A DNA stretch of 64,000 bases, taken from the NCBI RefSeq assembly GCF_002119685.1, contig NZ_CP021108.1, positions 124,001 to 188,000 of the forward strand. Reading direction: 5' to 3'. The notes under the pieces were generated by a model that saw only the letters and a program-made list of their open reading frames with translations, was not told where the DNA came from and did no database searches. The stretch is from Bordetella genomosp. 8. Its GTDB lineage: Bacteria > Pseudomonadota > Gammaproteobacteria > Burkholderiales > Burkholderiaceae_B. Every line of letters starts with the position of its first letter. Position 1 is the first letter of the stretch. A program made the translations under genes and the position numbers. Positions 1 through 64,000 of the stretch are shown here, piece after piece.

Positions 1-634
1 CCAGCAGCAGATACGCGAGCGCGCCGGCTACTACCCCAACCTGGTGCCCGGCATGCCGGCCCGCTTCACGCGCATCATGGACGGCGACCTGATACGCATC
101 GGCGGCCATGAATGGCGCGTCATCGTCGGCTACGGCCATGCCCCCGAACACGCCTCGCTCTATTGCGCCGCCCTGAACGTGCTGATTTCCGGCGATATGG
201 TGCTGCCGCGGATTTCGACCAATATCAGCGTCTTCAACTACGAGCCCGAATCCAACCCCTTGCCCCTGTACCTGCGGTCGCTGGACGGCTACGCCGGCCT
301 GCCCGCCGATGCGCTGGTATTGCCTTCCCATGGGCGCCCTTTCAAGGGCCTGCACGAGCGCATCGCCCAGCAGCATGCCCACCACGCCGATCGTCTCGCC
401 GAGGTCGTGGCCGCCTGTGCCGAACCCCGCAGCGCTTTCGATATCGTGCCCGTGCTGTTCAGGCGCAAGCTCGACCTGCATCAGATGACCTTCGCGATGG
501 GCGAATCGCTGGCGCATCTGCACGCGCTGTATTTCGACGGCAGCCTGACGCGGCGGACGGGCGACGACGGCATCGTGCGCTTCACGGTCGCCCTGGGCGC
601 CGCCCAGGCCTCGCCGGTGAAGATGGCATCATAG
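1..634 (+). CDS. MBL-fold metallo-hydrolase, 5' partial
   Basis: This is the C-terminal two thirds of a metallo-beta-lactamase-fold hydrolase; the open frame runs off the left edge (codons begin at base 2), so the HxHxDH metal motif would lie outside. Visible metal ligands are the His of GHAPEH, the Asp of SGDMVLP and the His of LPSHGRP, in the usual order for the fold. The C-terminal 100 residues are helical and resemble the small DNA-binding-like tail found on LACTB2-type members. The stop is 28 nt before the next gene on the same strand, which suggests co-transcription. The substrate cannot be told; generic MBL hydrolase is the safe name. Confidence 0.85.
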   Translation, partial: QQQIRERAGYYPNLVPGMPARFTRIMDGDLIRIGGHEWRVIVGYGHAPEHASLYCAALNVLISGDMVLPRISTNISVFNYEPESNPLPLYLRSLDGYAGLPADALVLPSHGRPFKGLHERIAQQHAHHADRLAEVVAACAEPRSAFDIVPVLFRRKLDLHQMTFAMGESLAHLHALYFDGSLTRRTGDDGIVRFTVALGAAQASPVKMAS

Positions 635-662
635 GCGGACTGGCAACCGTTTCATCCGTCTC

Positions 663-1868
663 ATGGCTTCCGATTCCAAGCACCTCGACACCCTGCTGCA
701 GCACACCGGCATCGCCGGATTCGATCCCGCCACCGGCGCCGCGCCGGTAGGGCTGCCGCCGGTGCGCACCAGCACCGTGCGGTTCCAGAGCCTGGCCGCC
801 CTGGAAGAAGCGGAACGCCGCAAGGCGGCCGGCGAACGCGTGGTGGCCTACGGCCGCATGGGCCTGGATACCCACGTGGCGCTGGAAGACGTGTTCAAGC
901 ACCTGGAGCTAGGCACGCACTGCTACCTGGCGCCGTCCGGCCTGTCGGCCATCACCCTGGCGTTCATGTCGCTGCTGTCCGCCGGCGATCATGCGCTGGT
1001 CGCCGACAACGTCTACGGCCCGGTGCATTCCCTGGACCAGGCGGTGCTGAACCGGATGGGCATCACGCTCACGTATTTCGCGCCCAATTACGACGACATC
1101 GATGCCCTGGTGCGGCCGAACACGCGCCTGCTGTACGTGGAGTCGCCTGGATCGCTGTTGTTCGAAATGCTCGATATCCCGGCGCTGGCGGAAAAGGCGC
1201 GACGGCATGGCCTGGTGCTCGCCACCGACAATACCTGGGGCTCGGGCTATATCTACCAGCCGCTGGCGCTGGGCGCGCAGGTGTCGGTGGTCGCCGGCAC
1301 CAAGTACGTCGGCGGCCATTCCGACCTGATGCTGGGCGCGGTGGTCACCAATGACGAAGCGCTGGCCCAGCGTATCAACAAGACCCAGTACGCCATGGGC
1401 TATTCGATCAGCGCCGACGACGCCTGGCTGGCCTTGCGCGGGGTGCGCACGCTGCCCTTGCGCCTGGCGCAGCATGCGCGCAATGCGCTGCAGGTATGCG
1501 ATTTTTTGTCGACGCGGCCGGAGATTGCCCGGCTCTATCATCCGGCGCTGCCGTCCGACCCCGGGCATGGCTTGTGGCAGCGCGACTGCACCGGATCCAA
1601 CGGGATGATGGCCGCGGCGCTGCGCCTGGCGCCGGCGCAGGCGCGCGTCTTCGTCGACAGCCTGAAGCTGTTCAGCATCGGCTATTCGTGGGGCGGCTTC
1701 GAAAGCCTGGTGCAGCTGGTGTCGCCTGACTATCTGGCCGGGCACCGGTACTGGCAAGGCGATGCTCCCGCCCTGGTGCGCCTGCATATCGGCCTGGAAT
1801 CGCCGGCGGACCTGATCGATGACCTGGCCCAGGCGCTGGATCGCGCGTCGGCCTCGGCGGCATCGTAG
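663..1868 (+). CDS. metC: Cystathionine beta-lyase (PLP-dependent)
   Basis: A 401-residue protein of the Cys/Met-metabolism PLP enzyme family, expected to cleave cystathionine to homocysteine, pyruvate and ammonia in methionine synthesis. The PLP-lysine is in VVAGTKYVGGHSDLM, and the cofactor-nitrogen Asp is in ATDNTWGSGY. The N-terminal GLPPVRTSTVRF and the YGRMG motif (tyrosine binding the neighbouring subunit's PLP phosphate) are present. Length fits MetC. The ATG at 663 is the first in frame near the conserved N-terminus; no clear ribosome-binding site precedes it. Cystathionine gamma-lyase or O-acetylhomoserine enzymes are alternatives, but the overall pattern is MetC-like. Confidence 0.9.
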   Translation: MASDSKHLDTLLQHTGIAGFDPATGAAPVGLPPVRTSTVRFQSLAALEEAERRKAAGERVVAYGRMGLDTHVALEDVFKHLELGTHCYLAPSGLSAITLAFMSLLSAGDHALVADNVYGPVHSLDQAVLNRMGITLTYFAPNYDDIDALVRPNTRLLYVESPGSLLFEMLDIPALAEKARRHGLVLATDNTWGSGYIYQPLALGAQVSVVAGTKYVGGHSDLMLGAVVTNDEALAQRINKTQYAMGYSISADDAWLALRGVRTLPLRLAQHARNALQVCDFLSTRPEIARLYHPALPSDPGHGLWQRDCTGSNGMMAAALRLAPAQARVFVDSLKLFSIGYSWGGFESLVQLVSPDYLAGHRYWQGDAPALVRLHIGLESPADLIDDLAQALDRASASAAS

Positions 1869-1875
1869 GGAACGG

Positions 1876-2502
1876 TCAGCGCACCGACGTCGCCAGCCGC
1901 AGGGCCAGGCCGGCGAAGACCACGCCCGCGCAGATATCCAGCATGCGGCGGGCGCGTGGCGAACGCTGCAGCATCGCCCCCGCCGCCCCGGAAAATACCG
2001 CGATCGCGCCGAAGACCAGCAGGGTGGCCAGCATGAAGACCGCGCCCAGCACCACCACTTGCAGCCCGACAGGCCCGGCGGCCGGCGTGGTGAACTGCGG
2101 CAGGAAAGCCAGGAAGAACAGCAAGACCTTGGGGTTGGTCAGGTTCATGACGATGCCGCGCGCATACAGCGCGCCCGGACGCAGCCGGGGCGGCTCGGCG
2201 CCCGCGGCCGTCGTCGCCGGCGCGCGGAACGCCTGCCACGCCAGATAGGCCAGGTAGATCGCGCCGGCCCACTTCAACGCGGTGAAGGCCAGCGGCGAGG
2301 CTGCGAACACCGCCGCCAGGCCGGCCGCCACGGCGGCCGTGTGGCCCAGCAGTCCGGTGCACAGGCCCAGCACCACCATCAGTCCCGCCGAACGGCCCGA
2401 GCGCGCGGACTGCATCAGCACGAACAGATTGTCGGGGCCGGGCGCGAGCGCCAACAGCACCGCGATGCCGAAGAAGCTGCTCAGGGTATGGAGGTCCGGC
2501 AT
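1876..2502 (-). CDS. LysE-family amino-acid exporter
   Basis: A 208-residue inner-membrane protein with about six hydrophobic segments, of the LysE/RhtB family that exports amino acids or their analogues. The family signature is seen near the N-terminus (ALAPGPDNLFVLMQSARSG) and in the middle (NLTNPKVLLFFLAFLPQF). The start was set at the ATG beginning MPDLHTLSS (2502), because the upstream in-frame extension is polar and not family-like. The gene converges on metC with only 7 nt between the stops. The substrate is unknown. Confidence 0.88.
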   Translation of the reverse strand: MPDLHTLSSFFGIAVLLALAPGPDNLFVLMQSARSGRSAGLMVVLGLCTGLLGHTAAVAAGLAAVFAASPLAFTALKWAGAIYLAYLAWQAFRAPATTAAGAEPPRLRPGALYARGIVMNLTNPKVLLFFLAFLPQFTTPAAGPVGLQVVVLGAVFMLATLLVFGAIAVFSGAAGAMLQRSPRARRMLDICAGVVFAGLALRLATSVR

Positions 2503-2589
2503 TGCCGATCCGATTTGATTCGCTGCGCCGCCTGCGGCGTGGCCTATGGGCACGCCGCCGCGTCCGCGTCGACGGCGTGCGCCATCGAC

Positions 2590-3234
2590 TTACTTGCCGT
2601 CGCGCGCCATCGGGATCAGCTTGTTCACTTCATCCAGCGCGCCCTGGTAGCTGTTGCCCGCCATGACCGGCGAGGTCAGGAACTTGCCGCCGACCAGATA
2701 GGAAGGCGTGCCGTCGATGTTCGCCTGCTTGGACAGCTGCGTGGCGCGCTCGGTCTGGGTGTTGACGGAGAAGGAATCGAAGACCTCCTCGAACTTCTTG
2801 CGGTCGACGCCCTGCGCGGCGACCCAATCGGCCATGGCCGACTTGGTGAACAGCTGCTTGTGTTCCTGGTGGATGGCGACGAACACCTTGGTGTGCAGGT
2901 CCGGGCGATTCAGGGCCTGCAAGGTGTAGTACAGCTGCTGCAAGGGCTTCATGGCCGCGTTGAAGGCCACCGGCACCTGGACCAGCACCACATCCGCCGG
3001 TGCGGTCTTGGCCCAGCTTTCCACCATGGGTTCCATGGCGGCGCAGTGCGGGCAGGTGTAGGCGAAGAACTCCATGACCTCGATCTTGCCGTTGTGGTCG
3101 CTGGGGATCGGCGGATTCACCACCTGGTAGGGCTGGGCGCCGGCCTGCGGCGCCTGGGCATGGCTGGCGGGCGCGAACAAGGCCGTGGCGGCGAGGGCGG
3201 AAACCGCCAGCAGGCGGCTAAGCAATTTGGTCAT
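2590..3234 (-). CDS. dsbA: Thiol:disulfide interchange protein DsbA
   Basis: A 214-residue periplasmic oxidoreductase that puts disulfides into exported proteins and is reoxidised by DsbB. The signal peptide is at residues 1-26 (cleavage after ASHA). The active site CPHC lies in [14 protein letters not shown], and the cis-Pro loop is in [12 protein letters not shown]. Length and layout match DsbA of betaproteobacteria. It follows the SPOR-domain gene and argS on the same strand, the arrangement seen in Bordetella relatives, so it is probably the last gene of that unit (129-nt gap before it). Confidence 0.96.
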
Positions 3235-3363
3235 GTCGGTGTGAATCCCGGGTTGAGGTCTGGAGAGTGTGCTGCCGGCGCGACGGCGCCTGCGGGGCAG
3301 GCGCGTGCGGCGGCAGGTCTGGACAGTAGAGACAGGCGCGCGGGAAACGAGTTCCGCCGCGCC

Positions 3364-4113
3364 TTATTGGCGGACCACCGCCACTTCGATTTTGTTTTCT
3401 CCCAGCCGGGTGCGGGCGCGGTTCATGTCGTCCAGCCTGGCGAAGGGTCCGACCCGTACGCGGTTGATCGGCTTGCCGTTGACTTCGGCGCGCTGCACGG
3501 CGACGGGCAGGCCCAGCAGCAGGATGCGCGCCTTGAGCGCCTCGGCGTCGTCGGCGCCGCGGTAGGCGCCGGCCTGCAGGAAATATTTCCCGCCGGCATC
3601 CTTGGCCGTGTCGCGCGCGGCCGGGCTGGCGCTGGCCACCGCGGGCGGCTTGGCCGCGGCCTTGTCCGCCGTTTTTTCCGCCGGCTTGTCGGCGGATTTT
3701 TCGGTCGCGCGCGCCGCCGGCTCGGGCGTCGACGGCAGCGTGGCGATCAGCGCGCCCAGGTCATCCGCGCCCTGCGGACCCGCCCCCGATTCGGGCGCGG
3801 ACGGCGTGGCGGCCGTCGACGGCGGCTGCGCGGCCGTCGGGCCGGTGGGCGCGGTGCCGGCGGCGCCATCGCGGCCATACAGGCCGGCGTTGGGATCCGG
3901 CGCGTTGCGTACGTCGGGCAAGGGACTCTGGTCGGCGTTGCGCGAGGCGCGATCGACGAAGGGGACCGGTGCGCGGGTCACGTAGAAGGCGACGGCGGCG
4001 GCCACGATCAGGCCGATCAGCAGGCCGGTCAGTACGCCATACAGCGTGCTGCCGCGTTCGGACGATCGCTTGGCGGGCTTGCCGGTCTTGCGGGGTTTGC
4101 GTGCGGCGGCCAT
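3364..4113 (-). CDS. SPOR-domain cell-envelope protein (FtsN/DedD-like)
   Basis: A 249-residue bitopic membrane protein. A basic cytoplasmic N-terminus is followed by one transmembrane helix (about residues 25-45, LTGLLIGLIVAAAVAFYV), a long Pro/Ala/Lys-rich periplasmic linker, and a C-terminal SPOR domain (about 170-249, from YFLQAGAY to the end). SPOR domains bind denuded peptidoglycan at the division septum, so a division role is inferred. The ATG at 4113 is chosen over a GTG at 4119 because AGGTG sits at good spacing before it. The gene begins 6 nt after argS ends and is surely co-transcribed with it. Confidence 0.87.
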   Translation of the reverse strand: MAAARKPRKTGKPAKRSSERGSTLYGVLTGLLIGLIVAAAVAFYVTRAPVPFVDRASRNADQSPLPDVRNAPDPNAGLYGRDGAAGTAPTGPTAAQPPSTAATPSAPESGAGPQGADDLGALIATLPSTPEPAARATEKSADKPAEKTADKAAAKPPAVASASPAARDTAKDAGGKYFLQAGAYRGADDAEALKARILLLGLPVAVQRAEVNGKPINRVRVGPFARLDDMNRARTRLGENKIEVAVVRQ

Positions 4114-4119
4114 GTGCAC

Positions 4120-5805
4120 CTACATGCGCTGGGGCGCGTTGACGCCCAGCAGTGCGAGCCCGTTGGCCAGCACCTGGCGGGTGGCCGACGCCAGGCGCAG
4201 GCGGGCGCGCTTCAGGGCGATGTCGTCGACCAGCACGCGTTCGGCGTTGTACCAGGCGTGGAAATCGGCGGCGCAGTCGCGCAGCCAGAAGGCGACGTGA
4301 TGGGGCGCCAGTTCCTGAGCGGCGAGCTGGATGACGTTGGGGAATTCGGCCAGTCGCTGCATCAGGGCGAATTCGGTCGGCGCCGTCAATCGTTCGATGC
4401 CGGCGTCGGCGATGTCCTGCTCGCCTTCGCCCGACTGCCCGACCATCGAGCAGATACGCGCATGCGCGTACTGGATGTAATAGACGGGGTTTTCGTCGCT
4501 TTGCGACAGCGCCAGGTCGACGTCGAAGACGAACTCGGTATCGGCGCGGCGCTGGATCAGGAAGTAGCGCACGGCGTCGCGGCCGACCCAATCGATCAGG
4601 TCGCGCATGGTGACGTAGCTGCCGGCGCGCTTGGAGATCTTGACCTCCTCGCCGCCGCGCATCACCTTGACCATCTTGTGCAGCACGTAGGCGGGATAGT
4701 CCTTGGGTATGCCCAGGTCCAGCGCCTGCAGGCCGGCCCGCACGCGCGCCACCGTGCCGTGGTGATCGCTGCCCTGGATGTTCACCGCGCGGTGGTAGCC
4801 GCGTTCCCATTTGTTGACGTGATAGGCCACGTCCGGCACGAAATAGGTGTAGCCGCCTTCACGCTTGCGCATGACGCGGTCCTTGTCGTCGCCCGTGCCC
4901 AGTTCCGTGGTGCGCAGCCACAGCGCGCCGTCCTGTTCGTAGGTGTGGCCGCTGGCGACCAGCCTGCTCACCGTCTGTTCGACGCGGCCGCTGGTATACA
5001 GCGAGCTTTCCAGGAAGAAATTGTCGAAGGTCAGGTCGAAGGCCTGCAGGTCGCGGTCCTGCTCGCGGCGCAGATAGGCCACGGCAAAGCGGCGGATGGC
5101 GTCGAGGTCGTCGACGTTGCCGCTGGCGATGGTTTCCTCGCCGTCGGCCGCGCGGACGGCGGCGCCCGCCATGAAGTCCCTGGCGATATCGACGATGTAT
5201 TCGCCCTTGTAGCCGTCTTCCGGCCAGCCTTCGGCGTCGGGGCCGATGCCCTTGGCGCGGGCCTGCACGCTGATGGCCAGGTTGTGGATCTGGTTGCCGG
5301 CGTCGTTGTAGTAGAACTCGCGCATGACGTCGTGGCCGGCGGCGTCGTACAGGCGGCAGATGGCGTCGCCCAGCGCGGCCTGGCGCGCATGGCCGACGTG
5401 CAGCGGTCCGGTGGGATTGGCCGAAACGAATTCCACCAGCACCTTTTCGCCGTGGCGCGCGGCGCGGCCGAAGGCGTCGCCCTGTTGCGCGATGGCGGCC
5501 AGCACGGCCTGCCGCGCGGCGGCGGTGATGCGGATGTTGATGAAACCGGGGCCGGCGATCTCCGCGGCGTCGACGATGTCGCGTGCACGCGGGTCGGCGG
5601 ACAGCGCGTCGACAATCGCTTGCGCCAGTTCGCGCGGATTGCGTTTGGCGGCCTTGGCCACTTGCATGGCCACGTTGGTGGCCACGTCGCCGTGGGCCGC
5701 GACCTTGGGGCGTTCCAGCAGGATGGTGGGGCGCGCCTCGGGCAGCAGGGTGCCGACGGCGTCTTGCAGCAGGGAAACGAGAAGGTGCTGTTGCTCAGGG
5801 AGCAT
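4120..5805 (-). CDS. argS: Arginyl-tRNA synthetase
   Basis: A 561-residue class I aminoacyl-tRNA synthetase that charges tRNA-Arg in the cytoplasm. An N-terminal ArgS-specific Add-1 domain comes first. The HIGH-type motif is HVGH within [15 protein letters not shown] (about residues 130-145), the KMSKS-like loop is KISKRAG, and the C-terminal anticodon-binding DALR domain ends the protein. No residue expected to be catalytic is missing. It is the first gene of the argS-SPOR-dsbA unit; a TATCAT hexamer about 50 nt upstream is a possible -10. Confidence 0.97.
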
Positions 5806-5960
5806 GGGGACTCGGAAAAGACGGGAAAACAGGCGGCGGACGCAAGGCCGCGAATTACGGGATGATACCGTGATTTAAGCCCGCGCCGCGCCGCGCGCCG
5901 GGTGCCGCGCCGGGGCGCGGGGGTGGTCCGGACGCGGCGGCGCTGGGGCCATCCGTGCCT

Positions 5961-8900
5961 TCAGTGCGCGATGTCCAGGTCCAGCGTGCGGCGCAGCCAT
6001 GCGCGGTACGCCGCCATGTCCACGGTGCCGACCACGGGGTTGCCGCCGTGCGCCCAGCCGTCCACGCGGCGGATGACGGCTTCCACTTCGGCGCGCGCGG
6101 CGTCGCCGTACTGGGGATGCAGCCCCTGATACGGCACCACGCGATGGCCGTCGGCATTGCCGACGGCGCGGTCGTCGTTGTTGGCACGGGCGCGTCGGCC
6201 GCGTTCGTCATGCAGCAGGGGATTGTCGACCCGTTGAAACGCCGCGGGTGGCGGCAGGAACGCCGCGCCCGCCGATTCCGCCTGCTTGAGCATCCAGGCC
6301 AGCGCGACGTCGGACAGATCGCCGCCGGGACGCGCGGTATCCGCATCGGCGCCGCGCGGCAGGTAGCCCCCGCCGATGTCGCCATGGGCGCCGATGAAGG
6401 GCGCGGTGACCCGCATGCGGCCGTTGGTGCCGTTGGTGCGATCGGTACCATCGGCGCTGTTGGCATCATTGGCGCCATTGGTGTCATTGGTGCGACCGGT
6501 GCCCTCGGTGCCGGCCCGCTCGGCCTGGACGATCAGCGGAAAAACGGCGCGATGCTCATGCAGCGCGATCGCATGCGCGATCCACCGCCATTCGGCGGAA
6601 GCCGCGAAGTTGTAGTCCGCATCCCCCGATCCCAGGAAACCGAACTGCGCCACCGTGTCGAACAGGCCGATGAAGCGCAGATCCGCGCAGGCGGTCACCG
6701 TGCCCTGCACAGGGTCGCGCACCCAGAACCTTCCGTTCCGATAATGATCGGCGATCATGTTGCTGAAATGCAGGGCCAGGGCCGCCCCGCGCGAATAACC
6801 CAGCAGGTCGATCGCCACGCCCGCCTGCCCGTTCCATGCGACGTGCCGCAGCAATGCAGCCCATTGCGTTTCCAGGATGGCGGGCGCCGATCCCGCGGTG
6901 GCGGCATCCACCCACCGCGGTGACGTGAAGCCGGGCCCATGGTGATAGAAGATGGGACCGTCCCGGTACCAGTTTCTCATCAGCCCGACGTTGGTGCGCG
7001 CGGGGATATCGCGGTTGGTGCCGTCGAACGCGAACAGGAGCAGGCCGAACGGGTCGATGTGCCGGCGCGGCTGTTGGTCTGCGTAACCATAGGCCTGGGT
7101 GTCGGGCCGCGGGCCCGCGGGATCCGGTTCCAGATAATGCCCCATGCGTGGATCGTAGGTGCGCAGATAGTTGTCATGCAGGCCTGTCGCCGGATCGTGG
7201 AGATGGCCCGGCTGGCGCAGCGGCATGGCAAGGTCGCCGTCGGTCGCCAGCACGGCGCCGGTGGGCGACCACAAGGCGCGCCAACGCAGCCGGCGCGACG
7301 CATCGGTGACGGCGTGCGGCAGGCCGATGGCGTCCGCGTGGATGGCATGGAAGACCGGCGCGGCGGTCGCGCGGCCACGTGCGTTGACGCCGGCGCCGGC
7401 GCGGACCGTGCTGCTCAATGGACGCGGCTGTGGATAGACGATCATGGCGATCGGCACCCAGCCCGCGTACACGAAACGCCGCGTGACGCCGACACCGCCC
7501 GCCGGCAGCGGCTGCGCGATCGCCGCCAGCCGGTTCGATGCGTACAGGTATTCCTCCGTACGCCCGTCGGCACGGCGGCGTATGCGTTCGCCATAGGCGT
7601 TGTGCGTATAGCGCGCCAGCTCCCGTCCACGGACGCCCGCAACGGCCCCGGCCCCGGCATCGGCACCAGCACCAGCACCAGCACCGGCTCCGCCTTGGCC
7701 GCGTGTCACGCTGGCCAGCCTTCTGTCCGGACCATAGCGCAGGCGCAGATCGCCGTGCGCGGTCGGCAGGCCGCTGGCATCGCGCCGTGGATGATGCACC
7801 TGCGTGCCGGCGTCGTCCCCCACCGCGTACGCATCGCCCGTCCGGCGCCAGGCGATCCGCCACGCGTGATGCGCTTCGGCCTCGCCATCCTTGCGCAGCG
7901 TCGCCGTGGCGGCCAGCAACTGGCCCTGCGCATCGCGTCCATAGCCGTAGGCGCCCTGCCAGCCGGCCACCCGCAGCGTCTCGTCCACGATGCGTCCCGC
8001 CGCGTCGTAGCGCAGGCGTTGCAGCAATACGGGCGGCCGATCGGGCGCCGAGGGATCGTCCACCACCAGCGCCTCGAGCGCGCCGTCCCGCGCGACGCCG
8101 CGCGTGCGCAGGCCATTGCCATGCCGGTACCCTCCCGCCGGCAGCGCACGCAGCAGCTCTTGTTTGCGGTCGCCATCGTGCCAGGCGACGCGGCTGACGC
8201 GTCCGCTGGCGTCGTATGCGTAAGTCAGATACCCGCCTTCCGGGAGATCGTGCCGGACGACGCGGCCCGCGTCATCGCGCCGATAGCCTTCGCGATACGC
8301 ATAGGCGATATCGCCCGCCTGCAGCGCGGGGCGATGCACGATGCGCGCGGTCAGCCTCCCCTGGCCGTCGTGGCGCCGCGTCTCGCGTTCGTGAGGATGG
8401 ACGATGCTGGTGGGCGTCGCGCCATGCCAGGCAACGACCGTGCGCAGGGCGCCCGCCGCCGAATGCATGATGACTTCGACGGGGCGGCCGTCGTCGTCAT
8501 ACGCGTAGCGCCAGATGTCGCCGTTCGCGTAGCGGCGTTCCGTCACGCGGCCGTGGCTGTCGTGCCGGCGTGTTTCCTGGCCCGTGGCGTCGGAAGACCA
8601 GGCGGCCAGGGGCGCGCCCGGATGCGCCGCATCGAAGGTCAGCGACAGGCCCGCCCAACCCGAACGCGACGCGCGCAGGTGCAGCAGGCGGCCATCCGCG
8701 GCGCGTATGAAACGCAGCTCATTGACCCGGGTCGCATTCCCATGCGCGTCGTATTCCGCATGCAGGCCGGGCGCCGCGCATCCGGGACATCCCGCGCCTT
8801 CCACGCGAAGGAGCACCGGCCGCCCGCCACGGATGGCGGTGTGGAAGTCCGTCGCGCCGGACGGTCCGTGTACGCGGGTCAGGCCGATAGCTCCGCTGGC

Positions 8901-10010
8901 TGACGGCGCGGCCACATAGCTGATTTCCACGCGGTCGCGGGCCGACTCCGGCGTGCCGTGCGTCGACAGCACCGCGCGGCCCTGCGCGTCATAGGCCCAG
9001 CTGTGCGTGCGCAACGGTGGCCTGTCCGGCGCCGTGCGCCATGAAATACCGGTCAGCAGATAGGGATCGCCGCCGTGCAAGCCGGGTTCGTGCGCATATT
9101 CCCTGCGCCAGCCGGCGGGATGGTCGACCGCGACAAGGCGGTAGGCACGGCGGTAGGCACGGCGGTCAGCACGGCGTTCGGGTGGCACATCGTGGGTGTA
9201 GACGTAGGCGCCATAGCGGCTGTCGATGCGGGCCAGGCGGGCGCCCGCGCCGCCCGTTTCGTAGACGAAGCGCAATGCCTCGCCATGCTGATCGACGACC
9301 TCCGTGATGTAGGCGTCCTCGCCTTCGGCGCGTACGATGCGAACATGATCGCCGCCGCGATCGCCGATGCGCGTGAGCCGTCCGCGGCCATCGAAGTCCA
9401 GCACGCGTCCGTTCGCCCAGTGCCAGCGCCAATGCCAGGACGCTGGCGTTGGCAGCGGCATTGGCATCGGCGTCTGCGTGGGCATGGGCGTTGGCGTTCG
9501 CACGGACGCGGACGCAGCCACGGCCATGGCCGCGTCCCGCGCGCCGCCGGCGCGCTCCAGGCGCCCTGTTCCTGGCGCAAGCGGCCGACACGCCGTGGCG
9601 CAATCGAAATCGACGCGGCTGCCGTCGGCCTGCGCGATCTGCACCCGCGTGCCGCCATCGCGCGCATGCAGGCGCGTGTCGTAGGACAAGGTCCACCCGC
9701 GTCCCAGCGGGCCGCCGCGCGGGTCCATCGCGTTGTAGTGCCGCACGATCTCCAGGCCGATGCTGGCGCTCGCGCCGGGAAGGTCCACTTCACGCTGGTA
9801 TTTGTTGCCGGACACCAGATGGATGGGATTGCCCGCGCCCAGGTTCAACGCCGGCGCCGCGCTGCCCTGCGTGGCCACGCCGCCCGCCGGGCACGGCTGG
9901 CCCAGGCGCGATGCGGAGCAAACACCTTCGGCGGCGTCCGTGGCCGAGGCGGACACCGCCATCGATGTGATCATCAACGTGGCGATCGCCACGGTCCTGC
10001 TTCTACCCAT
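5961..10010 (-). CDS. Secreted RHS-repeat protein with C-terminal DUF2235 (Tle1-like) hydrolase
   Basis: A protein of 1349 residues. Residues 1-23 form a Sec signal peptide (MGRSRTVAIATLMITSMAVS, then ASA). Next is a DUF6531-type segment (NPIHLVSGNKYQREVDL), then many RHS/YD repeats (YDAxGRV-type) and the RHS-core terminus (YLEPDP ... HIDPFGL). Directly after, from about residue 990, comes a DUF2235 alpha/beta-hydrolase: FDGTNRD, nucleophile elbow GYSRGAA (Ser near 1070), FDTVAQFG and GAHGDIGGGY (His/Asp near 1207). All motifs of the Tle1 phospholipase family are intact. An AGGAGG site 6 nt before the ATG at 10010 fixes the start. The shell is inferred to encase the hydrolase. No VgrG, PAAR, Tc-toxin partner or immunity-like gene is adjacent. 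Four in-frame short repeats make the length unstable. Confidence 0.88.
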   Translation of the reverse strand: MGRSRTVAIATLMITSMAVSASATDAAEGVCSASRLGQPCPAGGVATQGSAAPALNLGAGNPIHLVSGNKYQREVDLPGASASIGLEIVRHYNAMDPRGGPLGRGWTLSYDTRLHARDGGTRVQIAQADGSRVDFDCATACRPLAPGTGRLERAGGARDAAMAVAASASVRTPTPMPTQTPMPMPLPTPASWHWRWHWANGRVLDFDGRGRLTRIGDRGGDHVRIVRAEGEDAYITEVVDQHGEALRFVYETGGAGARLARIDSRYGAYVYTHDVPPERRADRRAYRRAYRLVAVDHPAGWRREYAHEPGLHGGDPYLLTGISWRTAPDRPPLRTHSWAYDAQGRAVLSTHGTPESARDRVEISYVAAPSASGAIGLTRVHGPSGATDFHTAIRGGRPVLLRVEGAGCPGCAAPGLHAEYDAHGNATRVNELRFIRAADGRLLHLRASRSGWAGLSLTFDAAHPGAPLAAWSSDATGQETRRHDSHGRVTERRYANGDIWRYAYDDDGRPVEVIMHSAAGALRTVVAWHGATPTSIVHPHERETRRHDGQGRLTARIVHRPALQAGDIAYAYREGYRRDDAGRVVRHDLPEGGYLTYAYDASGRVSRVAWHDGDRKQELLRALPAGGYRHGNGLRTRGVARDGALEALVVDDPSAPDRPPVLLQRLRYDAAGRIVDETLRVAGWQGAYGYGRDAQGQLLAATATLRKDGEAEAHHAWRIAWRRTGDAYAVGDDAGTQVHHPRRDASGLPTAHGDLRLRYGPDRRLASVTRGQGGAGAGAGAGADAGAGAVAGVRGRELARYTHNAYGERIRRRADGRTEEYLYASNRLAAIAQPLPAGGVGVTRRFVYAGWVPIAMIVYPQPRPLSSTVRAGAGVNARGRATAAPVFHAIHADAIGLPHAVTDASRRLRWRALWSPTGAVLATDGDLAMPLRQPGHLHDPATGLHDNYLRTYDPRMGHYLEPDPAGPRPDTQAYGYADQQPRRHIDPFGLLLFAFDGTNRDIPARTNVGLMRNWYRDGPIFYHHGPGFTSPRWVDAATAGSAPAILETQWAALLRHVAWNGQAGVAIDLLGYSRGAALALHFSNMIADHYRNGRFWVRDPVQGTVTACADLRFIGLFDTVAQFGFLGSGDADYNFAASAEWRWIAHAIALHEHRAVFPLIVQAERAGTEGTGRTNDTNGANDANSADGTDRTNGTNGRMRVTAPFIGAHGDIGGGYLPRGADADTARPGGDLSDVALAWMLKQAESAGAAFLPPPAAFQRVDNPLLHDERGRRARANNDDRAVGNADGHRVVPYQGLHPQYGDAARAEVEAVIRRVDGWAHGGNPVVGTVDMAAYRAWLRRTLDLDIAH
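6423..6512. repeat. 9-bp coding repeat, 10 units, inside the DUF2235 domain
   Basis: Ten head-to-tail 9-bp units (type GTTGGTGCC / ATTGGTGCC, degenerate). On the coding minus strand they give ten tripeptides of the xT(N/D/G) type (GTE, GTG, RTN, DTN, GAN, DAN, SAD, GTD, RTN, GTN) at about residues 1167-1196. The stretch lies between the hydrolase beta-strand IVQAE and the catalytic His motif, probably as a surface loop. Unit size keeps the reading frame. Confidence 0.9.
7645..7692. repeat. 6-bp coding repeat encoding an Ala-Gly run in the RHS gene
   Basis: Eight 6-bp units (GCCCCG/GCACCA type) that encode an alternating Gly-Ala run (GAGAGAGADAGAGA) at about residues 773-788 of the RHS protein. 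It is in frame and falls between YD repeats, so it probably forms a flexible loop on the shell. Confidence 0.75.
9138..9173. repeat. 12-bp tandem repeat, 3 units, in the RHS gene
   Basis: Three 12-bp units (GCGGTAGGCACG twice, then one with two changes). The minus strand reads them as the repeated tetrapeptide RRAY/RRAD at about residues 280-291. In frame. Confidence 0.8.
9445..9498. repeat. 6-bp coding repeat encoding a Pro-Thr/Met run in the RHS gene
   Basis: Nine degenerate 6-bp units (GGCGTT/GGCATT type) giving alternating Pro-Thr and Pro-Met dipeptides (TPTPMPTQTPMPMPLPTP) at about residues 171-189, just before a WHWRWHW segment of the RHS shell. Confidence 0.75.
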
Positions 10011-10115
10011 GCCGGCCTCCTGCTGTTTCGGCAGGCCCAAGCATGCGATTGGCAGTCTTCCCGCGTTGGGGTAGTGTATGGATTCGTCTCTCGTGTAAGA
10101 CCCTGGAATCACATC

Positions 10116-10466
10116 ATGCTCATCTCGTTCCGCTCGAAAGCCGGCTCGGAAGTGCTAATGCTTTCGGATCACGCCGCACCGCTGCTGAAGGCAGCGGGAA
10201 AGTCCCTGCCCGATGGGTTCCCGGAGCGCGGCGTGTTCACGCCCGACCAGCTGCAACAGGCGATCGCCGGCATCGAAAAGGCGGTGGCGCTGGCGCCGAA
10301 GAATCCGGAAGACCAGGACAAGGACAGCGATCCAGACGCGCCCGCCGCGCATCCGATGTCGCGGCCCGTGGGCCTGCAACAACGTGCCTATCCCTTGCTG
10401 GACCTGCTGAAGAAAGCGCTGGACAAGGGCGTGAACGTCACCTGGGAATCGGCCTCGTCCTGGTAA
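10116..10466 (+). CDS. DUF1840 family protein
   Basis: A 116-residue soluble protein starting MLISFRSKAGSEVLML and ending with a DLLKKALDKGVNVTWES helix, which is the layout of the DUF1840 family of betaproteobacteria. No enzyme motif is visible and the function is unknown. The ATG at 10116 is chosen because the conserved LISFRSKA begins there. It is divergent from the RHS gene, with 105 nt between the starts. Confidence 0.8.
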   Translation: MLISFRSKAGSEVLMLSDHAAPLLKAAGKSLPDGFPERGVFTPDQLQQAIAGIEKAVALAPKNPEDQDKDSDPDAPAAHPMSRPVGLQQRAYPLLDLLKKALDKGVNVTWESASSW

Positions 10467-10492
10467 GCCACGGCGCCCCGCGGCACGGCACC

Positions 10493-10548
10493 AGTGGCAC
10501 GGCACCGGTGGCACGACACAAGTGGCACGACACAAGTGGCACGACACA
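10493..10548. repeat. 14-bp tandem repeat, 4 units, before a small gene
   Basis: Four 14-bp units (consensus AGTGGCACGACACA; the first two carry single changes), with a partial degenerate copy before them. The array fills most of the gap between the DUF1840 gene and the next gene, and ends exactly where that gene's AGGAG ribosome-binding site begins. A change in copy number would alter the leader and not the coding region. Confidence 0.9.
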
Positions 10549-10558
10549 AGGAGCCCCC

Positions 10559-10876
10559 ATGCGCGCAGACGTTTCGATCCTCTACGATGCCCGCCGAGCC
10601 GTCCATCTGGTCGCCCAGGTGGAGCCCACGCCCGACGCCGCGGCGCGCGCGCGTGAATGGTTCGACCATAATTGGGAAGCCCTGGGCTGCGAACCCTTGC
10701 GGCCCAGCGGCAAGGTGCTGCTGCTGGACAAGATACTGGGCGTGGCCGACGCGCTGGGCTACGACCTGCTGGCCGTGGATACCACGCGCGCCCAGGAATT
10801 CGCGCGCCATGCGGCGCTGGCGCTGGGCCGATCGCGCATCACCGTCGATCTGCCCGGGCAGGCCGTGGGTTATTGA
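10559..10876 (+). CDS. Conserved hypothetical protein, 105 aa
   Basis: A 105-residue protein (MRADVSILYDARRAVHLVAQ...) that I do not recognise. It has mixed helix/strand character, no cysteine pair beyond a single GCEP, and no membrane segment. The ATG at 10559 has AGGAG 6 nt upstream. It follows the DUF1840 gene on the same strand and ends 6 nt from the convergent amidase gene. Codon character is like its neighbours, so I take it as real. Confidence 0.65.
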   Translation: MRADVSILYDARRAVHLVAQVEPTPDAAARAREWFDHNWEALGCEPLRPSGKVLLLDKILGVADALGYDLLAVDTTRAQEFARHAALALGRSRITVDLPGQAVGY

Positions 10877-10882
10877 CCCGCC

Positions 10883-12172
10883 TCAGCCCTGCGGCCGCAG
10901 CTTGTCGTGCATCCACTTGGCGATGCTCAGCAGGCGGTGATCGTCGCCCTTGCGACCGACCGCCTGCAAGCCCACGGGCAGCCCGTGTGGCCCCGTGGCG
11001 AAAGGCAGGTGCACGCAGGGCAGGCCGAACATGGTCCAGACCCGGCCGAACAAGGGATCGCCCGTGCCCTGGTCGGCAAAGGGCGCTTCGCCCGGCGCGC
11101 TGGGCGTGAGCAGCACGTCGAATCGGTCGAACCACCCGCTTACACGGCCATAGAGATCCCGCGAACGCTGCAGGTTGGCCTGGTGGCGTGCCTCGTCTAT
11201 CGTATCGCCGCCCTGCAGCAAGGCCAGCAGGCCGGGGCTGATCTGGCTGGCATGGCGTTCGCGTTCCAGGGCCAGCGAGCGCGAGGCCTCGTACGTCATG
11301 ATGTCGGATTGCAGCTGCACCAGTGCGCAGCATTCCGGCGGCAGATCCACTTCCTGCACCACGGCGCGGGCGCGCGCCAGCGTTTCCGTGGCTTGCGCCA
11401 TGGCGTCGCGGGTCTCGGGCAGCGTGTGGCGCCATTGCGGCGTGCGGTAGATGCCGATGCGCGGGGGGCCGTCGTAGTCCAGCCGGCGCAATTCCGGCTT
11501 GCTCATGAGCACGGAGGCCACCAGCGCCGCATCGCCCACCGTGCGCGTCAAACAGCCCACGGTATCCAGCGAAGGCGCCAGGCTCTTCACGCCGTCGCGC
11601 GGAATGCTGCCGAAGCTCGGCTTGAATCCCACCACGCCGCAATAGGCGGCCGGCCGCACGATGGATGCCGCCGTCTGGGTGCCCAGCGCGAAAGGAATCA
11701 TGAAGTCGGCCACCGCGGCCGCCGACCCGCTGGATGAGCCGCCCGGCGTATAGGCGGTGTTGTGCGGGTTGCGCGTCAGCGGCGCCTGGAAGGTGGCGAA
11801 TTCGGTGCTGACCGTTTTACCCGCCACCAGGGCGCCCGCCTGGCGGCAAAGCGTGACCGCGGCCGCATCGGCTTCGGGCCGGTGATCCTTGTAGATCGCC
11901 GATCCATAGGTGGTGGGAAATTCCTGCGTGTCGAAGACGTCCTTGACGCCGAACGGCAGGCCGTGCAGCGGACCCGTGATGGGGCCGTTATCCAGCGCCT
12001 GTGCATGCGCCAGGGCCGCATCCTTGTCCAGCGCAGCCCATGCATGCACGCTGTCGTCGCGTTGTTCGATGCGCGCGAAACAGGCGCGCAACAGTTGTAC
12101 CGCGGACAATTCGCGCCGCTGCAACATACGGACGGCATCCAGCGCCGTCAATCGATTCAAAACCATAGCCAT
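10883..12172 (-). CDS. Amidase (amidase-signature family)
   Basis: A 429-residue cytoplasmic amide hydrolase of the Ser-cisSer-Lys family. The catalytic Lys is in LPFGVKDVFDT (about residue 76), the Gly/Ser-rich signature is YTPGGSSSGSAAAV with the cis-Ser, and the nucleophile Ser is in GTQTAASIVRPAA. The length is that of short members resembling the amidase part of AtzF or GatA-like enzymes. The substrate is not evident. GAGGAAG sits 7 nt before the ATG at 12172. It reads divergently from the LacI-type regulator, across 304 nt. Confidence 0.88.
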   Translation of the reverse strand: MAMVLNRLTALDAVRMLQRRELSAVQLLRACFARIEQRDDSVHAWAALDKDAALAHAQALDNGPITGPLHGLPFGVKDVFDTQEFPTTYGSAIYKDHRPEADAAAVTLCRQAGALVAGKTVSTEFATFQAPLTRNPHNTAYTPGGSSSGSAAAVADFMIPFALGTQTAASIVRPAAYCGVVGFKPSFGSIPRDGVKSLAPSLDTVGCLTRTVGDAALVASVLMSKPELRRLDYDGPPRIGIYRTPQWRHTLPETRDAMAQATETLARARAVVQEVDLPPECCALVQLQSDIMTYEASRSLALERERHASQISPGLLALLQGGDTIDEARHQANLQRSRDLYGRVSGWFDRFDVLLTPSAPGEAPFADQGTGDPLFGRVWTMFGLPCVHLPFATGPHGLPVGLQAVGRKGDDHRLLSIAKWMHDKLRPQG

Positions 12173-12476
12173 TCAATAACTTCCTCGGCGCATGCCGTCC
12201 TTGCAATGGCGCGGCTGCGCATCCTCGCCACAGCGCCACGCCGAGCGGCAGCTGTCCTCCGCCAGCAGCCATTGTGCCAGCCCCATGGGGCCAGACCATT
12301 CGTGTATTCCCGTGGCGGCGCGCCGGAAAGCGCGGTCGCGACGGGGGGGGCTTGCGGGAAGCTGAACAGTCGCCGCGAGGGCGGCATCGGCCGCGCATGC
12401 AACGCTGCGCTGCAATATGGCTGTCATGCGCGGCGCCTAAAGTGAAAACGATTTCAACAAGCAGAGATAGCCGCCC
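12173..12476. other. Intergenic region between amidase and LacI-type regulator
   Basis: 304 bases between two divergent genes. The only clear element is the palindrome at 12443-12456 next to the regulator. An 8-base G run occurs near 12343. Short open frames here lack ribosome-binding sites and family features, so I see no gene. Confidence 0.6.
12443..12456. promoter_or_regulatory. LacI-type operator before the regulator gene
   Basis: The sequence TGAAAACGATTTCA has perfect 5-bp arms (TGAAA/TTTCA) around a central CG pair, the classic symmetry of LacI/PurR/GalR-family operators. It ends 20 nt before the GTG of the LacI-type gene, so it fits autoregulation. A near-copy lies at 18146-18163. 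Confidence 0.75.
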
Positions 12477-13508
12477 GTGGCCAGCAAACCCCTGCACCGG
12501 CCCTCGATTCTGGATATCGCGCGTGACGCCGGTGTGTCACCCGCGACGGTTTCGCGCGCCTTCAACCGCCCGGAGCTCCTGCGGCCGGATACCCTGCGGC
12601 GCATCGAAGCGGTGGCGCGGCAGTTCGGCTTCCGTCCCAACCGCGTGGGCAGCAGCCTGCGTTCGGGCAGCACGCGCACCATAGGCATGGCCTTGCCGAC
12701 GCTGTGCAATCCGGTCTTCGCGGAATGCTTCGAAGGCGCCGAGGCCTGGGCGCACGACAACGGCTACAGCATCATGGTCACCACCACGGGCTATGACGCG
12801 GCACGCGAAGCGGCCGCCGTGCGCAGCCTGCTGGACCACCAGGTGGAAGGCGTGCTGCTGACCGTCACCAACGCCGCGCGCAGCGGCATCCTGCGCGAGC
12901 TGGCGGAAGACGGGCTGCCCTATGTCCTGGCGTACAACGAATCGCCGTCCCACCCCTGCGTATCGGTCGACAACATGGCGGCTGCGCGCGATATGGTGCG
13001 CTGGCTGGCGGACACGGGGCACCGCCGCATCGCGCTGGTGACCGGACCGCTTTCCGCGTCCGACCGCGCGCGGCGGCGTCTGCAGGGCGCGCGGGCGTGC
13101 GCCCGCGAGCTGAGGCTGCCGCAGCCCGTACATCTTTGCATGCCCCTGCATACGGCCGCCGATGCGGACCTGTTGCTGGAGGCCTTGCAGGCGCGTCCCG
13201 CGCCCACCGCGCTGTTCTGTTCCAACGACCTTCTGGCTGCCTCGGTCATCGCCGAACTGCGTGGCCTGGGGCTGCGGGTGCCGGAAGACCTTTCGGTATG
13301 CGGTTTCGACGGCATGCACTTCGCGGCGCTGATGGTGCCGCCGCTGACCACCGTCGAACAACCCAGCCGCGATATCGGCGCGCACGCCTGCGCGCAACTG
13401 CTGGCGCGCCTGCGCGGCGAATCCGCCGCGTCGCTGCGCCTGCCGCACCGCTTGATTACCGGCCGCACCGTGGCGGCCGCTTCTTCCCGTCCTCAGATCA
13501 AGGAATAG
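12477..13508 (+). CDS. LacI-family transcriptional regulator
   Basis: A 343-residue repressor. The N-terminal helix-turn-helix and hinge helix are at residues 9-60 (SILDIARDAGVSPATVSRAF), followed by a periplasmic-binding-protein-like effector domain (about 65-335) with the usual TIGMALPTLCNPVF and STDLLA-like (FCSNDLLAASVIAE) segments. The gene starts with GTG at 12477. The stop is 4 nt from the following solute-binding gene, so regulator and importer form one operon. It probably binds the two matching palindromes at 12443 and 18146. The effector is unknown; by context, a sugar phosphate or glycerol phosphate. Confidence 0.92.
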   Translation: MASKPLHRPSILDIARDAGVSPATVSRAFNRPELLRPDTLRRIEAVARQFGFRPNRVGSSLRSGSTRTIGMALPTLCNPVFAECFEGAEAWAHDNGYSIMVTTTGYDAAREAAAVRSLLDHQVEGVLLTVTNAARSGILRELAEDGLPYVLAYNESPSHPCVSVDNMAAARDMVRWLADTGHRRIALVTGPLSASDRARRRLQGARACARELRLPQPVHLCMPLHTAADADLLLEALQARPAPTALFCSNDLLAASVIAELRGLGLRVPEDLSVCGFDGMHFAALMVPPLTTVEQPSRDIGAHACAQLLARLRGESAASLRLPHRLITGRTVAAASSRPQIKE

Positions 13509-13512
13509 AGTC

Positions 13513-14523
13513 ATGCCGCAACTGTTGAACAAGGCCTTGCGCGCCGCCGTCCTGGCCATGGGGCTGATGGCTGCCGCCGCGCATGCGCAGAACGCCGTCT
13601 GCTACAACTGCCCGCCCGAATGGGCGGACTGGGGCACGCAGCTCAAGGCCATCAAGGACAAGACAGGCATCCAGGTCCCCGGCGACAACAAGAACTCCGG
13701 CCAGGCGCTGGCGTCCCTGGCCGCCGAACGTGCCAATCCGGTGGCCGACGTGGTGTACCTTGGCGTGACCTTCGGCATCCAGGCCGTGCAGGACAAGCTC
13801 GTGCAGGCCTACAAGCCCGCGCATTGGGACGATATTCCCGCCGGCATGAAGGACCCAGACGGCAAATGGTTCGCCATCCATTCGGGCACGTTGGGCTTCA
13901 TGGTCAATGTGGATGCCCTGCACGGCAAGCCGGTGCCGCAATCCTGGCAGGACCTGCTCAAGCCGGAGTACCGGGGCATGGTCGGTTACCTGGATCCGGC
14001 GTCGGCCTTCGTCGGCTACGTCGGCGCGGTCGCGGTCAACCAGGCCCTGGGCGGCAACCTGGACAACTTCGGGCCGGCCCTGGACTGGTTCAGGAAGATG
14101 CGCGCGAACGAACCCATCGTGCCCAAGCAGACCGCTTACGCGCGGGTGCTGTCGGGCGAGATTCCCATCCTGGTGGACTACGACTTCAACGCCTATCGCG
14201 CCAAATACAAGGACGGCGCCAACGTGCAGTTCGTCATCCCCAAGGAAGGCACCATCGCCGTGCCCTATGTGATGAGCCTGGTCTCCAATGCCCCGCACGC
14301 CGACAATGGCCGCAAGGTGCTGGACTTCACGCTGTCCGACCAGGGCCAGGCCATCTGGGCCTATGCCTATCTGCGTCCGGTCCGCGCCAGCGCGGTGTCG
14401 CCCGAAGCGCAGAAGAAATTCCTGCCCGCATCGGAATACGCGCGCGCCGGCACCGTGGACTACGGCAAGATGGCCGCGGTGCAGCGGGCGTTCTCCGAAC
14501 GCTATGCCAAGGAAGTGAACTGA
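13513..14523 (+). CDS. ABC importer solute-binding protein (PotD/SBP_bac_6-like)
   Basis: A 336-residue periplasmic binding protein. The signal peptide is residues 1-25 (cleavage after AHA, then QNAVCYNC). The mature protein has the two-lobed layout of the polyamine/iron/phosphonate-type binding proteins (SGTLGFMVNVDAL, PKEGTIAVPYVMSL). Two cysteines three residues apart at the mature N-terminus are unusual for the family. It is the first transport gene after the LacI-type regulator and precedes two permeases and an ATPase. The ligand is inferred to be an organophosphate from the linked phosphodiesterase, but polyamine, iron or phosphonate cannot be excluded. Confidence 0.85.
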   Translation: MPQLLNKALRAAVLAMGLMAAAAHAQNAVCYNCPPEWADWGTQLKAIKDKTGIQVPGDNKNSGQALASLAAERANPVADVVYLGVTFGIQAVQDKLVQAYKPAHWDDIPAGMKDPDGKWFAIHSGTLGFMVNVDALHGKPVPQSWQDLLKPEYRGMVGYLDPASAFVGYVGAVAVNQALGGNLDNFGPALDWFRKMRANEPIVPKQTAYARVLSGEIPILVDYDFNAYRAKYKDGANVQFVIPKEGTIAVPYVMSLVSNAPHADNGRKVLDFTLSDQGQAIWAYAYLRPVRASAVSPEAQKKFLPASEYARAGTVDYGKMAAVQRAFSERYAKEVN

Positions 14524-14524
14524 C

Positions 14525-15340
14525 ATGGCACGCCGCGGCTGGATGATGTTCGCCGCGCCGGCCGCGGCCTTGTTCCTGGCATTCTGGCTGCTGCCGATGG
14601 CGCGCCTGGCGGCCACCGGGTTCAGCGGGCGTGACGGCGCCAGCGCCTACTGGACCGTCATCACGCATGCGCAGTATTGGCGCAGCCTGTTCAACACCGC
14701 CGCGCTGTCGCTGGCGGCTTCGCTGGCCACGCTGGTGGTGGCCCTGCCGGTGGGTCGCTTCCTGGCGGCGCATCCGCGCTTCGCGGGCCGCGGCCTGCTG
14801 ATGGGCATGCTGACCTTTCCGCTGGCCTTTCCGGGTGTGGTGGTGGGCTTCCTGATCATCCTGCTGGCGGGCCGGCAGGGCGTGGCCAGCACCGTGTCGC
14901 GCTGGCTCACCGGCGAGCCGCTGGTGTTTGCCTATGGCATGGCGGGCTTGTTCCTGGGATACCTGTATTTCTCCCTGCCGCGCACCATCGGCATGGTGAC
15001 GGCGGCCGCGTCGCAGGTCGACCAGGCGATGCTCGAGGCGGCGGGCACGCTGGGCGCCGGGGCGTGGCGCCGATTCATGGACGTGGAGCTGCCCGCCTTG
15101 CGGCCCGCGCTGGCGGCCGCCGGCGCGATGTGCTTCGCCACCAGCATGGGGGCCTTCGGCACGGTCTTTACGCTGGGTACGCAGATCGATGTGCTGCCCG
15201 TCACCATCTACAACGAGTTCACCAACTACGCCAACATCCCTGTCGCCGCCGCCCTGTCCATCGTGCTGGGCGGCGTGACGTGGGCGATCCTGTACGTGGC
15301 GCATAGTCTGTCCGGCGAACGCGCCGGCGCGGGGGCATGA
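14525..15340 (+). CDS. ABC importer permease (PotB-like)
   Basis: A 271-residue inner-membrane permease with about six hydrophobic segments. The EAA loop that docks the ATPase is at about residues 175-195 (EAAGTLGAGAWRRFMDVELP). It starts 1 nt after the binding-protein stop and its TGA overlaps the ATG of the next permease (ATGA), showing tight translational coupling. Confidence 0.9.
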   Translation: MARRGWMMFAAPAAALFLAFWLLPMARLAATGFSGRDGASAYWTVITHAQYWRSLFNTAALSLAASLATLVVALPVGRFLAAHPRFAGRGLLMGMLTFPLAFPGVVVGFLIILLAGRQGVASTVSRWLTGEPLVFAYGMAGLFLGYLYFSLPRTIGMVTAAASQVDQAMLEAAGTLGAGAWRRFMDVELPALRPALAAAGAMCFATSMGAFGTVFTLGTQIDVLPVTIYNEFTNYANIPVAAALSIVLGGVTWAILYVAHSLSGERAGAGA

Positions 15341-16194
15341 TGCGGCCGTCCAAGCTCGAATCCCGCCTGGGACTGGGCACGACCCTGGTCGTCGCCGCGT
15401 TCCTGATCGGCCCTGTCGTCATGTCGGTCCTGGCCGGCCTGACCCGCAATGGCTTCGTCGGACTGTCCAGCGGCCTGACGCTGCGCTGGGTGGCCCAGGT
15501 CTGGGAGCTGTATGCCGACACCGTGTGGCGTTCGCTGGCGGTGGCCGTGACGACGTTGGCGGTCTGCCTGGTCGTCGGCGTGCCCGCCGCCTGGGCCCTG
15601 AGCGCGCATCGTGGCCGCCTCGCGGGTGCTTTCGAAGCCCTGCTGACGCTGCCCGTGGCGGTGCCGGGCCTGGCGACCGCGTTGGCGCTGATCGTCTCCT
15701 GGGGCACCTATGGCGGGCTGCGCGGCAGCGTCGCCTTCATCGTCATCGGCCACGTACTGTTCACGCTGCCTTTCATGGTGCGCGCCGCGCGCGCCAGCAT
15801 GACGCTGGCCGGCCTGGCCGTGCTGGACGAGGCCGCCGCCACGCTGGGCGCCACGCGTGCGCAGCGATTCTTCCACATCGTCGTCCCGAACGCCATGCCC
15901 GGCATCCTGACGGGCGCGCTGACCGTGCTCACGCTGTCGGTGGGCGAATTCAACCTGACCTGGCTGCTGCACACGCCGCTGACCAAGACCTTGCCCGTCG
16001 GCCTGGCCGACAGCTATGCGTCCATGCGTCTGGAAGTGGGCTCCGCCTATACCCTGGTATTCCTGCTGATGATCATGCCTTTGCTGCTGGGCCTGCAATG
16101 GTTCGCCGGGCGCGCGGCGTCCGCCGACGGCGCGGCCGCGCGCCGCCACGCGCCACGCTTGTTTGCCGCAAGCACGACCAAGGAAGCGTCATGA
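15337..16194 (+). CDS. ABC importer permease (PotC-like)
   Basis: A 285-residue second permease subunit with about six membrane segments and an EAA loop (DEAAATLGATRAQRFFHIVVP). It overlaps both neighbours by 4 nt (ATGA junctions at 15337 and 16191). Together with the previous permease it should form the heterodimeric channel of the first importer. Confidence 0.9.
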   Translation: MMRPSKLESRLGLGTTLVVAAFLIGPVVMSVLAGLTRNGFVGLSSGLTLRWVAQVWELYADTVWRSLAVAVTTLAVCLVVGVPAAWALSAHRGRLAGAFEALLTLPVAVPGLATALALIVSWGTYGGLRGSVAFIVIGHVLFTLPFMVRAARASMTLAGLAVLDEAAATLGATRAQRFFHIVVPNAMPGILTGALTVLTLSVGEFNLTWLLHTPLTKTLPVGLADSYASMRLEVGSAYTLVFLLMIMPLLLGLQWFAGRAASADGAAARRHAPRLFAASTTKEAS

Positions 16195-17207
16195 GCGCGC
16201 CTGTCGCCATCACCCTGCGGCAATGCGCCAAGACCTGGCCCGACGGCACCCGCGCCCTGCATCCCGTCGATCTGGAAGTGGCTGGCGGCACCACGCTGGC
16301 GCTGCTCGGGCCGTCCGGCTGCGGCAAGACCACCCTGCTGCGCATGATGTGCGGGCTGGAGTCGCCCGATGCCGGCGGCAGCATCCGCTTCGACACTGAA
16401 GACGTCACCGCGCAGCCGCCGCAGGCGCGCGGCGTCGGCGTGGTTTTCCAGAACTATGCGCTGTTTCCCAACATGACGGTGGCCGATAACGTCGGCTACG
16501 GATTGCGCGTGCGCGGCATGAAGACGGCGGCGCGCGATGCCCGCGTGCGGCAGATGCTGGACCTGGTGCGCCTGGGTGAATACGCCGGACGCCGCATCGG
16601 CCAGTTGTCCGGCGGCCAGCGGCAGCGTGTCGCGCTGGCGCGCGCGCTGGCCATCCAGCCGCGCGTGCTCCTGCTTGACGAGCCCTTGACCGCGCTGGAC
16701 GCCAAGCTGCGCGAACAGTTGCGCGTCGAACTGGCCCAGCTGCTGCGCGAACTGGCGATCACCACCGTCATCGTCACGCACGACCAGGAAGAAGCCATGA
16801 TGCTGGGCGACCGCATCGCCGTGATGTCGGCTGGCCGCCTGGAACAGACCGGCACCGCCGAAGCGCTGTACCGCGCGCCCGCGACCGCTTTCGTCGGCGG
16901 TTTCCTGGGCACGCTGTGCCGCGTCCAGGCCGGCCTGGACGACGGCCTGCTGGTGCCCGGCAACGCGGATGTCGCCTTCCGCCCGCACGAAGCCGAACTG
17001 CATGCCGTGCCAGGCGGTTCGCCGGCTGGCGCTCTGCTCGGCGCCCTGGCCGGCACCGTCGTCGCGCGCTTCTTCCTGGGCGCGGCCGTGCGCCTGGAGA
17101 TCCGCCTGGACGACGGCCAGACTTTTCCCGTCTCGGCACCCGCCGACAGCACGCATGCGATCGGCGATCGCGTCGCCGTGCGGCTGCCGCGCCCCATGCC
17201 GGCTTGA
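16191..17207 (+). CDS. ABC importer ATP-binding protein (PotA-like)
   Basis: A 338-residue ATPase. Walker A is GPSGCGKTTLLR, the Q-loop VFQNYALFP, the signature LSGGQRQRVALARAL, Walker B VLLLDEPLTALD and the switch His is in THDQEEA. A C-terminal TOBE-like extension of about 100 residues follows (from AFRPHEAEL). Start codon overlaps the preceding permease by 4 nt. A 13-bp direct duplication (TTGATCCGCCGGC) begins within the stop region and fills the first part of the gap to the phosphodiesterase gene. Confidence 0.93.
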   Translation: MSAPVAITLRQCAKTWPDGTRALHPVDLEVAGGTTLALLGPSGCGKTTLLRMMCGLESPDAGGSIRFDTEDVTAQPPQARGVGVVFQNYALFPNMTVADNVGYGLRVRGMKTAARDARVRQMLDLVRLGEYAGRRIGQLSGGQRQRVALARALAIQPRVLLLDEPLTALDAKLREQLRVELAQLLRELAITTVIVTHDQEEAMMLGDRIAVMSAGRLEQTGTAEALYRAPATAFVGGFLGTLCRVQAGLDDGLLVPGNADVAFRPHEAELHAVPGGSPAGALLGALAGTVVARFFLGAAVRLEIRLDDGQTFPVSAPADSTHAIGDRVAVRLPRPMPA

Positions 17208-17276
17208 TCCGCCGGCTTGATCCGCCGGCCTGACCTTTTCCATCCCCACGCTACCCAGGACTTGCGCCGTACCGAC

Positions 17277-18098
17277 ATGCTCATTGCCCAGCTCAGCGAT
17301 CTACACATCCGCCTGCCCGGCCAGAAGGCCTACCGCGTGGTGGCGACCGATGCCTATCTGCCGCCCGCCGTCGCCGCCGTCAACGCGCAGCGCCCGCGGC
17401 CCGACATCGTCGTCATTTCCGGTGACCTGACCGATTTCGGCCGGCCGGCCGAATACGCCCATCTGAAGCACATGCTGGATGCGCTGGAAATGCCCTATCT
17501 GCTGCTGCCGGGCAACCACGACGACCGCGACGTGCTGGCCGAAGTCTTTGTCGAGCAGCCCTCGCTGCGCGGCTGCGATGGTTACGCGCAATATGTGGTC
17601 GACGACTATCCCGTGCGCATCATCGTGCTGGACACGGTGGTACCCGGCCAGAGCCATGGCGCGCTGTGCGCTCGCCGGCTGTCCTGGCTGGCGGGACGCC
17701 TGGCCGAACAGCCCGCGCGTCCCACGGTCGTGGCCATGCATCACCCGCCCTTCGCCACCGGCATCGGGCACATGGACGCCATCGGCTTGCTGCAGGGCGC
17801 GGACGAACTGGCGCGCATCGTCGGCCGGCACGGCAACATCGAACGCATCCTGTGCGGCCACCTGCATCGCAGCATCTACCGCCGTTTCGCCGGCACCATC
17901 GCATCGACCTGCCCCAGCCCCGCCCACCAGGTCGCCCTGGACCTGCGGCCGGATGCGCCGTCGGCCTTCGTCATGGAGCCGCCCGCCTTCATGCTGCACG
18001 AATGGCGCGAGGGTGGATTGGTCAGCCACCTGGCGTACATCGGCGACTACGCCGGACCCTACCCCTTCCATGAAGACGGCGGCCTGATCGACGAATGA
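17277..18098 (+). CDS. GpdQ-like metallophosphoesterase (glycerophosphodiesterase/cyclic-nucleotide phosphodiesterase family)
   Basis: A 273-residue calcineurin-like phosphoesterase, almost exactly the length of Enterobacter GpdQ. The binuclear-metal motifs are in order: DLH (residues 8-10), GDLTD, GNHDD, HHPP and GHLHR. There is no signal peptide, so it works in the cytoplasm on imported substrate. The ATG at 17277 begins the conserved MLIAQLSDLH. It sits 69 nt after the first importer's ATPase and is followed by a second, UgpBAEC-like importer. A glycerophosphodiester substrate is inferred; CpdA-like cAMP hydrolysis is the main alternative. Confidence 0.87.
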   Translation: MLIAQLSDLHIRLPGQKAYRVVATDAYLPPAVAAVNAQRPRPDIVVISGDLTDFGRPAEYAHLKHMLDALEMPYLLLPGNHDDRDVLAEVFVEQPSLRGCDGYAQYVVDDYPVRIIVLDTVVPGQSHGALCARRLSWLAGRLAEQPARPTVVAMHHPPFATGIGHMDAIGLLQGADELARIVGRHGNIERILCGHLHRSIYRRFAGTIASTCPSPAHQVALDLRPDAPSAFVMEPPAFMLHEWREGGLVSHLAYIGDYAGPYPFHEDGGLIDE

Positions 18099-18145
18099 TG
18101 CGCGGGGACGGCGGCTGCAACCGTCCCGTCATGTTCGCACTGCAC

Positions 18146-18163
18146 AATGAAAAGGATTTCATT
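18146..18163. promoter_or_regulatory. LacI-type operator before the second ABC importer
   Basis: A palindrome with perfect 7-bp arms, AATGAAA-AGGA-TTTCATT. Its core TGAAAAGGATTTCA differs from the 12443 site at only two central bases (ACGA to AGGA). It lies 54 nt before the ATPase gene and after the phosphodiesterase stop, so it should mark an internal promoter under the same repressor. Confidence 0.8.
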
Positions 18164-18217
18164 CGCAGCCACATTTGCAGTCAAAATAGGCCGGTCGCAG
18201 ACGAGGACCGAGGGGAA

Positions 18218-19294
18218 ATGGCAGCCATCGTTCTGGAACAGCTGACGAAGCGGTATACCGACACCGCGGCGGTCCGCGACATCGACCTCAATGTGCCCGA
18301 AGGCAGCTTCACGGTATTGCTGGGTCCGTCGGGATGCGGCAAGTCCACGACGCTGCGCATGATCGCCGGCCTGGATACGCCCAGTTCCGGCCGCATCCTG
18401 ATCGGTGGCCGCGACGTCACCCAGTTGCCGCCGGCGCAGCGCCGCATCGCCATGGTGTTCCAGTCGTATGCGCTGTTTCCGCACCTGAGCGTGCGCGACA
18501 ACATCCTGTTCGGGCTGAAGGTGCGCAAGGAGCCGCGCGCCGACCATGCGCGCCGTCTGGCTCGCGTGGCCGAGCTGCTGGGCCTGGAAAAACTCCTGGA
18601 CCGCAAGCCGGCGCAGTTGTCCGGCGGCCAGCAGCAGCGCGTCGCGCTGGGTCGCGCGGTGATTTCCGAAGCGCCCGTGTGCCTGATGGACGAGCCCTTG
18701 TCGAACCTGGATGCCCAGCTGCGCCACGACATGCGCCGCGAGATCCGTACGCTGCAGCGCCAGTTGGGCATCACCATGGTCTACGTCACGCACGACCAGA
18801 CCGAGGCCATGAGCATGGCCGACCAGATCGTCCTGCTGCGCAACGGCGCGGTCGAACAGTGCGATACGCCCGATGGACTGTATGCGCGTCCCGCCACCGA
18901 ATTCGCCGCGCGCTTCATCGGCACGCCGCCGATGAACCTGCTGACGCTGGATAGCGTCGGCGGCATGCATGTGGTGGCCGGCACCAACGAACCCGCGGTG
19001 GCCGGCGCGCCGGCCGATGCGGTACGCCTGGGCGTGCGGCCGGAACACATCCGCCTGGCGGCGCATGCATCGGATACGGTCGAGCGCGATCAGCGCGGCC
19101 ATCCGGCCGTCGTGCAGGGCGTCGAGTATTTCGGCGCGGACTCCATCGTCACCTGCGCCGTCGGCGCCAACGCCGGCGTCGCCGTGCGCCTGACCGGCCA
19201 TGCGACCGTCGCTGCCGGCGAGCGCGTGCAGCTGCGCTGGGCGCCGGAACGCCAGCATTTCTTCGGCCCCCAAGGCCTTGCCATTTCCTCCTGA
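18218..19294 (+). CDS. ABC importer ATP-binding protein (UgpC/MalK-like)
   Basis: A 358-residue CUT1-type ATPase. Walker A is GPSGCGKSTTLRM, Q-loop VFQSYALFP, signature LSGGQQQRVALGRA, Walker B VCLMDEPLSNLD, switch His in THDQTEA. The C-terminal TOBE/regulatory domain starts near residue 240 and includes LGVRPEHIRL. The ATG at 18218 has GAGGGG just upstream; the open frame extends further 5' but only through the operator. It is the first gene of the second importer operon. Confidence 0.92.
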   Translation: MAAIVLEQLTKRYTDTAAVRDIDLNVPEGSFTVLLGPSGCGKSTTLRMIAGLDTPSSGRILIGGRDVTQLPPAQRRIAMVFQSYALFPHLSVRDNILFGLKVRKEPRADHARRLARVAELLGLEKLLDRKPAQLSGGQQQRVALGRAVISEAPVCLMDEPLSNLDAQLRHDMRREIRTLQRQLGITMVYVTHDQTEAMSMADQIVLLRNGAVEQCDTPDGLYARPATEFAARFIGTPPMNLLTLDSVGGMHVVAGTNEPAVAGAPADAVRLGVRPEHIRLAAHASDTVERDQRGHPAVVQGVEYFGADSIVTCAVGANAGVAVRLTGHATVAAGERVQLRWAPERQHFFGPQGLAISS

Positions 19295-19313
19295 CCTTTA
19301 CCCGGAAGCCACT

Positions 19314-20606
19314 ATGCGACGCACCGTATTGAAAAGCCTTGCCGCCGTCATGGCCGGCGCGCTGTTTGCCTTGCCCGTCCACGCCCAGCAGCCCGTGGAC
19401 GTGGAGTTCTACTATCCCGTCGCGGTCGGCGGTCCCATCACCAAGATCATCGACACCATGGTGGCGGACTTCCACAAGGAAAATCCGGACATCAACATCA
19501 AGCCCGTGTACGCGGGCACCTACCAGGATTCCATCGCCAAGGTGCTGACGGCGATGAAGGGCGGACAGCCGCCCCAGCTGGCGGTGCTGCTGTCCACCGA
19601 TATGTACACGCTGATCGACGAAGACGCCGTGGTGCCCATCGACGGCCTTGCCGACGATGCCGCCGGCAAGGCCTGGCTGGGCGGCTTCTACGACGCCTTC
19701 ATGCAGAACAGCCGCACCGGCGGCCACGTGTGGGGCGTGCCCTTCCAGCGGTCGACCATCGTCATGTACTACAACAAGGACCTGTTCAAGGCGGCCGGCC
19801 TGGATCCCGAGCATCCCCCCGCCACATGGCAGGAGCTGGTCGACGCTTCGGTCAAGCTGACCAAAAAGGATGCTTCCGGCAACGTCACGCAGTGGGGCCT
19901 GGAAATTCCGTCGGGCGGCGCCTTCGCGTACTGGCTGTTCCAGGCGCTGACCACGCCCAACGGCGCCATCCTGATGAACGAAGCCGGCAACCAGGTCATG
20001 CTGGACAAGCCCGCCGTGGTCGAAGCCGCGCAGTTCTGGCGCGACCTGTCGGCCAAGCATGGCGCGATGCCCACAGGCACCATCGACTGGGGCACCACGC
20101 CCAAGGATTTCCTGGAGAAGAAAGCCGCCATCGTGTGGACCACCACGGGCAACTTGACCAACATCCGCGCCAATGCGAGCTTCCCCTTCGGCGTCGCGAT
20201 GATGCCGAAGAAGGTGCGCGGCGGCAGCCCCACCGGCGGCGGCAATTTCTATATCTTCAAGAGCGGCACGCCGGCCCAGCAGAAGGCCGCGCTGAAGTTC
20301 GCGCAGTGGGCCACGTCGCCCGAGCGCGCGGCCGACTGGAGCATTGCCACCGGCTATGTCGCGGTTACGCCCGCCGCTTGGGAAACCGCGAAGATGAAGC
20401 AGTACGCGCAGCAGGTGCCGGCCGCCGCCGTGGCCCGCGACCAGTTGGCGGTCAGCGTGGCGGAGTTTTCCACGCATGAGAACCAGCGCGTCACCAAGGT
20501 GCTGAACGATGCCCTGCAGGCCGTCCTGACGGGCGCCAAGCCGGCCCAGCAGGCGCTGAGCGACGCGCAGCGCGAGTCGGACCGCATCCTCAAGCCCTAC
20601 CGGTGA
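19314..20606 (+). CDS. ABC importer solute-binding protein (UgpB-like)
   Basis: A 430-residue periplasmic binding protein. Signal peptide residues 1-24 (cleavage after VHA). The mature protein has the family-1 layout of glycerol-3-phosphate and sugar binders (VDVEFYYPVAVGGPITKIID, VPFQRSTIVMYYNKDLFKAAG, GGGNFYIFKSG). The opening YYPVAVGG and a nearby aromatic-rich segment resemble UgpB, which binds glycerol-3-phosphate and glycerophosphocholine. This is by resemblance, not by checked ligand residues. It lies 19 nt after the ATPase gene and its stop overlaps the next start. Confidence 0.88.
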   Translation: MRRTVLKSLAAVMAGALFALPVHAQQPVDVEFYYPVAVGGPITKIIDTMVADFHKENPDINIKPVYAGTYQDSIAKVLTAMKGGQPPQLAVLLSTDMYTLIDEDAVVPIDGLADDAAGKAWLGGFYDAFMQNSRTGGHVWGVPFQRSTIVMYYNKDLFKAAGLDPEHPPATWQELVDASVKLTKKDASGNVTQWGLEIPSGGAFAYWLFQALTTPNGAILMNEAGNQVMLDKPAVVEAAQFWRDLSAKHGAMPTGTIDWGTTPKDFLEKKAAIVWTTTGNLTNIRANASFPFGVAMMPKKVRGGSPTGGGNFYIFKSGTPAQQKAALKFAQWATSPERAADWSIATGYVAVTPAAWETAKMKQYAQQVPAAAVARDQLAVSVAEFSTHENQRVTKVLNDALQAVLTGAKPAQQALSDAQRESDRILKPYR

Positions 20607-21487
20607 AATCCGTCGCGCCCTCGATGAAGGCGGTCCACGCCTGGCTGCTGTTGCTGCCGGCGGTGGTGCTGCTGGCCGCCTTCACGCACTTCCCCGCGGT
20701 CGCCACCCTTTGGCACAGTTTCTTTTCCACGCCCAAGGGCCGGCGGCCGGCGGTATTCGTCGGGCTGGACAACTACCAGGCGATGCGCGACGACCCGGTG
20801 TTCTGGCAGGCCTTGTGGAACAACCTGTGGTATGCCCTGGGCACCGTCCCCGCCGCGATCGCGCTGGCGCTGGCGATGGCGCTGTGGGTGAATGGCAGGC
20901 TACCCGGGCGCGGCTTCCTGCGTTTGTCGTATTTCACGCCCACCGTCCTGCCCATGGTGGCGGTCGCCAACATCTGGCTGTTCTTCTACACCCCGCAATA
21001 CGGGCTGATCGCGCAGGTCATGCAGGCCTTCGGCCTGCCCGGCGTGAACTGGCTGGGCTCGCGCGAAACCGCCTTGCCCGCGCTGATGCTGGTGTCGGTG
21101 TGGAAGGAAGCGGGCTTTTTCATGATCTTCTACCTGGCCGCGCTGCAAGGCGTGTCGCCGTCGCTGCGCGAAGCGGCCATGCTCGAAGGCGCGTCGCGCT
21201 GGCAGTACTTCTGGCGCGTGCTCTGGCCGCTGCTCATGCCGACCACCTTGTTCGTCGCCGTCAACGCCCTGATCAATGCGTTCCGCCTGGTCGACCATGT
21301 GCTGGTGATGACGCGCGGCGGCCCCGACAACGCCAGCACCCTGCTGCTTTTCTACATCTACCAGGTCGGCTTCAGTTTCTGGGACACCGCCTATGCGGCC
21401 ACCTTGACGGTGGTGCTCCTGGGCGTGCTGGGGCTGGCGGCGCTGCTCAAGTTCCGCTGGCTGGACAAGAGGACGCATTACCAATGA
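20603..21487 (+). CDS. ABC importer permease (UgpA-like)
   Basis: A 294-residue inner-membrane permease with six main hydrophobic segments and the EAA loop (REAAMLEGASRWQYFWRVLWP). The start is a GTG at 20603 overlapping the previous stop (GTGA); an in-frame ATG at 20624 is possible. The next gene overlaps it by 4 nt. Confidence 0.9.
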   Translation: MKSVAPSMKAVHAWLLLLPAVVLLAAFTHFPAVATLWHSFFSTPKGRRPAVFVGLDNYQAMRDDPVFWQALWNNLWYALGTVPAAIALALAMALWVNGRLPGRGFLRLSYFTPTVLPMVAVANIWLFFYTPQYGLIAQVMQAFGLPGVNWLGSRETALPALMLVSVWKEAGFFMIFYLAALQGVSPSLREAAMLEGASRWQYFWRVLWPLLMPTTLFVAVNALINAFRLVDHVLVMTRGGPDNASTLLLFYIYQVGFSFWDTAYAATLTVVLLGVLGLAALLKFRWLDKRTHYQ

Positions 21488-22281
21488 AGCGACTGGACAC
21501 GGCCGGCGCGTGGCTGCTGGGCATCCTGTGGATACTGCCGCTGCTGTACGCCGCGTGGGCGGCCTTCCATCCGCCGGCCTACGCCACCCGCTTCGACCTG
21601 TTCGCGCCGCTGACGTTGGAGAACTTCGCACGCGCCTGGGATGCCGCGCCCTTTCCGCGCTATTTCCTGAATACCTTCATGCTGGTGACCATGGTACTCG
21701 CCGCGCAACTGGTGCTGTCGACCCTGGCCGGCTATGCCTTCGCGCGCTTCCAGTTCCGCGGCCGCGACGCCTTGTTCCTGCTGGTGCTGCTGCAGCTGAT
21801 GGTGATGCCCGACGTGCTGATCGTCGAAAACTACCGCACCATGAGCTGGCTGGGCATACGCGATACCGTCTTCGCCATCGGCCTGCCGTATTTCGCCTCG
21901 GCCTTCGGCATCTTTCTGTTGCGCCAGACCTTCAAGACCATCCCGCGCGAGCTGGAAGAAGCCGCCCGCGTGGAAGGCGCGAATGGCTGGCAGATATTGA
22001 TGAAGGTGTACGTGCCGCTGGCGCGGCCCACGTATATCGCCTACGGCCTGGTGTCGGTCAGCTACCACTGGAACAACTTCCTGTGGCCGCTGATCATCAC
22101 GAACTCCGTCAATACGCGTCCGCTGACGGTGGGCTTGCAGGTGTTTTCTTCCACCGACCAGGGCATAGACTGGTCGGTGATCACCGCGGCGACGCTGCTG
22201 TCCGCCGCGCCCCTGCTGATCGCCTTCCTGCTGTTCCAGCGGCAGTTCGTGCAGTCCTTCCTGCGCGCCGGCATTCGCTGA
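21484..22281 (+). CDS. ABC importer permease (UgpE-like)
   Basis: A 265-residue permease partner of UgpA-like protein. It has six hydrophobic segments, an EAA loop (EEAARVEGANGWQILMKVYVP) and the WNNFLWPL segment common in CUT1 permeases. ATGA overlap with the previous gene. The last codons form the left arm of a strong hairpin shared with the convergent leuA end. Confidence 0.9.
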   Translation: MKRLDTAGAWLLGILWILPLLYAAWAAFHPPAYATRFDLFAPLTLENFARAWDAAPFPRYFLNTFMLVTMVLAAQLVLSTLAGYAFARFQFRGRDALFLLVLLQLMVMPDVLIVENYRTMSWLGIRDTVFAIGLPYFASAFGIFLLRQTFKTIPRELEEAARVEGANGWQILMKVYVPLARPTYIAYGLVSVSYHWNNFLWPLIITNSVNTRPLTVGLQVFSSTDQGIDWSVITAATLLSAAPLLIAFLLFQRQFVQSFLRAGIR

Positions 22282-22308
22282 GCGGGGCCGGCTCGCAGGA
22301 AGGACTGC
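22251..22308. terminator. Nested hairpin between convergent permease gene and leuA
   Basis: A perfect 14-bp inverted repeat (GCAGTCCTTCCTGC at 22251-22264 and its complement at 22295-22308), with an inner GCCGGC pair (22267-22272/22287-22292). It covers the last codons and stop of the permease gene and stops 4 nt short of leuA's end. Neither side has a T tract, so it may act by folding plus Rho, or as an mRNA 3'-end barrier for both transcripts. Confidence 0.7.
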
Positions 22309-22311
22309 GGG

Positions 22312-24024
22312 TCAGGCGTCGGCCGTCTCGGTGACAGGCGCTTCCTGTTCGGTGCCCGCCTTGAGATGGCGGTTCACCGCGCACAGCACGGCCTTGAACG
22401 ACGCGGTCACGATGTCCCGGTCCACGGCGACGCCGAAGCCGGTCGCAGATTCGCCCACGCGCACTTCGATATAGCTGGCGGCCCGGGTGTCCGACCCGGC
22501 GCCTATCGCGTGCTCGTGATAATCCATCACGCGCGCCGGCATGCCCAGCGCCGCCACGAAGGCGGAAATGGCGCCGTTGCCTTCGCCGGTGATCGTACGG
22601 CGCACGCCATCCACTTCGACGTCCGCCTCCACCCGGAAGTGCCGCGATTCGGCGGCCGACGGATCGCCGACGATGCGATGGCCGATCAGCTTCCACGGCG
22701 CGGTCTGTTCCAGGTACTCGCGCTTGAAGATGTCGTAGACATCCGTCGCGGTGACCTCGCGGCCGGTCTCGTCGGTGACGCGCTGGATCGCGCGGCTGAA
22801 TTCGATCTGCAGGCGGCGCGGCAGCACCAGGCCGTGTTCCTGTTCGAGCAGATACGACACGCCGCCCTTGCCGGACTGGCTGTTGACGCGGATCACCGCA
22901 TCGTAGCTGCGGCCCAGGTCGGCGGGGTCGATGGGCAGGTAGGGCACTTCCCACACGCCGTCGGACTGCTGTTGCGCCAGGCCCTTCTTGATGGCGTCCT
23001 GGTGCGAACCGGAGAACGCCGTGAACACCAGGTCGCCGGCGTAGGGATGGCGCGGATGCACGGGCAGCTGGTTGCAGTATTCCGCGCAGCGGCGCACTTC
23101 GTCGATATCGGAAAAATCCAGGCCGGGATGCACGCCCTGTGTGTACAGGTTCAAGGCCAAGGTGACCAGGTCGACGTTGCCGGTGCGTTCGCCGCTGCCG
23201 AACAGGCAGCCTTCGATGCGGTCCGCGCCCGCCATGACGGCGAACTCGGCGGCGGCCACGGCGGTGCCGCGGTCGTTATGCGGATGCACGCTCAGCACGA
23301 TGCTATCGCGGCGCGCCAAGTTCCGGTGCATCCATTCGATCTGGTCGGCATACAGATTGGGCGTGGTCGCCTCGATCGTGGCCGGCAGGTTGACGATCAT
23401 CTTGTTGGACGGCGTGGGCTGCCATACGGCGCTGACCGCGTCGACCACTTCCAGCGCGAACTCGGGTTCGGTCGTGCTGAAGACTTCGGGCGAGTATTCG
23501 TAGCCCCATTGCGTTTCCGGGTGGCGCGCCACCGCGGCCTTCACCAGCGCGGTGCCGGTGGTGGCGATCTTGCGGATCTCGTCCTTGCCCATATTGAAGA
23601 CGATCTTGCGGAAGGCCGGGGCCACCGCGTTGTACAGGTGCACGATGGCGCGACGCGCGCCCGCGGCCGCTTCCGCCGTACGCTGGATCAGGTCTTCACG
23701 CGATTGCGTCAGCACGATGATGACCACGTCATCCGGGATGCGCTTCTCGTCGATCAGCTTGCGCACGAAGTCGAAATCCGTCTGCGACGCCGACGGAAAG
23801 CCCACTTCGATTTCCTTGAACCCGATCTTCACCAGTTGCTCGAAGAAGCGCAGCTTGCGTTCCACGCTCATCGGCTCGATCAGGGACTGGTTGCCGTCGC
23901 GCAGGTCGGTGCTCATCCAGATCGGCGGCTGCGTGATGCGGCGGCTGGGCCAGGTGCGTTCGGCGTAGTCTTTCGTGAAGGGCGCGAAGGGACGGTATTT
24001 CTGTGCGGGGTTGGCAAGCATCAT
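22312..24024 (-). CDS. leuA: 2-isopropylmalate synthase
   Basis: A 570-residue enzyme that condenses acetyl-CoA with 2-oxoisovalerate, the first step of leucine synthesis. The catalytic TIM barrel carries DLRDGNQSL (metal Asp) and [10 protein letters not shown] (metal His pair). The C-terminal leucine-binding regulatory domain (LeuA dimer, from about residue 435) is complete, so feedback inhibition is expected. The length and [13 protein letters not shown] start identify the long LeuA type. GAGGT lies 8 nt before the ATG at 24024. A Leu-rich leader peptide gene is 190 nt upstream. Confidence 0.96.
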
Positions 24025-24214
24025 CGGGTGACCTCTGGGCTGGTAGCGCGAATCCCGGCGCGCGGCATCGTGCGGCGATACCGCCGCGGTTCCTGCCGGC
24101 ATCGCCCGCATCGGCGGCGACGCACTCGAACAGGCGGCCTGGACTGGCCAGCGGGATTCTTTATTTAAGGGGAAAGACGTTGTGGCGCAACGGCTGCCGA
24201 ACTGCCACGGGACG

Positions 24215-24322
24215 CTAGGCCCGGCAACCGATCAGTAGTTGTAGCGATAGCGCCAGCGCGCCGACAGTCCCTAGCGTGGAATGCAAACCGCCCATCGGCG
24301 CGTCGAAGCGTCCGGTGGTCAT
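24215..24322 (-). CDS. leuL: leu operon leader peptide (attenuator), 35 aa
   Basis: A 35-codon frame upstream of leuA, read on the same strand, with the C-terminal half [16 protein letters not shown]. Seven of 35 residues are Leu, and four of those use CTA, the codon that is very rare in such high-GC genes. This is the same trick as the enterobacterial leuL control codons. Start is the ATG at 24322 or the in-frame ATG at 24295; neither has a good ribosome-binding site. After the TAG, GTGGC/GCCAC and CGG/CCG pairings are possible but the following T tract is weak. Ribosome stalling at CTA when charged tRNA-Leu is scarce is the inferred control. Confidence 0.75.
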
Positions 24323-24380
24323 CGCGAGAGGGATGCGGTTAGCGGCCATGGGATGTGATGATGGGCAAGCCGTAAGTCAA

Positions 24381-24409
24381 CCACATTTCGGTGGAAGACG
24401 CAAATGTGG
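24381..24409. promoter_or_regulatory. Inverted repeat upstream of the leuA promoter
   Basis: Perfect 8-bp arms, CCACATTT and AAATGTGG, separated by 13 nt. Seen from leuA, it lies directly upstream of the TTGACT -35-like hexamer, the place of an activator or repressor site. The spacing is long for a LacI site and suits a LysR-type or other dimeric regulator; which one is not known. Confidence 0.6.
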
Positions 24410-24490
24410 CGCCCCGGGCGGCGGGCGAATCGGCGCCCGAGATCAACGCTTATATATCGCGCGTATCTGTCGACGCTTATCTAGCGACGC

Positions 24491-25210
24491 TTATTTGATC
24501 GGCCCGATGCGCGGTTCGATAGGGCCGTCGGCATCGACGCCCGCCCGCACGGGGTGGCGGCGGTCGCCCAGCAGTTCCGTGCCCTGCGGCGCGGCGCGGT
24601 CGGGGCGGCCCAGGCCGGGACGGCCGTCACGGTCGGCGCGGGCAACGGCATCACCGCGGTCCAGGCGCCCGGGGACCACCTGTGGGATGCCCAGCAGCGC
24701 TTCCTGTTCGCGCACCATGGCGATCTTGGCGATGCGGCCATGGCGCACTTCCCACAGCGTGCGTTGCAAATCCCCAACAGTAAAGGGTTCATCACGGCTG
24801 CCCCAGCTCCAGCGCATGACGCCCAGGACTTCATCGCTGAGTTCGCCGGCCAGTTCCGTGAAGGTGTCCGCCGGCACCGTTCGCAGGCGGGCGGCGTCCA
24901 TGTTGGCGCGCAGCCAGGCCCGCACCGCGAAGAACACGATCAGCGACCAGATCAGCGCTACCGCCCACCACAGATAGGGATTGATGCGGTTCAACAGCTC
25001 TATCGTGGAGGCCCCCAGGGGGTGCAGGAACTGGTAATCCAGCGTGGCGCCGAAGGCCAGGATGCGCTGGGCCACCAGCAGCCAGATCACCACCGCCACG
25101 GCGATGACGACCGCCCGCAGCACCAGTCTGGGGGACGACAGTTTCAGCAGCGTCTGGCGAATCAGGCGGCTGTCCTGGCGGATGCGTTCGGGCGAAGTCA
25201 GGTTCATCAT
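24491..25210 (-). CDS. Conserved hypothetical membrane protein, 239 aa
   Basis: I do not recognise this gene. It has two transmembrane helices near the N-terminus (about residues 33-50, VLRAVVIAVAVVIWLLVA, and 80-98, WWAVALIWSLIVFFAVRAW) with a short loop between. A C-terminal cytoplasmic part of about 140 residues (TVGDLQRTLWEVRHGRIAKIAMVREQ) ends in an Arg/Asp/Gly/Pro-rich tail. Its ATG overlaps the ATG of divergent rpoN (25209), so the two genes leave no room for ordinary separate promoters. Confidence 0.65.
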   Translation of the reverse strand: MMNLTSPERIRQDSRLIRQTLLKLSSPRLVLRAVVIAVAVVIWLLVAQRILAFGATLDYQFLHPLGASTIELLNRINPYLWWAVALIWSLIVFFAVRAWLRANMDAARLRTVPADTFTELAGELSDEVLGVMRWSWGSRDEPFTVGDLQRTLWEVRHGRIAKIAMVREQEALLGIPQVVPGRLDRGDAVARADRDGRPGLGRPDRAAPQGTELLGDRRHPVRAGVDADGPIEPRIGPIK

Positions 25211-26648
25211 GCAAAATATTGTACCTATGACTCGTCACGCCTTAGAACTCCGGCCCGGGCAACACCTTGCCCTGACTCCACAGCTGCAGCAGTCCATCCG
25301 GATGCTGCAGTTGTCGACGCTCGCCCTGGAAGCGGAGATTTCCCAGGCGCTGGACGAAAACCCGCTGCTGGAGCGCGACGAAGAGCCGGCGATCGAGGAC
25401 ATCGATCCCAATCGCGAGGAATCCGCGCATGACGACGACCCGGCGCCGGAGCGCGAGACCGGGGTGGATGAAATGCCGGGCGCCAAGGGCGTGCATTCGG
25501 ACGACGACAGCGATATGCCGGAGGCCGCGCGCGGCGAAACCTTGCGCGAACACCTGCTGGCGCAGCTCGCGCTGACGCGGGCCAGCCGCCGCGACGCGGC
25601 GCTGGTCGCGCTGCTGATCGACGAACTGGACGACAACGGCTACCTGGGCTCGCCCCTGGAGGAAATCCTCAGCTGGCTGCCGGCGGAAATCGAAGCCGAC
25701 GTCGACGAGCTGCGCGCCGCGCTGCGGCTGCTGCAATCCTTCGATCCGCCCGGCATCGGCGCCCGCGACATGGCGGAGTGCCTGGCCCTGCAGCTGCGCG
25801 ATCCGGACCTCGCCGCCTTGCCCGAAGCCGCCGATCCCGCCGTGCTGGCCTGGGCGCGCACGATATGCGCGGAGCATCTGCAATTGCTGGCGGCCAGCAA
25901 CCCGGCCCGGCTGCGCGAAGTCCTGCCTTGCGACGACGCCACCGTGCGGGCGGCCCGCGCCCTGATCCTGAAGCTGGATCCCCGGCCCGGCCGCCGCTGG
26001 ACCATACCGGTCGCCGACTACGCCATCCCGGACGTCATCGTGCGCAAGACGCGCAAGGGCTGGCGGGTGGTATTGAACAGCGCCGCCATGCCGCGCCTGC
26101 GCATCAACGGCGTCTACGCGCAGATGCTGGGCAACCAGCGGGAAGCCAGCCACGCCGCCCTGCACGCGCAGTTGCAGCAGGCGCGATGGATGATCCGCAA
26201 CGTCGAGCAGCGCTTCGACACCATCCTGCGGGTGGCGCAGGCCATCGTCGATCACCAGGCCGCCTTCTTCAGCCAGGGGCCGTCCGCCATGCGGCCCTTG
26301 ATCCTGAAAGACATCGCGGGCGAGTTGGGCCTGCACGAATCCACGATTTCACGGGCCACGACGCAGAAGTACATGCTCACTCCGTTTGGCACCATGGAGC
26401 TCAAGGATTTCTTTGGCGCCGGGGTGGCCACCGAGAGCGGGGACGCCGCTTCCGCGACGGCCGTGCAGGCCCACATCAAGCGCCTGGTGGCGGAGGAAAA
26501 CCGTGCCAAGCCGCTCTCCGACAACCAGCTCATGCTGAAACTGGCCGAACAGGGGATCGTCATCGCGCGCCGTACCGTGGCCAAATATCGTGAAGCCATG
26601 CGCATCGCGCCAGCGTCGGTACGCAAGGCCCAGGCATCACTACGCTAG
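25209..26648 (+). CDS. rpoN: RNA polymerase sigma-54 factor
   Basis: A 479-residue sigma-54. Region I is Gln/Leu-rich (QHLALTPQLQQSIRMLQL, ending DENPLLE). An acidic region II follows (about residues 55-115), then the core-binding domain, the HTH region (LKDIAGELGLHESTISRAT) and the RpoN box ARRTVAKYRE near the C-terminus. All regions are intact. AGGT precedes the ATG at 25209; ATG 25227 (MTRHALELRPG) is an alternative start that would clear the overlap with the divergent gene. The common lptAB-rpoN-hpf-ptsN neighbours are absent. Confidence 0.95.
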   Translation: MQNIVPMTRHALELRPGQHLALTPQLQQSIRMLQLSTLALEAEISQALDENPLLERDEEPAIEDIDPNREESAHDDDPAPERETGVDEMPGAKGVHSDDDSDMPEAARGETLREHLLAQLALTRASRRDAALVALLIDELDDNGYLGSPLEEILSWLPAEIEADVDELRAALRLLQSFDPPGIGARDMAECLALQLRDPDLAALPEAADPAVLAWARTICAEHLQLLAASNPARLREVLPCDDATVRAARALILKLDPRPGRRWTIPVADYAIPDVIVRKTRKGWRVVLNSAAMPRLRINGVYAQMLGNQREASHAALHAQLQQARWMIRNVEQRFDTILRVAQAIVDHQAAFFSQGPSAMRPLILKDIAGELGLHESTISRATTQKYMLTPFGTMELKDFFGAGVATESGDAASATAVQAHIKRLVAEENRAKPLSDNQLMLKLAEQGIVIARRTVAKYREAMRIAPASVRKAQASLR

Positions 26649-26697
26649 CAAGGATGCAGCATCGCCGCGTCCCCGCTTTTTGCAGTTGCCGTAATGC

Positions 26698-26719
26698 GAA
26701 TAATTTTCGATAATAATTC
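26698..26719. promoter_or_regulatory. Fur-box-like palindrome before bfd
   Basis: GAATAATTTTCGATAATAATTC is an AT-rich palindrome matching its own complement at 18 of 22 positions, in a GC-rich setting. It resembles Fur sites built from GATAAT units and ends one base before the bfd ATG, so Fur bound here would block transcription or translation initiation. Confidence 0.6.
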
Positions 26720-26720
26720 C

Positions 26721-26993
26721 ATGTACGTTTGTGTCTGCAACGCCATCACCGAACGCCAGGTCCGCGCCGCCGTGGACGGGGGCGCCGCCACGCTCGACGA
26801 TCTTCAGTTCGAGCTGGGTGTCGCCACGTGCTGCGGAACGTGTGCCGCGACCGCCGTGGAATACCTGCCCGGCGGCCGCTGCTCCAGCGTCTGCGAAGTG
26901 CGCACCCTGACCCATGCCGCGGCGGTCCCCATCGCCGATCAAAGCGGTGCGGCGGCCAATGGCTTTCCCATTCCGGTCGTAGCGGCTGCCTGA
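26721..26993 (+). CDS. bfd: Bacterioferritin-associated ferredoxin
   Basis: A 90-residue [2Fe-2S] protein that reduces bacterioferritin to release stored iron. The four cluster cysteines are in CVC (residues 4 and 6) and the CCGTC motif (39 and 42 region), as in Bfd. The C-terminus is longer than the usual 64-70 residues. No ribosome-binding site is visible before the ATG; the Fur-like palindrome occupies that place. The last 55 nt overlap the end of the convergent LysR-type gene. Its partner bfr lies 2 kb away. Confidence 0.92.
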   Translation: MYVCVCNAITERQVRAAVDGGAATLDDLQFELGVATCCGTCAATAVEYLPGGRCSSVCEVRTLTHAAAVPIADQSGAAANGFPIPVVAAA

Positions 26994-27865
26994 GCCGCGA
27001 GCAAGGCCGCCGCGCCCCGCTGCCTGTCGCAGAAGCGGCGCAGGATGGCGGCCATGTCATGCGCGCTGTCCGGCGCTTCATGATGGGCGATCAGGGCCAG
27101 CTCCGTAGGCTCAATGGGCGGAAAGGCGTCGTCCACTATCGGGCAGGGTGCCTCCCAGCCCTCCATCCCGTGTTCGTCCAGCACCGACACGCCCAATCCC
27201 CCGCGCAGCGCCGCCTGGATCCCGGGCAGGTTGGGGCTTTCGTACACGATGCGCCAGCGCCGCCCGGCGCGCTCCAGGGCGTGGATGGCCCGTTCCCGAT
27301 AGAGGCAGCCCGCCGGCCGCATGACCAGCGGCACCGCGTCGTCGCCCACGGGCAAGGCGGTGGGCTCGCCCACCCAATGCAGCCGTTCCGGCCAGGCCGC
27401 GATGCCCGGGCCGCCATCCGGTTCCCGTTTCAGCAGTGCCAGATCCAGGTCGCCCTGGGCCAGGGCGGATCGCAGGCGGTAGCTCAGATCGCAGCACACC
27501 GATAGGCGGACGTCCGGACGCGAGCGCGCGAACGCGCCCACGATCTCGGTCAGTGCCGGCACCGCGAGGTCGTCGGGCAGGCCCAGGCGCACCGCTTCGG
27601 CGTGTGCCCCTTTGCCCACCGTGTCCGTCAGTTCGTTGGACAAGGCCAGGATACGGCGCGCATAGCCCAGCAAGCGTTCGCCGTCCTCGGTCAGCAGGGC
27701 TTTGCGGCCTTCACGGCGGAACAGCGCGCAGCCCAGTCTTTCCTCCAGCTTGCGGATCTGCTGGCTGACCGTGGATTGTGTGCGGTGCACGCGTTCGCTG
27801 GCCCGCGTGAAGCCGCCCGCGTCGACGACCGACACGAAACTGCGCAGAAGATCGATATCCGGCAT
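26939..27865 (-). CDS. LysR-family transcriptional regulator
   Basis: A 308-residue LysR-type regulator. The winged helix-turn-helix is at residues 3-62 (LLRSFVSVVDAGGFTRASER, then VHRTQSTVSQQIRKLE) and the effector-binding domain is at about 90-300. It is divergent from an EamA exporter gene across 122 nt, with a perfect 11-bp inverted repeat starting 3 nt before its ATG. Control of the exporter and of itself is inferred. Its 3' end overlaps bfd by 55 nt on the other strand. Effector unknown. Confidence 0.9.
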   Translation of the reverse strand: MPDIDLLRSFVSVVDAGGFTRASERVHRTQSTVSQQIRKLEERLGCALFRREGRKALLTEDGERLLGYARRILALSNELTDTVGKGAHAEAVRLGLPDDLAVPALTEIVGAFARSRPDVRLSVCCDLSYRLRSALAQGDLDLALLKREPDGGPGIAAWPERLHWVGEPTALPVGDDAVPLVMRPAGCLYRERAIHALERAGRRWRIVYESPNLPGIQAALRGGLGVSVLDEHGMEGWEAPCPIVDDAFPPIEPTELALIAHHEAPDSAHDMAAILRRFCDRQRGAAALLAAQAAATTGMGKPLAAAPL

Positions 27866-27868
27866 AGC

Positions 27869-27908
27869 TTATTCCCATCGGTTTTTCGAATACTTTTGAT
27901 GGGAATAA
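27869..27908. promoter_or_regulatory. Perfect inverted repeat in the LysR-EamA divergent promoter
   Basis: Arms TTATTCCCATC (27869-27879) and GATGGGAATAA (27898-27908) are perfect over 11 bp, around an AT-rich 18-nt spacer. It starts 3 nt from the LysR-type start codon and covers its ribosome-binding site, as expected for an autoregulated LysR gene. A second, less exact pair (27921-27933 with 27976-27988) folds over the EamA start codon. Confidence 0.75.
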
Positions 27909-27987
27909 AGAATTTGTCAATGAATCCAGGGCGCAACACAATCCGGTCAACCGTTCCGTAGTCGGGTGACTGATTCGCCCTGGGTTC

Positions 27988-28905
27988 ATGATGAAAACAC
28001 TACAAGCTGTCTCCACCGCTCCGCCCGCCTCGGCATCGCCCGTGGCCTGGGGGCCGATCACCGTGTTCTGCCTGCTGTGGAGCTCCGCCTTCGCCGCCGC
28101 CAAGATCGCGCTGCGCGACTGTCCTCCGCTGACCTTGCTGACGGTGCGGTTCTTCATCGCGGCGGTGCTGATGATCGGGCTGGCCCGCATCACCGGCGGC
28201 ATGCAGCGCCTGCCGTGGCGGCAGTGGGCCATGCTGTGCCTGCTGGGCGTCCTGAACAATGCGGTGTACCTGGGCTTGAGCTGGACCGGCATGATGACGG
28301 TGTCGTCCGCGTTCGCCGCCGTCATCGTCAGCACCAATCCCTTGCTGATCGGCGCGCTGGCGGGGCCGTTGCTGGGCGAGCGCGTGGGCTGGCGCAAGGT
28401 GGCCGGCTTGTGCCTGGGCCTGGCGGGCGTGGCGCTGGTACTGCGGTCGCGCCTGACCGGGGGCCATGAAGACGTGCACGGCACGCTGCTGGTGGTCGCG
28501 GCGCTGGGCGCCCTGGTGGCGGGCACGCTGCTCTATAAACGCCATACGCCCGACAGCAATATCTGGCTGGCCACCGGTGTGCAGTCGCTGGCGGGCGGAC
28601 TTGCCTTGCTGCCCTTTGCCTGGATCTACGAAGCGCAACTGCCCATCAACTACACGGCATCGTTGTTCTGGAGCATGGCCTACATGGTGGTCGCCATTTC
28701 CATGGGCGGATTCGGCCTGTGGTTCCTTATCCTCTCGCGTTCCAGCGCCACCGCGGCCAGCGCCCTGCATTTCCTGATGCCGCCGCTGGGGCTGCTGTTC
28801 GGCTGGGCGATACTGGCCGAGCCGGTCGCGGTCATGGACCTCGTCGGGATCGTGCCCATCGCCCTTGGAATCTGGATGGCGACGCGGCCGGCGCGACCTG
28901 CCTGA
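27988..28905 (+). CDS. EamA/DMT-family transporter
   Basis: A 305-residue inner-membrane protein with ten hydrophobic segments in two EamA repeats (about residues 15-150 and 165-300). Typical motifs are WSSAFAAAKIAL at the start of repeat 1 and LGLLFGWAILAEPV at the end of repeat 2. Such proteins export amino acids or small metabolites; the substrate is not known. Divergent from the LysR-type regulator that probably controls it. Confidence 0.9.
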   Translation: MMKTLQAVSTAPPASASPVAWGPITVFCLLWSSAFAAAKIALRDCPPLTLLTVRFFIAAVLMIGLARITGGMQRLPWRQWAMLCLLGVLNNAVYLGLSWTGMMTVSSAFAAVIVSTNPLLIGALAGPLLGERVGWRKVAGLCLGLAGVALVLRSRLTGGHEDVHGTLLVVAALGALVAGTLLYKRHTPDSNIWLATGVQSLAGGLALLPFAWIYEAQLPINYTASLFWSMAYMVVAISMGGFGLWFLILSRSSATAASALHFLMPPLGLLFGWAILAEPVAVMDLVGIVPIALGIWMATRPARPA

Positions 28906-29061
28906 CCGCATCTCGATACCCCACGTACGCCGACTCATTCTCATTGCGTTGCTGCTTACGCTTACAGCTACCGCTTGCAGCGCGATTTACCACATGCGCC
29001 TCAGGGGTATGCTGGCGCGCCACTGGATGGTAGTCTGCCGGGATTCAGCAAGGAGTCCATC

Positions 29062-29538
29062 ATGCAAGGCGACAAAACCGTCATCCAATTTTTGAACAAG
29101 CAATTGACCAATGAGTTGACGGCCATCAACCAGTACTTCCTTCATGCGCGCATGTTGCGCCACTGGGGGCTGAACAAGCTGGGCAAACATGAATACGAAG
29201 AGTCCATCGGCGAAATGAAGCACGCCGACCGGCTCATCGAACGCATCTTCATGCTGGATGGTCTGCCGAACCTGCAGGACCTGCACAAGCTGCTGATCGG
29301 CGAAGACGTGCCGGAACTCCTGGCCTGTGACCTGAAGCTGGAGCAGGCCGCCCAGGCGACCGTGAAGGAAGCCATCGCGCACTGCGAGTCCGTGCGCGAC
29401 TACGTGTCCCGCGATCTATTCCAGGACATCCTGGACGACACCGAGGAACACATCGACTACCTGGAAACGCAGATCGGCCTGGTCGATCAGGTGGGCTTGC
29501 AGAACTATCTGCAAAGCCAGATGGAAGTATCGGAGTAA
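29062..29538 (+). CDS. bfr: Bacterioferritin
   Basis: A 158-residue iron-storage subunit of the 24-mer cage. Ferroxidase ligands appear in place (Glu in [10 protein letters not shown], Glu-Met-Lys-His in [10 protein letters not shown], Glu/His in [11 protein letters not shown]), and the haem Met is in the GEMKHAD motif (about residue 52). AAGGAG precedes the ATG at 29062. A CTCATTCTCATTG stretch near 28934 resembles part of a Fur box, but is not convincing alone. Confidence 0.95.
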
Positions 29539-29543
29539 GCCGT

Positions 29544-30239
29544 CTACGGACGGTGCGGGCACTCGGGGATGTTTCCCCATGCCTGATTGGGCGCGCAGTA
29601 CTTATTGCGCGCATTCCACGCGCAGGTCGGACGCTCGAAGAAACCGGCGTCCGCGCATTGCGCGAGTTCACGCCGCAGGGCATCCTGCCAACCCTTCTGG
29701 CCCGCGCCGGCTGACGCCTGTTGCTGCGGGGCCGGCATGTCCACCGATTGCACGATGGGCTGCTGGCTGACGTTGCGCGAGGCCTGGATCTGCGCGTATT
29801 GCTGCGCCGATTGCGCGGTCTGCGCCTGCTGGGTCGCCAGGTCCAGCGTCGTGACGTCGCTGCCGCCGGGCGGCAGGGCGGATTGGGTCGCGGCCGCGAT
29901 CTGGCGCGCCTGGTCCATGGAAATGCTGTCGCGGGAAATCATGACCGACGGGTCTTTCACGGTGTCGAACAGCGACACCGTGGCGACCGTCCAGTTGGTG
30001 CCGGTCGGGCGATCAGGCACGCCCAGGGTACCGTCGATGCGGGGCTGCGGCGGCTGCGCCGTGTAGGGGCGGCCGTCCGCGTCCAGTATGGGTTCCTGAT
30101 TCGAATCGGTTTCGTTGGGCGTACGCGTGGCGGTGGGCGCATGCGCCACCAACCAATCACCGAACTGGATGCCGCCCCACGCGGAGGCAGCCAGGGCCAC
30201 CAGCAGTGTCGCGAACAATACTCGCCAAGACATTCTCAA
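29544..30239 (-). CDS. Conserved exported hypothetical protein, 231 aa
   Basis: I do not recognise a family. The N-terminal hydrophobic helix (about residues 5-23, WRVLFATLLVALAASAWGG) is a signal peptide or anchor. A Gln/Ala-rich middle follows (TQQAQTAQSAQQYAQIQAS), and a compact C-terminus carries four cysteines in about 25 residues (LAQCADAGFFERPTCAW, KYCAPNQAWGNIPECPH), which suggests two disulfides in the periplasm. It begins 4 nt after prfC ends and is surely co-transcribed with it. Confidence 0.7.
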   Translation of the reverse strand: MRMSWRVLFATLLVALAASAWGGIQFGDWLVAHAPTATRTPNETDSNQEPILDADGRPYTAQPPQPRIDGTLGVPDRPTGTNWTVATVSLFDTVKDPSVMISRDSISMDQARQIAAATQSALPPGGSDVTTLDLATQQAQTAQSAQQYAQIQASRNVSQQPIVQSVDMPAPQQQASAGAGQKGWQDALRRELAQCADAGFFERPTCAWNARNKYCAPNQAWGNIPECPHRP

Positions 30240-30243
30240 CCTC

Positions 30244-31857
30244 TTAAGCCTGGGCCTTGTCGCCGAACACCCGCCCGCCGTGCTCCCGCATCGCGTGGAA
30301 CTTCACATCCGGATACAGTTCTTCCGCGACACGCAGCTGCGCGGGCGAGCCGATCAGAAACGCGGCCGCGTCCACCACATCATAGGCGATATGGGCTGCA
30401 TTGGCATCCATGAACTTTCGCAGAGCGCGGGGGTCTTCCGACGTAATCCATCGTGCCATGGTGTAACGCGATTGCATGAGCCTGGCGTCGACGCCGTACT
30501 CCGTCTTCAGGCGATGCTGCACCACTTCGAACTGCAACTGGCCGACCGCGCCCAGCAGCATGGCGCCGCCCGCCGCGACCGGTCGGAACACCTGGATGGC
30601 GCCTTCTTCGCCCAGCTGCGCCAGCCCGGTGCGCAGTTGCTTGGTGCGCAGGGGATCCTTGACTTCGACGGCCTGGAACAGCTCCGGCGCGAAAAACGGC
30701 AGGCCCGTGAACTGCAGGATTTCGCCTTCCGTCAGCACATCGCCCAGTTGCAGCACGCCGTGGTTGGGGATGCCGATCACGTCGCCGGCATAGGCTTCGT
30801 CCAGCAATTCGCGGCGCTGGGACAGGAAGGACACGACGTTGTTGGGCCGCATTTCCTTGTTGGTGCGACAGACCTTCAGGCGCATGCCGCGTTCGAAGCG
30901 GCCTGAGCTGACGCGCACGAACGCCACGCGGTCGCGGTGCGCCGGGTCCATATTGGCCTGCACCTTGAACACGACGCCGGTAAAGCGCGGTTCGTCGGGC
31001 TGCACCACGCGTTGCAGAGCCGGGCGCGGCCCCGGCCGCGGCGCGAGCTCGACCAGCGCGTCCAGCACTTCCTGCACGCCGAAGTTGTTGATGGCCGAGC
31101 CGAAGAACACGGGCGTCTGCTTGCCGTCCAGAAAGGCTGGCGCGTCGAAGGCTGGCGACGCCTCGGTGATCAGGCCGATTTCCTCGTGCGCCTTGGCGAA
31201 GGCATCGCCGAAGCGTTCGGCGATCGCCGGATTGTCCAGGCCCTGGATGAATTCGTCGTCGTCGCCGCGCCGTTCCTGGCCGGCGCGGAAGATGCGCATG
31301 CGGTCCTGGCGGATATCGAAGACGCCGCCGAAGGTCTTGCCCATGCCGACGGGCCAGGAAAACGGCACCGCGTCCATGCCCAGATGCGACTCGATTTCAG
31401 CCAGCAATTCCAGGGGCTCGCGGACTTCGCGGTCCATCTTGTTGATGAAGGTGATGATGGGCGTGTTGCGCGCGCGGCAGACCTGCAGCAGCCGCTTGGT
31501 CTGCGGCTCCACGCCGTTGGCGGCATCGATCACCATCAACGCCGCGTCAACGGCCGTCAGCACGCGATAGGTATCTTCCGAAAAGTCCTGGTGGCCCGGG
31601 GTGTCCAGCAGATTGATGACGCTGTCGCGATACTCCATCTGCATGACCGACGACGCGACCGAAATGCCGCGCTGCTTTTCGATTTCCATCCAGTCCGAAG
31701 ATGCGTGCCGGCTGGCTTTGCGAGCCTTGACGCTGCCGGCGATCTGGATCGCGCCCGCGAAAAGCAGCAGCTTTTCGGTCAGCGTGGTCTTGCCGGCGTC
31801 GGGGTGCGAGATGATGGCGAAGGTGCGTCGCCGCGCGACTTCTTTCTGGATATTCAT
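30244..31857 (-). CDS. prfC: Peptide chain release factor 3
   Basis: A 537-residue translational GTPase that removes RF1/RF2 from the ribosome after termination. G1 is SHPDAGKTTL, G2 region KARKASRHASSDW with QRGISV, G3 LDTPGHQDF, G4 INKMDR. Domain 2 and the RF3-specific C-terminal domain (GVVFKVQANMDP, PVAAGGAMLLGAVGQLQFEV) are complete. The ATG at 31857 is the first in frame. A short exported-protein gene follows in the same operon. Confidence 0.97.
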   Translation of the reverse strand: MNIQKEVARRRTFAIISHPDAGKTTLTEKLLLFAGAIQIAGSVKARKASRHASSDWMEIEKQRGISVASSVMQMEYRDSVINLLDTPGHQDFSEDTYRVLTAVDAALMVIDAANGVEPQTKRLLQVCRARNTPIITFINKMDREVREPLELLAEIESHLGMDAVPFSWPVGMGKTFGGVFDIRQDRMRIFRAGQERRGDDDEFIQGLDNPAIAERFGDAFAKAHEEIGLITEASPAFDAPAFLDGKQTPVFFGSAINNFGVQEVLDALVELAPRPGPRPALQRVVQPDEPRFTGVVFKVQANMDPAHRDRVAFVRVSSGRFERGMRLKVCRTNKEMRPNNVVSFLSQRRELLDEAYAGDVIGIPNHGVLQLGDVLTEGEILQFTGLPFFAPELFQAVEVKDPLRTKQLRTGLAQLGEEGAIQVFRPVAAGGAMLLGAVGQLQFEVVQHRLKTEYGVDARLMQSRYTMARWITSEDPRALRKFMDANAAHIAYDVVDAAAFLIGSPAQLRVAEELYPDVKFHAMREHGGRVFGDKAQA

Positions 31858-31909
31858 ATGCAGTGGATTTTACAGGCGCGCCTGGCGCGATGTTCGGTGT
31901 GCCCGGCTC

Positions 31910-32539
31910 TTACTGCGCCCGCCGGAAGCAGGCCAGCAGCAGCCCGGCCGCCATGAACAGGCTGCCGAAGGCGCGGTTCATCCATTTGATGTGCGAGGCG
32001 CTGCGCAACAGGCGCAGGACCTTGGCGGCCAGCAGCGTGTAGAAGGCCATGGCCACCGTGTCGGTCAGCGCCATGGTGGCGGCGATCGCCGTGTACTGCA
32101 CGCCCATCGGCCGCGCGGCGTCGATGAACTGCGGCACGACCGCTAGCAGGAACACCGTGCCCTTGGGATTGCTCGCGTTGACCAGGAAACCGCGCACGAT
32201 CAGCGCGCGCCGCGATTCCTGGACAGGCGGCACGCCGTCCAGCGTCACCGGCGCCACCTGTGCGCGGAACTGGCGCCAACCCAGGTAAATCAGATAGGCG
32301 ACCCCCAGGTACTTGACCACGGCGAAAGCGGTTTCCGAGGTGGCCAGCAAGGTGCCCAGGCCGATGCCGACCACCGCCAGCTGGAACATGATGCCCAGGA
32401 TCAGCCCGGCGGTATTCCAGTAGCCACGCGCGAACCCGTGGCGCAGCCCGGAGGTCATGGCCGAAAGCGCGCCGGCGCCGGGCGAAAAGGAAATCGCCAG
32501 CGAGGCCAGCAGGAAGGTCAACCAGGTGGATAGCAGCAC
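31910..32539 (-). CDS. LysE-family exporter (RhtB-like)
   Basis: A 209-residue membrane protein with six hydrophobic segments. The family motifs are SFSPGAGALSAMTSGLRHG near the N-terminus and NASNPKGTVFLLAVVPQF in the middle. The start is a GTG at 32539 with AAGGAA at good spacing; the longer in-frame extension runs into antisense of the helicase tail. It lies 58 nt after the helicase gene on the same strand. Homoserine lactone or threonine-type substrates are typical for the subfamily, but not shown here. Confidence 0.88.
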   Translation of the reverse strand: MLLSTWLTFLLASLAISFSPGAGALSAMTSGLRHGFARGYWNTAGLILGIMFQLAVVGIGLGTLLATSETAFAVVKYLGVAYLIYLGWRQFRAQVAPVTLDGVPPVQESRRALIVRGFLVNASNPKGTVFLLAVVPQFIDAARPMGVQYTAIAATMALTDTVAMAFYTLLAAKVLRLLRSASHIKWMNRAFGSLFMAAGLLLACFRRAQ

Positions 32540-32597
32540 GGATGTTCCTTGTCGGCGGCGGCGCGGTTGCGGGCCGCGCCGGAAACTCAGTCGCCCA

Positions 32598-34241
32598 TCA
32601 CTTCGACAGCAAGGCCGAGCGGCGGCCGCTGCCCTGGCCCAAGGCGGGGCGCGGCGCCGGCGCGCGAGCGGGCTGTCCGCCGGCGGAAGCGCCGGGACGG
32701 CCGTCACGCCGTCCGTTGCTGGCGGCCCGGCGATCGCCGGACGAGCCGTGGCCGCCGTTGGCGGCGTTGGCGCCACGCGCGCCACCCGCCGAGCGGTGTT
32801 CGCCGTTGCCGTTGCCATTGCCCCGGCCCGCGCCGCCGTTGCCATTGCTGGCGCGACGGTCGCCGTTGCCCGTCGGGCGTTGGCCGCTCGCGGCCCTGCC
32901 GCCGTCACGGCCACCGGCGTGCGCCAGACCCGCCGGGCCCGTCGCCGCGCGCCGCGCGCCGCCATTGGCATCGGCGCCGCGTCCGCCGCCGTTGCCCGGC
33001 CGCCCGCCGTTCCGGCCCCGGCCGCCGCCGCCGCGCGGACCGCGCGAATCGCGTTCGTCGTCGTCGTCCTCGGGTTCGCGCACGGCCGTGGGCGAAGGCT
33101 TCCAGCCCTGCACTTCAACGCGCTCGATCGGCTTGCGGATCAGCTTTTCGATGGCCTTCAGCAGCTTGATTTCGCTCGGGTCCACCAGCGAGATCGCGGC
33201 GCCGGTCGCGCCCGCGCGGCCGGTGCGGCCGATGCGGTGCACGTAGTCTTCCGGCACATTGGGGAGTTCGAAATTGACCACCTGCGGCAACTGGTCGATA
33301 TCCAGGCCGCGCGCCGCGATGTCGGTGGCCACCAGCACGGCGACGGTGCCCGCCTTGAAGCCGGCCAGCGCGCGCGTGCGTGCCGCCTGGCTCTTGTTGC
33401 CATGGATGGCGGCGGCGCTCAGCCCGTCCTTGACCAGCTTTTCGGCCAGGCGGTTGGCGCCATGCTTGGTGCGCGTGAAGACCAGCACCTGGTGCCAGCC
33501 GCTTTCGCGGATGATATGGCTGATCAGGTCGCGCTTGTGGTGCTGCTCGACCAGATGCATGGTCTGGGTGACCAGTTCCGTGGCGGTATTGCGCGGCGTC
33601 ACCGAGACTTCGCCCGGGTCGTTCAATACACCGCGCGCCAGCGTGCGGATTTCCTCCGAGAAGGTGGCGGAAAACAGCAGGTTCTGACGCTGCTTCGGCA
33701 GCAGGGCCAGCACCTTGCGGATATCGCGGATGAAGCCCATGTCCAGCATGCGGTCGGCTTCGTCCAGGACCAGGATTTCCACGCCCGATAGGTCGACGGT
33801 TTTCTGTCCCGCGTGATCCAGCAGGCGACCCGGCGTGGCGACCAGGATGTCGAGCGGCTTTTTCAGCGCGGAGATCTGCGGATTGATGTTGACGCCACCG
33901 AACATCACCATGGACGTCAGCGGTGTGTGCTTGCCGTAGGTCTGCACGGATTCCTCGACCTGCGCCGTCAGTTCGCGCGTGGGCGTCAGGATCAGGCAGC
34001 GCGGGCGGCCGGGCTTGCGCAGCGCCGGCTTGGTCAGCATCAGGCGGTGCAGGATGGGCAGGGTGAAGCCGGCGGTCTTGCCGGTGCCGGTCTGGGCGGC
34101 GGCCAGCAGATCACCGCCTTGCAATACCAGCGGAATGGCCTGGGCCTGGATGGGGGTGGGCGCGGTGTAGCCGGTCTCGGCGATCGCGCGCAACAGGGAA
34201 TCAGCCAACCCGAGGTCGGCGAAAGAGGTGATGACAGTCAA
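32598..34241 (-). CDS. rhlE: DEAD-box RNA helicase (RhlE-like)
   Basis: A 547-residue helicase. Q motif [13 protein letters not shown], motif [10 protein letters not shown], Ia [10 protein letters not shown], Ib [60 protein letters not shown]. The last 150 residues are a low-complexity Gly/Asn/Arg/Ala tail (RGG-like), likely RNA-binding. No ATG lies at the conserved N-terminus ([14 protein letters not shown]); the best start is a TTG at 34241 with GGAG 6 nt upstream. A TACAAT about 160 nt upstream would give a long 5' leader, as in cold-induced helicases. Confidence 0.92.
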
Positions 34242-34535
34242 GTACAACTCCAGCGGCAGCCTGTCGCTCAAGTTGAGTGACTCCAATCCAGGCGGACGAC
34301 AAGGAGGAAAAGGAAGCGGCCCGTGGGACGGTCCCAGGGGCGCAGCACGTCGGCGAATGCCGCATGGCGCAGGTGTGCGGATTGGCACTGCACACGACGT
34401 GAATTGTACCGTACTCTCGAAATGGGGCCCGTATAGTCCTGTAACGCTTTTTCCAGCCGCGGGTTCGCGGGTCGCGGGGAAAGCCTGGGAGGCCTACCTA
34501 TAATCCCGCCTTTGTCCAGCAGAAGAACCAGCATC
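34242..34535. other. Divergent promoter region, rhlE and DUF945 gene
   Basis: 294 bases between divergent starts. A TATAAT at 34499-34504 lies 31 nt before the DUF945 ATG and is a good plus-strand -10, though the -35 is poor. On the minus strand TACAAT near 34405 is a possible -10 for rhlE. No gene is seen. Confidence 0.5.
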
Positions 34536-36110
34536 ATGAAAAAAGCAATCGGCGTGGTCGTGGGCGTAGTGGTCGTGGTCGGCGCCGCCTGGACCGCGGG
34601 AGCCTGGTACACCGGCAAGCGCCTGGAAGAGATCGCGCGCCAACAGGTTGCCGAAGGCAATGCCAAGCTGCAGACGATGTTCCCCGGCGGCAAGGTCGTG
34701 CTGACGCTGGAAAGCCTGGACCGGCACGTCTTTTCCACCGACACCATGGTGCGCGTGCGCGTCCACAGCGACGCGAGCGGCCAGACGCCTGCCCGCGAGG
34801 ACCTGATCGACATCGCTTCCCATGTGGGGCATGGTCCTTTCCCTCTGCAACGGCTCAAGCGCCTGCAACTGGCGCCCGTCATGGCCGCTGGCGAATTCCA
34901 TCTGCAGGACAACGACACCGTCCACGCCTGGTACGAGCTGACCAAGGGTGTCCCGCCGGTGTCCGGCGACACCGTGGTTTCCTACAACCAGGCGGTATCC
35001 GGCACCTTGCGGGTCGAGCCCGTCAAGATGGCGCGAGACGATGCCACGCTGGACTTCTCCGGGCTGTCCCTGAACTACAGCCAGGATGCCGGCAAGCATG
35101 TGCGCGCCGACGGCGCCATCGACAGCGTGACCTTCAAGGTGCTGAAGGGCGAGGCGCCCGGCCAGGTCGAGGTCACCGGCGTGACGCTGAATTCCGATAT
35201 GCGACCGGGTCCCGCCCAGTTGCAGGTGGGCAATACCGCGCTGGGCGTCAAGCGCATCGCGCTGTCCCTGGCCGATGCGGTCCCCGTGGTACTCACCGGC
35301 TACAACCAGCGCACCGAGATCGCGGAAGACAAGGGCCTGCTGGGCGTGCATGCGGGCTATGACGTCGCCATGATCAATGTGGGCGGACGGGATATCGGCA
35401 CTGCCCAGATATCGCTGGGCGCGAAGAACCTGGCGCCGGACGCCATCAAGTCGCTGGCCAATCTGTATGGCCGGCTGTGGTCGCGTGCGATGGACGAGGC
35501 GCAAGCCAAGGGCGGCGCCGCCGACGTGCCGCCGCAACCCGAGCTGAGCGCGGAGGAGCAGGCGCTGGCGCTGTCGGCGCGCGATGCGCTGCTGGCGGCC
35601 AATCCCAACATCTACATCGATCCCATCCTGCTGAAGGGCGCGCACGGCGAGGCCCGTTTCACCCTGAGTCTGGATCTGGCCAAGCCGGAGAAGGCCGACC
35701 TGCCCGTCGACGAACGCATCGCTCAGACCCTGCGCAAGCTGGACGCGCGGCTCTCCGTCGCGCAGCCCTTGATCGCCGATCTGCTGGCCGACAATATGCA
35801 GCGCGACGGCATGGATGCGGCCGCCGCCAGCGCGCAGGCGCAGGCCTTGACGGCCATCGTGGGCAAGGCGGCGGCTTCGTCCGGCTACGCGACCGTGCAG
35901 GGCTCGGATATCGTCTCGACCCTGCATTACGCCGACCGCATGGTGGACCTGAACGGCAACAAGATGCCGCTGGACCAGTTCGCGGGCATGGTGCTGCAGG
36001 GTGTGATGGGCATGATGGCGCAGCCGGGCGCCGAAGATCCGGACCAGGACGATCCCGACGCCGACGAGCCGGACGACGACGCGGCGCCCGGCGCGGCCAT
36101 GCCGCGCTGA
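34536..36110 (+). CDS. DUF945 (YdgA-like) family protein
   Basis: A 524-residue protein. One N-terminal hydrophobic helix (residues 4-22, AIGVVVGVVVVVGAAWTAGAW) is followed by GKRLEEIARQQVAEGNAKLQ, the start of the DUF945/YdgA layout, with several repeated beta-rich segments. The tail is very acidic (EDPDQDDPDADEPDDDAA). It is inner-membrane anchored with the bulk in the periplasm; the function of the family is not established. The ATG at 34536 is preferred, since the segment before it is the leader of the probable promoter at 34499. Confidence 0.85.
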   Translation: MKKAIGVVVGVVVVVGAAWTAGAWYTGKRLEEIARQQVAEGNAKLQTMFPGGKVVLTLESLDRHVFSTDTMVRVRVHSDASGQTPAREDLIDIASHVGHGPFPLQRLKRLQLAPVMAAGEFHLQDNDTVHAWYELTKGVPPVSGDTVVSYNQAVSGTLRVEPVKMARDDATLDFSGLSLNYSQDAGKHVRADGAIDSVTFKVLKGEAPGQVEVTGVTLNSDMRPGPAQLQVGNTALGVKRIALSLADAVPVVLTGYNQRTEIAEDKGLLGVHAGYDVAMINVGGRDIGTAQISLGAKNLAPDAIKSLANLYGRLWSRAMDEAQAKGGAADVPPQPELSAEEQALALSARDALLAANPNIYIDPILLKGAHGEARFTLSLDLAKPEKADLPVDERIAQTLRKLDARLSVAQPLIADLLADNMQRDGMDAAAASAQAQALTAIVGKAAASSGYATVQGSDIVSTLHYADRMVDLNGNKMPLDQFAGMVLQGVMGMMAQPGAEDPDQDDPDADEPDDDAAPGAAMPR

Positions 36111-36118
36111 CCTGGCGC

Positions 36119-36161
36119 ACTGACCCGGCGTCGATCGCGCCACGATCGGCGCGTGGTCAGT
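36119..36161. terminator. Hairpin between convergent DUF945 and DUF3482 genes
   Basis: Arms ACTGACC (36119-36125) and GGTCAGT (36155-36161) are perfect and continue inward with an imperfect CGTCGATCG/CGATCGGCG pairing. The structure occupies the whole gap between two convergent genes and includes the stop codon of the minus-strand one. No T tract, so termination strength is uncertain. Confidence 0.6.
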
Positions 36162-37518
36162 CCAGGCGTTGCGCCAGCGCGCCCACCGCGGCAGCGCGGC
36201 GTGCGCTGTCCTGGAATCCCTTGGCGATGCCGCACCATTCGGGGCGGCTGCGTGCTTCCTTGATTTCGTCCGGCAGCGCCTCGTCGCGCCATGGGTCCTG
36301 TTCCGTGCCGGCCAGCCGCACGGGATCGCGCGCGGCGTGGCCGCGCCGTTCCAGGGCGCGCAGCAGCCCGCGCTGGCGCACGGCCAGCAGGCGCAGCACC
36401 GCATCGTCGACGCTGAGCTCGCGCTCGCCGCGCAGCCTGCCGCCCAGCCGCTTGCCGAAACGCTCGATGCCCTGCCACATCCCGCCGGCGGCGGCGCCGA
36501 TCAGCGCCGCCGTGCCCAGGCTGAGCCCGGCCAGCATCAGGTCGACGGCCGCTCCCGCCATCGCGCCTGTCGCGATGCCGATGCCGACCTCGACGCCGGC
36601 ATCCTGCAGCGCGCGTGGATGGAACAGGTCCATGCCCCAGCGCTGGCCTTCCAGCGGCAGGGGATCGCGCGCATAGTCGTCGGCGCGAAAGTTGTACAAG
36701 GCCAGCAGGGCATCGACGCAGGCCTGTTCGCGTTTCCGCGCGGTATCGCGCAGGCTGCGCGTGGCCGCTTCCACGGCTGCGTCGCCAGCCCCGCAGGTCA
36801 GGCGCAGCGATGCGATGTCGACCAGCAATTCGGCGATCAGGCGCAAGGCCGCGACGTGGCGCTCGCGGCGTTCGCGCGCCAGGGCATCGGACAGGCCGTG
36901 CAATATATCGGCATGCCGATCGAGCAGCACCGCCAGGCGATCGTAAAGCTGCTGTTCGCCATCCAGCGGCGGCGCGACGGTGTCGAACTCCAGCAAGGCG
37001 TGCAGGCCCAGGCGCGCCATGGCATCGCGCCATTGCGTCGCCCGATGCGAGGGCGCATGCACGAAGTTCAGCACCGGCAGCAAGGGCCGGCCGCAGGCGG
37101 CCAGCAGCGCCAGTTCATCGCGATGCTTGCCCAGTACCGGATCGCGGGCGTCGATGACGTACAGCGCGGCGTCACATTCCAGCATCTTTTCCAGCACGCG
37201 CGCTTCCTGCTCGAAACGGCGATGTGCCTCCGGCGAGTCCAGGAACAGCCGTATGCGGTCCGGGCCGTCCAGCCGGCGATCGCCGCAAAGGTGCTCGATG
37301 TATTCGAGCAGCGCGATGCTGTCTTCCATGCCGGGAGTATCGAACCACGCCAGGACCGCGCGCCCATCCAGCCGGAGCCGGGCACCCTGCACCTGCCGTG
37401 TCGTGCCGGGACTGTCGGCGACGTCGCCGAAACCCGGGTCGCGCGTCAGGGTACGCAGCAGCGAGGTCTTGCCGGTATTGGTGTGGCCGACGACGGCGAT
37501 CTGCAACAGGTCAGCCAT
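36157..37518 (-). CDS. GTPase with DUF3482 domain
   Basis: A 453-residue protein. The N-terminal Era-like GTPase has G1 GHTNTGKTSLL (residues 11-21), G3 DTPGMED and a G4-like LNFVHAPSH that lacks the usual NKxD. The C-terminal DUF3482 part contains an amphipathic Gly/Ala stretch (GIGIATGAMAGAAVDLMLAG, LIGAAAGG) that may insert in or press on the membrane. Its start overlaps the end of the DUF2868 gene by 8 nt. The three-gene operon (YkvA, DUF2868, this) suggests a membrane-associated GTPase complex. Function unknown. Confidence 0.85.
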   Translation of the reverse strand: MADLLQIAVVGHTNTGKTSLLRTLTRDPGFGDVADSPGTTRQVQGARLRLDGRAVLAWFDTPGMEDSIALLEYIEHLCGDRRLDGPDRIRLFLDSPEAHRRFEQEARVLEKMLECDAALYVIDARDPVLGKHRDELALLAACGRPLLPVLNFVHAPSHRATQWRDAMARLGLHALLEFDTVAPPLDGEQQLYDRLAVLLDRHADILHGLSDALARERRERHVAALRLIAELLVDIASLRLTCGAGDAAVEAATRSLRDTARKREQACVDALLALYNFRADDYARDPLPLEGQRWGMDLFHPRALQDAGVEVGIGIATGAMAGAAVDLMLAGLSLGTAALIGAAAGGMWQGIERFGKRLGGRLRGERELSVDDAVLRLLAVRQRGLLRALERRGHAARDPVRLAGTEQDPWRDEALPDEIKEARSRPEWCGIAKGFQDSARRAAAVGALAQRLD

Positions 37519-38953
37519 CCTCGCCTCCGAGCCAGTGCAGGGGGCGGTCGGCGTCGCGCATGATGGCGTCGGCGGGCATGCCCGCGTCCAGCAGGCGCGC
37601 GCGCCACGTGGCGCCGCGGTCCGCCAGGGCATCGGCGGCGTCGGGCGTCCCCGGGTGCGCCATCAGCCAGACGCGCGTTTCGCCGGCCTTGCCCGCAAGT
37701 TCCGCGATCAGGGCCAGCGTGCCGCGATCGGGCGTCTGCCGCGCGTCGCACGCCAGCAGCAGCCGGCGCGCCGGCGCCTGCGTCATGGCGTCCAGCAGCG
37801 CGTGCCGTTGCTCGCGGCTATCCAGGTTGCCTGCCACGCGCACCGGGTCCGGCAGGTCGGCTGGCGGCCACAGGCTGTCCTCCGGCAGCTCCAGCCCGGC
37901 CAGCACGTCGAGTCCGCCCGTGGCCGGCAAGGGCGCGGCGGCGACGCGGCGTGCGGGGATCGCAGCCTGGCCGGCCGTGGGCGGCGGGCCTTCCCGGTCC
38001 AGGGTCTCGGCGGGCGGTTGCAGCCGGCCACGCAGCGCGGCGTAGCCCGGCAGCGCCATATCGACGCGCAGGCCGCGCGCGGCGGCACGCAGGCGCAGCA
38101 CGCTGACCAGCCAGGCGATGAGCCGCGGCAGGATGCCATAGACGACCAGCAAGCCGACCAGCCACCAGGCCCATTGCGCCTGCGCCGCCGCCGGCAGGAC
38201 GTGGGTGCCATCGCTCAGGCGGACGATGTCGGCATCCGGCAAAGGGAATCCCAGATGTGCCGGCAGCCAGCCCAGGGCCTGGGTCAGGTCGACGAAGGTG
38301 TCCGGCGCCAGCAGCGTGGTGGCCCAGGCGAAGCGATAACGAGCGGTCGACAACACGGCCAGGGCCGTGGCCAGGGCCGCGACCAGGCCGGCCAGCCAGA
38401 GCAGGTGGCTGATCGCGCCGAACAGCCAGCGTGTCGCCCCGGCGCGCGTCATCAGGGCCATCAAGGCCTGTGGCGGCAAGGCCGCGTCCGGACCCCGTGC
38501 CAGTTTGCGGGTCAGCCAGAGCCAGGCGCGTCCCAGTCCGCCGCCGGGCATGGCATGCACGGCGAATGCGCCCAGCCACAGCAGGAAAGTGAGCGCATGC
38601 AAGCCCAGCAAGGCCGCCGCCGCCCAGATGATATTGACGACGCGGGTGCCATCGCCCAGTGCGCTCCATGCCGTGGCCGCGCCGGTCATCAATGCCAGTA
38701 CGAGCAGCAGGACGGCGGCGATGCCCGCCCCGCGCCGCCATGCGGCAATGCGCGCGTCCAGCTGTTCGCGGCGGGCGATCAGGCGCCCGCGCAGCAGCAC
38801 GCGTTGTTCGATGGTGCCGTCGGCGCGGCGCGCCTGGCGCACCGGATCCTGGTCTTCCAGCGGACCCCAATGCTCCTCGCGCAGGCGTACGGTTTCAGCC
38901 ACCCACAGATCGGTGAACGTGCGCGCGGACTGCGTGGGCCGGGCTTGGCTCAC
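37511..38953 (-). CDS. DUF2868 membrane protein
   Basis: A 480-residue protein with about four to five transmembrane helices (near residues 68-90, 100-125, 165-190, 240-260). It is opened by a charged cytoplasmic N-terminus (FTDLWVAETVRLREEHWG) and closed by a soluble domain of about 200 residues. It belongs to the DUF2868 family, which is found next to DUF3482 GTPases. The start is a GTG at 38953 overlapping the YkvA stop (GTGA). Function unknown; a membrane partner of the GTPase is inferred from the overlaps. Confidence 0.82.
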   Translation of the reverse strand: MSQARPTQSARTFTDLWVAETVRLREEHWGPLEDQDPVRQARRADGTIEQRVLLRGRLIARREQLDARIAAWRRGAGIAAVLLLVLALMTGAATAWSALGDGTRVVNIIWAAAALLGLHALTFLLWLGAFAVHAMPGGGLGRAWLWLTRKLARGPDAALPPQALMALMTRAGATRWLFGAISHLLWLAGLVAALATALAVLSTARYRFAWATTLLAPDTFVDLTQALGWLPAHLGFPLPDADIVRLSDGTHVLPAAAQAQWAWWLVGLLVVYGILPRLIAWLVSVLRLRAAARGLRVDMALPGYAALRGRLQPPAETLDREGPPPTAGQAAIPARRVAAAPLPATGGLDVLAGLELPEDSLWPPADLPDPVRVAGNLDSREQRHALLDAMTQAPARRLLLACDARQTPDRGTLALIAELAGKAGETRVWLMAHPGTPDAADALADRGATWRARLLDAGMPADAIMRDADRPLHWLGGEDG

Positions 38954-39327
38954 TCGCGCGGCGCACCGCTCGCCGGGTCGGCGTGGCCGAACCATTGCCG
39001 CAGGCGGGCGTCCGCTTGCCGTTTGACGTCGTCGGTGATGTACACGGCGACCGTCGCCAGCGCCGCCGCCATGACGGCCAGGTCGTCCGTGTAGCCGGCC
39101 AGCGGCGCCAGGTCCGGGATGGCATCCAGCGGCAGGACGAAATAGCCCAGCGCGCCGTAGATCACCCGTTTTGCCCACTTGGGCGTGCCGGGGGCCTGCA
39201 GGGCATAGAACAGCCAAAGGGCTTTTTCCACGGCCTGGCGGCCGGCGCCCTTGGCATGGCGCGTCAGCTTGCGCCAGAAGCGGGGTGGCGTATAGGCGGA
39301 TTCGTAAGCGGAATGCATGTCCACCAT
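38950..39327 (-). CDS. YkvA/DUF1232 family protein
   Basis: A 125-residue protein with the DUF1232 core (ALWLFYALQAPGTPKWAKRV, GALGYFVLPLDAIPDLAPLAGYTDDLAV), where DAIPD is the family hallmark. One to two hydrophobic helices place it at the inner membrane. ATG 39327 has GAGG upstream; ATG 39318 is an alternative. First gene of the operon with DUF2868 and DUF3482. Confidence 0.85.
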   Translation of the reverse strand: MVDMHSAYESAYTPPRFWRKLTRHAKGAGRQAVEKALWLFYALQAPGTPKWAKRVIYGALGYFVLPLDAIPDLAPLAGYTDDLAVMAAALATVAVYITDDVKRQADARLRQWFGHADPASGAPRE

Positions 39328-39444
39328 GATGTCCTCGGCAAGACGCCGCGGCGTTCCATGACGCCACGAGCGGGCCTTTGATTGTAGCCGCGCCGGCCTT
39401 CGTGGCCCTCGGCGAGGGCTCAGCCACAGGATTTACCGAAGATA

Positions 39445-39473
39445 TTGCTTTTTGCCTGAAGATGGCGCATAAT
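39445..39473 (+). promoter_or_regulatory. Sigma-70-like promoter
   Basis: TTGCTT (39445-39450), 17-nt spacer, CATAAT (39468-39473). Four of six and five of six matches to the consensus with ideal spacing, which is rare in this GC-rich window. Confidence 0.55.
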
Positions 39474-39803
39474 TCGAAAGTTGTCGCGAACCGCCGGACT
39501 AGATTCTCAACGAATCGAATCCTGGCAAACCGGCCGGGCAAACCAGAAATAGTAGAGCCCGGGCCTTCCGATAGACCTTCCGACAAACACCACCCTATCT
39601 CACCCCAGCTCGTGTCGTGGCAACACCGCCACGCCGGTTCGCGCGCCGGGCCCGCTTCTTGCTCTCGGCGACCGCCACGGTGCCCTCGGCCATAAGGCTG
39701 ACGTCACCTGAACCAAACGCAGCAATGATTCGGTCATCACATTGGGCCACGATGTCGTTATTGCGAGATCGTACCCATGACAGGCTCAACGCTGCGTGCA
39801 GCT

Positions 39804-39862
39804 CATGCCATTCCAGGGCCGCAAGCCCGGGCGCTCCGTCCTTGGAGGCATGTTTTTAGTTT
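39804..39862 (+). terminator. Rho-independent terminator
   Basis: CATGCC (39804-39809) pairs with GGCATG (39847-39852), extended by TTCCAGG (39811-39817) with CCTTGGA (39840-39846, one mismatch and one G-T), with a small GGGC/GCCC hairpin at the tip. A TTTTT run follows at once, then AGTTTT. It is the clearest intrinsic terminator in the window and ends 16 nt before the next start codon. Confidence 0.75.
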
Positions 39863-39877
39863 TGGAAAATAATCAAA

Positions 39878-40192
39878 ATGACGATTTCTACTCAACCCAC
39901 TCTTCTGCCTCGCGCCGATCGCGCGCTGGACGGCACTCCCATCCACGTTGGCGACATCGTGCACCTGCGCCTCGCCGACGGTCCCGTCGTGAAGGCGCGC
40001 GTCATCTATAACGCGCCCCTCAATGGCGACACGACGTACACCACCGACGTGGTCACGCGCCGGGCGGAAAACGGCCGCACGCTGAAGCTGCGTTTCCGTT
40101 TCCGCCACGAACATGTGCATGACGTCGAGCCCGTCTGCGGCAAGATCCGCGCGTCGGCCCCCCGGGCCGCGCTGCAAGCTTCCGCGCGATAA
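39878..40192 (+). CDS. Small conserved hypothetical protein, 104 aa
   Basis: A 104-residue soluble protein of beta-rich character (IHVGDIVHLRLADGPVVKARVIYNA, RTLKLRFRFRHEHVHDVEP). The GDIVHLRLADG start and following strands look like a KOW/SH3-type small barrel. I do not recognise a named family. The ATG at 39878 follows an AT-rich stretch with GGAAA at 9-10 nt. An intrinsic terminator lies directly upstream, so expression may depend on read-through. Confidence 0.65.
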   Translation: MTISTQPTLLPRADRALDGTPIHVGDIVHLRLADGPVVKARVIYNAPLNGDTTYTTDVVTRRAENGRTLKLRFRFRHEHVHDVEPVCGKIRASAPRAALQASAR

Positions 40193-40508
40193 CATGACGT
40201 CCTGCCGCTGCGCGCCGTACGCCCTCGCGCGCAGCGCCGCACTGCCTCCATCGGTGCGTCGATCGGTCCGTTGACCGGTCTGTCTGTCGGTCCGTTTGTT
40301 GGTCCGCCTGTTGGTCAGTCCGTTGGTCCGTCCGTTGGTCCGTTAATCCCCACCCCCAGGAACCGCCCCCACGGCGTCGAGACCGAAGGGACTTGCGCGC
40401 GTAGCCCAGGCTGCCGCCGTGCCCTGAATCGTCCGATTCCCCGTGGCGCCGCACGGATTCCGCCTTAGCACCGTGACGCCGCGTCCATCAAGACCAGGAG
40501 ACGCGTAC
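40193..40508. other. Non-coding stretch with tandem repeat
   Basis: 316 bases between two plus-strand genes. The 12-bp repeat at 40265-40348 fills a quarter of it. The rest is GC-rich, with the AGGAGA ribosome-binding site of the next gene at 40496. Short open frames crossing the repeat (VGP-type on the plus strand, TDQR-type on the minus strand) are products of the repeat unit being four codons long. Confidence 0.6.
40265..40348. repeat. 12-bp tandem repeat, 7 units
   Basis: Seven consecutive 12-bp units beginning GGTC, consensus GGTCCGTCCGTT, with 1-4 changes per unit. The unit itself is built of GGTC/CGTC quartets. It lies about 160-240 nt upstream of the 412-residue gene, outside any coding region I accept, where slippage could alter promoter spacing. 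Confidence 0.92.
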
Positions 40509-41747
40509 ATGCTTCCCGGGCAGGCCCATAGACCTTCTTCACCATCGGTCGCACCTCCGGTGCCGGCCGCGGATCGCAATGTCGGGATCACGGAAGGCGG
40601 GCACACGTTCGTCGCCCAGCCCGCTCCCGCGCCGGATGGCTGCGCCGCCACGCAGCATCCCCGCGCCCGCGCGACGCTGGCACGTCGCGACGGCTGGAAT
40701 CCCTTTGCGTTTGGCTGGCGCCTGCGCGGCCAGCAAGCCGCCCGAAGCGTGGTGCGCCACGCGGCTGGCGTCGGCGATACGGCGCTGACTGTATCGCATG
40801 GGGATGTCGCAGCCCCCGGATCGGGTGACGCGCCCGCGCCACCGCCCCGTATGCCGCGCAGGGAGACCTGCCGGGACGCTCAGAAGGAAACCGTATCGCT
40901 GCGCTTCGTTCCGCTGACGCAGGGCGCGCCGCTGCCGTCTTCGGCGTCCCCGCATGGGCGCGGCGGGCAGGGTCCGATGGTTGCGGCGGCGGCCCGCCAC
41001 GATCCCCGCGCGGGCCCACCCGCGGCCTCGTGGCCGCGGCGCCTGCTGTCCACGGTGAAATACCGCATCCGCTACTGGGCCGCGCCGGGAGAGCATCGCA
41101 AGGCGCTGCGCATGACCTATACGCGCGAAAAGGTCGTCGGCGCCACGTATGTGTTTCTTAATGCCATGCTTTCCGACGAGCCGCTGGACCGCCATTTTCT
41201 TGAACTGGAAAGGCAGGTGCGGCGCCTGGACGGACGCATGGGCGTGCATCCCGACATCAGCGAGGAAAGTACGCGCGTGCTGCGCGATGCCGCCGAACGC
41301 ATGGCCGCCACCCGCCGCAACGTTCGCGACCGGATGCTGTCGCTGCAGCGCGAAGCACTGCTACCCGCGGTGGCGGGATCGATCGAGTACCGCCGCGCCG
41401 ATGCCATCCTGCTGGCGCTGGAATCGCGCATCGTGATCGCCATCGCCCTGTATGGCGACGCTCTGCGATGCATCGCGGCCATCGACGTCGACAACGACGC
41501 GGTCTGCGATGCCATCGGCGGCATCGTCGAAACTGTGCTCGCCAGGGAAGCCCAAACCGCCTGCATGCAACGCAGGCAATGGCTGCGCTCGGCCGTCGAC
41601 CGGCTGCCCCAGCGCACGCTGGTGCGGCTGCAAACGGTGCTGTCCGGCCATGCCTGCGGCGGTGCCTACCAGGACTTCCGGGATGACCTGATGCGGTTCG
41701 TCGAAGCCAGGACGAGCGATCGTCGGCCAGTGGCTGGTGCCGGCTAG
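40509..41747 (+). CDS. Hypothetical protein of effector-like architecture, 412 aa
   Basis: I do not recognise this protein. Residues 1-180 are low-complexity, Pro/Ala/Ser/Arg-rich and probably disordered (PSSPSVAPPVPAADR near the start). Residues 190-405 are all-helical with heptad-like stretches (EESTRVLRDAAERMAATRRN; ADAILLALESRIVIAIALYG), with no transmembrane segment and no Sec signal. A disordered N-terminus plus helical C-terminus is common in type III effectors and secreted regulators, but nothing here proves secretion. AGGAGA is 8 nt before the ATG at 40509. The stop (41745-41747) lies within the convergent tRNA-Thr gene. No secretion genes are nearby. Confidence 0.6.
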   Translation: MLPGQAHRPSSPSVAPPVPAADRNVGITEGGHTFVAQPAPAPDGCAATQHPRARATLARRDGWNPFAFGWRLRGQQAARSVVRHAAGVGDTALTVSHGDVAAPGSGDAPAPPPRMPRRETCRDAQKETVSLRFVPLTQGAPLPSSASPHGRGGQGPMVAAAARHDPRAGPPAASWPRRLLSTVKYRIRYWAAPGEHRKALRMTYTREKVVGATYVFLNAMLSDEPLDRHFLELERQVRRLDGRMGVHPDISEESTRVLRDAAERMAATRRNVRDRMLSLQREALLPAVAGSIEYRRADAILLALESRIVIAIALYGDALRCIAAIDVDNDAVCDAIGGIVETVLAREAQTACMQRRQWLRSAVDRLPQRTLVRLQTVLSGHACGGAYQDFRDDLMRFVEARTSDRRPVAGAG

Positions 41748-41810
41748 AGGAATCGAACCCCCGACCTTCGCATTACAAGTGCGCTGCTCTACCAACTGAG
41801 CTAAGCCGGC
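41735..41810 (-). tRNA. tRNA-Thr (anticodon TGT)
   Basis: 76 nt with encoded CCA. Acceptor GCCGGCT/AGCCGGC, D arm GCTC/GAGC, anticodon loop CTTGTAA (anticodon at 41775-41777), T loop TTCGATT, discriminator A. Its 3' terminal 13 nt overlap the end of the plus-strand hypothetical gene. Confidence 0.98.
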
Positions 41811-41958
41811 CCTGCGTCATGCCCTTGCGGTGCCGGGCATGGCGCGAAGACGTGCATTGTATACGTGGCGACGGGCGGCGTCAGAGTGCGCCGGCGCGGC
41901 ACGCACGTGGAGCCTGCCGGCCGGTTGGTACGCCAACCCGCGCCGTCACGATGCCCGC

Positions 41959-42420
41959 TTATTTGACGATGGTCAGATGCGGCCGGGGCGGCGGGGTATC
42001 GTCGTCCTTGCCATCGGATTTGTCGCCCTGCGCGCCCTGCGCCGCGGCGCCATCGATGGCGTCGGGACTGCCGTCGCGGCCAGGGTGTGGCGTGGCCGTA
42101 TCCTCGTCGTCCTGCACTTCGAACCCCATGCCGGCGCCGGTTTCGCGCGCATAGATGGCGCTCACAGCCCCCACCGGCACGGACACCATTTCGACCACGC
42201 CGTTGAACCGGGCCTGGAATTCGATGTACTCGTTGCCCAGCAACAGCTTGTTCGTCGCCAGGTTGCCGATGTTCAGCGTGATCTGCCCGTCCCGCACATG
42301 GGCGGGCGGCACCATGGTGCGGTCGTTGACCTGCACCACGACGTAGGGCGTGTAGCCGTTATCCGTGCACCACTCGTGCAGTGCGCGGATCAGATACGGT
42401 TTGGTCGATGATTCACCCAT
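41959..42420 (-). CDS. sspB: ClpXP protease specificity-enhancing factor SspB
   Basis: A 153-residue adaptor that hands ssrA-tagged proteins to ClpXP. The substrate-binding domain (STKPYLIRALHEWCTDNGYTP, HVRDGQITLNIGNLAT) is at residues 1-100. A flexible acidic linker follows, and the C-terminal ClpX-docking motif is RPHLTIVK, like the LRVVK of E. coli. The ATG at 42420 is chosen because AGGA is 8 nt upstream; a GCA-preceding ATG at 42429 is too close to it. It follows sspA by 10 nt in the same operon. Confidence 0.95.
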   Translation of the reverse strand: MGESSTKPYLIRALHEWCTDNGYTPYVVVQVNDRTMVPPAHVRDGQITLNIGNLATNKLLLGNEYIEFQARFNGVVEMVSVPVGAVSAIYARETGAGMGFEVQDDEDTATPHPGRDGSPDAIDGAAAQGAQGDKSDGKDDDTPPPRPHLTIVK

Positions 42421-42430
42421 TGATGCCATC

Positions 42431-43042
42431 CTAGCGACGCATCACCTTCTCGGAAGGCGTGAGCGCTTCGATATAGGCCGGGCGCGAGAAGATGCGTTCC
42501 GCGTATTTCTGCAGCGGCGCGGCATTCTTCGGCAGCTCGATGCCGTAATGGTCCAGGCGCCACAGCAGGGGCGCCACGGCGACGTCCAGCATGGAGAACT
42601 CGTCGCCCAGCATGTATTTGTTCTTCAGCAGCATCGGCGCCAGTTGGGCCAGTCGATCGCGGATGTTCTGGCGGGCGCGGTCCAGGCGCTTTTCGTCGGG
42701 CTTGGCGTTGCGGTCTTCCAGCACCGACACGTGGACGAACAGTTCCTTTTCGAAGTTGTACAGGAACAGGCGGGTACGCGCGCGCATCACCGGGTCGGCG
42801 GGCATCAGCTGCGGATGCGGGAAGCGTTCGTCGATGTATTCGTTGATGATGTTCGACTCGTACAGCACCAGGTCGCGTTCGACCAGGATAGGCACCTGGC
42901 CGTAGGGGTTCATGACCGAAATGTCTTCCGGCTTGTTGTACAGGTCGATGTCCCGGATTTCAAAGTCCATGCCCTTTTCGAACAATACAAAACGGCAGCG
43001 CTGCGAAAACGGGCACGTGGTTCCGGAATAAAGCACCATCAT
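42431..43042 (-). CDS. sspA: Stringent starvation protein A
   Basis: A 203-residue glutathione-S-transferase-fold, RNA-polymerase-associated protein. The thioredoxin-like domain opens with VLYSGTTCPFSQRCRFVLFE and includes GQVPILVERDLVLYESNII. The helical domain has the MLGDEFSMLDVAVAPLLWRL segment. Placement between petC and sspB is the standard betaproteobacterial order. It is separated from petC by an intrinsic terminator, so it needs its own promoter or read-through. Confidence 0.95.
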   Translation of the reverse strand: MMVLYSGTTCPFSQRCRFVLFEKGMDFEIRDIDLYNKPEDISVMNPYGQVPILVERDLVLYESNIINEYIDERFPHPQLMPADPVMRARTRLFLYNFEKELFVHVSVLEDRNAKPDEKRLDRARQNIRDRLAQLAPMLLKNKYMLGDEFSMLDVAVAPLLWRLDHYGIELPKNAAPLQKYAERIFSRPAYIEALTPSEKVMRR

Positions 43043-43059
43043 GGTGGTAAGTCCTTGTA

Positions 43060-43103
43060 TGAAAAGCGAAAGGCCAGCGCCGCCAATCTAGCAGGCGCTG
43101 GCC
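43060..43103 (-). terminator. Rho-independent terminator after petC
   Basis: A perfect 10-bp stem, GGCCAGCGCC, with a 12-nt loop (arms 43072-43081 and 43094-43103). On the minus strand it is followed by TTTCGCTTTT. It ends the petABC transcript, 65 nt after the petC stop and before sspA. Confidence 0.85.
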
Positions 43104-43167
43104 CCAATTGCCAGGGGGGGCGTCATGCCGGGGCATGCGCGGCCCGGCCCCTGTGGGGTTGTACCGA

Positions 43168-44022
43168 TTACCTCACGTGTTTCCAATAGGAAGCGTTCAG
43201 CCGCAGCGCCACGACCAGGAACAGGCCCAGGAAGAGCAGGACCCAGACGCCGAGTTCCTTGCGGAACTGGGCCACGGGTTCCGACATCCAGCCCAGAAAG
43301 GCGGTCAGGTCGGCGACGTCGTTGTCGAACTGTGCGGATTGCGCCGCGTTCGCAGCCTTGAAGGTGGCCGTGAAGCTTTCACCGCCGTGATAGCTCGCGA
43401 CCTCATCCTTCTTGACCGTCGCATAGCCCTGGGGGTCGTACACGGTGGTGACGCGTTCCCAGCCGCCTTCCTCGCCCTTGCCTTCGGCACGGTGCATGGC
43501 GACGGTGGTCAGCTCGCGCGCACCCTGGCGTTCCCAGAGGACGTGAGGCATGCCCACATTGGGAAATACCAGGTTGTTCCAGCCCGTGGGCCGGCTTGTG
43601 TCGCGGTAGAACGAACGCAGGTAGGTATAAATGTAGTCGATTCCGGGAGCGCCTGCAGTCTGGGACTTGGCGCGGGCGATCACGGACAGGTCCGGCGGCG
43701 CGACGCCGAACCATTTTTTGGCGTCCTTGGGCGACATGGCGATGGTCATCAGGTCGCCCACTTTCTGGCCGGTGAACAGCAGGTTCTTCTTGATCTGCTC
43801 ATCGGTCAGGCCGATCTCGCTCAACTTGTTGTACCGCATCGACCCGGCGGCATGGCAGTTCAGGCAATAGTTGACGAACAGCTTGGCGCCGTTCTGCAGC
43901 GAAGCCACGTCGTTGACGCGGTTCGGCGCGGTTTCCAGGGGGTATCCGCCTTCCGAGGCCAAGGCGGTGGCGCACGTGAGCATCAACGCCACGGCACCCA
44001 TCAGCTTCTTGATCATGGTCAT
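43168..44022 (-). CDS. petC: Ubiquinol-cytochrome c reductase, cytochrome c1
   Basis: A 284-residue haem c protein of the bc1 complex, passing electrons from the Rieske protein to soluble cytochrome c. Signal peptide residues 1-22. The haem motif is CLNCH (about residues 54-58). The distal Met is probably in the DLMTIAMSPKD segment. The C-terminal anchor helix is VWVLLFLGLFLVVALRL. Last gene of petABC. Confidence 0.96.
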   Translation of the reverse strand: MTMIKKLMGAVALMLTCATALASEGGYPLETAPNRVNDVASLQNGAKLFVNYCLNCHAAGSMRYNKLSEIGLTDEQIKKNLLFTGQKVGDLMTIAMSPKDAKKWFGVAPPDLSVIARAKSQTAGAPGIDYIYTYLRSFYRDTSRPTGWNNLVFPNVGMPHVLWERQGARELTTVAMHRAEGKGEEGGWERVTTVYDPQGYATVKKDEVASYHGGESFTATFKAANAAQSAQFDNDVADLTAFLGWMSEPVAQFRKELGVWVLLFLGLFLVVALRLNASYWKHVR

Positions 44023-44041
44023 TCCGTTATCTGTGCGGGGC

Positions 44042-45430
44042 TCAATGGGCGTGAAAGACGACGCGGTCGGGCACGGGCTTGAAACTGCCCAGCCGGCTCC
44101 ACACGGGCATCAGGAAGAAGAACGCCAGGTAGTAGAGCGTACCGATCTGCGAGGTCAGGTTCAGCGCCGGCGTGGGTGCCTGCGTGCCGACATAGCCCAG
44201 GATCAGGAAGTCGACCATGAAGATGCCGTAGACCACCTTGTGCCAGCCCGGCCGGTAGCGGATGGACTTGACCGGAGACTGGTCCAGCCACGGCAGGAAG
44301 AACAGGATCACCACCGTGCCGCCCATGGTCACCACGCCCCAGAACTTGGCGTCCAGCACGCGCAGCAGCACGGCCACGACGACCAGGATGACCGGCAGCA
44401 CGATGCGGGCGATGCCGCGGCCGCGGCCCTTCAGGAACAGCGCCAGGGCGCCCAGCACCGCGGCGCCGGACAGCACCCAGGTGAAGTCGTCGGTGGTGGC
44501 CCGCAGCATGGAGTAGAACGGCGTGAAGTACCAGACCGGCGCGATGTGCGGCGGCGTCTTCAGCGAATCCGCGGGGATGAAGTTGTTGTACTCCAGGAAG
44601 AACCCGCCCATCTCGGGGCCGAAGAACACGATGGCCGCGAAGACGATCAGGAAGCCCGCCACCCCGACGATGTCGTGCACCGTGTAGTACGGGTGGAAGG
44701 GCACGCCGTCCAGCGGGCGGCCGTAGCGGTCTTTCGGCCCTTTCTTGATCTCCACGCCGTCCGGGTTGTTGGAGCCGACTTCGTGCAGCGCCACCAGGTG
44801 CGCCGCGACCAGCCCGATCAGGACCAGCGGGATGGCGATCACGTGGAAGGCGAAGAACCGGTTCAGGGTGGCGTCGGAAACCACGTAGTCGCCGCGGATC
44901 CAGATCGCCAGGTCAGGCCCGATGAACGGAATGGCGGAGAACAGGTTCACGATGACCTGCGCGCCCCAGTACGACATCTGGCCCCAGGGCAGCAGGTAGC
45001 CGAAGAAGGCTTCGCCCATCAGACAGAGGAAGATGGCCACGCCGAAGATCCACACCAGTTCGCGCGGCTTGCGATAGGACCCGTAGAGCAGCCCCCGCAG
45101 CATGTGCAGATAGACCACCACGAAGAACATCGAGGCGCCGGTCGAGTGCATGTAGCGGATCAGCCAGCCGCCGGGCACTTCCCGCATGATGTACTCCACC
45201 GACTGGAACGCGCGTTCGGCGTCGGGCTTGTAGTGCATCACCAGGAAAATGCCGGTCAGGATCTGCAGCACGAGCACCAGCAGGGCCAGCGATCCGAAGA
45301 AATACCAGAAGTTGAAATTCTTGGGCGCGTAATACTCGGAGACGTGGGCTTTCCACGTTGCCGTAGCCGGAAAGCGCCGATCCACCCAACCCATGAAACC
45401 GGTCGATTCGACCGTCTTGTCGCCATCCAT
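44042..45430 (-). CDS. petB: Ubiquinol-cytochrome c reductase, cytochrome b
   Basis: A 462-residue integral protein with eight to nine helices, carrying haems bL and bH. Haem His pairs are in MHYK/HSTGASMFFVVVYLHMLRG and AFHVIAIPLVLIGLVAAHL. The quinol-site motif reads PVWY (IAPVWYFTPFYSML) in place of the textbook PEWY, as is known in many beta- and gammaproteobacteria. The C-terminus is extended beyond the eight-helix core. Between petA (61-nt gap) and petC (19-nt gap). Confidence 0.97.
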   Translation of the reverse strand: MDGDKTVESTGFMGWVDRRFPATATWKAHVSEYYAPKNFNFWYFFGSLALLVLVLQILTGIFLVMHYKPDAERAFQSVEYIMREVPGGWLIRYMHSTGASMFFVVVYLHMLRGLLYGSYRKPRELVWIFGVAIFLCLMGEAFFGYLLPWGQMSYWGAQVIVNLFSAIPFIGPDLAIWIRGDYVVSDATLNRFFAFHVIAIPLVLIGLVAAHLVALHEVGSNNPDGVEIKKGPKDRYGRPLDGVPFHPYYTVHDIVGVAGFLIVFAAIVFFGPEMGGFFLEYNNFIPADSLKTPPHIAPVWYFTPFYSMLRATTDDFTWVLSGAAVLGALALFLKGRGRGIARIVLPVILVVVAVLLRVLDAKFWGVVTMGGTVVILFFLPWLDQSPVKSIRYRPGWHKVVYGIFMVDFLILGYVGTQAPTPALNLTSQIGTLYYLAFFFLMPVWSRLGSFKPVPDRVVFHAH

Positions 45431-45491
45431 GAAGCAGCTCCTTTGCTAGTCGTGGCGTGTCTGTCTGATGCGTGCGCGCGGCGACGCCCTG

Positions 45492-46112
45492 TCAGGCCTT
45501 GTTGTCTTCATCAACCCCGACGATGATGCGGGTGTCAGATTGGTATTGGTATGGCGGCACTTCCAGGTTGTCGGGCGCGGGTACGTTCTTGAACACGCGG
45601 CCCGCCAGGTCGAAGCGGGAGCCATGGCACGGGCAGAGGAAGCCGTCCACGCCCGGGGCGACATTGTCCTGGCGATTGGGCGAGCAGCCCAGATGGGTGC
45701 AGATGCCGACGCAGACGAACAGGTCTTCCTTGCGGGACCGGTAGCCGTTTTCGGCGAACTTGGGGGTATAGCCGGGCCGTTTGGAGTCGGGGTCGGCGAG
45801 CAGGCCGGGATCTTTTTTGAGTTCTTCCAGTTGCTCGGGCGTGCGGCGCAGGATCCAGACAGGCTTGCCGCGCCATTCCACGGTCATCATCTGGCCGGGT
45901 TGCAGCTGGCTGATGTCCGCTTCGACCGGGGCGCCGGCGGCCCGGGCCTTGGCGGAGGGCGCGAAAGTCCCCACGAACGGTACGGCGGTTGCTACACCGG
46001 CCACGCCACCCAGGGCACAGGCCGTAGTCACCCAAAATCGACGCGATGGGTCAGGAGGCAGGTTGACCGGTGCTGCGCCTTCGTCATCGTGATACATCGT
46101 AGTCTGACTCAT
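45492..46112 (-). CDS. petA: Ubiquinol-cytochrome c reductase, Rieske iron-sulfur subunit
   Basis: A 206-residue [2Fe-2S] protein. The N-terminal helix is preceded by a twin-arginine-like SRRFWVTTACALGG, consistent with Tat export. Cluster ligands are CTHLGC and CPCHGS with the two linking cysteines. First gene of petABC; its leader carries three GC-rich hairpins (46176-46260). Confidence 0.96.
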   Translation of the reverse strand: MSQTTMYHDDEGAAPVNLPPDPSRRFWVTTACALGGVAGVATAVPFVGTFAPSAKARAAGAPVEADISQLQPGQMMTVEWRGKPVWILRRTPEQLEELKKDPGLLADPDSKRPGYTPKFAENGYRSRKEDLFVCVGICTHLGCSPNRQDNVAPGVDGFLCPCHGSRFDLAGRVFKNVPAPDNLEVPPYQYQSDTRIIVGVDEDNKA

Positions 46113-46175
46113 CTTCCATCCTTGTTATGCGGCTACTGCGGGTCATGCCTGGGCCGTGTAGCGTCCCCCTCCAGG

Positions 46176-46260
46176 GGATGTGGAATAAGCAGTGGCCCTG
46201 TACCTGGCCTTGTTGCTCCCCGGCGAGCCGGGGTGTCTTGCTACCTCCGGCGGACCGGAG
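46176..46260. promoter_or_regulatory. Three consecutive hairpins in the petA leader
   Basis: Three short perfect palindromes: CCCCT/AGGGG (46176-46187), CCCCGG/CCGGGG (46218-46233) and CTCCGG/CCGGAG (46245-46260). They lie between the petA start and a minus-strand TATAAT at 46301-46306, so they would be in the petABC 5' leader and could stabilise or regulate it. Confidence 0.5.
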
Positions 46261-46346
46261 TGGTGATACTTGATGATACGTAACGTCTTCGCAACCGCGT
46301 ATTATAGCCTTAGCCCAATCGGGGGCACATTCACAGAGGAGCGTGT

Positions 46347-46805
46347 ATGAGTTTTCTGAAAGATTTCCGTGCCTTCGCCGTCAAGGGCAACGCCGTCGAT
46401 TTAGCGGTCGGCGTCATCATCGGGGCCGCCTTCGGAAGAATCGTGGATTCTCTCGTGAAGGACGTCGTCATGCCCCTGGTCAATTTCATCCTGGGCGGGG
46501 CGGTCGACTTCTCGAACAAGTTCATCGTGCTGTCGATGCCGCCGAACTACAACGGGCCGATGACCTATGCGGACCTGACCAAGGCCGGCGCCAACGTCTT
46601 CGCATGGGGCAACTTCGTCACCATCGTCATCAACTTCATCCTGCTGGCGTTCATCATCTTCTGGATGGTGAAGGCGGTGGCGCGCGCCCGCGCGAGCCTG
46701 GAAACCAAGCACGAACCCGCCGTGGCGGCCGCGGCGCCAGCCGACGTGCAGCTGCTGCAGGAAATACGCGACATCCTGAAACAGCAGCGCGGTCCGGTTG
46801 CCTGA
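46347..46805 (+). CDS. mscL: Large-conductance mechanosensitive channel
   Basis: A 152-residue pentameric channel that opens under osmotic downshock. N-terminal amphipathic [16 protein letters not shown]1 [20 protein letters not shown] with the pore-lining Gly/Ala pattern, periplasmic loop, TM2 [19 protein letters not shown], and the C-terminal bundle helix ([14 protein letters not shown]). GAGGAG precedes the ATG. Divergent from petA. Confidence 0.97.
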
Positions 46806-46866
46806 TCGCCGGCGGCCTGCCGGCCGGCGCCCGATGCCGCGACGCGGCCGGACGCCGGCGACGGTT

Positions 46867-47643
46867 TCAGACGGGATTGTCTATATCGACGAAGTCCACC
46901 CGGACGCCGAAGCGGTCGGCGATGGCCTGGCCCAGCGCCTGGACGCCGTAGCGCTCCGTGGCGTGGTGGCCGGCGGCAAGGAAGGCGACGCCCGTTTCTC
47001 GCGCAAGGTGCACCGTCGGTTCGGAAATCTCCCCTGTGATGTAGGCATCGACGCCGGCGTCGACGGCATCGGCCAGCATGCCCTGGGCCGCGCCCGTGCA
47101 CCAGGCGACGCGGCGGATGGGGCGGTCCGGATCGCCGATGGCCTGAGGCTGGCGGCCCAGGCGTTCACCGACCTGCGCGGCCAGTTCGCCGAAGTCCGCG
47201 ACGCCCGGCGCGCTGCCCACCCAGACCAGGTTGTCCGGCCCGCAGGTGCGCGGCAGGCCATTCGCGTCGGTGTCGGGCGCCAGTCCCAACACCCGCGCGA
47301 GCTGGGCGTTGTTGCCCAACTGCGGATGGGCGTCCAGCGGCAGATGGAAGGCGAACAGATTCAGGTCATGCGCCAGGGCCAATGCCAGCCGCGTGCGGCG
47401 CGGCCCGCGTACGCGCGGGTCTTCGTTCTTCCAGAACCATCCGTGATGGACCAGCACGGTATCGGCGCCGCGTTCGATGGCGGCGCGCAACAAGGCCTCG
47501 GAAGCCGTGACCCCGGCGATAATATGGCTGATCGACGCCTTGCCTTCCACTTGCAGCCCGTTGGGACTGTAGTCGCGGAACCGGCCCGGCTGCAGGGTCT
47601 GGTCCAGCCAGGCGGCCAGTTCGCGGGAATCGATACTGTTCAT
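46867..47643 (-). CDS. NIF3/YbgI family dinuclear-metal protein
   Basis: A 258-residue protein of the NIF3 (YbgI) family. It has an N-terminal ELAAWLDQTLQPGRFRDYSPNGLQV, the metal motif VLVHHGWFWKN, AFHLPLDAHPQLGNN, and the C-terminal FLAAGHHATERYGV. All expected metal His residues are seen. The family has been tied to GTP cyclohydrolase-like or cell-wall roles, but the function is not settled. The start is ATG 47643 (MNSIDSREL); 20 nt separate it from the divergent protease start. Confidence 0.9.
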   Translation of the reverse strand: MNSIDSRELAAWLDQTLQPGRFRDYSPNGLQVEGKASISHIIAGVTASEALLRAAIERGADTVLVHHGWFWKNEDPRVRGPRRTRLALALAHDLNLFAFHLPLDAHPQLGNNAQLARVLGLAPDTDANGLPRTCGPDNLVWVGSAPGVADFGELAAQVGERLGRQPQAIGDPDRPIRRVAWCTGAAQGMLADAVDAGVDAYITGEISEPTVHLARETGVAFLAAGHHATERYGVQALGQAIADRFGVRVDFVDIDNPV

Positions 47644-47663
47644 TGCTTTGCCCAAGAAAAATC

Positions 47664-48842
47664 ATGCGTCGACTCTGGCTGATATTCGCCCAGGCCGTCA
47701 CGGTCAGTCTTGCCATTCTATTCGTGGTCAGCACGCTGCGGCCCGACTGGCTGCGCCTGTCCGGACCGGACACGCGGCCATCTTCCGCGCAGCGTCCGCA
47801 AGCAGGCGGCGACCGCGATGCCGAACTGGCGGCCGCGCCGCGCGCCCGCGATCTGACCTTCGCGCCGGCGGTGGTGCGGGCGGCGCCGGCCGTGGTGAAC
47901 GTCTATACCGCCAAGCACGTCGACGTGCCCTTGATCCCCTTGCCCGACGACCCGGTCATACGCGAGCTGCTGGGGCAACTGCCCGGGGTCAGCCGCCGCC
48001 ACGAATCGACCAGCCTGGGGTCCGGCGTGATCGTGCAGGACCGCTACGTACTGACCAACTATCACGTGGTCGAAGCCGCGGACGCCATCGAGATCGCGCT
48101 GGCCGACGGCCGCGAAGCACGTGCCCAGGTGGTGGGCGCGGATCCCGAGACGGACCTGGCCGTGCTGAAGCTGCCCGACAGCATCGGTGCGGTGCCGGTG
48201 GCGACATTGGGCAGCGACGCGCCCTTGAAGGTGGGCGATGTGGTGCTGGCCATCGGCAATCCCTTCGGCGTGGGACAGACCACCACGCAAGGCATCGTGT
48301 CGGCGCTCGGGCGCAGCAGCCTGGGCCTGAATACCTATGAGAACTTCATCCAGACCGACGCCGCGATCAACCCGGGCAATTCGGGCGGCGCGCTGATCGA
48401 CCAGCACGGCAATGTGGTGGGCATCAACACGGCCATCTATTCGCAGTCCGGCGGATCGCTGGGCATAGGTTTCGCCGTTCCCATCGATACGGCGCGCTCG
48501 GTCATGGAAGAAATCATCCGCACCGGCTATGTCCGGCGCGGCTGGCTGGGCGTCGAGCCGCAGGACCTGACGCCGGACCTGGCGCGCGCCTTCAAGCTGA
48601 CCAGCCCGCGCGGCGTGATCATCGCCGGCGTCATGCGCGACGGTCCGGCAGGCAAGGGCGGATTGCGCGTAGGCGACATCGTCCTGAGCATAGACGGCAA
48701 CGATGTGCGCAATACCTCGTCCATGCTGGCGATGATCGCCCTGTTGCCGCCGGGCCAGGAAGTCACCCTGGCGGTGCTGCGCGGCGGCCGGCAGATGGAC
48801 CTCAAGGTAAAGATCGGCGTCCGTCCCCAGCGGCCCAGGTAG
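47664..48842 (+). CDS. DegS/AlgW-like S1C serine protease with one PDZ domain
   Basis: A 392-residue protease. N-terminal anchor helix (residues 2-24, WLIFAQAVTVSLAILFVV). Catalytic triad: His in LTNYHVVEA, Asp in ETDLAVLKL, Ser in NPGNSGGAL. A single PDZ domain (about residues 285-385, RRGWLGVEPQDLTP, LRVGDIVLSIDG) makes it DegS/AlgW-like rather than DegP. Envelope-stress signalling by cleaving an anti-sigma factor is inferred from the family. Its 3' end overlaps the convergent regulator gene by 41 nt. Confidence 0.92.
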   Translation: MRRLWLIFAQAVTVSLAILFVVSTLRPDWLRLSGPDTRPSSAQRPQAGGDRDAELAAAPRARDLTFAPAVVRAAPAVVNVYTAKHVDVPLIPLPDDPVIRELLGQLPGVSRRHESTSLGSGVIVQDRYVLTNYHVVEAADAIEIALADGREARAQVVGADPETDLAVLKLPDSIGAVPVATLGSDAPLKVGDVVLAIGNPFGVGQTTTQGIVSALGRSSLGLNTYENFIQTDAAINPGNSGGALIDQHGNVVGINTAIYSQSGGSLGIGFAVPIDTARSVMEEIIRTGYVRRGWLGVEPQDLTPDLARAFKLTSPRGVIIAGVMRDGPAGKGGLRVGDIVLSIDGNDVRNTSSMLAMIALLPPGQEVTLAVLRGGRQMDLKVKIGVRPQRPR

Positions 48843-49227
48843 GCCGGTCCGCCAGCATGCGGACCAGGGCGACGACATGGCGCCGCTCGTTTTCCGAAAG
48901 CCTGGCCATCAGCATGTGGAGTTCGGCGGCGTCGCCGCCGCATTCGGGATGGTAATGGTGCATGCCGGCGCTGTCGCGAAGTCGCGGGGGACCGGCCGCC
49001 GGCGGAAAAGCCTGGGGCGCCTGATCGCCTTCGCCGAGCCAGACCACGGAGGTGTCCAGCGCGCGGGCCAGCCGCGCGAGCGTGCCCAGGGCGGGCATGT
49101 ATCCGGCGTCGCGAGTCAGGATGCGATGGATGGAGGTTTGCGGAACGCCCGATAAGCGTGCCAGTTGCCGCTGGCTGCGGATCCCGCGCCAACGCATGAG
49201 GGTACGCAAGCGGTCAGCCATGGTCAT
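48802..49227 (-). CDS. XRE-type HTH transcriptional regulator, 141 aa
   Basis: A 141-residue protein. The HTH is at residues 4-62 (MADRLRTLMRWRGIRSQRQL, ARLSGVPQTSIHRILTRD) followed by the Cro/CI-type end ALDTSVVWLGEGD. The C-terminal 75 residues are not a known domain but include a helix ELHMLMARLSENERRHVVAL. ATG 49227 or 49221 could start it. A palindrome lies 4 nt upstream, which suggests autoregulation. It sits between a protease and tatC, with no clear target. Confidence 0.8.
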   Translation of the reverse strand: MTMADRLRTLMRWRGIRSQRQLARLSGVPQTSIHRILTRDAGYMPALGTLARLARALDTSVVWLGEGDQAPQAFPPAAGPPRLRDSAGMHHYHPECGGDAAELHMLMARLSENERRHVVALVRMLADRPTWAAGDGRRSLP

Positions 49228-49230
49228 CCG

Positions 49231-49247
49231 TGCAATGTACGATTGCA
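49231..49247. promoter_or_regulatory. Palindromic operator before the XRE-type gene
   Basis: TGCAAT-GTACG-ATTGCA, perfect 6-bp arms with a 5-nt centre, placed 4 nt from the start codon of the HTH gene. This is the size and place of an XRE-family autoregulatory site. Confidence 0.65.
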
Positions 49248-49364
49248 GTTCTGATGGCTCAAGGTGAATCGGTCGTATTCGCGGCTGCTGCTGCCGGCTG
49301 CCACCACCGGCTGCCATCGCCGGATGGCGGCGGCGCGGCTGGCGCCGCGCGGCACCGCCCGTCC

Positions 49365-50180
49365 CTACTGCCGGGTCGTGGGCTGGCCCGGGTTGCGCTC
49401 CGCGATCGCGTTTTCGCTTTCCGGGTCGGCGGGGCTGTTCTTGGTGACCAGGCGCGCGCAGATCAGGCCCAGCTCGAACAGCAGGCACAGGGGCACGGCC
49501 AGCATGAATTGGCTGACCACGTCCGGCGGCGTGACCACCGCGGCGATGATGAAGGCGGCGACCACCACATAGCCTCGCGCGCTGCTGAGCTTCTTGACGT
49601 CGACGATCCCCATCTTGACCAGCAGGACCACGGCGACGGGCACTTCGAACGTGACGCCGAAGGCCAGGAACATGGTCATCACGAAGCTGAGATAGGCTTC
49701 GATATCCGGCGCCGGCGTGATGGACTGCGGGGCGAAGGTGGTGATGAAGTGGAAGACCGTCCGGAACACGACGAAATAGCAGAACGCCATCCCGGCCAGG
49801 AACAGGAAGGTGCTGGAAAGGATCAGCGGCAGCGCCAGGCGCTTCTCGTGGCGGTACAGGCCGGGCGCGACGAAGGCCCACGCCTGCCATAGCACCACGG
49901 GCAGGGCCAGGACGAAAGCGGCCATCAGGGTGACCTTGACGGGCACCATGAAGGGCGTGATCACGCCGGTGGCGATCATGCGCGTGCCTTCGGGCAGGGC
50001 GCGCAACATGGGCTGGGCGAGCAGATCGTAGATCTTGGCGGCGCCGGGGAAAAAGAACAGGACGACGAAGATGACGCCGATGACGGCCACGGCACGCAGC
50101 AGCCGCGTGCGCAGCTCGACCAGGTGCGACATGAAGCTGTCTTCCTGCAGCTCTTCTTCTTGCGGTAGTTCCTGGCTCAC
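49365..50180 (-). CDS. tatC: Sec-independent translocase subunit TatC
   Basis: A 271-residue protein with six transmembrane helices, the receptor for twin-arginine signal peptides. The N-terminal SHLVELRTRLLRAV and PLLPGTRM-like loop (RALPEGTRMIATGVITPFMV) are family motifs, as is FGVTFEVPVAVVLLVKMGIV. Its start overlaps the tatB stop (ATGA). The C-terminal tail of 25 polar residues is longer than in E. coli. Confidence 0.97.
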   Translation of the reverse strand: MSQELPQEEELQEDSFMSHLVELRTRLLRAVAVIGVIFVVLFFFPGAAKIYDLLAQPMLRALPEGTRMIATGVITPFMVPVKVTLMAAFVLALPVVLWQAWAFVAPGLYRHEKRLALPLILSSTFLFLAGMAFCYFVVFRTVFHFITTFAPQSITPAPDIEAYLSFVMTMFLAFGVTFEVPVAVVLLVKMGIVDVKKLSSARGYVVVAAFIIAAVVTPPDVVSQFMLAVPLCLLFELGLICARLVTKNSPADPESENAIAERNPGQPTTRQ

Positions 50181-50806
50181 GTTGTGCTACCGGTGGGCGA
50201 TGTTGGGGACTTGGTCGCACCGCCGGCGGCGGGCGTGCCGGGTTCCTGCGGATGCGGCGTGGCGGCCGGTGGCGCGACGGCGGTTGGCGTGCCGACAGGC
50301 GCCGCCGGCGGGCTGGCCGGCGGTGGTGCATCGGGGTGCGTCGCGGCGCTTGCGTCGGGTGCCGTGGCGACAGTCGTCGCCGGTGTCGCGGGTGTCGGGA
50401 CAGCCGGCGAGGCGGCAATGGGCGTCGTGCCGGCAGTGTCCGGCAATGCGGCCGGCGATTCGGGCGCGGCGGTCCCGGGTTGCGCGGACACGGCGCTGGT
50501 GGCGGCCTTGGCGGCTTCGTCCAGTTCCTGGCGCAGGGCCTGGGCCGGTTCGCGCAGCGACGATTCGGCATCGCGCAGCGAGGTGTGCACCGACTGCGCG
50601 GCGGTTTCCATGTCGGTCTTGAACTTGCGCAGCTCGTCCAGCTCGATCTCGCGCCGGATATCGCTTTTCACGTCGTTGACGTAGCGCTGCGCGCGGCCCA
50701 GCAGATGTCCCACCGTGCGTGCGACCTTGGGAAGGCGTTCCGGTCCGATGACGATCAGCGCGATCACGCCGATCACCATCAGTTCTGAGAAACTGACATC
50801 AAACAT
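50177..50806 (-). CDS. tatB: Sec-independent translocase subunit TatB
   Basis: A 209-residue protein. Short N-terminal helix (MFDVSFSELMVIGVIALIVI), hinge GPERLP with the conserved Glu, amphipathic helix (ARTVGHLLGRAQRYVNDVK) and a cytoplasmic tail that from residue 100 is an Ala/Pro/Thr-rich low-complexity run. The tail is unusually long against E. coli TatB (171). Confidence 0.95.
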   Translation of the reverse strand: MFDVSFSELMVIGVIALIVIGPERLPKVARTVGHLLGRAQRYVNDVKSDIRREIELDELRKFKTDMETAAQSVHTSLRDAESSLREPAQALRQELDEAAKAATSAVSAQPGTAAPESPAALPDTAGTTPIAASPAVPTPATPATTVATAPDASAATHPDAPPPASPPAAPVGTPTAVAPPAATPHPQEPGTPAAGGATKSPTSPTGSTT

Positions 50807-50835
50807 ACGACGGCCATGAAAAAGAGATGAGGCCT

Positions 50836-50931
50836 CTTGCGTCCGCCAACGGCACGCTGGCGCAAGACGGGCGTCGGACGCGGCGGCGGATGTTCGAGCA
50901 TCCTGGCGGCACCGCGCCGCCTTGCCGCCAG
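50836..50931. promoter_or_regulatory. Two hairpins between tatA and tatB
   Basis: Within the 131-nt tatA-tatB gap: CTTGCG/CGCAAG with inner GCCA/TGGC (50836-50866) and a perfect CTGGCGGC/GCCGCCAG (50903-50931). On the transcribed minus strand, TCTCTTTTTC follows the downstream hairpin. Partial termination or 3'-end protection that raises TatA over TatB is an inference. Confidence 0.5.
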
Positions 50932-50937
50932 CCGGGA

Positions 50938-51186
50938 TCAGGAATGGGTTTTTTCCTTGGCCTGCACGTCGATGGTTTCGCCGGAAACGCGCTGCTGGTG
51001 AGCGGGCTCGGCCGGGCTGCGGTCAGCCGGGTCGATCGGGTCGCCGTTGGCGTCCCGCATGCCTTCCTTGAAGCCCTTGACGGCGCCACCCAGGTCGCTG
51101 CCGAAGTTGCGCAGCTTCTTGGTACCGAATATCAAGGCCACGATGACCAGAACGATCAGCCAATGCCAGATGCTAAAACTGCCCAT
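50938..51186 (-). CDS. tatA: Sec-independent translocase subunit TatA
   Basis: An 82-residue pore-forming subunit. N-terminal helix ([16 protein letters not shown]), then [24 protein letters not shown], the amphipathic helix with the conserved Phe-Gly hinge. Polar tail. Followed by tatB after a gap with hairpins; 15 nt after hinT. Confidence 0.96.
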
Positions 51187-51201
51187 GACGGTTCTCCGTG
51201 T

Positions 51202-51570
51202 TCATGCGTTCGGGGCTACGCGGCCTTTCCAGGGACGCGAACCGCCAATGATATGGAAATGCAGGTGCGGGACTTCCTGGCCGCCTTCCGCGCCGGAATT
51301 GGCGAGCAGGCGGAACCCGCCTTGCGCGCCCGGGTTGCAGCCGTTTTCGAGTGCCAGCCGCGGGGCCAATGCCATCATTCTACCCAACCAGCCGGCATCG
51401 TCCGGCGAGACGTCCTGCATGGACTCGATATGGCGTCGAGTGATGAGCAGCAGATGCACCGGCGCGGCGGGATTGATGTCCTGGAAAGCCACGAATTCGT
51501 CGTCTTCGTAGACCTTTTTCGCCGGGATTTCCCCGCGGCTGATTTTGCAGAAGATGCAGTTATCGCTCAT
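51202..51570 (-). CDS. hinT: HIT-family nucleotide hydrolase (HinT)
   Basis: A 122-residue purine nucleoside phosphoramidase. The zinc-like CIFCKI is at the N-terminus (residues 5-10), and the catalytic HIT motif is VPHLHFHII. Length and the ending GGSRPWKGRV are typical of HinT. The ATG at 51570 begins MSDNCIFC. It lies between hisE and tatA on the same strand. Confidence 0.95.
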   Translation of the reverse strand: MSDNCIFCKISRGEIPAKKVYEDDEFVAFQDINPAAPVHLLLITRRHIESMQDVSPDDAGWLGRMMALAPRLALENGCNPGAQGGFRLLANSGAEGGQEVPHLHFHIIGGSRPWKGRVAPNA

Positions 51571-51601
51571 GTATCTCGCTCCGTATGCCGCGGGGCCGCT
51601 G

Positions 51602-51952
51602 TCAGTCGGCGGGCCGCGCGGCTTTTTCGGCCAGCCCCGACAGGCCTTCGCGGCGCGCGAGTTCCTGCAGGACATCCTCCGGCCGCAGATTGTAATGAGT
51701 CAACGCGACAAGGCAATGAAACCAGAGATCCGCGGTTTCGCTGACGATGCGGTCGGGTACCCCGTCCTTGGCAGCCATGACCAGTTCGGTGGCTTCTTCG
51801 CCGATCTTCTTCAGGAAGGCGTCGGGCCCCTTGGCCAGCAGCTTGGCGGCGTAGGAGGTCGACGGGTCGCCGCCGCGGTCCGGCCGGCGGGTTTCCAGGG
51901 TGTCGGCGATGCGCGCCAGGACGGCGCCGCCGCGCGGGTCGATGTCGCTCAT
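51602..51952 (-). CDS. hisE: Phosphoribosyl-ATP pyrophosphatase
   Basis: A 116-residue MazG-like all-helical enzyme for step 2 of histidine synthesis. Metal-binding motif [15 protein letters not shown] and [13 protein letters not shown] are intact. It overlaps hisI by 4 nt (ATGA). Here hisE and hisI are separate genes, unlike the enterobacterial fusion. Confidence 0.95.
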
Positions 51953-52362
51953 TTGTAGATCAGCTCCGGGTCCTTCAGGACCGGATCGGTGGTTTCCCAC
52001 CGGCGTTCGCCGCCTTGCTCGTCCAGGCGGCGGAAGAAGCAGCTGGCGCGGCCGGTGTGGCAGGCGATGCCGCCCCGCTGGTCGACCTTGAGCAGCACCA
52101 CGTCGCCGTCGCAGTCCAGGCGCAGTTCCTTGACCTGCTGGGCGTGGCCGGATTCCTCGCCCTTGCGCCACAGGCGCTTGCGCGAGCGCGACCAGTACAC
52201 GGCACGGCCCGTGGCCGCGGTTTCGGCCAGCGCGTCGCGGTTCATCCACGCCACCATCAGGATCTGGCCGGTTTCGGCGTCCTGCGCGATGGCGGGAATC
52301 AGGCCGTGCGCGTCGAAAGCGACGTCGCCCAGCCAGGCAGGTTCATTGTTCGTATCAGTCAT
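51949..52362 (-). CDS. hisI: Phosphoribosyl-AMP cyclohydrolase
   Basis: A 137-residue zinc enzyme for step 3 of histidine synthesis. Mg site [13 protein letters not shown], zinc cysteines in [11 protein letters not shown], and the signature [21 protein letters not shown] 52362 (MTDTNNEP) is used. Coupled to hisE by ATGA overlap. Confidence 0.95.
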
Positions 52363-52387
52363 GGACGGCACCGCGCTACGGGGGAAG

Positions 52388-53197
52388 TCACAACCTTACT
52401 TCAATCCCAAGGTCGGACATATATCGTTTGCATTCTCCCACGGTGTGCTCGCCGTAATGGAAGATGCTGGCGGCGAGGACGGCGCTGGCGCGGCCCACGG
52501 TGACGCCGTCGGCCAGGTGCTGCAGCGTGCCCACGCCCCCCGAGGCGATGACCGGCACCGGCACCGCATCCGATACCGCACGCGTGAGCGCCAGGTCGAA
52601 GCCGGATTTCGTGCCGTCCTTGTCCATGCTGGTGAGCAGGATTTCGCCGGCGCCGTAGGCGGCCATGCGGCGCGCCCATTCGATGGCGTCCAGGCCGGTG
52701 GCCTTGCGGCCGCCATGGGTGAAGACTTCCCAGCGTTCGCTGCCGTCGTCCGCCTTGACGCGGCGCGCGTCGATGGCGACCACGATGCACTGCGAGCCGT
52801 GGTAGTCCGCGGCCGCGCGGACCAGTTCAGGATTGGCCACCGCCGCGCTGTTGATGCTGATCTTGTCGGCGCCCGCGTTCAGCAGCCGCTGGATGTCGGC
52901 AACCTGCCGCACGCCGCCGCCGACAGTCAGCGGGATGAACACTTGCGAGGCTACCTGTTCGATGATGGGCAGTATCAGGTCGCGGCCATCGCTGGTGGCG
53001 GTGATGTCCAGGAAAGTCAGTTCGTCGGCGCCCTGGTCGTCATAGCGGCGGGCGATCTCCACGGGGTCGCCCGCGTCGATCAGGTTGACGAAATTGACGC
53101 CCTTGACCACGCGGCCCGCGGTGACGTCCAGGCAGGGGATGATGCGCCGCGTCAGCGCATTGGGCCCGGCGTCGCCGGTCGGGGTAATACCATTCAT
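52388..53197 (-). CDS. hisF: Imidazole glycerol phosphate synthase, cyclase subunit
   Basis: A 269-residue TIM barrel that uses ammonia from HisH to make IGP and AICAR. Catalytic Asp in RIIPCLDV and in the AIDARR strand; phosphate loops VGGGVR and ASGGVGTL. The ATG at 53197 overlaps the hisA stop (ATGA). N-terminus is about 12 residues longer than usual ([12 protein letters not shown]). Confidence 0.96.
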
Positions 53198-53937
53198 GAC
53201 TTGGCCAATTCGTCCGCGCGGGTCTGCGCGGCCTGGAAATTCAGGGCGCCTTCGTAGATGCTGCGGCCCAGGATGGCGCCTTCCACGCCTTCTTCCTCGA
53301 CGGCGCACAAGGCTTCGATATCCTGGATGCCGGCGATGCCGCCGGAAGCGAAAATCGGGATGCGCACATGCTGCGCCAGACGCACGGTGGCGTCGACGTT
53401 CACGCCCGACAGCATGCCGTCGCGGCCGATGTCGGTGTAGATGATGGCTTCGCAGCCGTAGTCCTCGAACTTGCTGGCCAGGTCCAGCACGTCGTGCCGG
53501 GTCAGCTTGCTCCAGCCGTCGGTCGCCACCTTGCCGTCGCGGGCGTCCAGGCCCACGATGATGCTGCCCGGAAAGGCGCCACAGGCATCGTGCAGGAAGC
53601 CCGGGTTCTTGACCGCGGCGGTGCCGATGATGACGTAGGAAATGCCGTTGTCCAGGTAACGCTCGATGGTGTCCAGGTCGCGGATGCCGCCACCGATCTG
53701 CACGGGGATTTCATCGCCGACCGCATCGACGATGGCGCGGATGCTGGCTTCGTTGCGGGGCTTGCCGGCCACCGCGCCGTTCAGGTCGACCAGATGCAGG
53801 CGCCGCGCGCCTTGCTCCAGCCAATGCGTGGCCATGGCCGCCGGGTCTTCGGAGAACACCGTTGCATCGTCCAGGTCACCCTGGCGCAGGCGGACGCAGC
53901 GTCCGTCTTTGAGGTCGATGGCGGGGATCAGCAGCAT
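53194..53937 (-). CDS. hisA: ProFAR isomerase
   Basis: A 247-residue TIM barrel (phosphoribosylformimino-AICAR-phosphate isomerase). N-terminal [16 protein letters not shown] with the catalytic Asp, [13 protein letters not shown] phosphate loop ([10 protein letters not shown]), [13 protein letters not shown] with the second Asp. Follows hisH after 75 nt and overlaps hisF. Confidence 0.96.
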
Positions 53938-54012
53938 AGTGATAACGCGCGTAAATGAGTCGGTTGTTGGAAGGGCGAATCGGCGTGGGCGGGATCGCGC
54001 CGGCAGGCGGCG

Positions 54013-54687
54013 TCAGGGGCGCCAGTCGACGAAATTCCGGTACAGGCGCAGGCCGTGCTCGGCGCTTTTTTCTGGGTGGAACTGCACCGCGAAAATGTTA
54101 GCCGCCGCCACCGCGCAGGTAAAGGAACCGCCGTAATCGGTTTCCCCAACGGTCAGGGAGGGGTCCGCCGGTACGGCGTAATAACTATGAACGAAATAAA
54201 AATGGGTGCCGTCCGGAATACCTGCCCAGATTGGATGAGAGCGCGTTTGGCGCACTTTGTTCCAACCCATGTGCGGCACTTTCAGCCGTTCGTCGACGGT
54301 GGCGTCCTCCACCGGGTCTTCGTAGGCGCCGATGGGCGGCGCGTACTGCGGCCCGCTGAATCGATGCACCACGCCCGGAAAGATGCCCAGGCAGATGGTC
54401 GGGCCTTCCTCGCTGGTGTCGAACAGCATCTGTTCGCCGACGCATACGCCCAGCAGCGGCTTGCTGCGCGCCGCGCGCACGACGGCCTCGCGCAGCCCCG
54501 ATTCGTTCAGGGTGCGCATGCAGTCCGCCATGGCGCCCTGGCCGGGGAAGACGACGCGGTCGGCCGCGTCGATGTCCGCCACGGTGTTGGAGATACGGAT
54601 GTCGGCATCCGGGGCGGCGGCGGCGAGCGCCCGCGCCACGGAGTGGAAATTCCCCATGCCGTAGTCGACGATAGCGATGGAAGTCAC
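54013..54687 (-). CDS. hisH: Imidazole glycerol phosphate synthase, glutaminase subunit
   Basis: A 224-residue class I glutamine amidotransferase partner of HisF. Nucleophile Cys in [12 protein letters not shown], His/Glu in [10 protein letters not shown], and the N-terminal [10 protein letters not shown]. No ATG is near the conserved start; a GTG at 54687 ([10 protein letters not shown]) is the start. Sits between hisB and hisA. Confidence 0.95.
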
Positions 54688-54721
54688 GAGATTCTGCCTG
54701 CGGGTCGTAGTGATCGCGGGA

Positions 54722-55309
54722 TTACAGCACGCCCTTGGTGGACGGGACGACGCCCTGGCTGCGCGGATCGCGCTCCATCGCCATGCGCAGGGCCCGGCCA
54801 CAGGCCTTGAATACCGTTTCGCACTGGTGATGGGCGTTCTTGCCGCGCAGATTGTCGATGTGCAGCGTGATCAGGGCGTGGTTGACCAGGCCCTGGAAAA
54901 ATTCGCGGGTCAGGTCGACGTCGAATTCGCCTATGCGGGCGCGGGTGAAGGGCACGTTGAATTCCAGGCCGGGCCGGCCGGAGAAGTCCACCACCACGCG
55001 CGAGAGCGCTTCGTCCAGCGGCACGTAGGCATGGCCGTAGCGCAGGATGCCCTTCTTGTCGCCGATCGCGGCGGCGATGGCCTGGCCCAGCGTGATGCCG
55101 ACGTCTTCCACCGTGTGATGCGCATCGATGTGCAGATCGCCGTCGGCCTTGATGTCCAGGTCGATGAGGCCATGGCGGGCGATCTGGTCCAGCATGTGAT
55201 CCAGGAAGGGAACGCCGGTATCGATGGTCTGGCGGCCGGTGCCGTCCAGGTTGACCGCCACACGGATGCGGGTTTCGTTGGTGTTGCGGGTAATGTCGGC
55301 GGTACGCAT
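54722..55309 (-). CDS. hisB: Imidazoleglycerol-phosphate dehydratase
   Basis: A 195-residue monofunctional dehydratase, without the N-terminal histidinol-phosphatase domain of the enteric fusion. Metal motifs [23 protein letters not shown], and the repeat in the second half ([22 protein letters not shown]). The ATG at 55309 starts [14 protein letters not shown] separate histidinol phosphatase gene is not in the window. Confidence 0.96.
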
Positions 55310-55400
55310 GGTGATCGGTTTTCGCGTCGTGCTTGGCGGGATGGCGGAGTGCGGCGCGGTAGCTGTGGATCTTGGAAAAGGCGGAAAATCGGGACGGGCG

Positions 55401-56486
55401 TCAGGCAAGTATGTCGCGCAGGGCTGCCATCAGCGCGGCGTGCTCGTCGGGCGTGCCCAGCGAGATGCGCAGGCAATCGGCCAATGCCGGATCGCCGCCG
55501 CTGAAATCGCGAACCCGTATTCTGCGCGTTTTCAGGGCTTGATGCACGGCGTTGGCGCCCATCTTGCCGGAAAAGCGCACCAGAAGGAAGTTGGCGGACG
55601 AGGGATACACGGTTATGCCCGGCAGGCTGGCCAGTTCCCGGGCCAGGTCGTCGCGCGACGCGCGCAGGCGGGCCGCCTGCTCATCCAGCACCGGCTTGTA
55701 GCGCAGGACCGCCAGCAGGACGGCTTCGGTCAGCACGTCGATATTGTAGGGCGGGCGCAGCTTGTCGATCTGCGCGATCCAGGGCGCCGGGCCCGCCAGG
55801 TAGCCGAAACGCAGGCCGGCCAGGCCGATCTTGGAGACGGTGCGCAGCACCACTGCGTTGGCCAGCGTGGCGGCGCGCGGCATCCAGGTGCCGTCGGCGT
55901 AGGGCTGGTAGGCCTCGTCGATCACCACCAGCCCCGGCGCGGCGGCCAGGATCGTCTCGATGGCCGCATCGGACCAGCGGCCGCCGGTGGGGTTGTTGGG
56001 GACCGCCAGGAAGACGACTTTCGGCTGTCGGGCCTGGATGGCCGCCAGCATGGCCGGCAGGTCCAGCTGGAAATCCGGCGTGAGCGGTACGCCGGCGAAG
56101 CGGGCGTGGTGAAAGCGCGCCGACAGTTCGAACATGACGAAGGACGGCACCGGCGACAGCACCACGTCGCCCGGCTCGCAGCAGGCCTGCACGATCAGGC
56201 TGATCAGCTCGTCGGACCCGTTGCCGAACAGCAGCGCGGCGTCGTCCGGCACGCCGAAGGCCGCGCGTACCGCGGCGTCCAGCGCATCGTGGCGCGCGGC
56301 CGGATAGCGGTTCAGGGCCGTGGCGCGGGCGGCGGCGGCGACCGCGTCGCGCACCTGGTCGGGCAAGCCGTACGGGTTCTCCATCGCGTCCAGCTTGATG
56401 GCATCTTCCGCGTGGCCCACGGCGTAGGCGGATAGCGCCTGGATATCGGGGCGGATGGTCGTGGCGGCCCGCCGGGCGGCATTCAT
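55401..56486 (-). CDS. hisC: Histidinol-phosphate aminotransferase
   Basis: A 361-residue PLP aminotransferase. N-terminal [25 protein letters not shown], the Asp/Tyr in [11 protein letters not shown] and the PLP-lysine in [16 protein letters not shown]. Overlaps hisD by 4 nt. Complete. Confidence 0.95.
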
Positions 56487-57787
56487 GCCTTGTCGAGCCG
56501 GTACTCGGCGCTGGCGGCGTGCGCCTGCAGGCCTTCGCCGTAGGCCAGGTCGGCCGCGATCCGGCCCAGCGTCTGGGCGCCCTGCCGCGATACCTGGATC
56601 AGGCTGGAGCGCTTCTGGAAATCGTAGACGCCCAGCGGCGACGAAAAACGCGCCGTGCGCGAGGTCGGCAGCACGTGGTTGGGGCCCGCGCAGTAATCGC
56701 CCAGCGATTCCGACGCGTAGCGGCCCATGAAGATGGCGCCCGCGTGGCGGATCCGCGCCACCCACTTTTCCGGGTCGTCGGTGGAGATTTCCAGGTGCTC
56801 GGGGGCGATGTCGTTGGCGATGTCGCAGGCTTCTTCCAGGCTGCGCACGTGGATCAGCGCGCCGCGCTTGCCCAGGCTTTCGCGCAGGATGGCCGCGCGC
56901 GGCATGGCGGGCAGCTGGCGGTCGATGGACGCGGCGACTTCGTCCAGGTAGGCGGCGTCCGGGCACAGCAGGATGGCCTGGGCCAGTTCGTCGTGCTCGG
57001 CCTGCGAAAACAGGTCCATGGCGATCCAGTCGGCGGGCGTCTTGCCGTCGCAGATGACCAGGATTTCGCTGGGGCCGGCGATCATGTCGATGCCGACCGT
57101 GCCGAACACGCGGCGCTTGGCGGCGGCGACGTAGGCATTGCCCGGCCCGACGATCTTGTCCACGGCGGGGATGGTGGCGGTACCGTAGGCCAGCGCGCCC
57201 ACGGCCTGCGCGCCGCCGATGGCGAAGGCGCGATCGACGCCCGCGATGGCGGCGGCCGCCAGCACCATGGGGTTGCGCAAGCCGTCGGGCGTGGGCGTGA
57301 CCATGATCAGCTCCGGCACGCCGGCCACCTTGGCCGGGATGGCGTTCATCAGTACGGATGACGGATAGGCGGCCTTGCCGCCGGGGACGTAAAGCCCGAC
57401 CCGGTCCAGCGACGTGATCTTCTGGCCCAGCATCGTGCCGTCGGCTTCGGTGTAGGTCCAGGTCTCGCCACGCTGTTTCTCGTGATAGGCACGCACGCGC
57501 CGCGCGGCGGCTTCCAGGCCCTCGCGCTGGGCGGCCGGCAGCGACTGCAGCGCGGCCTGCCAGCTGTCGCGGGGAATTTCCAGCGCGGCGACGCCGTCGG
57601 CCTGCACGCGGTCGAAACGGCGGGTGTATTCCAGCAGCGCCGCATCGCCACGCTGCCGTACGTCCGCCAGGATGTCGGCCGCGGCGCGGTCGATGGATTC
57701 GTCCTGCGAGGCTTCGAAGGCCAGCAGCGCGGACAGGGCGGCCGCGAAGCCGGGATCGCGGGAATCGAGGCGGTTGATGGTGCTCAT
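56483..57787 (-). CDS. hisD: Histidinol dehydrogenase
   Basis: A 434-residue zinc enzyme for the last two steps of histidine synthesis. Signature segments [58 protein letters not shown] (zinc His) and APEHLEI, with GPNHVLPT near the end. Overlaps hisG and hisC with ATGA junctions. Confidence 0.97.
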
Positions 57788-58497
57788 GGCGTACCCCCTT
57801 CGAGGCGTATGGGTGCGGCGCTGGCGCGTTCGAAGGCGTCCAGCAGCGGCTGCAGGCGCGCGCCGCGCGTTTTCAAGGCGGCCTGGTTGACGACCAGCCG
57901 CGAGGAAATCGGCATGATGTCCTCCACGGCGACCAGGTTGTTGGCGCGCAGCGTGCCGCCGGACGAGACCAGGTCGACGATGGCGTCGGCCAGGCCGACC
58001 AGGGGCGCCAGCTCCATCGAGCCGTACAGCTTGATCAGGTCCACGTAGACGCCCTTGGCGGCGAAGTGTTCGCGCGCCGCCTGGACGTATTTGGTCGCCA
58101 CACGCAGGCGGCCGCCCTGCCGTACCGCGCTCTGGTAGTCGAAGCCGGCGCGCACCGCCACGCACAACCGGCATTTGGCGATGTTCAGGTCGATCGGCTG
58201 GTAGATGCCGCCAGGATGGGCCGCGGCGTGCTCGATCAGCACGTCCTTGCCGGCGATGCCGAAGTCCGCCGCGCCGTACTGCACATAGGTCGGCACGTCG
58301 GAGGCGCGAACGATGATCAGGCGCAGCCCGGGGTCGCTGGTGGGAATGATCAGCTTGCGGGAGTGCTCGGGATTTTCCGCGACCTCGATGCCGGCTTCCG
58401 CCAGCAGGGGCAGGGTTTCCTCGAAAATGCGGCCCTTGGACAGCGCCAGCGTAAGCGGCGCGGAATCGGCGGACGGGCGGATGTCTGGCTGGTTCAT
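57784..58497 (-). CDS. hisG: ATP phosphoribosyltransferase, short form
   Basis: A 237-residue first enzyme of histidine synthesis. [15 protein letters not shown] at the start; [13 protein letters not shown] and the PRPP loop [15 protein letters not shown]. It lacks the C-terminal ACT-like regulatory domain of the 300-residue form, so by family knowledge it needs HisZ as partner; no hisZ is in the window. First his gene; 10 nt after murA. Confidence 0.96.
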
Positions 58498-58507
58498 TCG
58501 GAGGTCC

Positions 58508-59775
<1,268 letters not shown>

Positions 59776-59776
<1 letters not shown>

Positions 59777-60018
59777 TACTGCGCCGCCTTGTATTCGGTG
59801 GGCGTGAGGGTGCGCATGGACAGCGCATGGATTTCGGCTTTCATGCGGTCGCCCAGGGCGGCGTAGACCAGCTGATGCCGGGCGATCGGCCGCTTGCCTT
59901 CGAAGGCCGCGCTGACGATGACCGCGTCGAAATGCGAACCGTCGCCCTGCACTTCGATGTGTTCACAGGGCAGTCCGTCGGCGATGTATTGGCGGACCTG
60001 CTCGGGTGTGGGCAACAT
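59776..60018 (-). CDS. BolA/IbaG-family protein
   Basis: An 80-residue BolA-fold protein ([37 protein letters not shown]), with the conserved His of GSHF and the RHQLVY helix. Its position before murA matches ibaG of other proteobacteria. A role with monothiol glutaredoxin in Fe-S handling is known for the family. 4 nt after the ABC permease gene. Confidence 0.93.
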
Positions 60019-60022
60019 GGGC

Positions 60023-60841
60023 TCAGTTCCTTAGTTTGTAGCCGCTGGCGAGCAGTCGGATTGCGTAGGTCGCCAGGGCCAGGAAGACGCAGCTGACCAC
60101 CGCCAGGCTGCGCCAGGGCGACACGTCGGACACCGAGAAGAAGCCGTAGCGGAAGCCATCGATGGTATAGAAGATGGGATTCCAATGCGATACGCCCTGC
60201 CAGAAAGGCGGCAGCGTATGGATCGAATAGAAAACGCCGGACAGGAAGGTCGCCGGCATGATCAGGAAGTTCTGGAACGCCGCGAGCTGGTCGAATTTTT
60301 CCGAGAACAAGCCGGCGATCACTCCCAGGCTGCCCATGATGCCGCAGGCCAGCACCGCGAAAACCAGCACCCACAGGGGATGGGCCGGCATCAGCGGGAT
60401 GAAGCACAGCGCCACCAGCCATACGCACAGCCCGACGGCGATGCCGCGCGCGATGGCCGCGATCACGTAGGCGCAATAGATGTCCCGGTGCGACAGCGGC
60501 GGCAGCAGGATGAATACCAGGTTGCCGGTGATGCGGCTCTGGATCAGCGAGGACGACGGGTTGGCGAAGCCGTTCTGCAGCATGCTCATCATCATCAGTC
60601 CCGGAATCAGGAAGGATGTGTAGGGCACGGTGCCGTACACGTGCACGCGGTCCTGCAGCACCTGGGCGAACACCAGCAGATACAGCAGCGCCGTGATGAC
60701 GGGCGCGGCGATGGTCTGGAAGCTGACCTTCCAGAAGCGCATGAGCTCCTTGCGCAATAGCGTGGGGAAGCCGGAACCGGCCGGTACGCCGGCGTCCAGC
60801 ATGGGCGAACCGATGGAACCCAGGGGGGCGGGCGCGTTCAC
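60023..60841 (-). CDS. ABC-2 type exporter permease (YadH-like)
   Basis: A 272-residue membrane protein with six hydrophobic segments of the ABC-2 family. The signature region is GVIAGLFSEKFDQLAAFQNF, then LIMPATFLSGVFYSIHTLPP. The start is a GTG at 60841 overlapping the ATPase stop (GTGA). Its place before bolA-murA-his is standard in betaproteobacteria. Substrate unknown. Confidence 0.93.
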   Translation of the reverse strand: MNAPAPLGSIGSPMLDAGVPAGSGFPTLLRKELMRFWKVSFQTIAAPVITALLYLLVFAQVLQDRVHVYGTVPYTSFLIPGLMMMSMLQNGFANPSSSLIQSRITGNLVFILLPPLSHRDIYCAYVIAAIARGIAVGLCVWLVALCFIPLMPAHPLWVLVFAVLACGIMGSLGVIAGLFSEKFDQLAAFQNFLIMPATFLSGVFYSIHTLPPFWQGVSHWNPIFYTIDGFRYGFFSVSDVSPWRSLAVVSCVFLALATYAIRLLASGYKLRN

Positions 60842-61635
60842 GATACGACCTCCGTCAGCTGGGCGTCGTCTTCGCTGTGCATGATGCGCACGAAGGCGTC
60901 TTCCAGGTCCACGCCGCCCACGCGGGCCAGCAGCGCCGGCGTCGTGTCCAGAGCGACGATGCGGCCCGCTTTCAGCATGGCGATGCGGCCGCACAGGGCT
61001 TCGGCTTCTTCCAGGTAGTGGGTGGTCAGCATGATGGTGTGGCCGGCCTTGTTCAGGCGCGAGATGAATTCCCACAGCGTGCGGCGCAGGTCCACGTCGA
61101 CGCCGGCGGTCGGTTCGTCCAGGACGATGACCGGCGGGCGGTGCACCAGGGCCTGCGCGACCAGCACGCGCCGCTTCATCCCGCCGGACAGGGCGCGCAT
61201 GTTCGCGTCCGCCTTGTCCGCCAGACCGAGGTTGAAGAGGATCTCGTCTATCCAGTCGTCGTTGTTGCGCAGGCCGAAGTATCCCGACTGGATGCGCAAG
61301 GTTTCGCGGACGGTGAAGAACGGATCGTAGACCAGTTCCTGCGGGACCACGCCCAGGGCGCGCCGCGCCTGCCGGTAGTCGGTCTGCACGTCGTGGCCGC
61401 AGACGCTGGCGCTGCCTTCGTTGGGACGGGCGAGTCCGGCCAGGACGGAGATCAGCGTGGTCTTGCCCGCGCCGTTGGGCCCCAGCAGGCCGAAGAATTC
61501 ACCGGGCTGGATGTCGAGGCTGACATTCCTCAGCGCCTGGAAGCCCGGGGCCGCGGGGCGGCCCAGCCATTTCTTCCAAGCCGGCTGGCGGGGGGCGTAG
61601 ATTTTGGAGACGTTCTGGAGACGGACGGCGGACAT
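60838..61635 (-). CDS. ABC exporter ATP-binding protein (YadG-like)
   Basis: A 265-residue ATPase. Walker A LLGPNGAGKTTLISVL, Q-loop VVPQEL, signature LSGGMKRRVLVAQAL, Walker B PPVIVLDEPTAGVD, switch THYLEEAE. The ATG at 61635 (MSAVRLQNVSK) lies 36 nt from a minus-strand TATAAT, so this is probably the first gene of the long bolA-murA-his unit. Confidence 0.94.
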   Translation of the reverse strand: MSAVRLQNVSKIYAPRQPAWKKWLGRPAAPGFQALRNVSLDIQPGEFFGLLGPNGAGKTTLISVLAGLARPNEGSASVCGHDVQTDYRQARRALGVVPQELVYDPFFTVRETLRIQSGYFGLRNNDDWIDEILFNLGLADKADANMRALSGGMKRRVLVAQALVHRPPVIVLDEPTAGVDVDLRRTLWEFISRLNKAGHTIMLTTHYLEEAEALCGRIAMLKAGRIVALDTTPALLARVGGVDLEDAFVRIMHSEDDAQLTEVVS

Positions 61636-61671
61636 GATGCGGGGAACAGCCCGGAAAAGAGCCAATCCGCC

Positions 61672-61677
61672 ATTATA
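61672..61677 (-). promoter_or_regulatory. -10 element for the ABC-bolA-murA-his unit
   Basis: A perfect TATAAT on the minus strand, 36 nt from the ATPase start. The -35 place (17 nt upstream) is CGGGAA, poor. A CCCGGG-TTTT-CCCGGG palindrome (61686-61701) lies in the spacer/-35 area and could be a protein site or terminator remnant. Confidence 0.45.
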
Positions 61678-61728
61678 TGACCGCGCCCGGGTTTTCCCGG
61701 GGCATGGCCCCGGCCCGCGCAGGGTCGT

Positions 61729-61766
61729 CCCGGGCGGTGCCGGCCGGGGCGGCCGGCCACCCCGGG
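61729..61766 (-). terminator. GC-rich hairpin after mlaC
   Basis: Outer CCCGGG pair (61729-61734 and 61761-61766) continued inward by GGTG/GCCGGCC pairing with one bulge. It starts 3 nt after the mlaC stop. No T tract follows, but together with the TATAAT beyond it this marks the boundary between the mla and ABC-his units. Confidence 0.55.
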
Positions 61767-61769
61767 CCT

Positions 61770-62405
61770 TTACTGCGTGTTGCGCTGGTTCAGCGCCTTG
61801 ATCAGGCCGTCGATGCCGTTCTGGTTGATTTCCTGCGCGAACTGGTTGCGGTAGTTCTGGATCAGCCAGATGCCCTCGACGTTCAGATCATAGATCTTCC
61901 AGCCGCCGGGGGTCTGCTCCAGCCGGTAGTCCACGCCCACCGATTGGCCGTTCGACTGGTTGATCGTGCTGCGCACGACCGCGTCCGTGCCGTCGATATT
62001 CGAACCGGTCACCTTGATGTTGGTGCCGTTGTCCACGCGCGTCAGGGCGCCGCTGTAGGTGCGCACCAGCGTGCCCCGGAAGGCCTCGGCCAGCGCGGTG
62101 CGCTGCTGCGGCGTGGCCTGGCGCCAGTAGCGGCCGGCCGCCAGGCGCGTGGTCTTCTCGAAGTCCACGTAGGGCAGGATGTACTGGTTGACGACCTCGT
62201 TCACCCGGCCCAGGTTGCCGTTCCTGACGCCGCCGTCGGTCTTCAGCACCTGCAGGGTCTGGTTGGCGGCTTCCTGCACCAGCTTTTCGGGCGGATCCTT
62301 CGGATTCGGCGCGGACTGCGCCTGCCCGGCCAGGGCCAGGCCCAGCAGGCCGAACAGACCGGTCACGCAAAGGCGTTGCAACAGGGAAAGGGGGTAAAAC
62401 CGCAT
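61770..62405 (-). CDS. mlaC: Phospholipid-binding protein MlaC
   Basis: A 211-residue periplasmic shuttle that carries phospholipid from MlaA to MlaFEDB. Signal peptide residues 1-31 (cleavage after AQS). The mature part has the MlaC/Ttg2D layout (VNQYILPYVDFEKTTRLAAGRYWR, then GGWKIYDLNVEGIWLIQNYR). GGAG precedes the ATG at 62405. Confidence 0.95.
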   Translation of the reverse strand: MRFYPLSLLQRLCVTGLFGLLGLALAGQAQSAPNPKDPPEKLVQEAANQTLQVLKTDGGVRNGNLGRVNEVVNQYILPYVDFEKTTRLAAGRYWRQATPQQRTALAEAFRGTLVRTYSGALTRVDNGTNIKVTGSNIDGTDAVVRSTINQSNGQSVGVDYRLEQTPGGWKIYDLNVEGIWLIQNYRNQFAQEINQNGIDGLIKALNQRNTQ

Positions 62406-62510
62406 GCTTGCTCCTTCAGAGTCCTTCAGAGTTCGGGAAAGAAAGGCGGGAACGCGCCGGGGGCGCGGGCCTGCCGGCCCTGCCCGTCCGTCGCAAGATC
62501 CGCGCCCTTC

Positions 62511-63359
62511 TTATTGGCGCTTGGGCGCCGGGGCCGGCGTGGTGCTGCCCGCACCCGCACCGCCTATGCCCGGGGCGGCGGGCGCCGGCGTGGCACCTGC
62601 CCCGGCGGGGGCGGCGCTGTCGTCCTCGTCATCATAATTGGGCAGGTTGCTGTCGCTGCCCGCCTTGCGGCCGAGTACCATCGCGGCGCGCCGCTGCAGG
62701 TAGGCATCGCGGACGAAGCTGTAGGGATCCAGGGCGACGCGGTCGACCGTGTCGGTCGCGTCCAGCAGGCTGGCGCGGCGGTCGACCACCCACAGGCCGT
62801 ACAGCGAGTTGCGCACGGGGACGTTGTCAATGGCGCCGACGCTGGTCCATTGGTTGCCGACGAAGTCACCCGCCAGGCCGGCGGTGTCGCGGATGGTGCT
62901 GGAGCCCCAGAACGGCAGGACCATATAGGGTCCCTGGCTTATGCCCCAGACGCCCAGCGTGGTGCCGAAGTCGTTGGGAATGCGCTTGGCGCCGTTGGCC
63001 GTGGCGACGTCGAAGCAGCCGCCCACGCCCATGGTGGTGTTGAACAGGAAACGGCCGAAGGTGTTGATGGCGTCGGTGCCGCGGCCCTGCAGCATGCTGT
63101 TGGCCGCCGCCCAGATATCGGCGACGTTATTGAAGATGTTGTGGATGCAGCTTTGCACCGGCTGCGGCGTGACGGTCGTATAGCCCACGGCGATGGGACG
63201 CAGTACGGCACGGTCGACTTTGTCGTTGAAGGTATAGACGCCCCGGTTGAAGCCTTCCCACGGATCGCGCGGATCCGGGTTCTGCACGGTGGCGCAGCCT
63301 GCCAGGCCCGCGCCTGCGGCGGCGATGGCGAAAATGCGAGTCAGGGTGTTCTTTTTCAT
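62511..63359 (-). CDS. mlaA: MlaA (VacJ) outer-membrane lipoprotein
   Basis: A 282-residue lipoprotein removing phospholipid from the outer leaflet. Lipobox LAGC (Cys at residue 22). Family motifs DPWEGFNRGVYTFNDKVDRA, FGRFLFNTTMGVGGCFD, LPFWGSSTIRDTAG. The C-terminus has a 35-residue Pro/Ala/Gly-rich tail not seen in E. coli. In this operon mlaA lies between mlaD and mlaC. Confidence 0.96.
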   Translation of the reverse strand: MKKNTLTRIFAIAAAGAGLAGCATVQNPDPRDPWEGFNRGVYTFNDKVDRAVLRPIAVGYTTVTPQPVQSCIHNIFNNVADIWAAANSMLQGRGTDAINTFGRFLFNTTMGVGGCFDVATANGAKRIPNDFGTTLGVWGISQGPYMVLPFWGSSTIRDTAGLAGDFVGNQWTSVGAIDNVPVRNSLYGLWVVDRRASLLDATDTVDRVALDPYSFVRDAYLQRRAAMVLGRKAGSDSNLPNYDDEDDSAAPAGAGATPAPAAPGIGGAGAGSTTPAPAPKRQ

Positions 63360-63475
63360 TTGATCGTCTTTTTGCTGGGACAGCCTGTCGGCCGATCGCG
63401 TCCGTTCGTGCCGCGCCTCCCCTCTTCCCCTGGGCGCAGGCCTTTACGTTCGCATCGGTGCAAGAAAAATTCGGG

Positions 63476-64000
63476 TCAATGGGATTGCGGTTGAGCCTGC
63501 GGTTGCGCCGGCGGCGAGGATCCCCCTCCAGCGGGCGCGGATCCCTGCTTTTCCGCCGTGCCGTAAAGGAACTGGCTGATCAGGTTTTCCAGAACGACCG
63601 CGCTCTGGGTATAACGGATTTTGTCGCCATTCGCAAAGTCCGCGTCGTCGCCGCCCGCGGTCAGCCCGATGTATTGCTCGCCCAGGAGGCCGGCCGTCAG
63701 GATGGCCGCCGATGAATCCTTCGGGAATTTGAAATCCGAATCCAGGCTCAGGGTGACCACCGCCTGGAAGCTCTTGTCGTCGAAACGGATGTGGCTGACG
63801 CGGCCGACCACGACGCCGGCGCTCTTGACCGCCGCGCGCTCCTTCAGGCCGCCGATATTGTCGAACTGCGCCGTCACATCGTAGGTGGGCGCGAAGGAAA
63901 AGGCGCTGAGGTTGCCGGCGCGCAACGCCAGGAAGACCAGGGCCGCGGCGCCGAGCAGCACGAACAGGCCTACCCAGAAATCGGTTTTTTGACGTGACAT
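63476..64000 (-). CDS. mlaD: MCE-domain protein MlaD
   Basis: A 174-residue MCE protein. One transmembrane helix (residues 8-27, FWVGLFVLLGAAALVFLALR), the MCE domain (about 35-115, YDVTAQFDNIGGLKERAAVK, GLLGEQYIGLTAGG) and a Pro/Gln/Ala-rich tail. The ATG is the last codon of the window, so the gene is complete; mlaE and mlaF should lie just beyond. Confidence 0.96.
   Translation of the reverse strand: MSRQKTDFWVGLFVLLGAAALVFLALRAGNLSAFSFAPTYDVTAQFDNIGGLKERAAVKSAGVVVGRVSHIRFDDKSFQAVVTLSLDSDFKFPKDSSAAILTAGLLGEQYIGLTAGGDDADFANGDKIRYTQSAVVLENLISQFLYGTAEKQGSAPAGGGSSPPAQPQAQPQSH

Follow-up and report, generated by a model that had tools for sequence, protein, structure and literature searches.

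An RHS shell with a Tle1-like hydrolase and an export signal at a fixed argS locus in Bordetella genomosp. 8 and related bacteria: a possible domesticated envelope enzyme

RHS proteins are by default treated as polymorphic toxins with immunity partners. The combination of RHS repeats, DUF2235 and export by Sec and the type II secretion system (T2SS) is known already: Zhang et al. (2012; PMC3482391) name DUF2235 Tox-ABhydrolase-1 and list it together with RHS repeats and with export by T2SS or the type VI secretion system (T6SS), for example in Thauera Tmz1t_2699. This part of a preliminary description of this DNA, which had proposed an unusual toxin type, is thus not new. For the related T6SS phospholipase Tle1, the domain DUF3304 is reported to occur in the immunity proteins (Tli1; PMC13133936). 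The aspartyl autocleavage mechanism at the DPxGL motif of RHS proteins is known from Rhs1 (PMC8636562), and bacterial teneurin-like RHS proteins are described as immunity-paired toxins, some of them with signal peptides (PMC13018210). No earlier description of an argS-linked, immunity-free or shell-less RHS-Tle1 protein was found in the open-licence literature.

The window, a stretch of 64,000 nucleotides from Bordetella genomosp. 8, carries on its minus strand an open reading frame (5961..10010; ATG at 10010, stop at 5961, with an in-frame GTG upstream at 10112), and its product of 1349 residues combines, by the reading frame itself, Pfam, NCBIfam and comparison with relatives, a signal-bearing RHS shell with a Tle1-like hydrolase. 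All of its features are read on the minus strand. A Sec-like signal peptide covers residues 1 to about 23-27 (9930..10010), as judged from the sequence and a hydropathy rule, and is followed directly by Cys31 and Cys40 (9891..9920), a possible disulphide, with cysteine in 49 of 54 aligned rows and gaps in the other five. DUF6531 (residues 60-135; 9606..9833; Pfam, E 5.7e-19) leads into the YD/RHS shell (residues 136-880; 7371..9605), recognised by Pfam RHS_repeat; the modelled structure of P0100, a homologue, resembles RHS and Tc shells of known structure. Within the shell lies CPGC, that is Cys408 and Cys411 (8778..8789), each a cysteine in 52 of 54 rows and possibly a second disulphide. The Rhs-associated core (NCBIfam Rhs_assc_core, residues 916-990; 7041..7265) ends in DPFGL (residues 986-990; 7041..7055), a predicted aspartyl autocleavage site in which D986, like the upstream D963, is invariant in all 54 rows. 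By analogy with Rhs1, the chain would be cut after this motif.

The hydrolase begins immediately past DPFGL (residues 991-1349; 5964..7040) and is matched by PF09994, T6SS_Tle1-like_cat, formerly DUF2235, at E 3.3e-18. It has the catalytic fold and the Ser-Asp-His motifs of that family, namely GYSRG with the nucleophile Ser1073 (6792..6794), FDTV with Asp1118 (6657..6659) and GAHGDIGGGY with His1209 (6384..6386), and all three residues are invariant in 54 of 54 rows. A low-complexity, in-frame insert (residues 1166-1200; 6411..6515) occupies a hydrolase loop; it consists of tandem repeats, falls in columns with 85% gaps in relatives, from which it is mostly missing, and has a pLDDT under 50. 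Short in-frame tandem repeats enlarge loops of both shell and hydrolase in the window copy (6411-6515, 7643-7690, 9137-9176 and 9417-9498). The Pfam scan of the protein gave no PAAR, VgrG, NHL or other delivery domain. The preliminary description had named the signal, the DUF6531/RHS body with a core ending in DPFGL, the complete DUF2235 hydrolase, the lack of PAAR and the lack of an adjoining immunity gene between argS and DUF1840, and the Pfam, NCBIfam and hydropathy results support each of these; it had also placed the nucleophile in the right motif, but numbered it 1070 where counting from the ATG at 10010 gives 1073.

The model of P0100 (pLDDT 86.2 by residue, pTM 0.64) gives a whole-shell rmsd of 14-16 Å to solved shells, with only the C-terminal half fitting at about 3 Å. 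Of the 359 hydrolase residues, 264 can be aligned with 4o5p, presumably the Tle1 of P. aeruginosa, in which 742 residues are ordered; the fold also matches VgrG-bound Tle1. Judged by length and alignment only, no stretch is left long enough for the membrane-anchoring module of Tle1, so that the protein would correspond to the catalytic part alone, with no equivalent of the other roughly 480 ordered residues that include this module. The apparent lack of the anchoring part may mean that no cognate immunity protein is needed.

A protein database search gave 227 relatives at E<=1e-3, and this number, together with the full conservation of the catalytic residues across the 54-row alignment, excludes a chance architecture. 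The C-terminus is constant in kind. PF09994 is carried by 119 among the best 120 of the 227 relatives, the sole exception (P0105) having an apparent frameshift at its end, and no relative with the same N-terminus and a different C-terminal domain was found among these 120. Mean pairwise identity in the 54-row alignment is 55% for the hydrolase versus 47% for the shell, which is the opposite of what a swapped toxin tip gives. Similarly, of 15 close pairs that were chosen, some sharing a row, two were saturated and the other 13 all give a smaller omega for the hydrolase (0.03-0.15) than for the shell (0.14-0.39); argS gives 0.02-0.09 in the same comparison. The hydrolase is thus under stronger purifying selection than the shell. 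Of 99 main reading frames that end in a stop codon, all 99 have the Ser and His motifs and 97 the Asp motif. The term 'polymorphic', used in the preliminary description, is not supported, given the constant C-terminus of the relatives listed and a fixed, largely vertically inherited locus. Several relatives are already annotated as 'phospholipase effector Tle1', and the results caution against such automatic naming.

The genomic setting is equally constant. In the window, argS (4120..5805, minus strand) is the conserved downstream neighbour and a DUF1840 gene (10116..10466, plus strand) the conserved divergent upstream neighbour, both identified by Pfam and by locus comparison; no immunity gene adjoins on either side. 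Further Pfam assignments are a SPOR protein, DsbA, LysE and a Cys/Met metabolism enzyme on the argS side and an amidase beyond DUF1840. Among 268 genomes of the Alcaligenaceae family to which Pusillimonas noertemannii belongs, a set without the window's own genome, 153 gave some match at E<=1e-3, of which 128 count as carriers (E<1e-20) and the other 25 are weak. With the window's neighbours as queries, 101 loci from 100 of the 128 carriers were compared, a flank being called tight when DUF1840 was divergent and under 900 bp away or argS ran in the same direction under 700 bp away. Both flanks are tight in 82 of the 101 loci and at least one in 98 (exceptions L084, L106 and L111). The gap to argS has a median of 115 bp (5-95%: 40-222 bp) in the 88 loci with argS tight, so there is mostly no space for a further gene.

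Genomes without the gene show the other side of this picture. A search for argS in 30 non-carrier genomes yielded 28 loci, two genomes giving none, and DUF1840 lies upstream and divergent of argS in 24 of the 28 (L146, L159, L160 and L161 had no DUF1840 match). The empty site measures 103-503 bp in 23 of the 28, and one further locus (L150) has 1072 bp with a 249-aa frame; no RHS remnant was matched in any of the 28. With only 103-503 bp at most empty sites, carriers and non-carriers differ here by this one gene, and no partner travels along with it. Distances between RHS-Tle1 proteins track those between argS proteins (Mantel r 0.822 over 86 usable of 101 loci; 0 of 999 permutations as high, the best at 0.165). 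Presence and absence require 10 changes on the argS tree as against about 27 in shuffles, none of 500 being as low; this FastTree tree has 122 rows, includes 28 of the 140 non-carriers and does not distinguish gain from loss. The locus is therefore fixed and the gene largely vertically inherited. It is also dispensable, as the ten or so gains or losses on the tree sampled indicate. No match was found among 72,556 plasmid records at E<=1e-20. A viral scan with exact short patterns also found none, although this method is insensitive, as it returned one genome locus where the genome search returned many.

Departures from the standard arrangement are few and varied. In L058, L066, L091 and L094 the inserts between the gene and argS are, by eye, ordinary metabolic, transport or receptor genes, and in two loci a small lipoprotein-like gene lies there on the opposite strand (L080:10542-10907 and L105:10915-11406, in strand-of-gene coordinates, as are those that follow for extra copies). 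Three genomes have extra RHS copies beside the main gene (L081:12174-18507, L090:10533-12773 and L098:10257-12350), the last copy in these three genomes being a shortened RHS protein with a hydrolase remnant lacking GxSxG, and the degenerate frame of L081 sits between the gene and argS. Copies in L124, L106 and L129 are short or split-looking. That of L106 (G222), 916 aa long, begins in a signal-like way and retains the complete hydrolase but only some of the shell; neither DUF1840 nor argS was matched nearby. One genome (G225) has two contigs (L060, L061) that both carry DUF1840 and the RHS gene, which could reflect duplication or a mixed assembly, and a very long open frame in G060 (L131) was discarded, since it arises artificially from a run of N.

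Outside the family, the hydrolase profile was run against 399 genomes of the order, of which 61 match at 1e-10. Beyond the family, nine genomes score between 1e-62 and 1e-74 and three between 1e-37 and 1e-40, followed by a gap to 1e-24 or weaker. Read by eye, these twelve carry RHS-Tle1 genes with a signal-like start where the gene start is present, several of the loci being cut by contig ends or holding only part of the gene. Their neighbours are ordinary genes (by eye, proB-like in L192; gluQ-like and a small membrane protein in L202 and L204). Two small hydrophobic proteins encoded directly downstream of the gene in one of these loci (L202:11872-13191) are possible partners.

Calling of the signal peptide relied on a crude hydropathy rule rather than on SignalP. 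By this rule the window protein is positive, as are 102 of 119 relatives from their annotated starts, against 11 of 86 argS controls. At the level of loci, a Sec-like signal is found from some ATG in 68 of 78 usable cases, only from a GTG or TTG in six more and not at all in four, a lenient count in which any upstream start was allowed. The conserved pairs Cys31/Cys40 and Cys408/Cys411 fit a putatively exported protein.

Neither a universal secretion system nor a partner could be tied to the gene. A Pfam scan of the ten genes around the window gene gave neither PAAR nor VgrG, and no TcB-like gene was found among the same ten. PADLOC at E<=0.01 returned no match for the protein, DUF1840 or the shell-less form described below. 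The T6SS marker VipB is rarer in carriers (50/128) than in non-carriers (91/140; Fisher p 3e-5, kinship uncorrected), and a T6SS linkage was rejected on this comparison across the 268 genomes. GspD matches stronger than 1e-100, read off the table by eye, occur in 51 of the 128 carriers, with three more partial; weaker GspD-like matches were taken to be other secretins. With 74 of 128 carriers lacking such a GspD secretin, T2SS was rejected as a universal, obligatory exit. Neither marker was found in 47 of the 128, absences that are uncertain as genome completeness was not given. One of the 47 is G127, with a genome of 3.9 Mb and the locus on a contig of 3.85 Mb. The lack of both markers suggests a mature protein that remains periplasmic or gets to the cell surface by another route. 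DUF3304 occurs in 12 of the 268 genomes, all of them non-carriers, and its presence in 0 of 128 carriers rules against unlinked immunity of the Tli1 type, the one family searched for.

Some variants have no shell at all. In L108 (G072) and L109 (G067) the protein encoded between DUF1840 and argS is only about 400 aa long, with a signal-like start, two cysteines and a hydrolase bearing GFSRG, LFDTV and GAHADIGGG; shell and core are gone. The two form one pair on the argS tree, beside six gene-free genomes and near eleven full-length carriers, and on this placement shell loss is the likeliest origin of the short form. In the protein database, eight further shell-less clusters (P0122-P0129; 403-419 aa, with 59-94% identity across the full query) all have a signal-like start, two cysteines and the catalytic motifs, with no DPxGL. 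Such an apparently uncaged and exported relative, with its motifs intact and no immunity gene linked to it, gives the strongest hint that the enzyme may not be lethal to its owner. It also makes the word 'toxin' of the preliminary description less likely to apply.

On balance, we favour, at slightly better than even confidence, a domesticated, largely vertically inherited lipase or esterase of the envelope, built from toxin parts, exported and RHS-caged, and probably not an immunity-paired weapon. The protein would be exported by Sec and fold in the periplasm into an RHS β-shell, possibly held by disulphides C31-C40 and C408-C411. As in known Rhs proteins, the aspartyl motif would cut the chain at DPFGL, leaving the hydrolase as a separate polypeptide held by the shell. 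We infer that the enzyme cleaves an acyl ester, most likely in phospholipids or lysophospholipids, whether of the envelope or of its surroundings, that it is caged and that it is harmless to self. More tentatively, at somewhat under even odds in our judgement, the RHS-cage and Tle1 toxin design could have become a resident envelope enzyme, a latent, shell-held lipase that acts on behalf of the producing cell, for its membrane or its nutrition, does without an immunity protein and has had its cage discarded in one lineage.

Several observations weigh against the domesticated enzyme. Every part of it comes from toxin families, and since P. aeruginosa Tle1 sent to the periplasm by Sec is reported to kill E. 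coli (PMC13133936), a relative without a cage should be harmful to the cell that makes it. Immunity could also be unlinked and unlike DUF3304. Small genes do lie near the gene in a few loci, for two hydrophobic proteins downstream in L202, outside the family, and for a lipoprotein on the opposite strand near argS in L080 and L105. The gene is dispensable by its ten or so gains and losses, and the copies in L124, L106 and L129 look short or split. Lastly, purifying selection and a constant C-terminus would also fit a weapon against eukaryotes or unlike bacteria.

Such a weapon is the main rival to domestication, although we regard it as rather unlikely. It would be a secreted weapon or digestive enzyme against eukaryotes (fungi, protists) or unlike bacteria, leaving by Sec and then by T2SS or vesicles, protected by the shell until contact and free of immunity as its target is not kin. 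The signal peptide fits this proposal, Tc and T6SS systems use RHS shells for toxin delivery, a strong GspD is present in the 51 carriers (plus three partial), and DUF2235 is catalogued as a T2SS/T6SS toxin (PMC3482391). It sits poorly with the 74 carriers that lack such a secretin and the 47, including G127, with neither T2SS nor T6SS markers; moreover, the shell can go while the enzyme remains, and a fixed single-gene locus is unusual for weapons.

A contact-dependent polymorphic RHS toxin with immunity unlinked or unrecognised, in line with the preliminary description's polymorphic toxin, is improbable: its domain architecture, Rhs core and DPxGL are those of such toxins, and teneurin-like bacterial RHS proteins, some with signal peptides, are immunity-paired (PMC13018210), but the C-terminus is constant among the relatives listed, neither linkage nor the empty-site comparison gives a partner, DUF3304 is missing from all 128 carriers and shell-less derivatives keep intact motifs. 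A T6SS effector loaded through an unrecognised adaptor is very improbable, for while the domain is Tle1-like, its fold matches VgrG-bound Tle1 and 50 of the 128 carriers have the marker, a Sec signal is the wrong address for cytoplasmic loading, no PAAR was matched and the marker is rarer in carriers than in non-carriers (kinship uncorrected). There is just as little to recommend a decaying RHS-toxin relic kept by inertia, given the nearly complete motif counts and the low hydrolase omega, even with about ten presence/absence changes, degenerate extra copies (L081, L090, L098), short or split-looking copies (L106, L124, L129) and low-complexity expansions in the window copy.

An RHS-lipase that stands alone at a fixed locus in about half of the genomes searched in a family (128/268) breaks the RHS-toxin default. 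Since an exported single gene is inherited at one position with no protective partner found, a toxin design may have been put to another use. Furthermore, shell-bearing and shell-less natural versions of one enzyme make the role of the RHS cage for its cargo directly testable.

Compared with described systems, the family is close to the Tox-ABhydrolase-1 RHS proteins of Zhang et al. (2012; PMC3482391), with which it shares RHS repeats and a DUF2235 α/β hydrolase; there they are treated as polymorphic toxins, mainly of T6SS, whereas the family described here has a constant C-terminus, a fixed argS locus, descent together with argS and shell-less derivatives. With the PAAR/VgrG-RHS effectors of T6SS (RhsA, Tse5, RhsP, Rhs1, Tse15) it has in common the RHS shell fold and the DPxGL core, but the window protein differs in its signal peptide, constant C-terminus and lack of a PAAR or VgrG match or an adjoining immunity gene. 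The T6SS phospholipase Tle1, represented by the structures 4o5p (presumably P. aeruginosa Tle1), 6sjl (Tle1) and 9j3f (TleB), is described as T6SS-delivered, with a membrane-anchoring module and Tli1 immunity carrying DUF3304 (PMC13133936), counterparts of which were not found in the present analysis. The TcC shells of Tc toxins superpose on the C-terminal half of the P0100 shell at 2.8-3.2 Å over 482-509 residues, but the window gene is stand-alone, with no TcB-like gene among the ten neighbours scanned. Bacterial teneurin-like proteins likewise have an RHS/YD shell bearing a C-terminal domain and, in some cases, signal peptides, although they are described as variable toxins with a downstream immunity gene and FN-plug/NHL domains (PMC13018210), none of which was seen in the window protein (NHL by Pfam, not the authors' models). 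If the protein is indeed a resident envelope enzyme, it would offer a bacterial parallel to the teneurins, whose RHS toxin architecture is no longer toxic.
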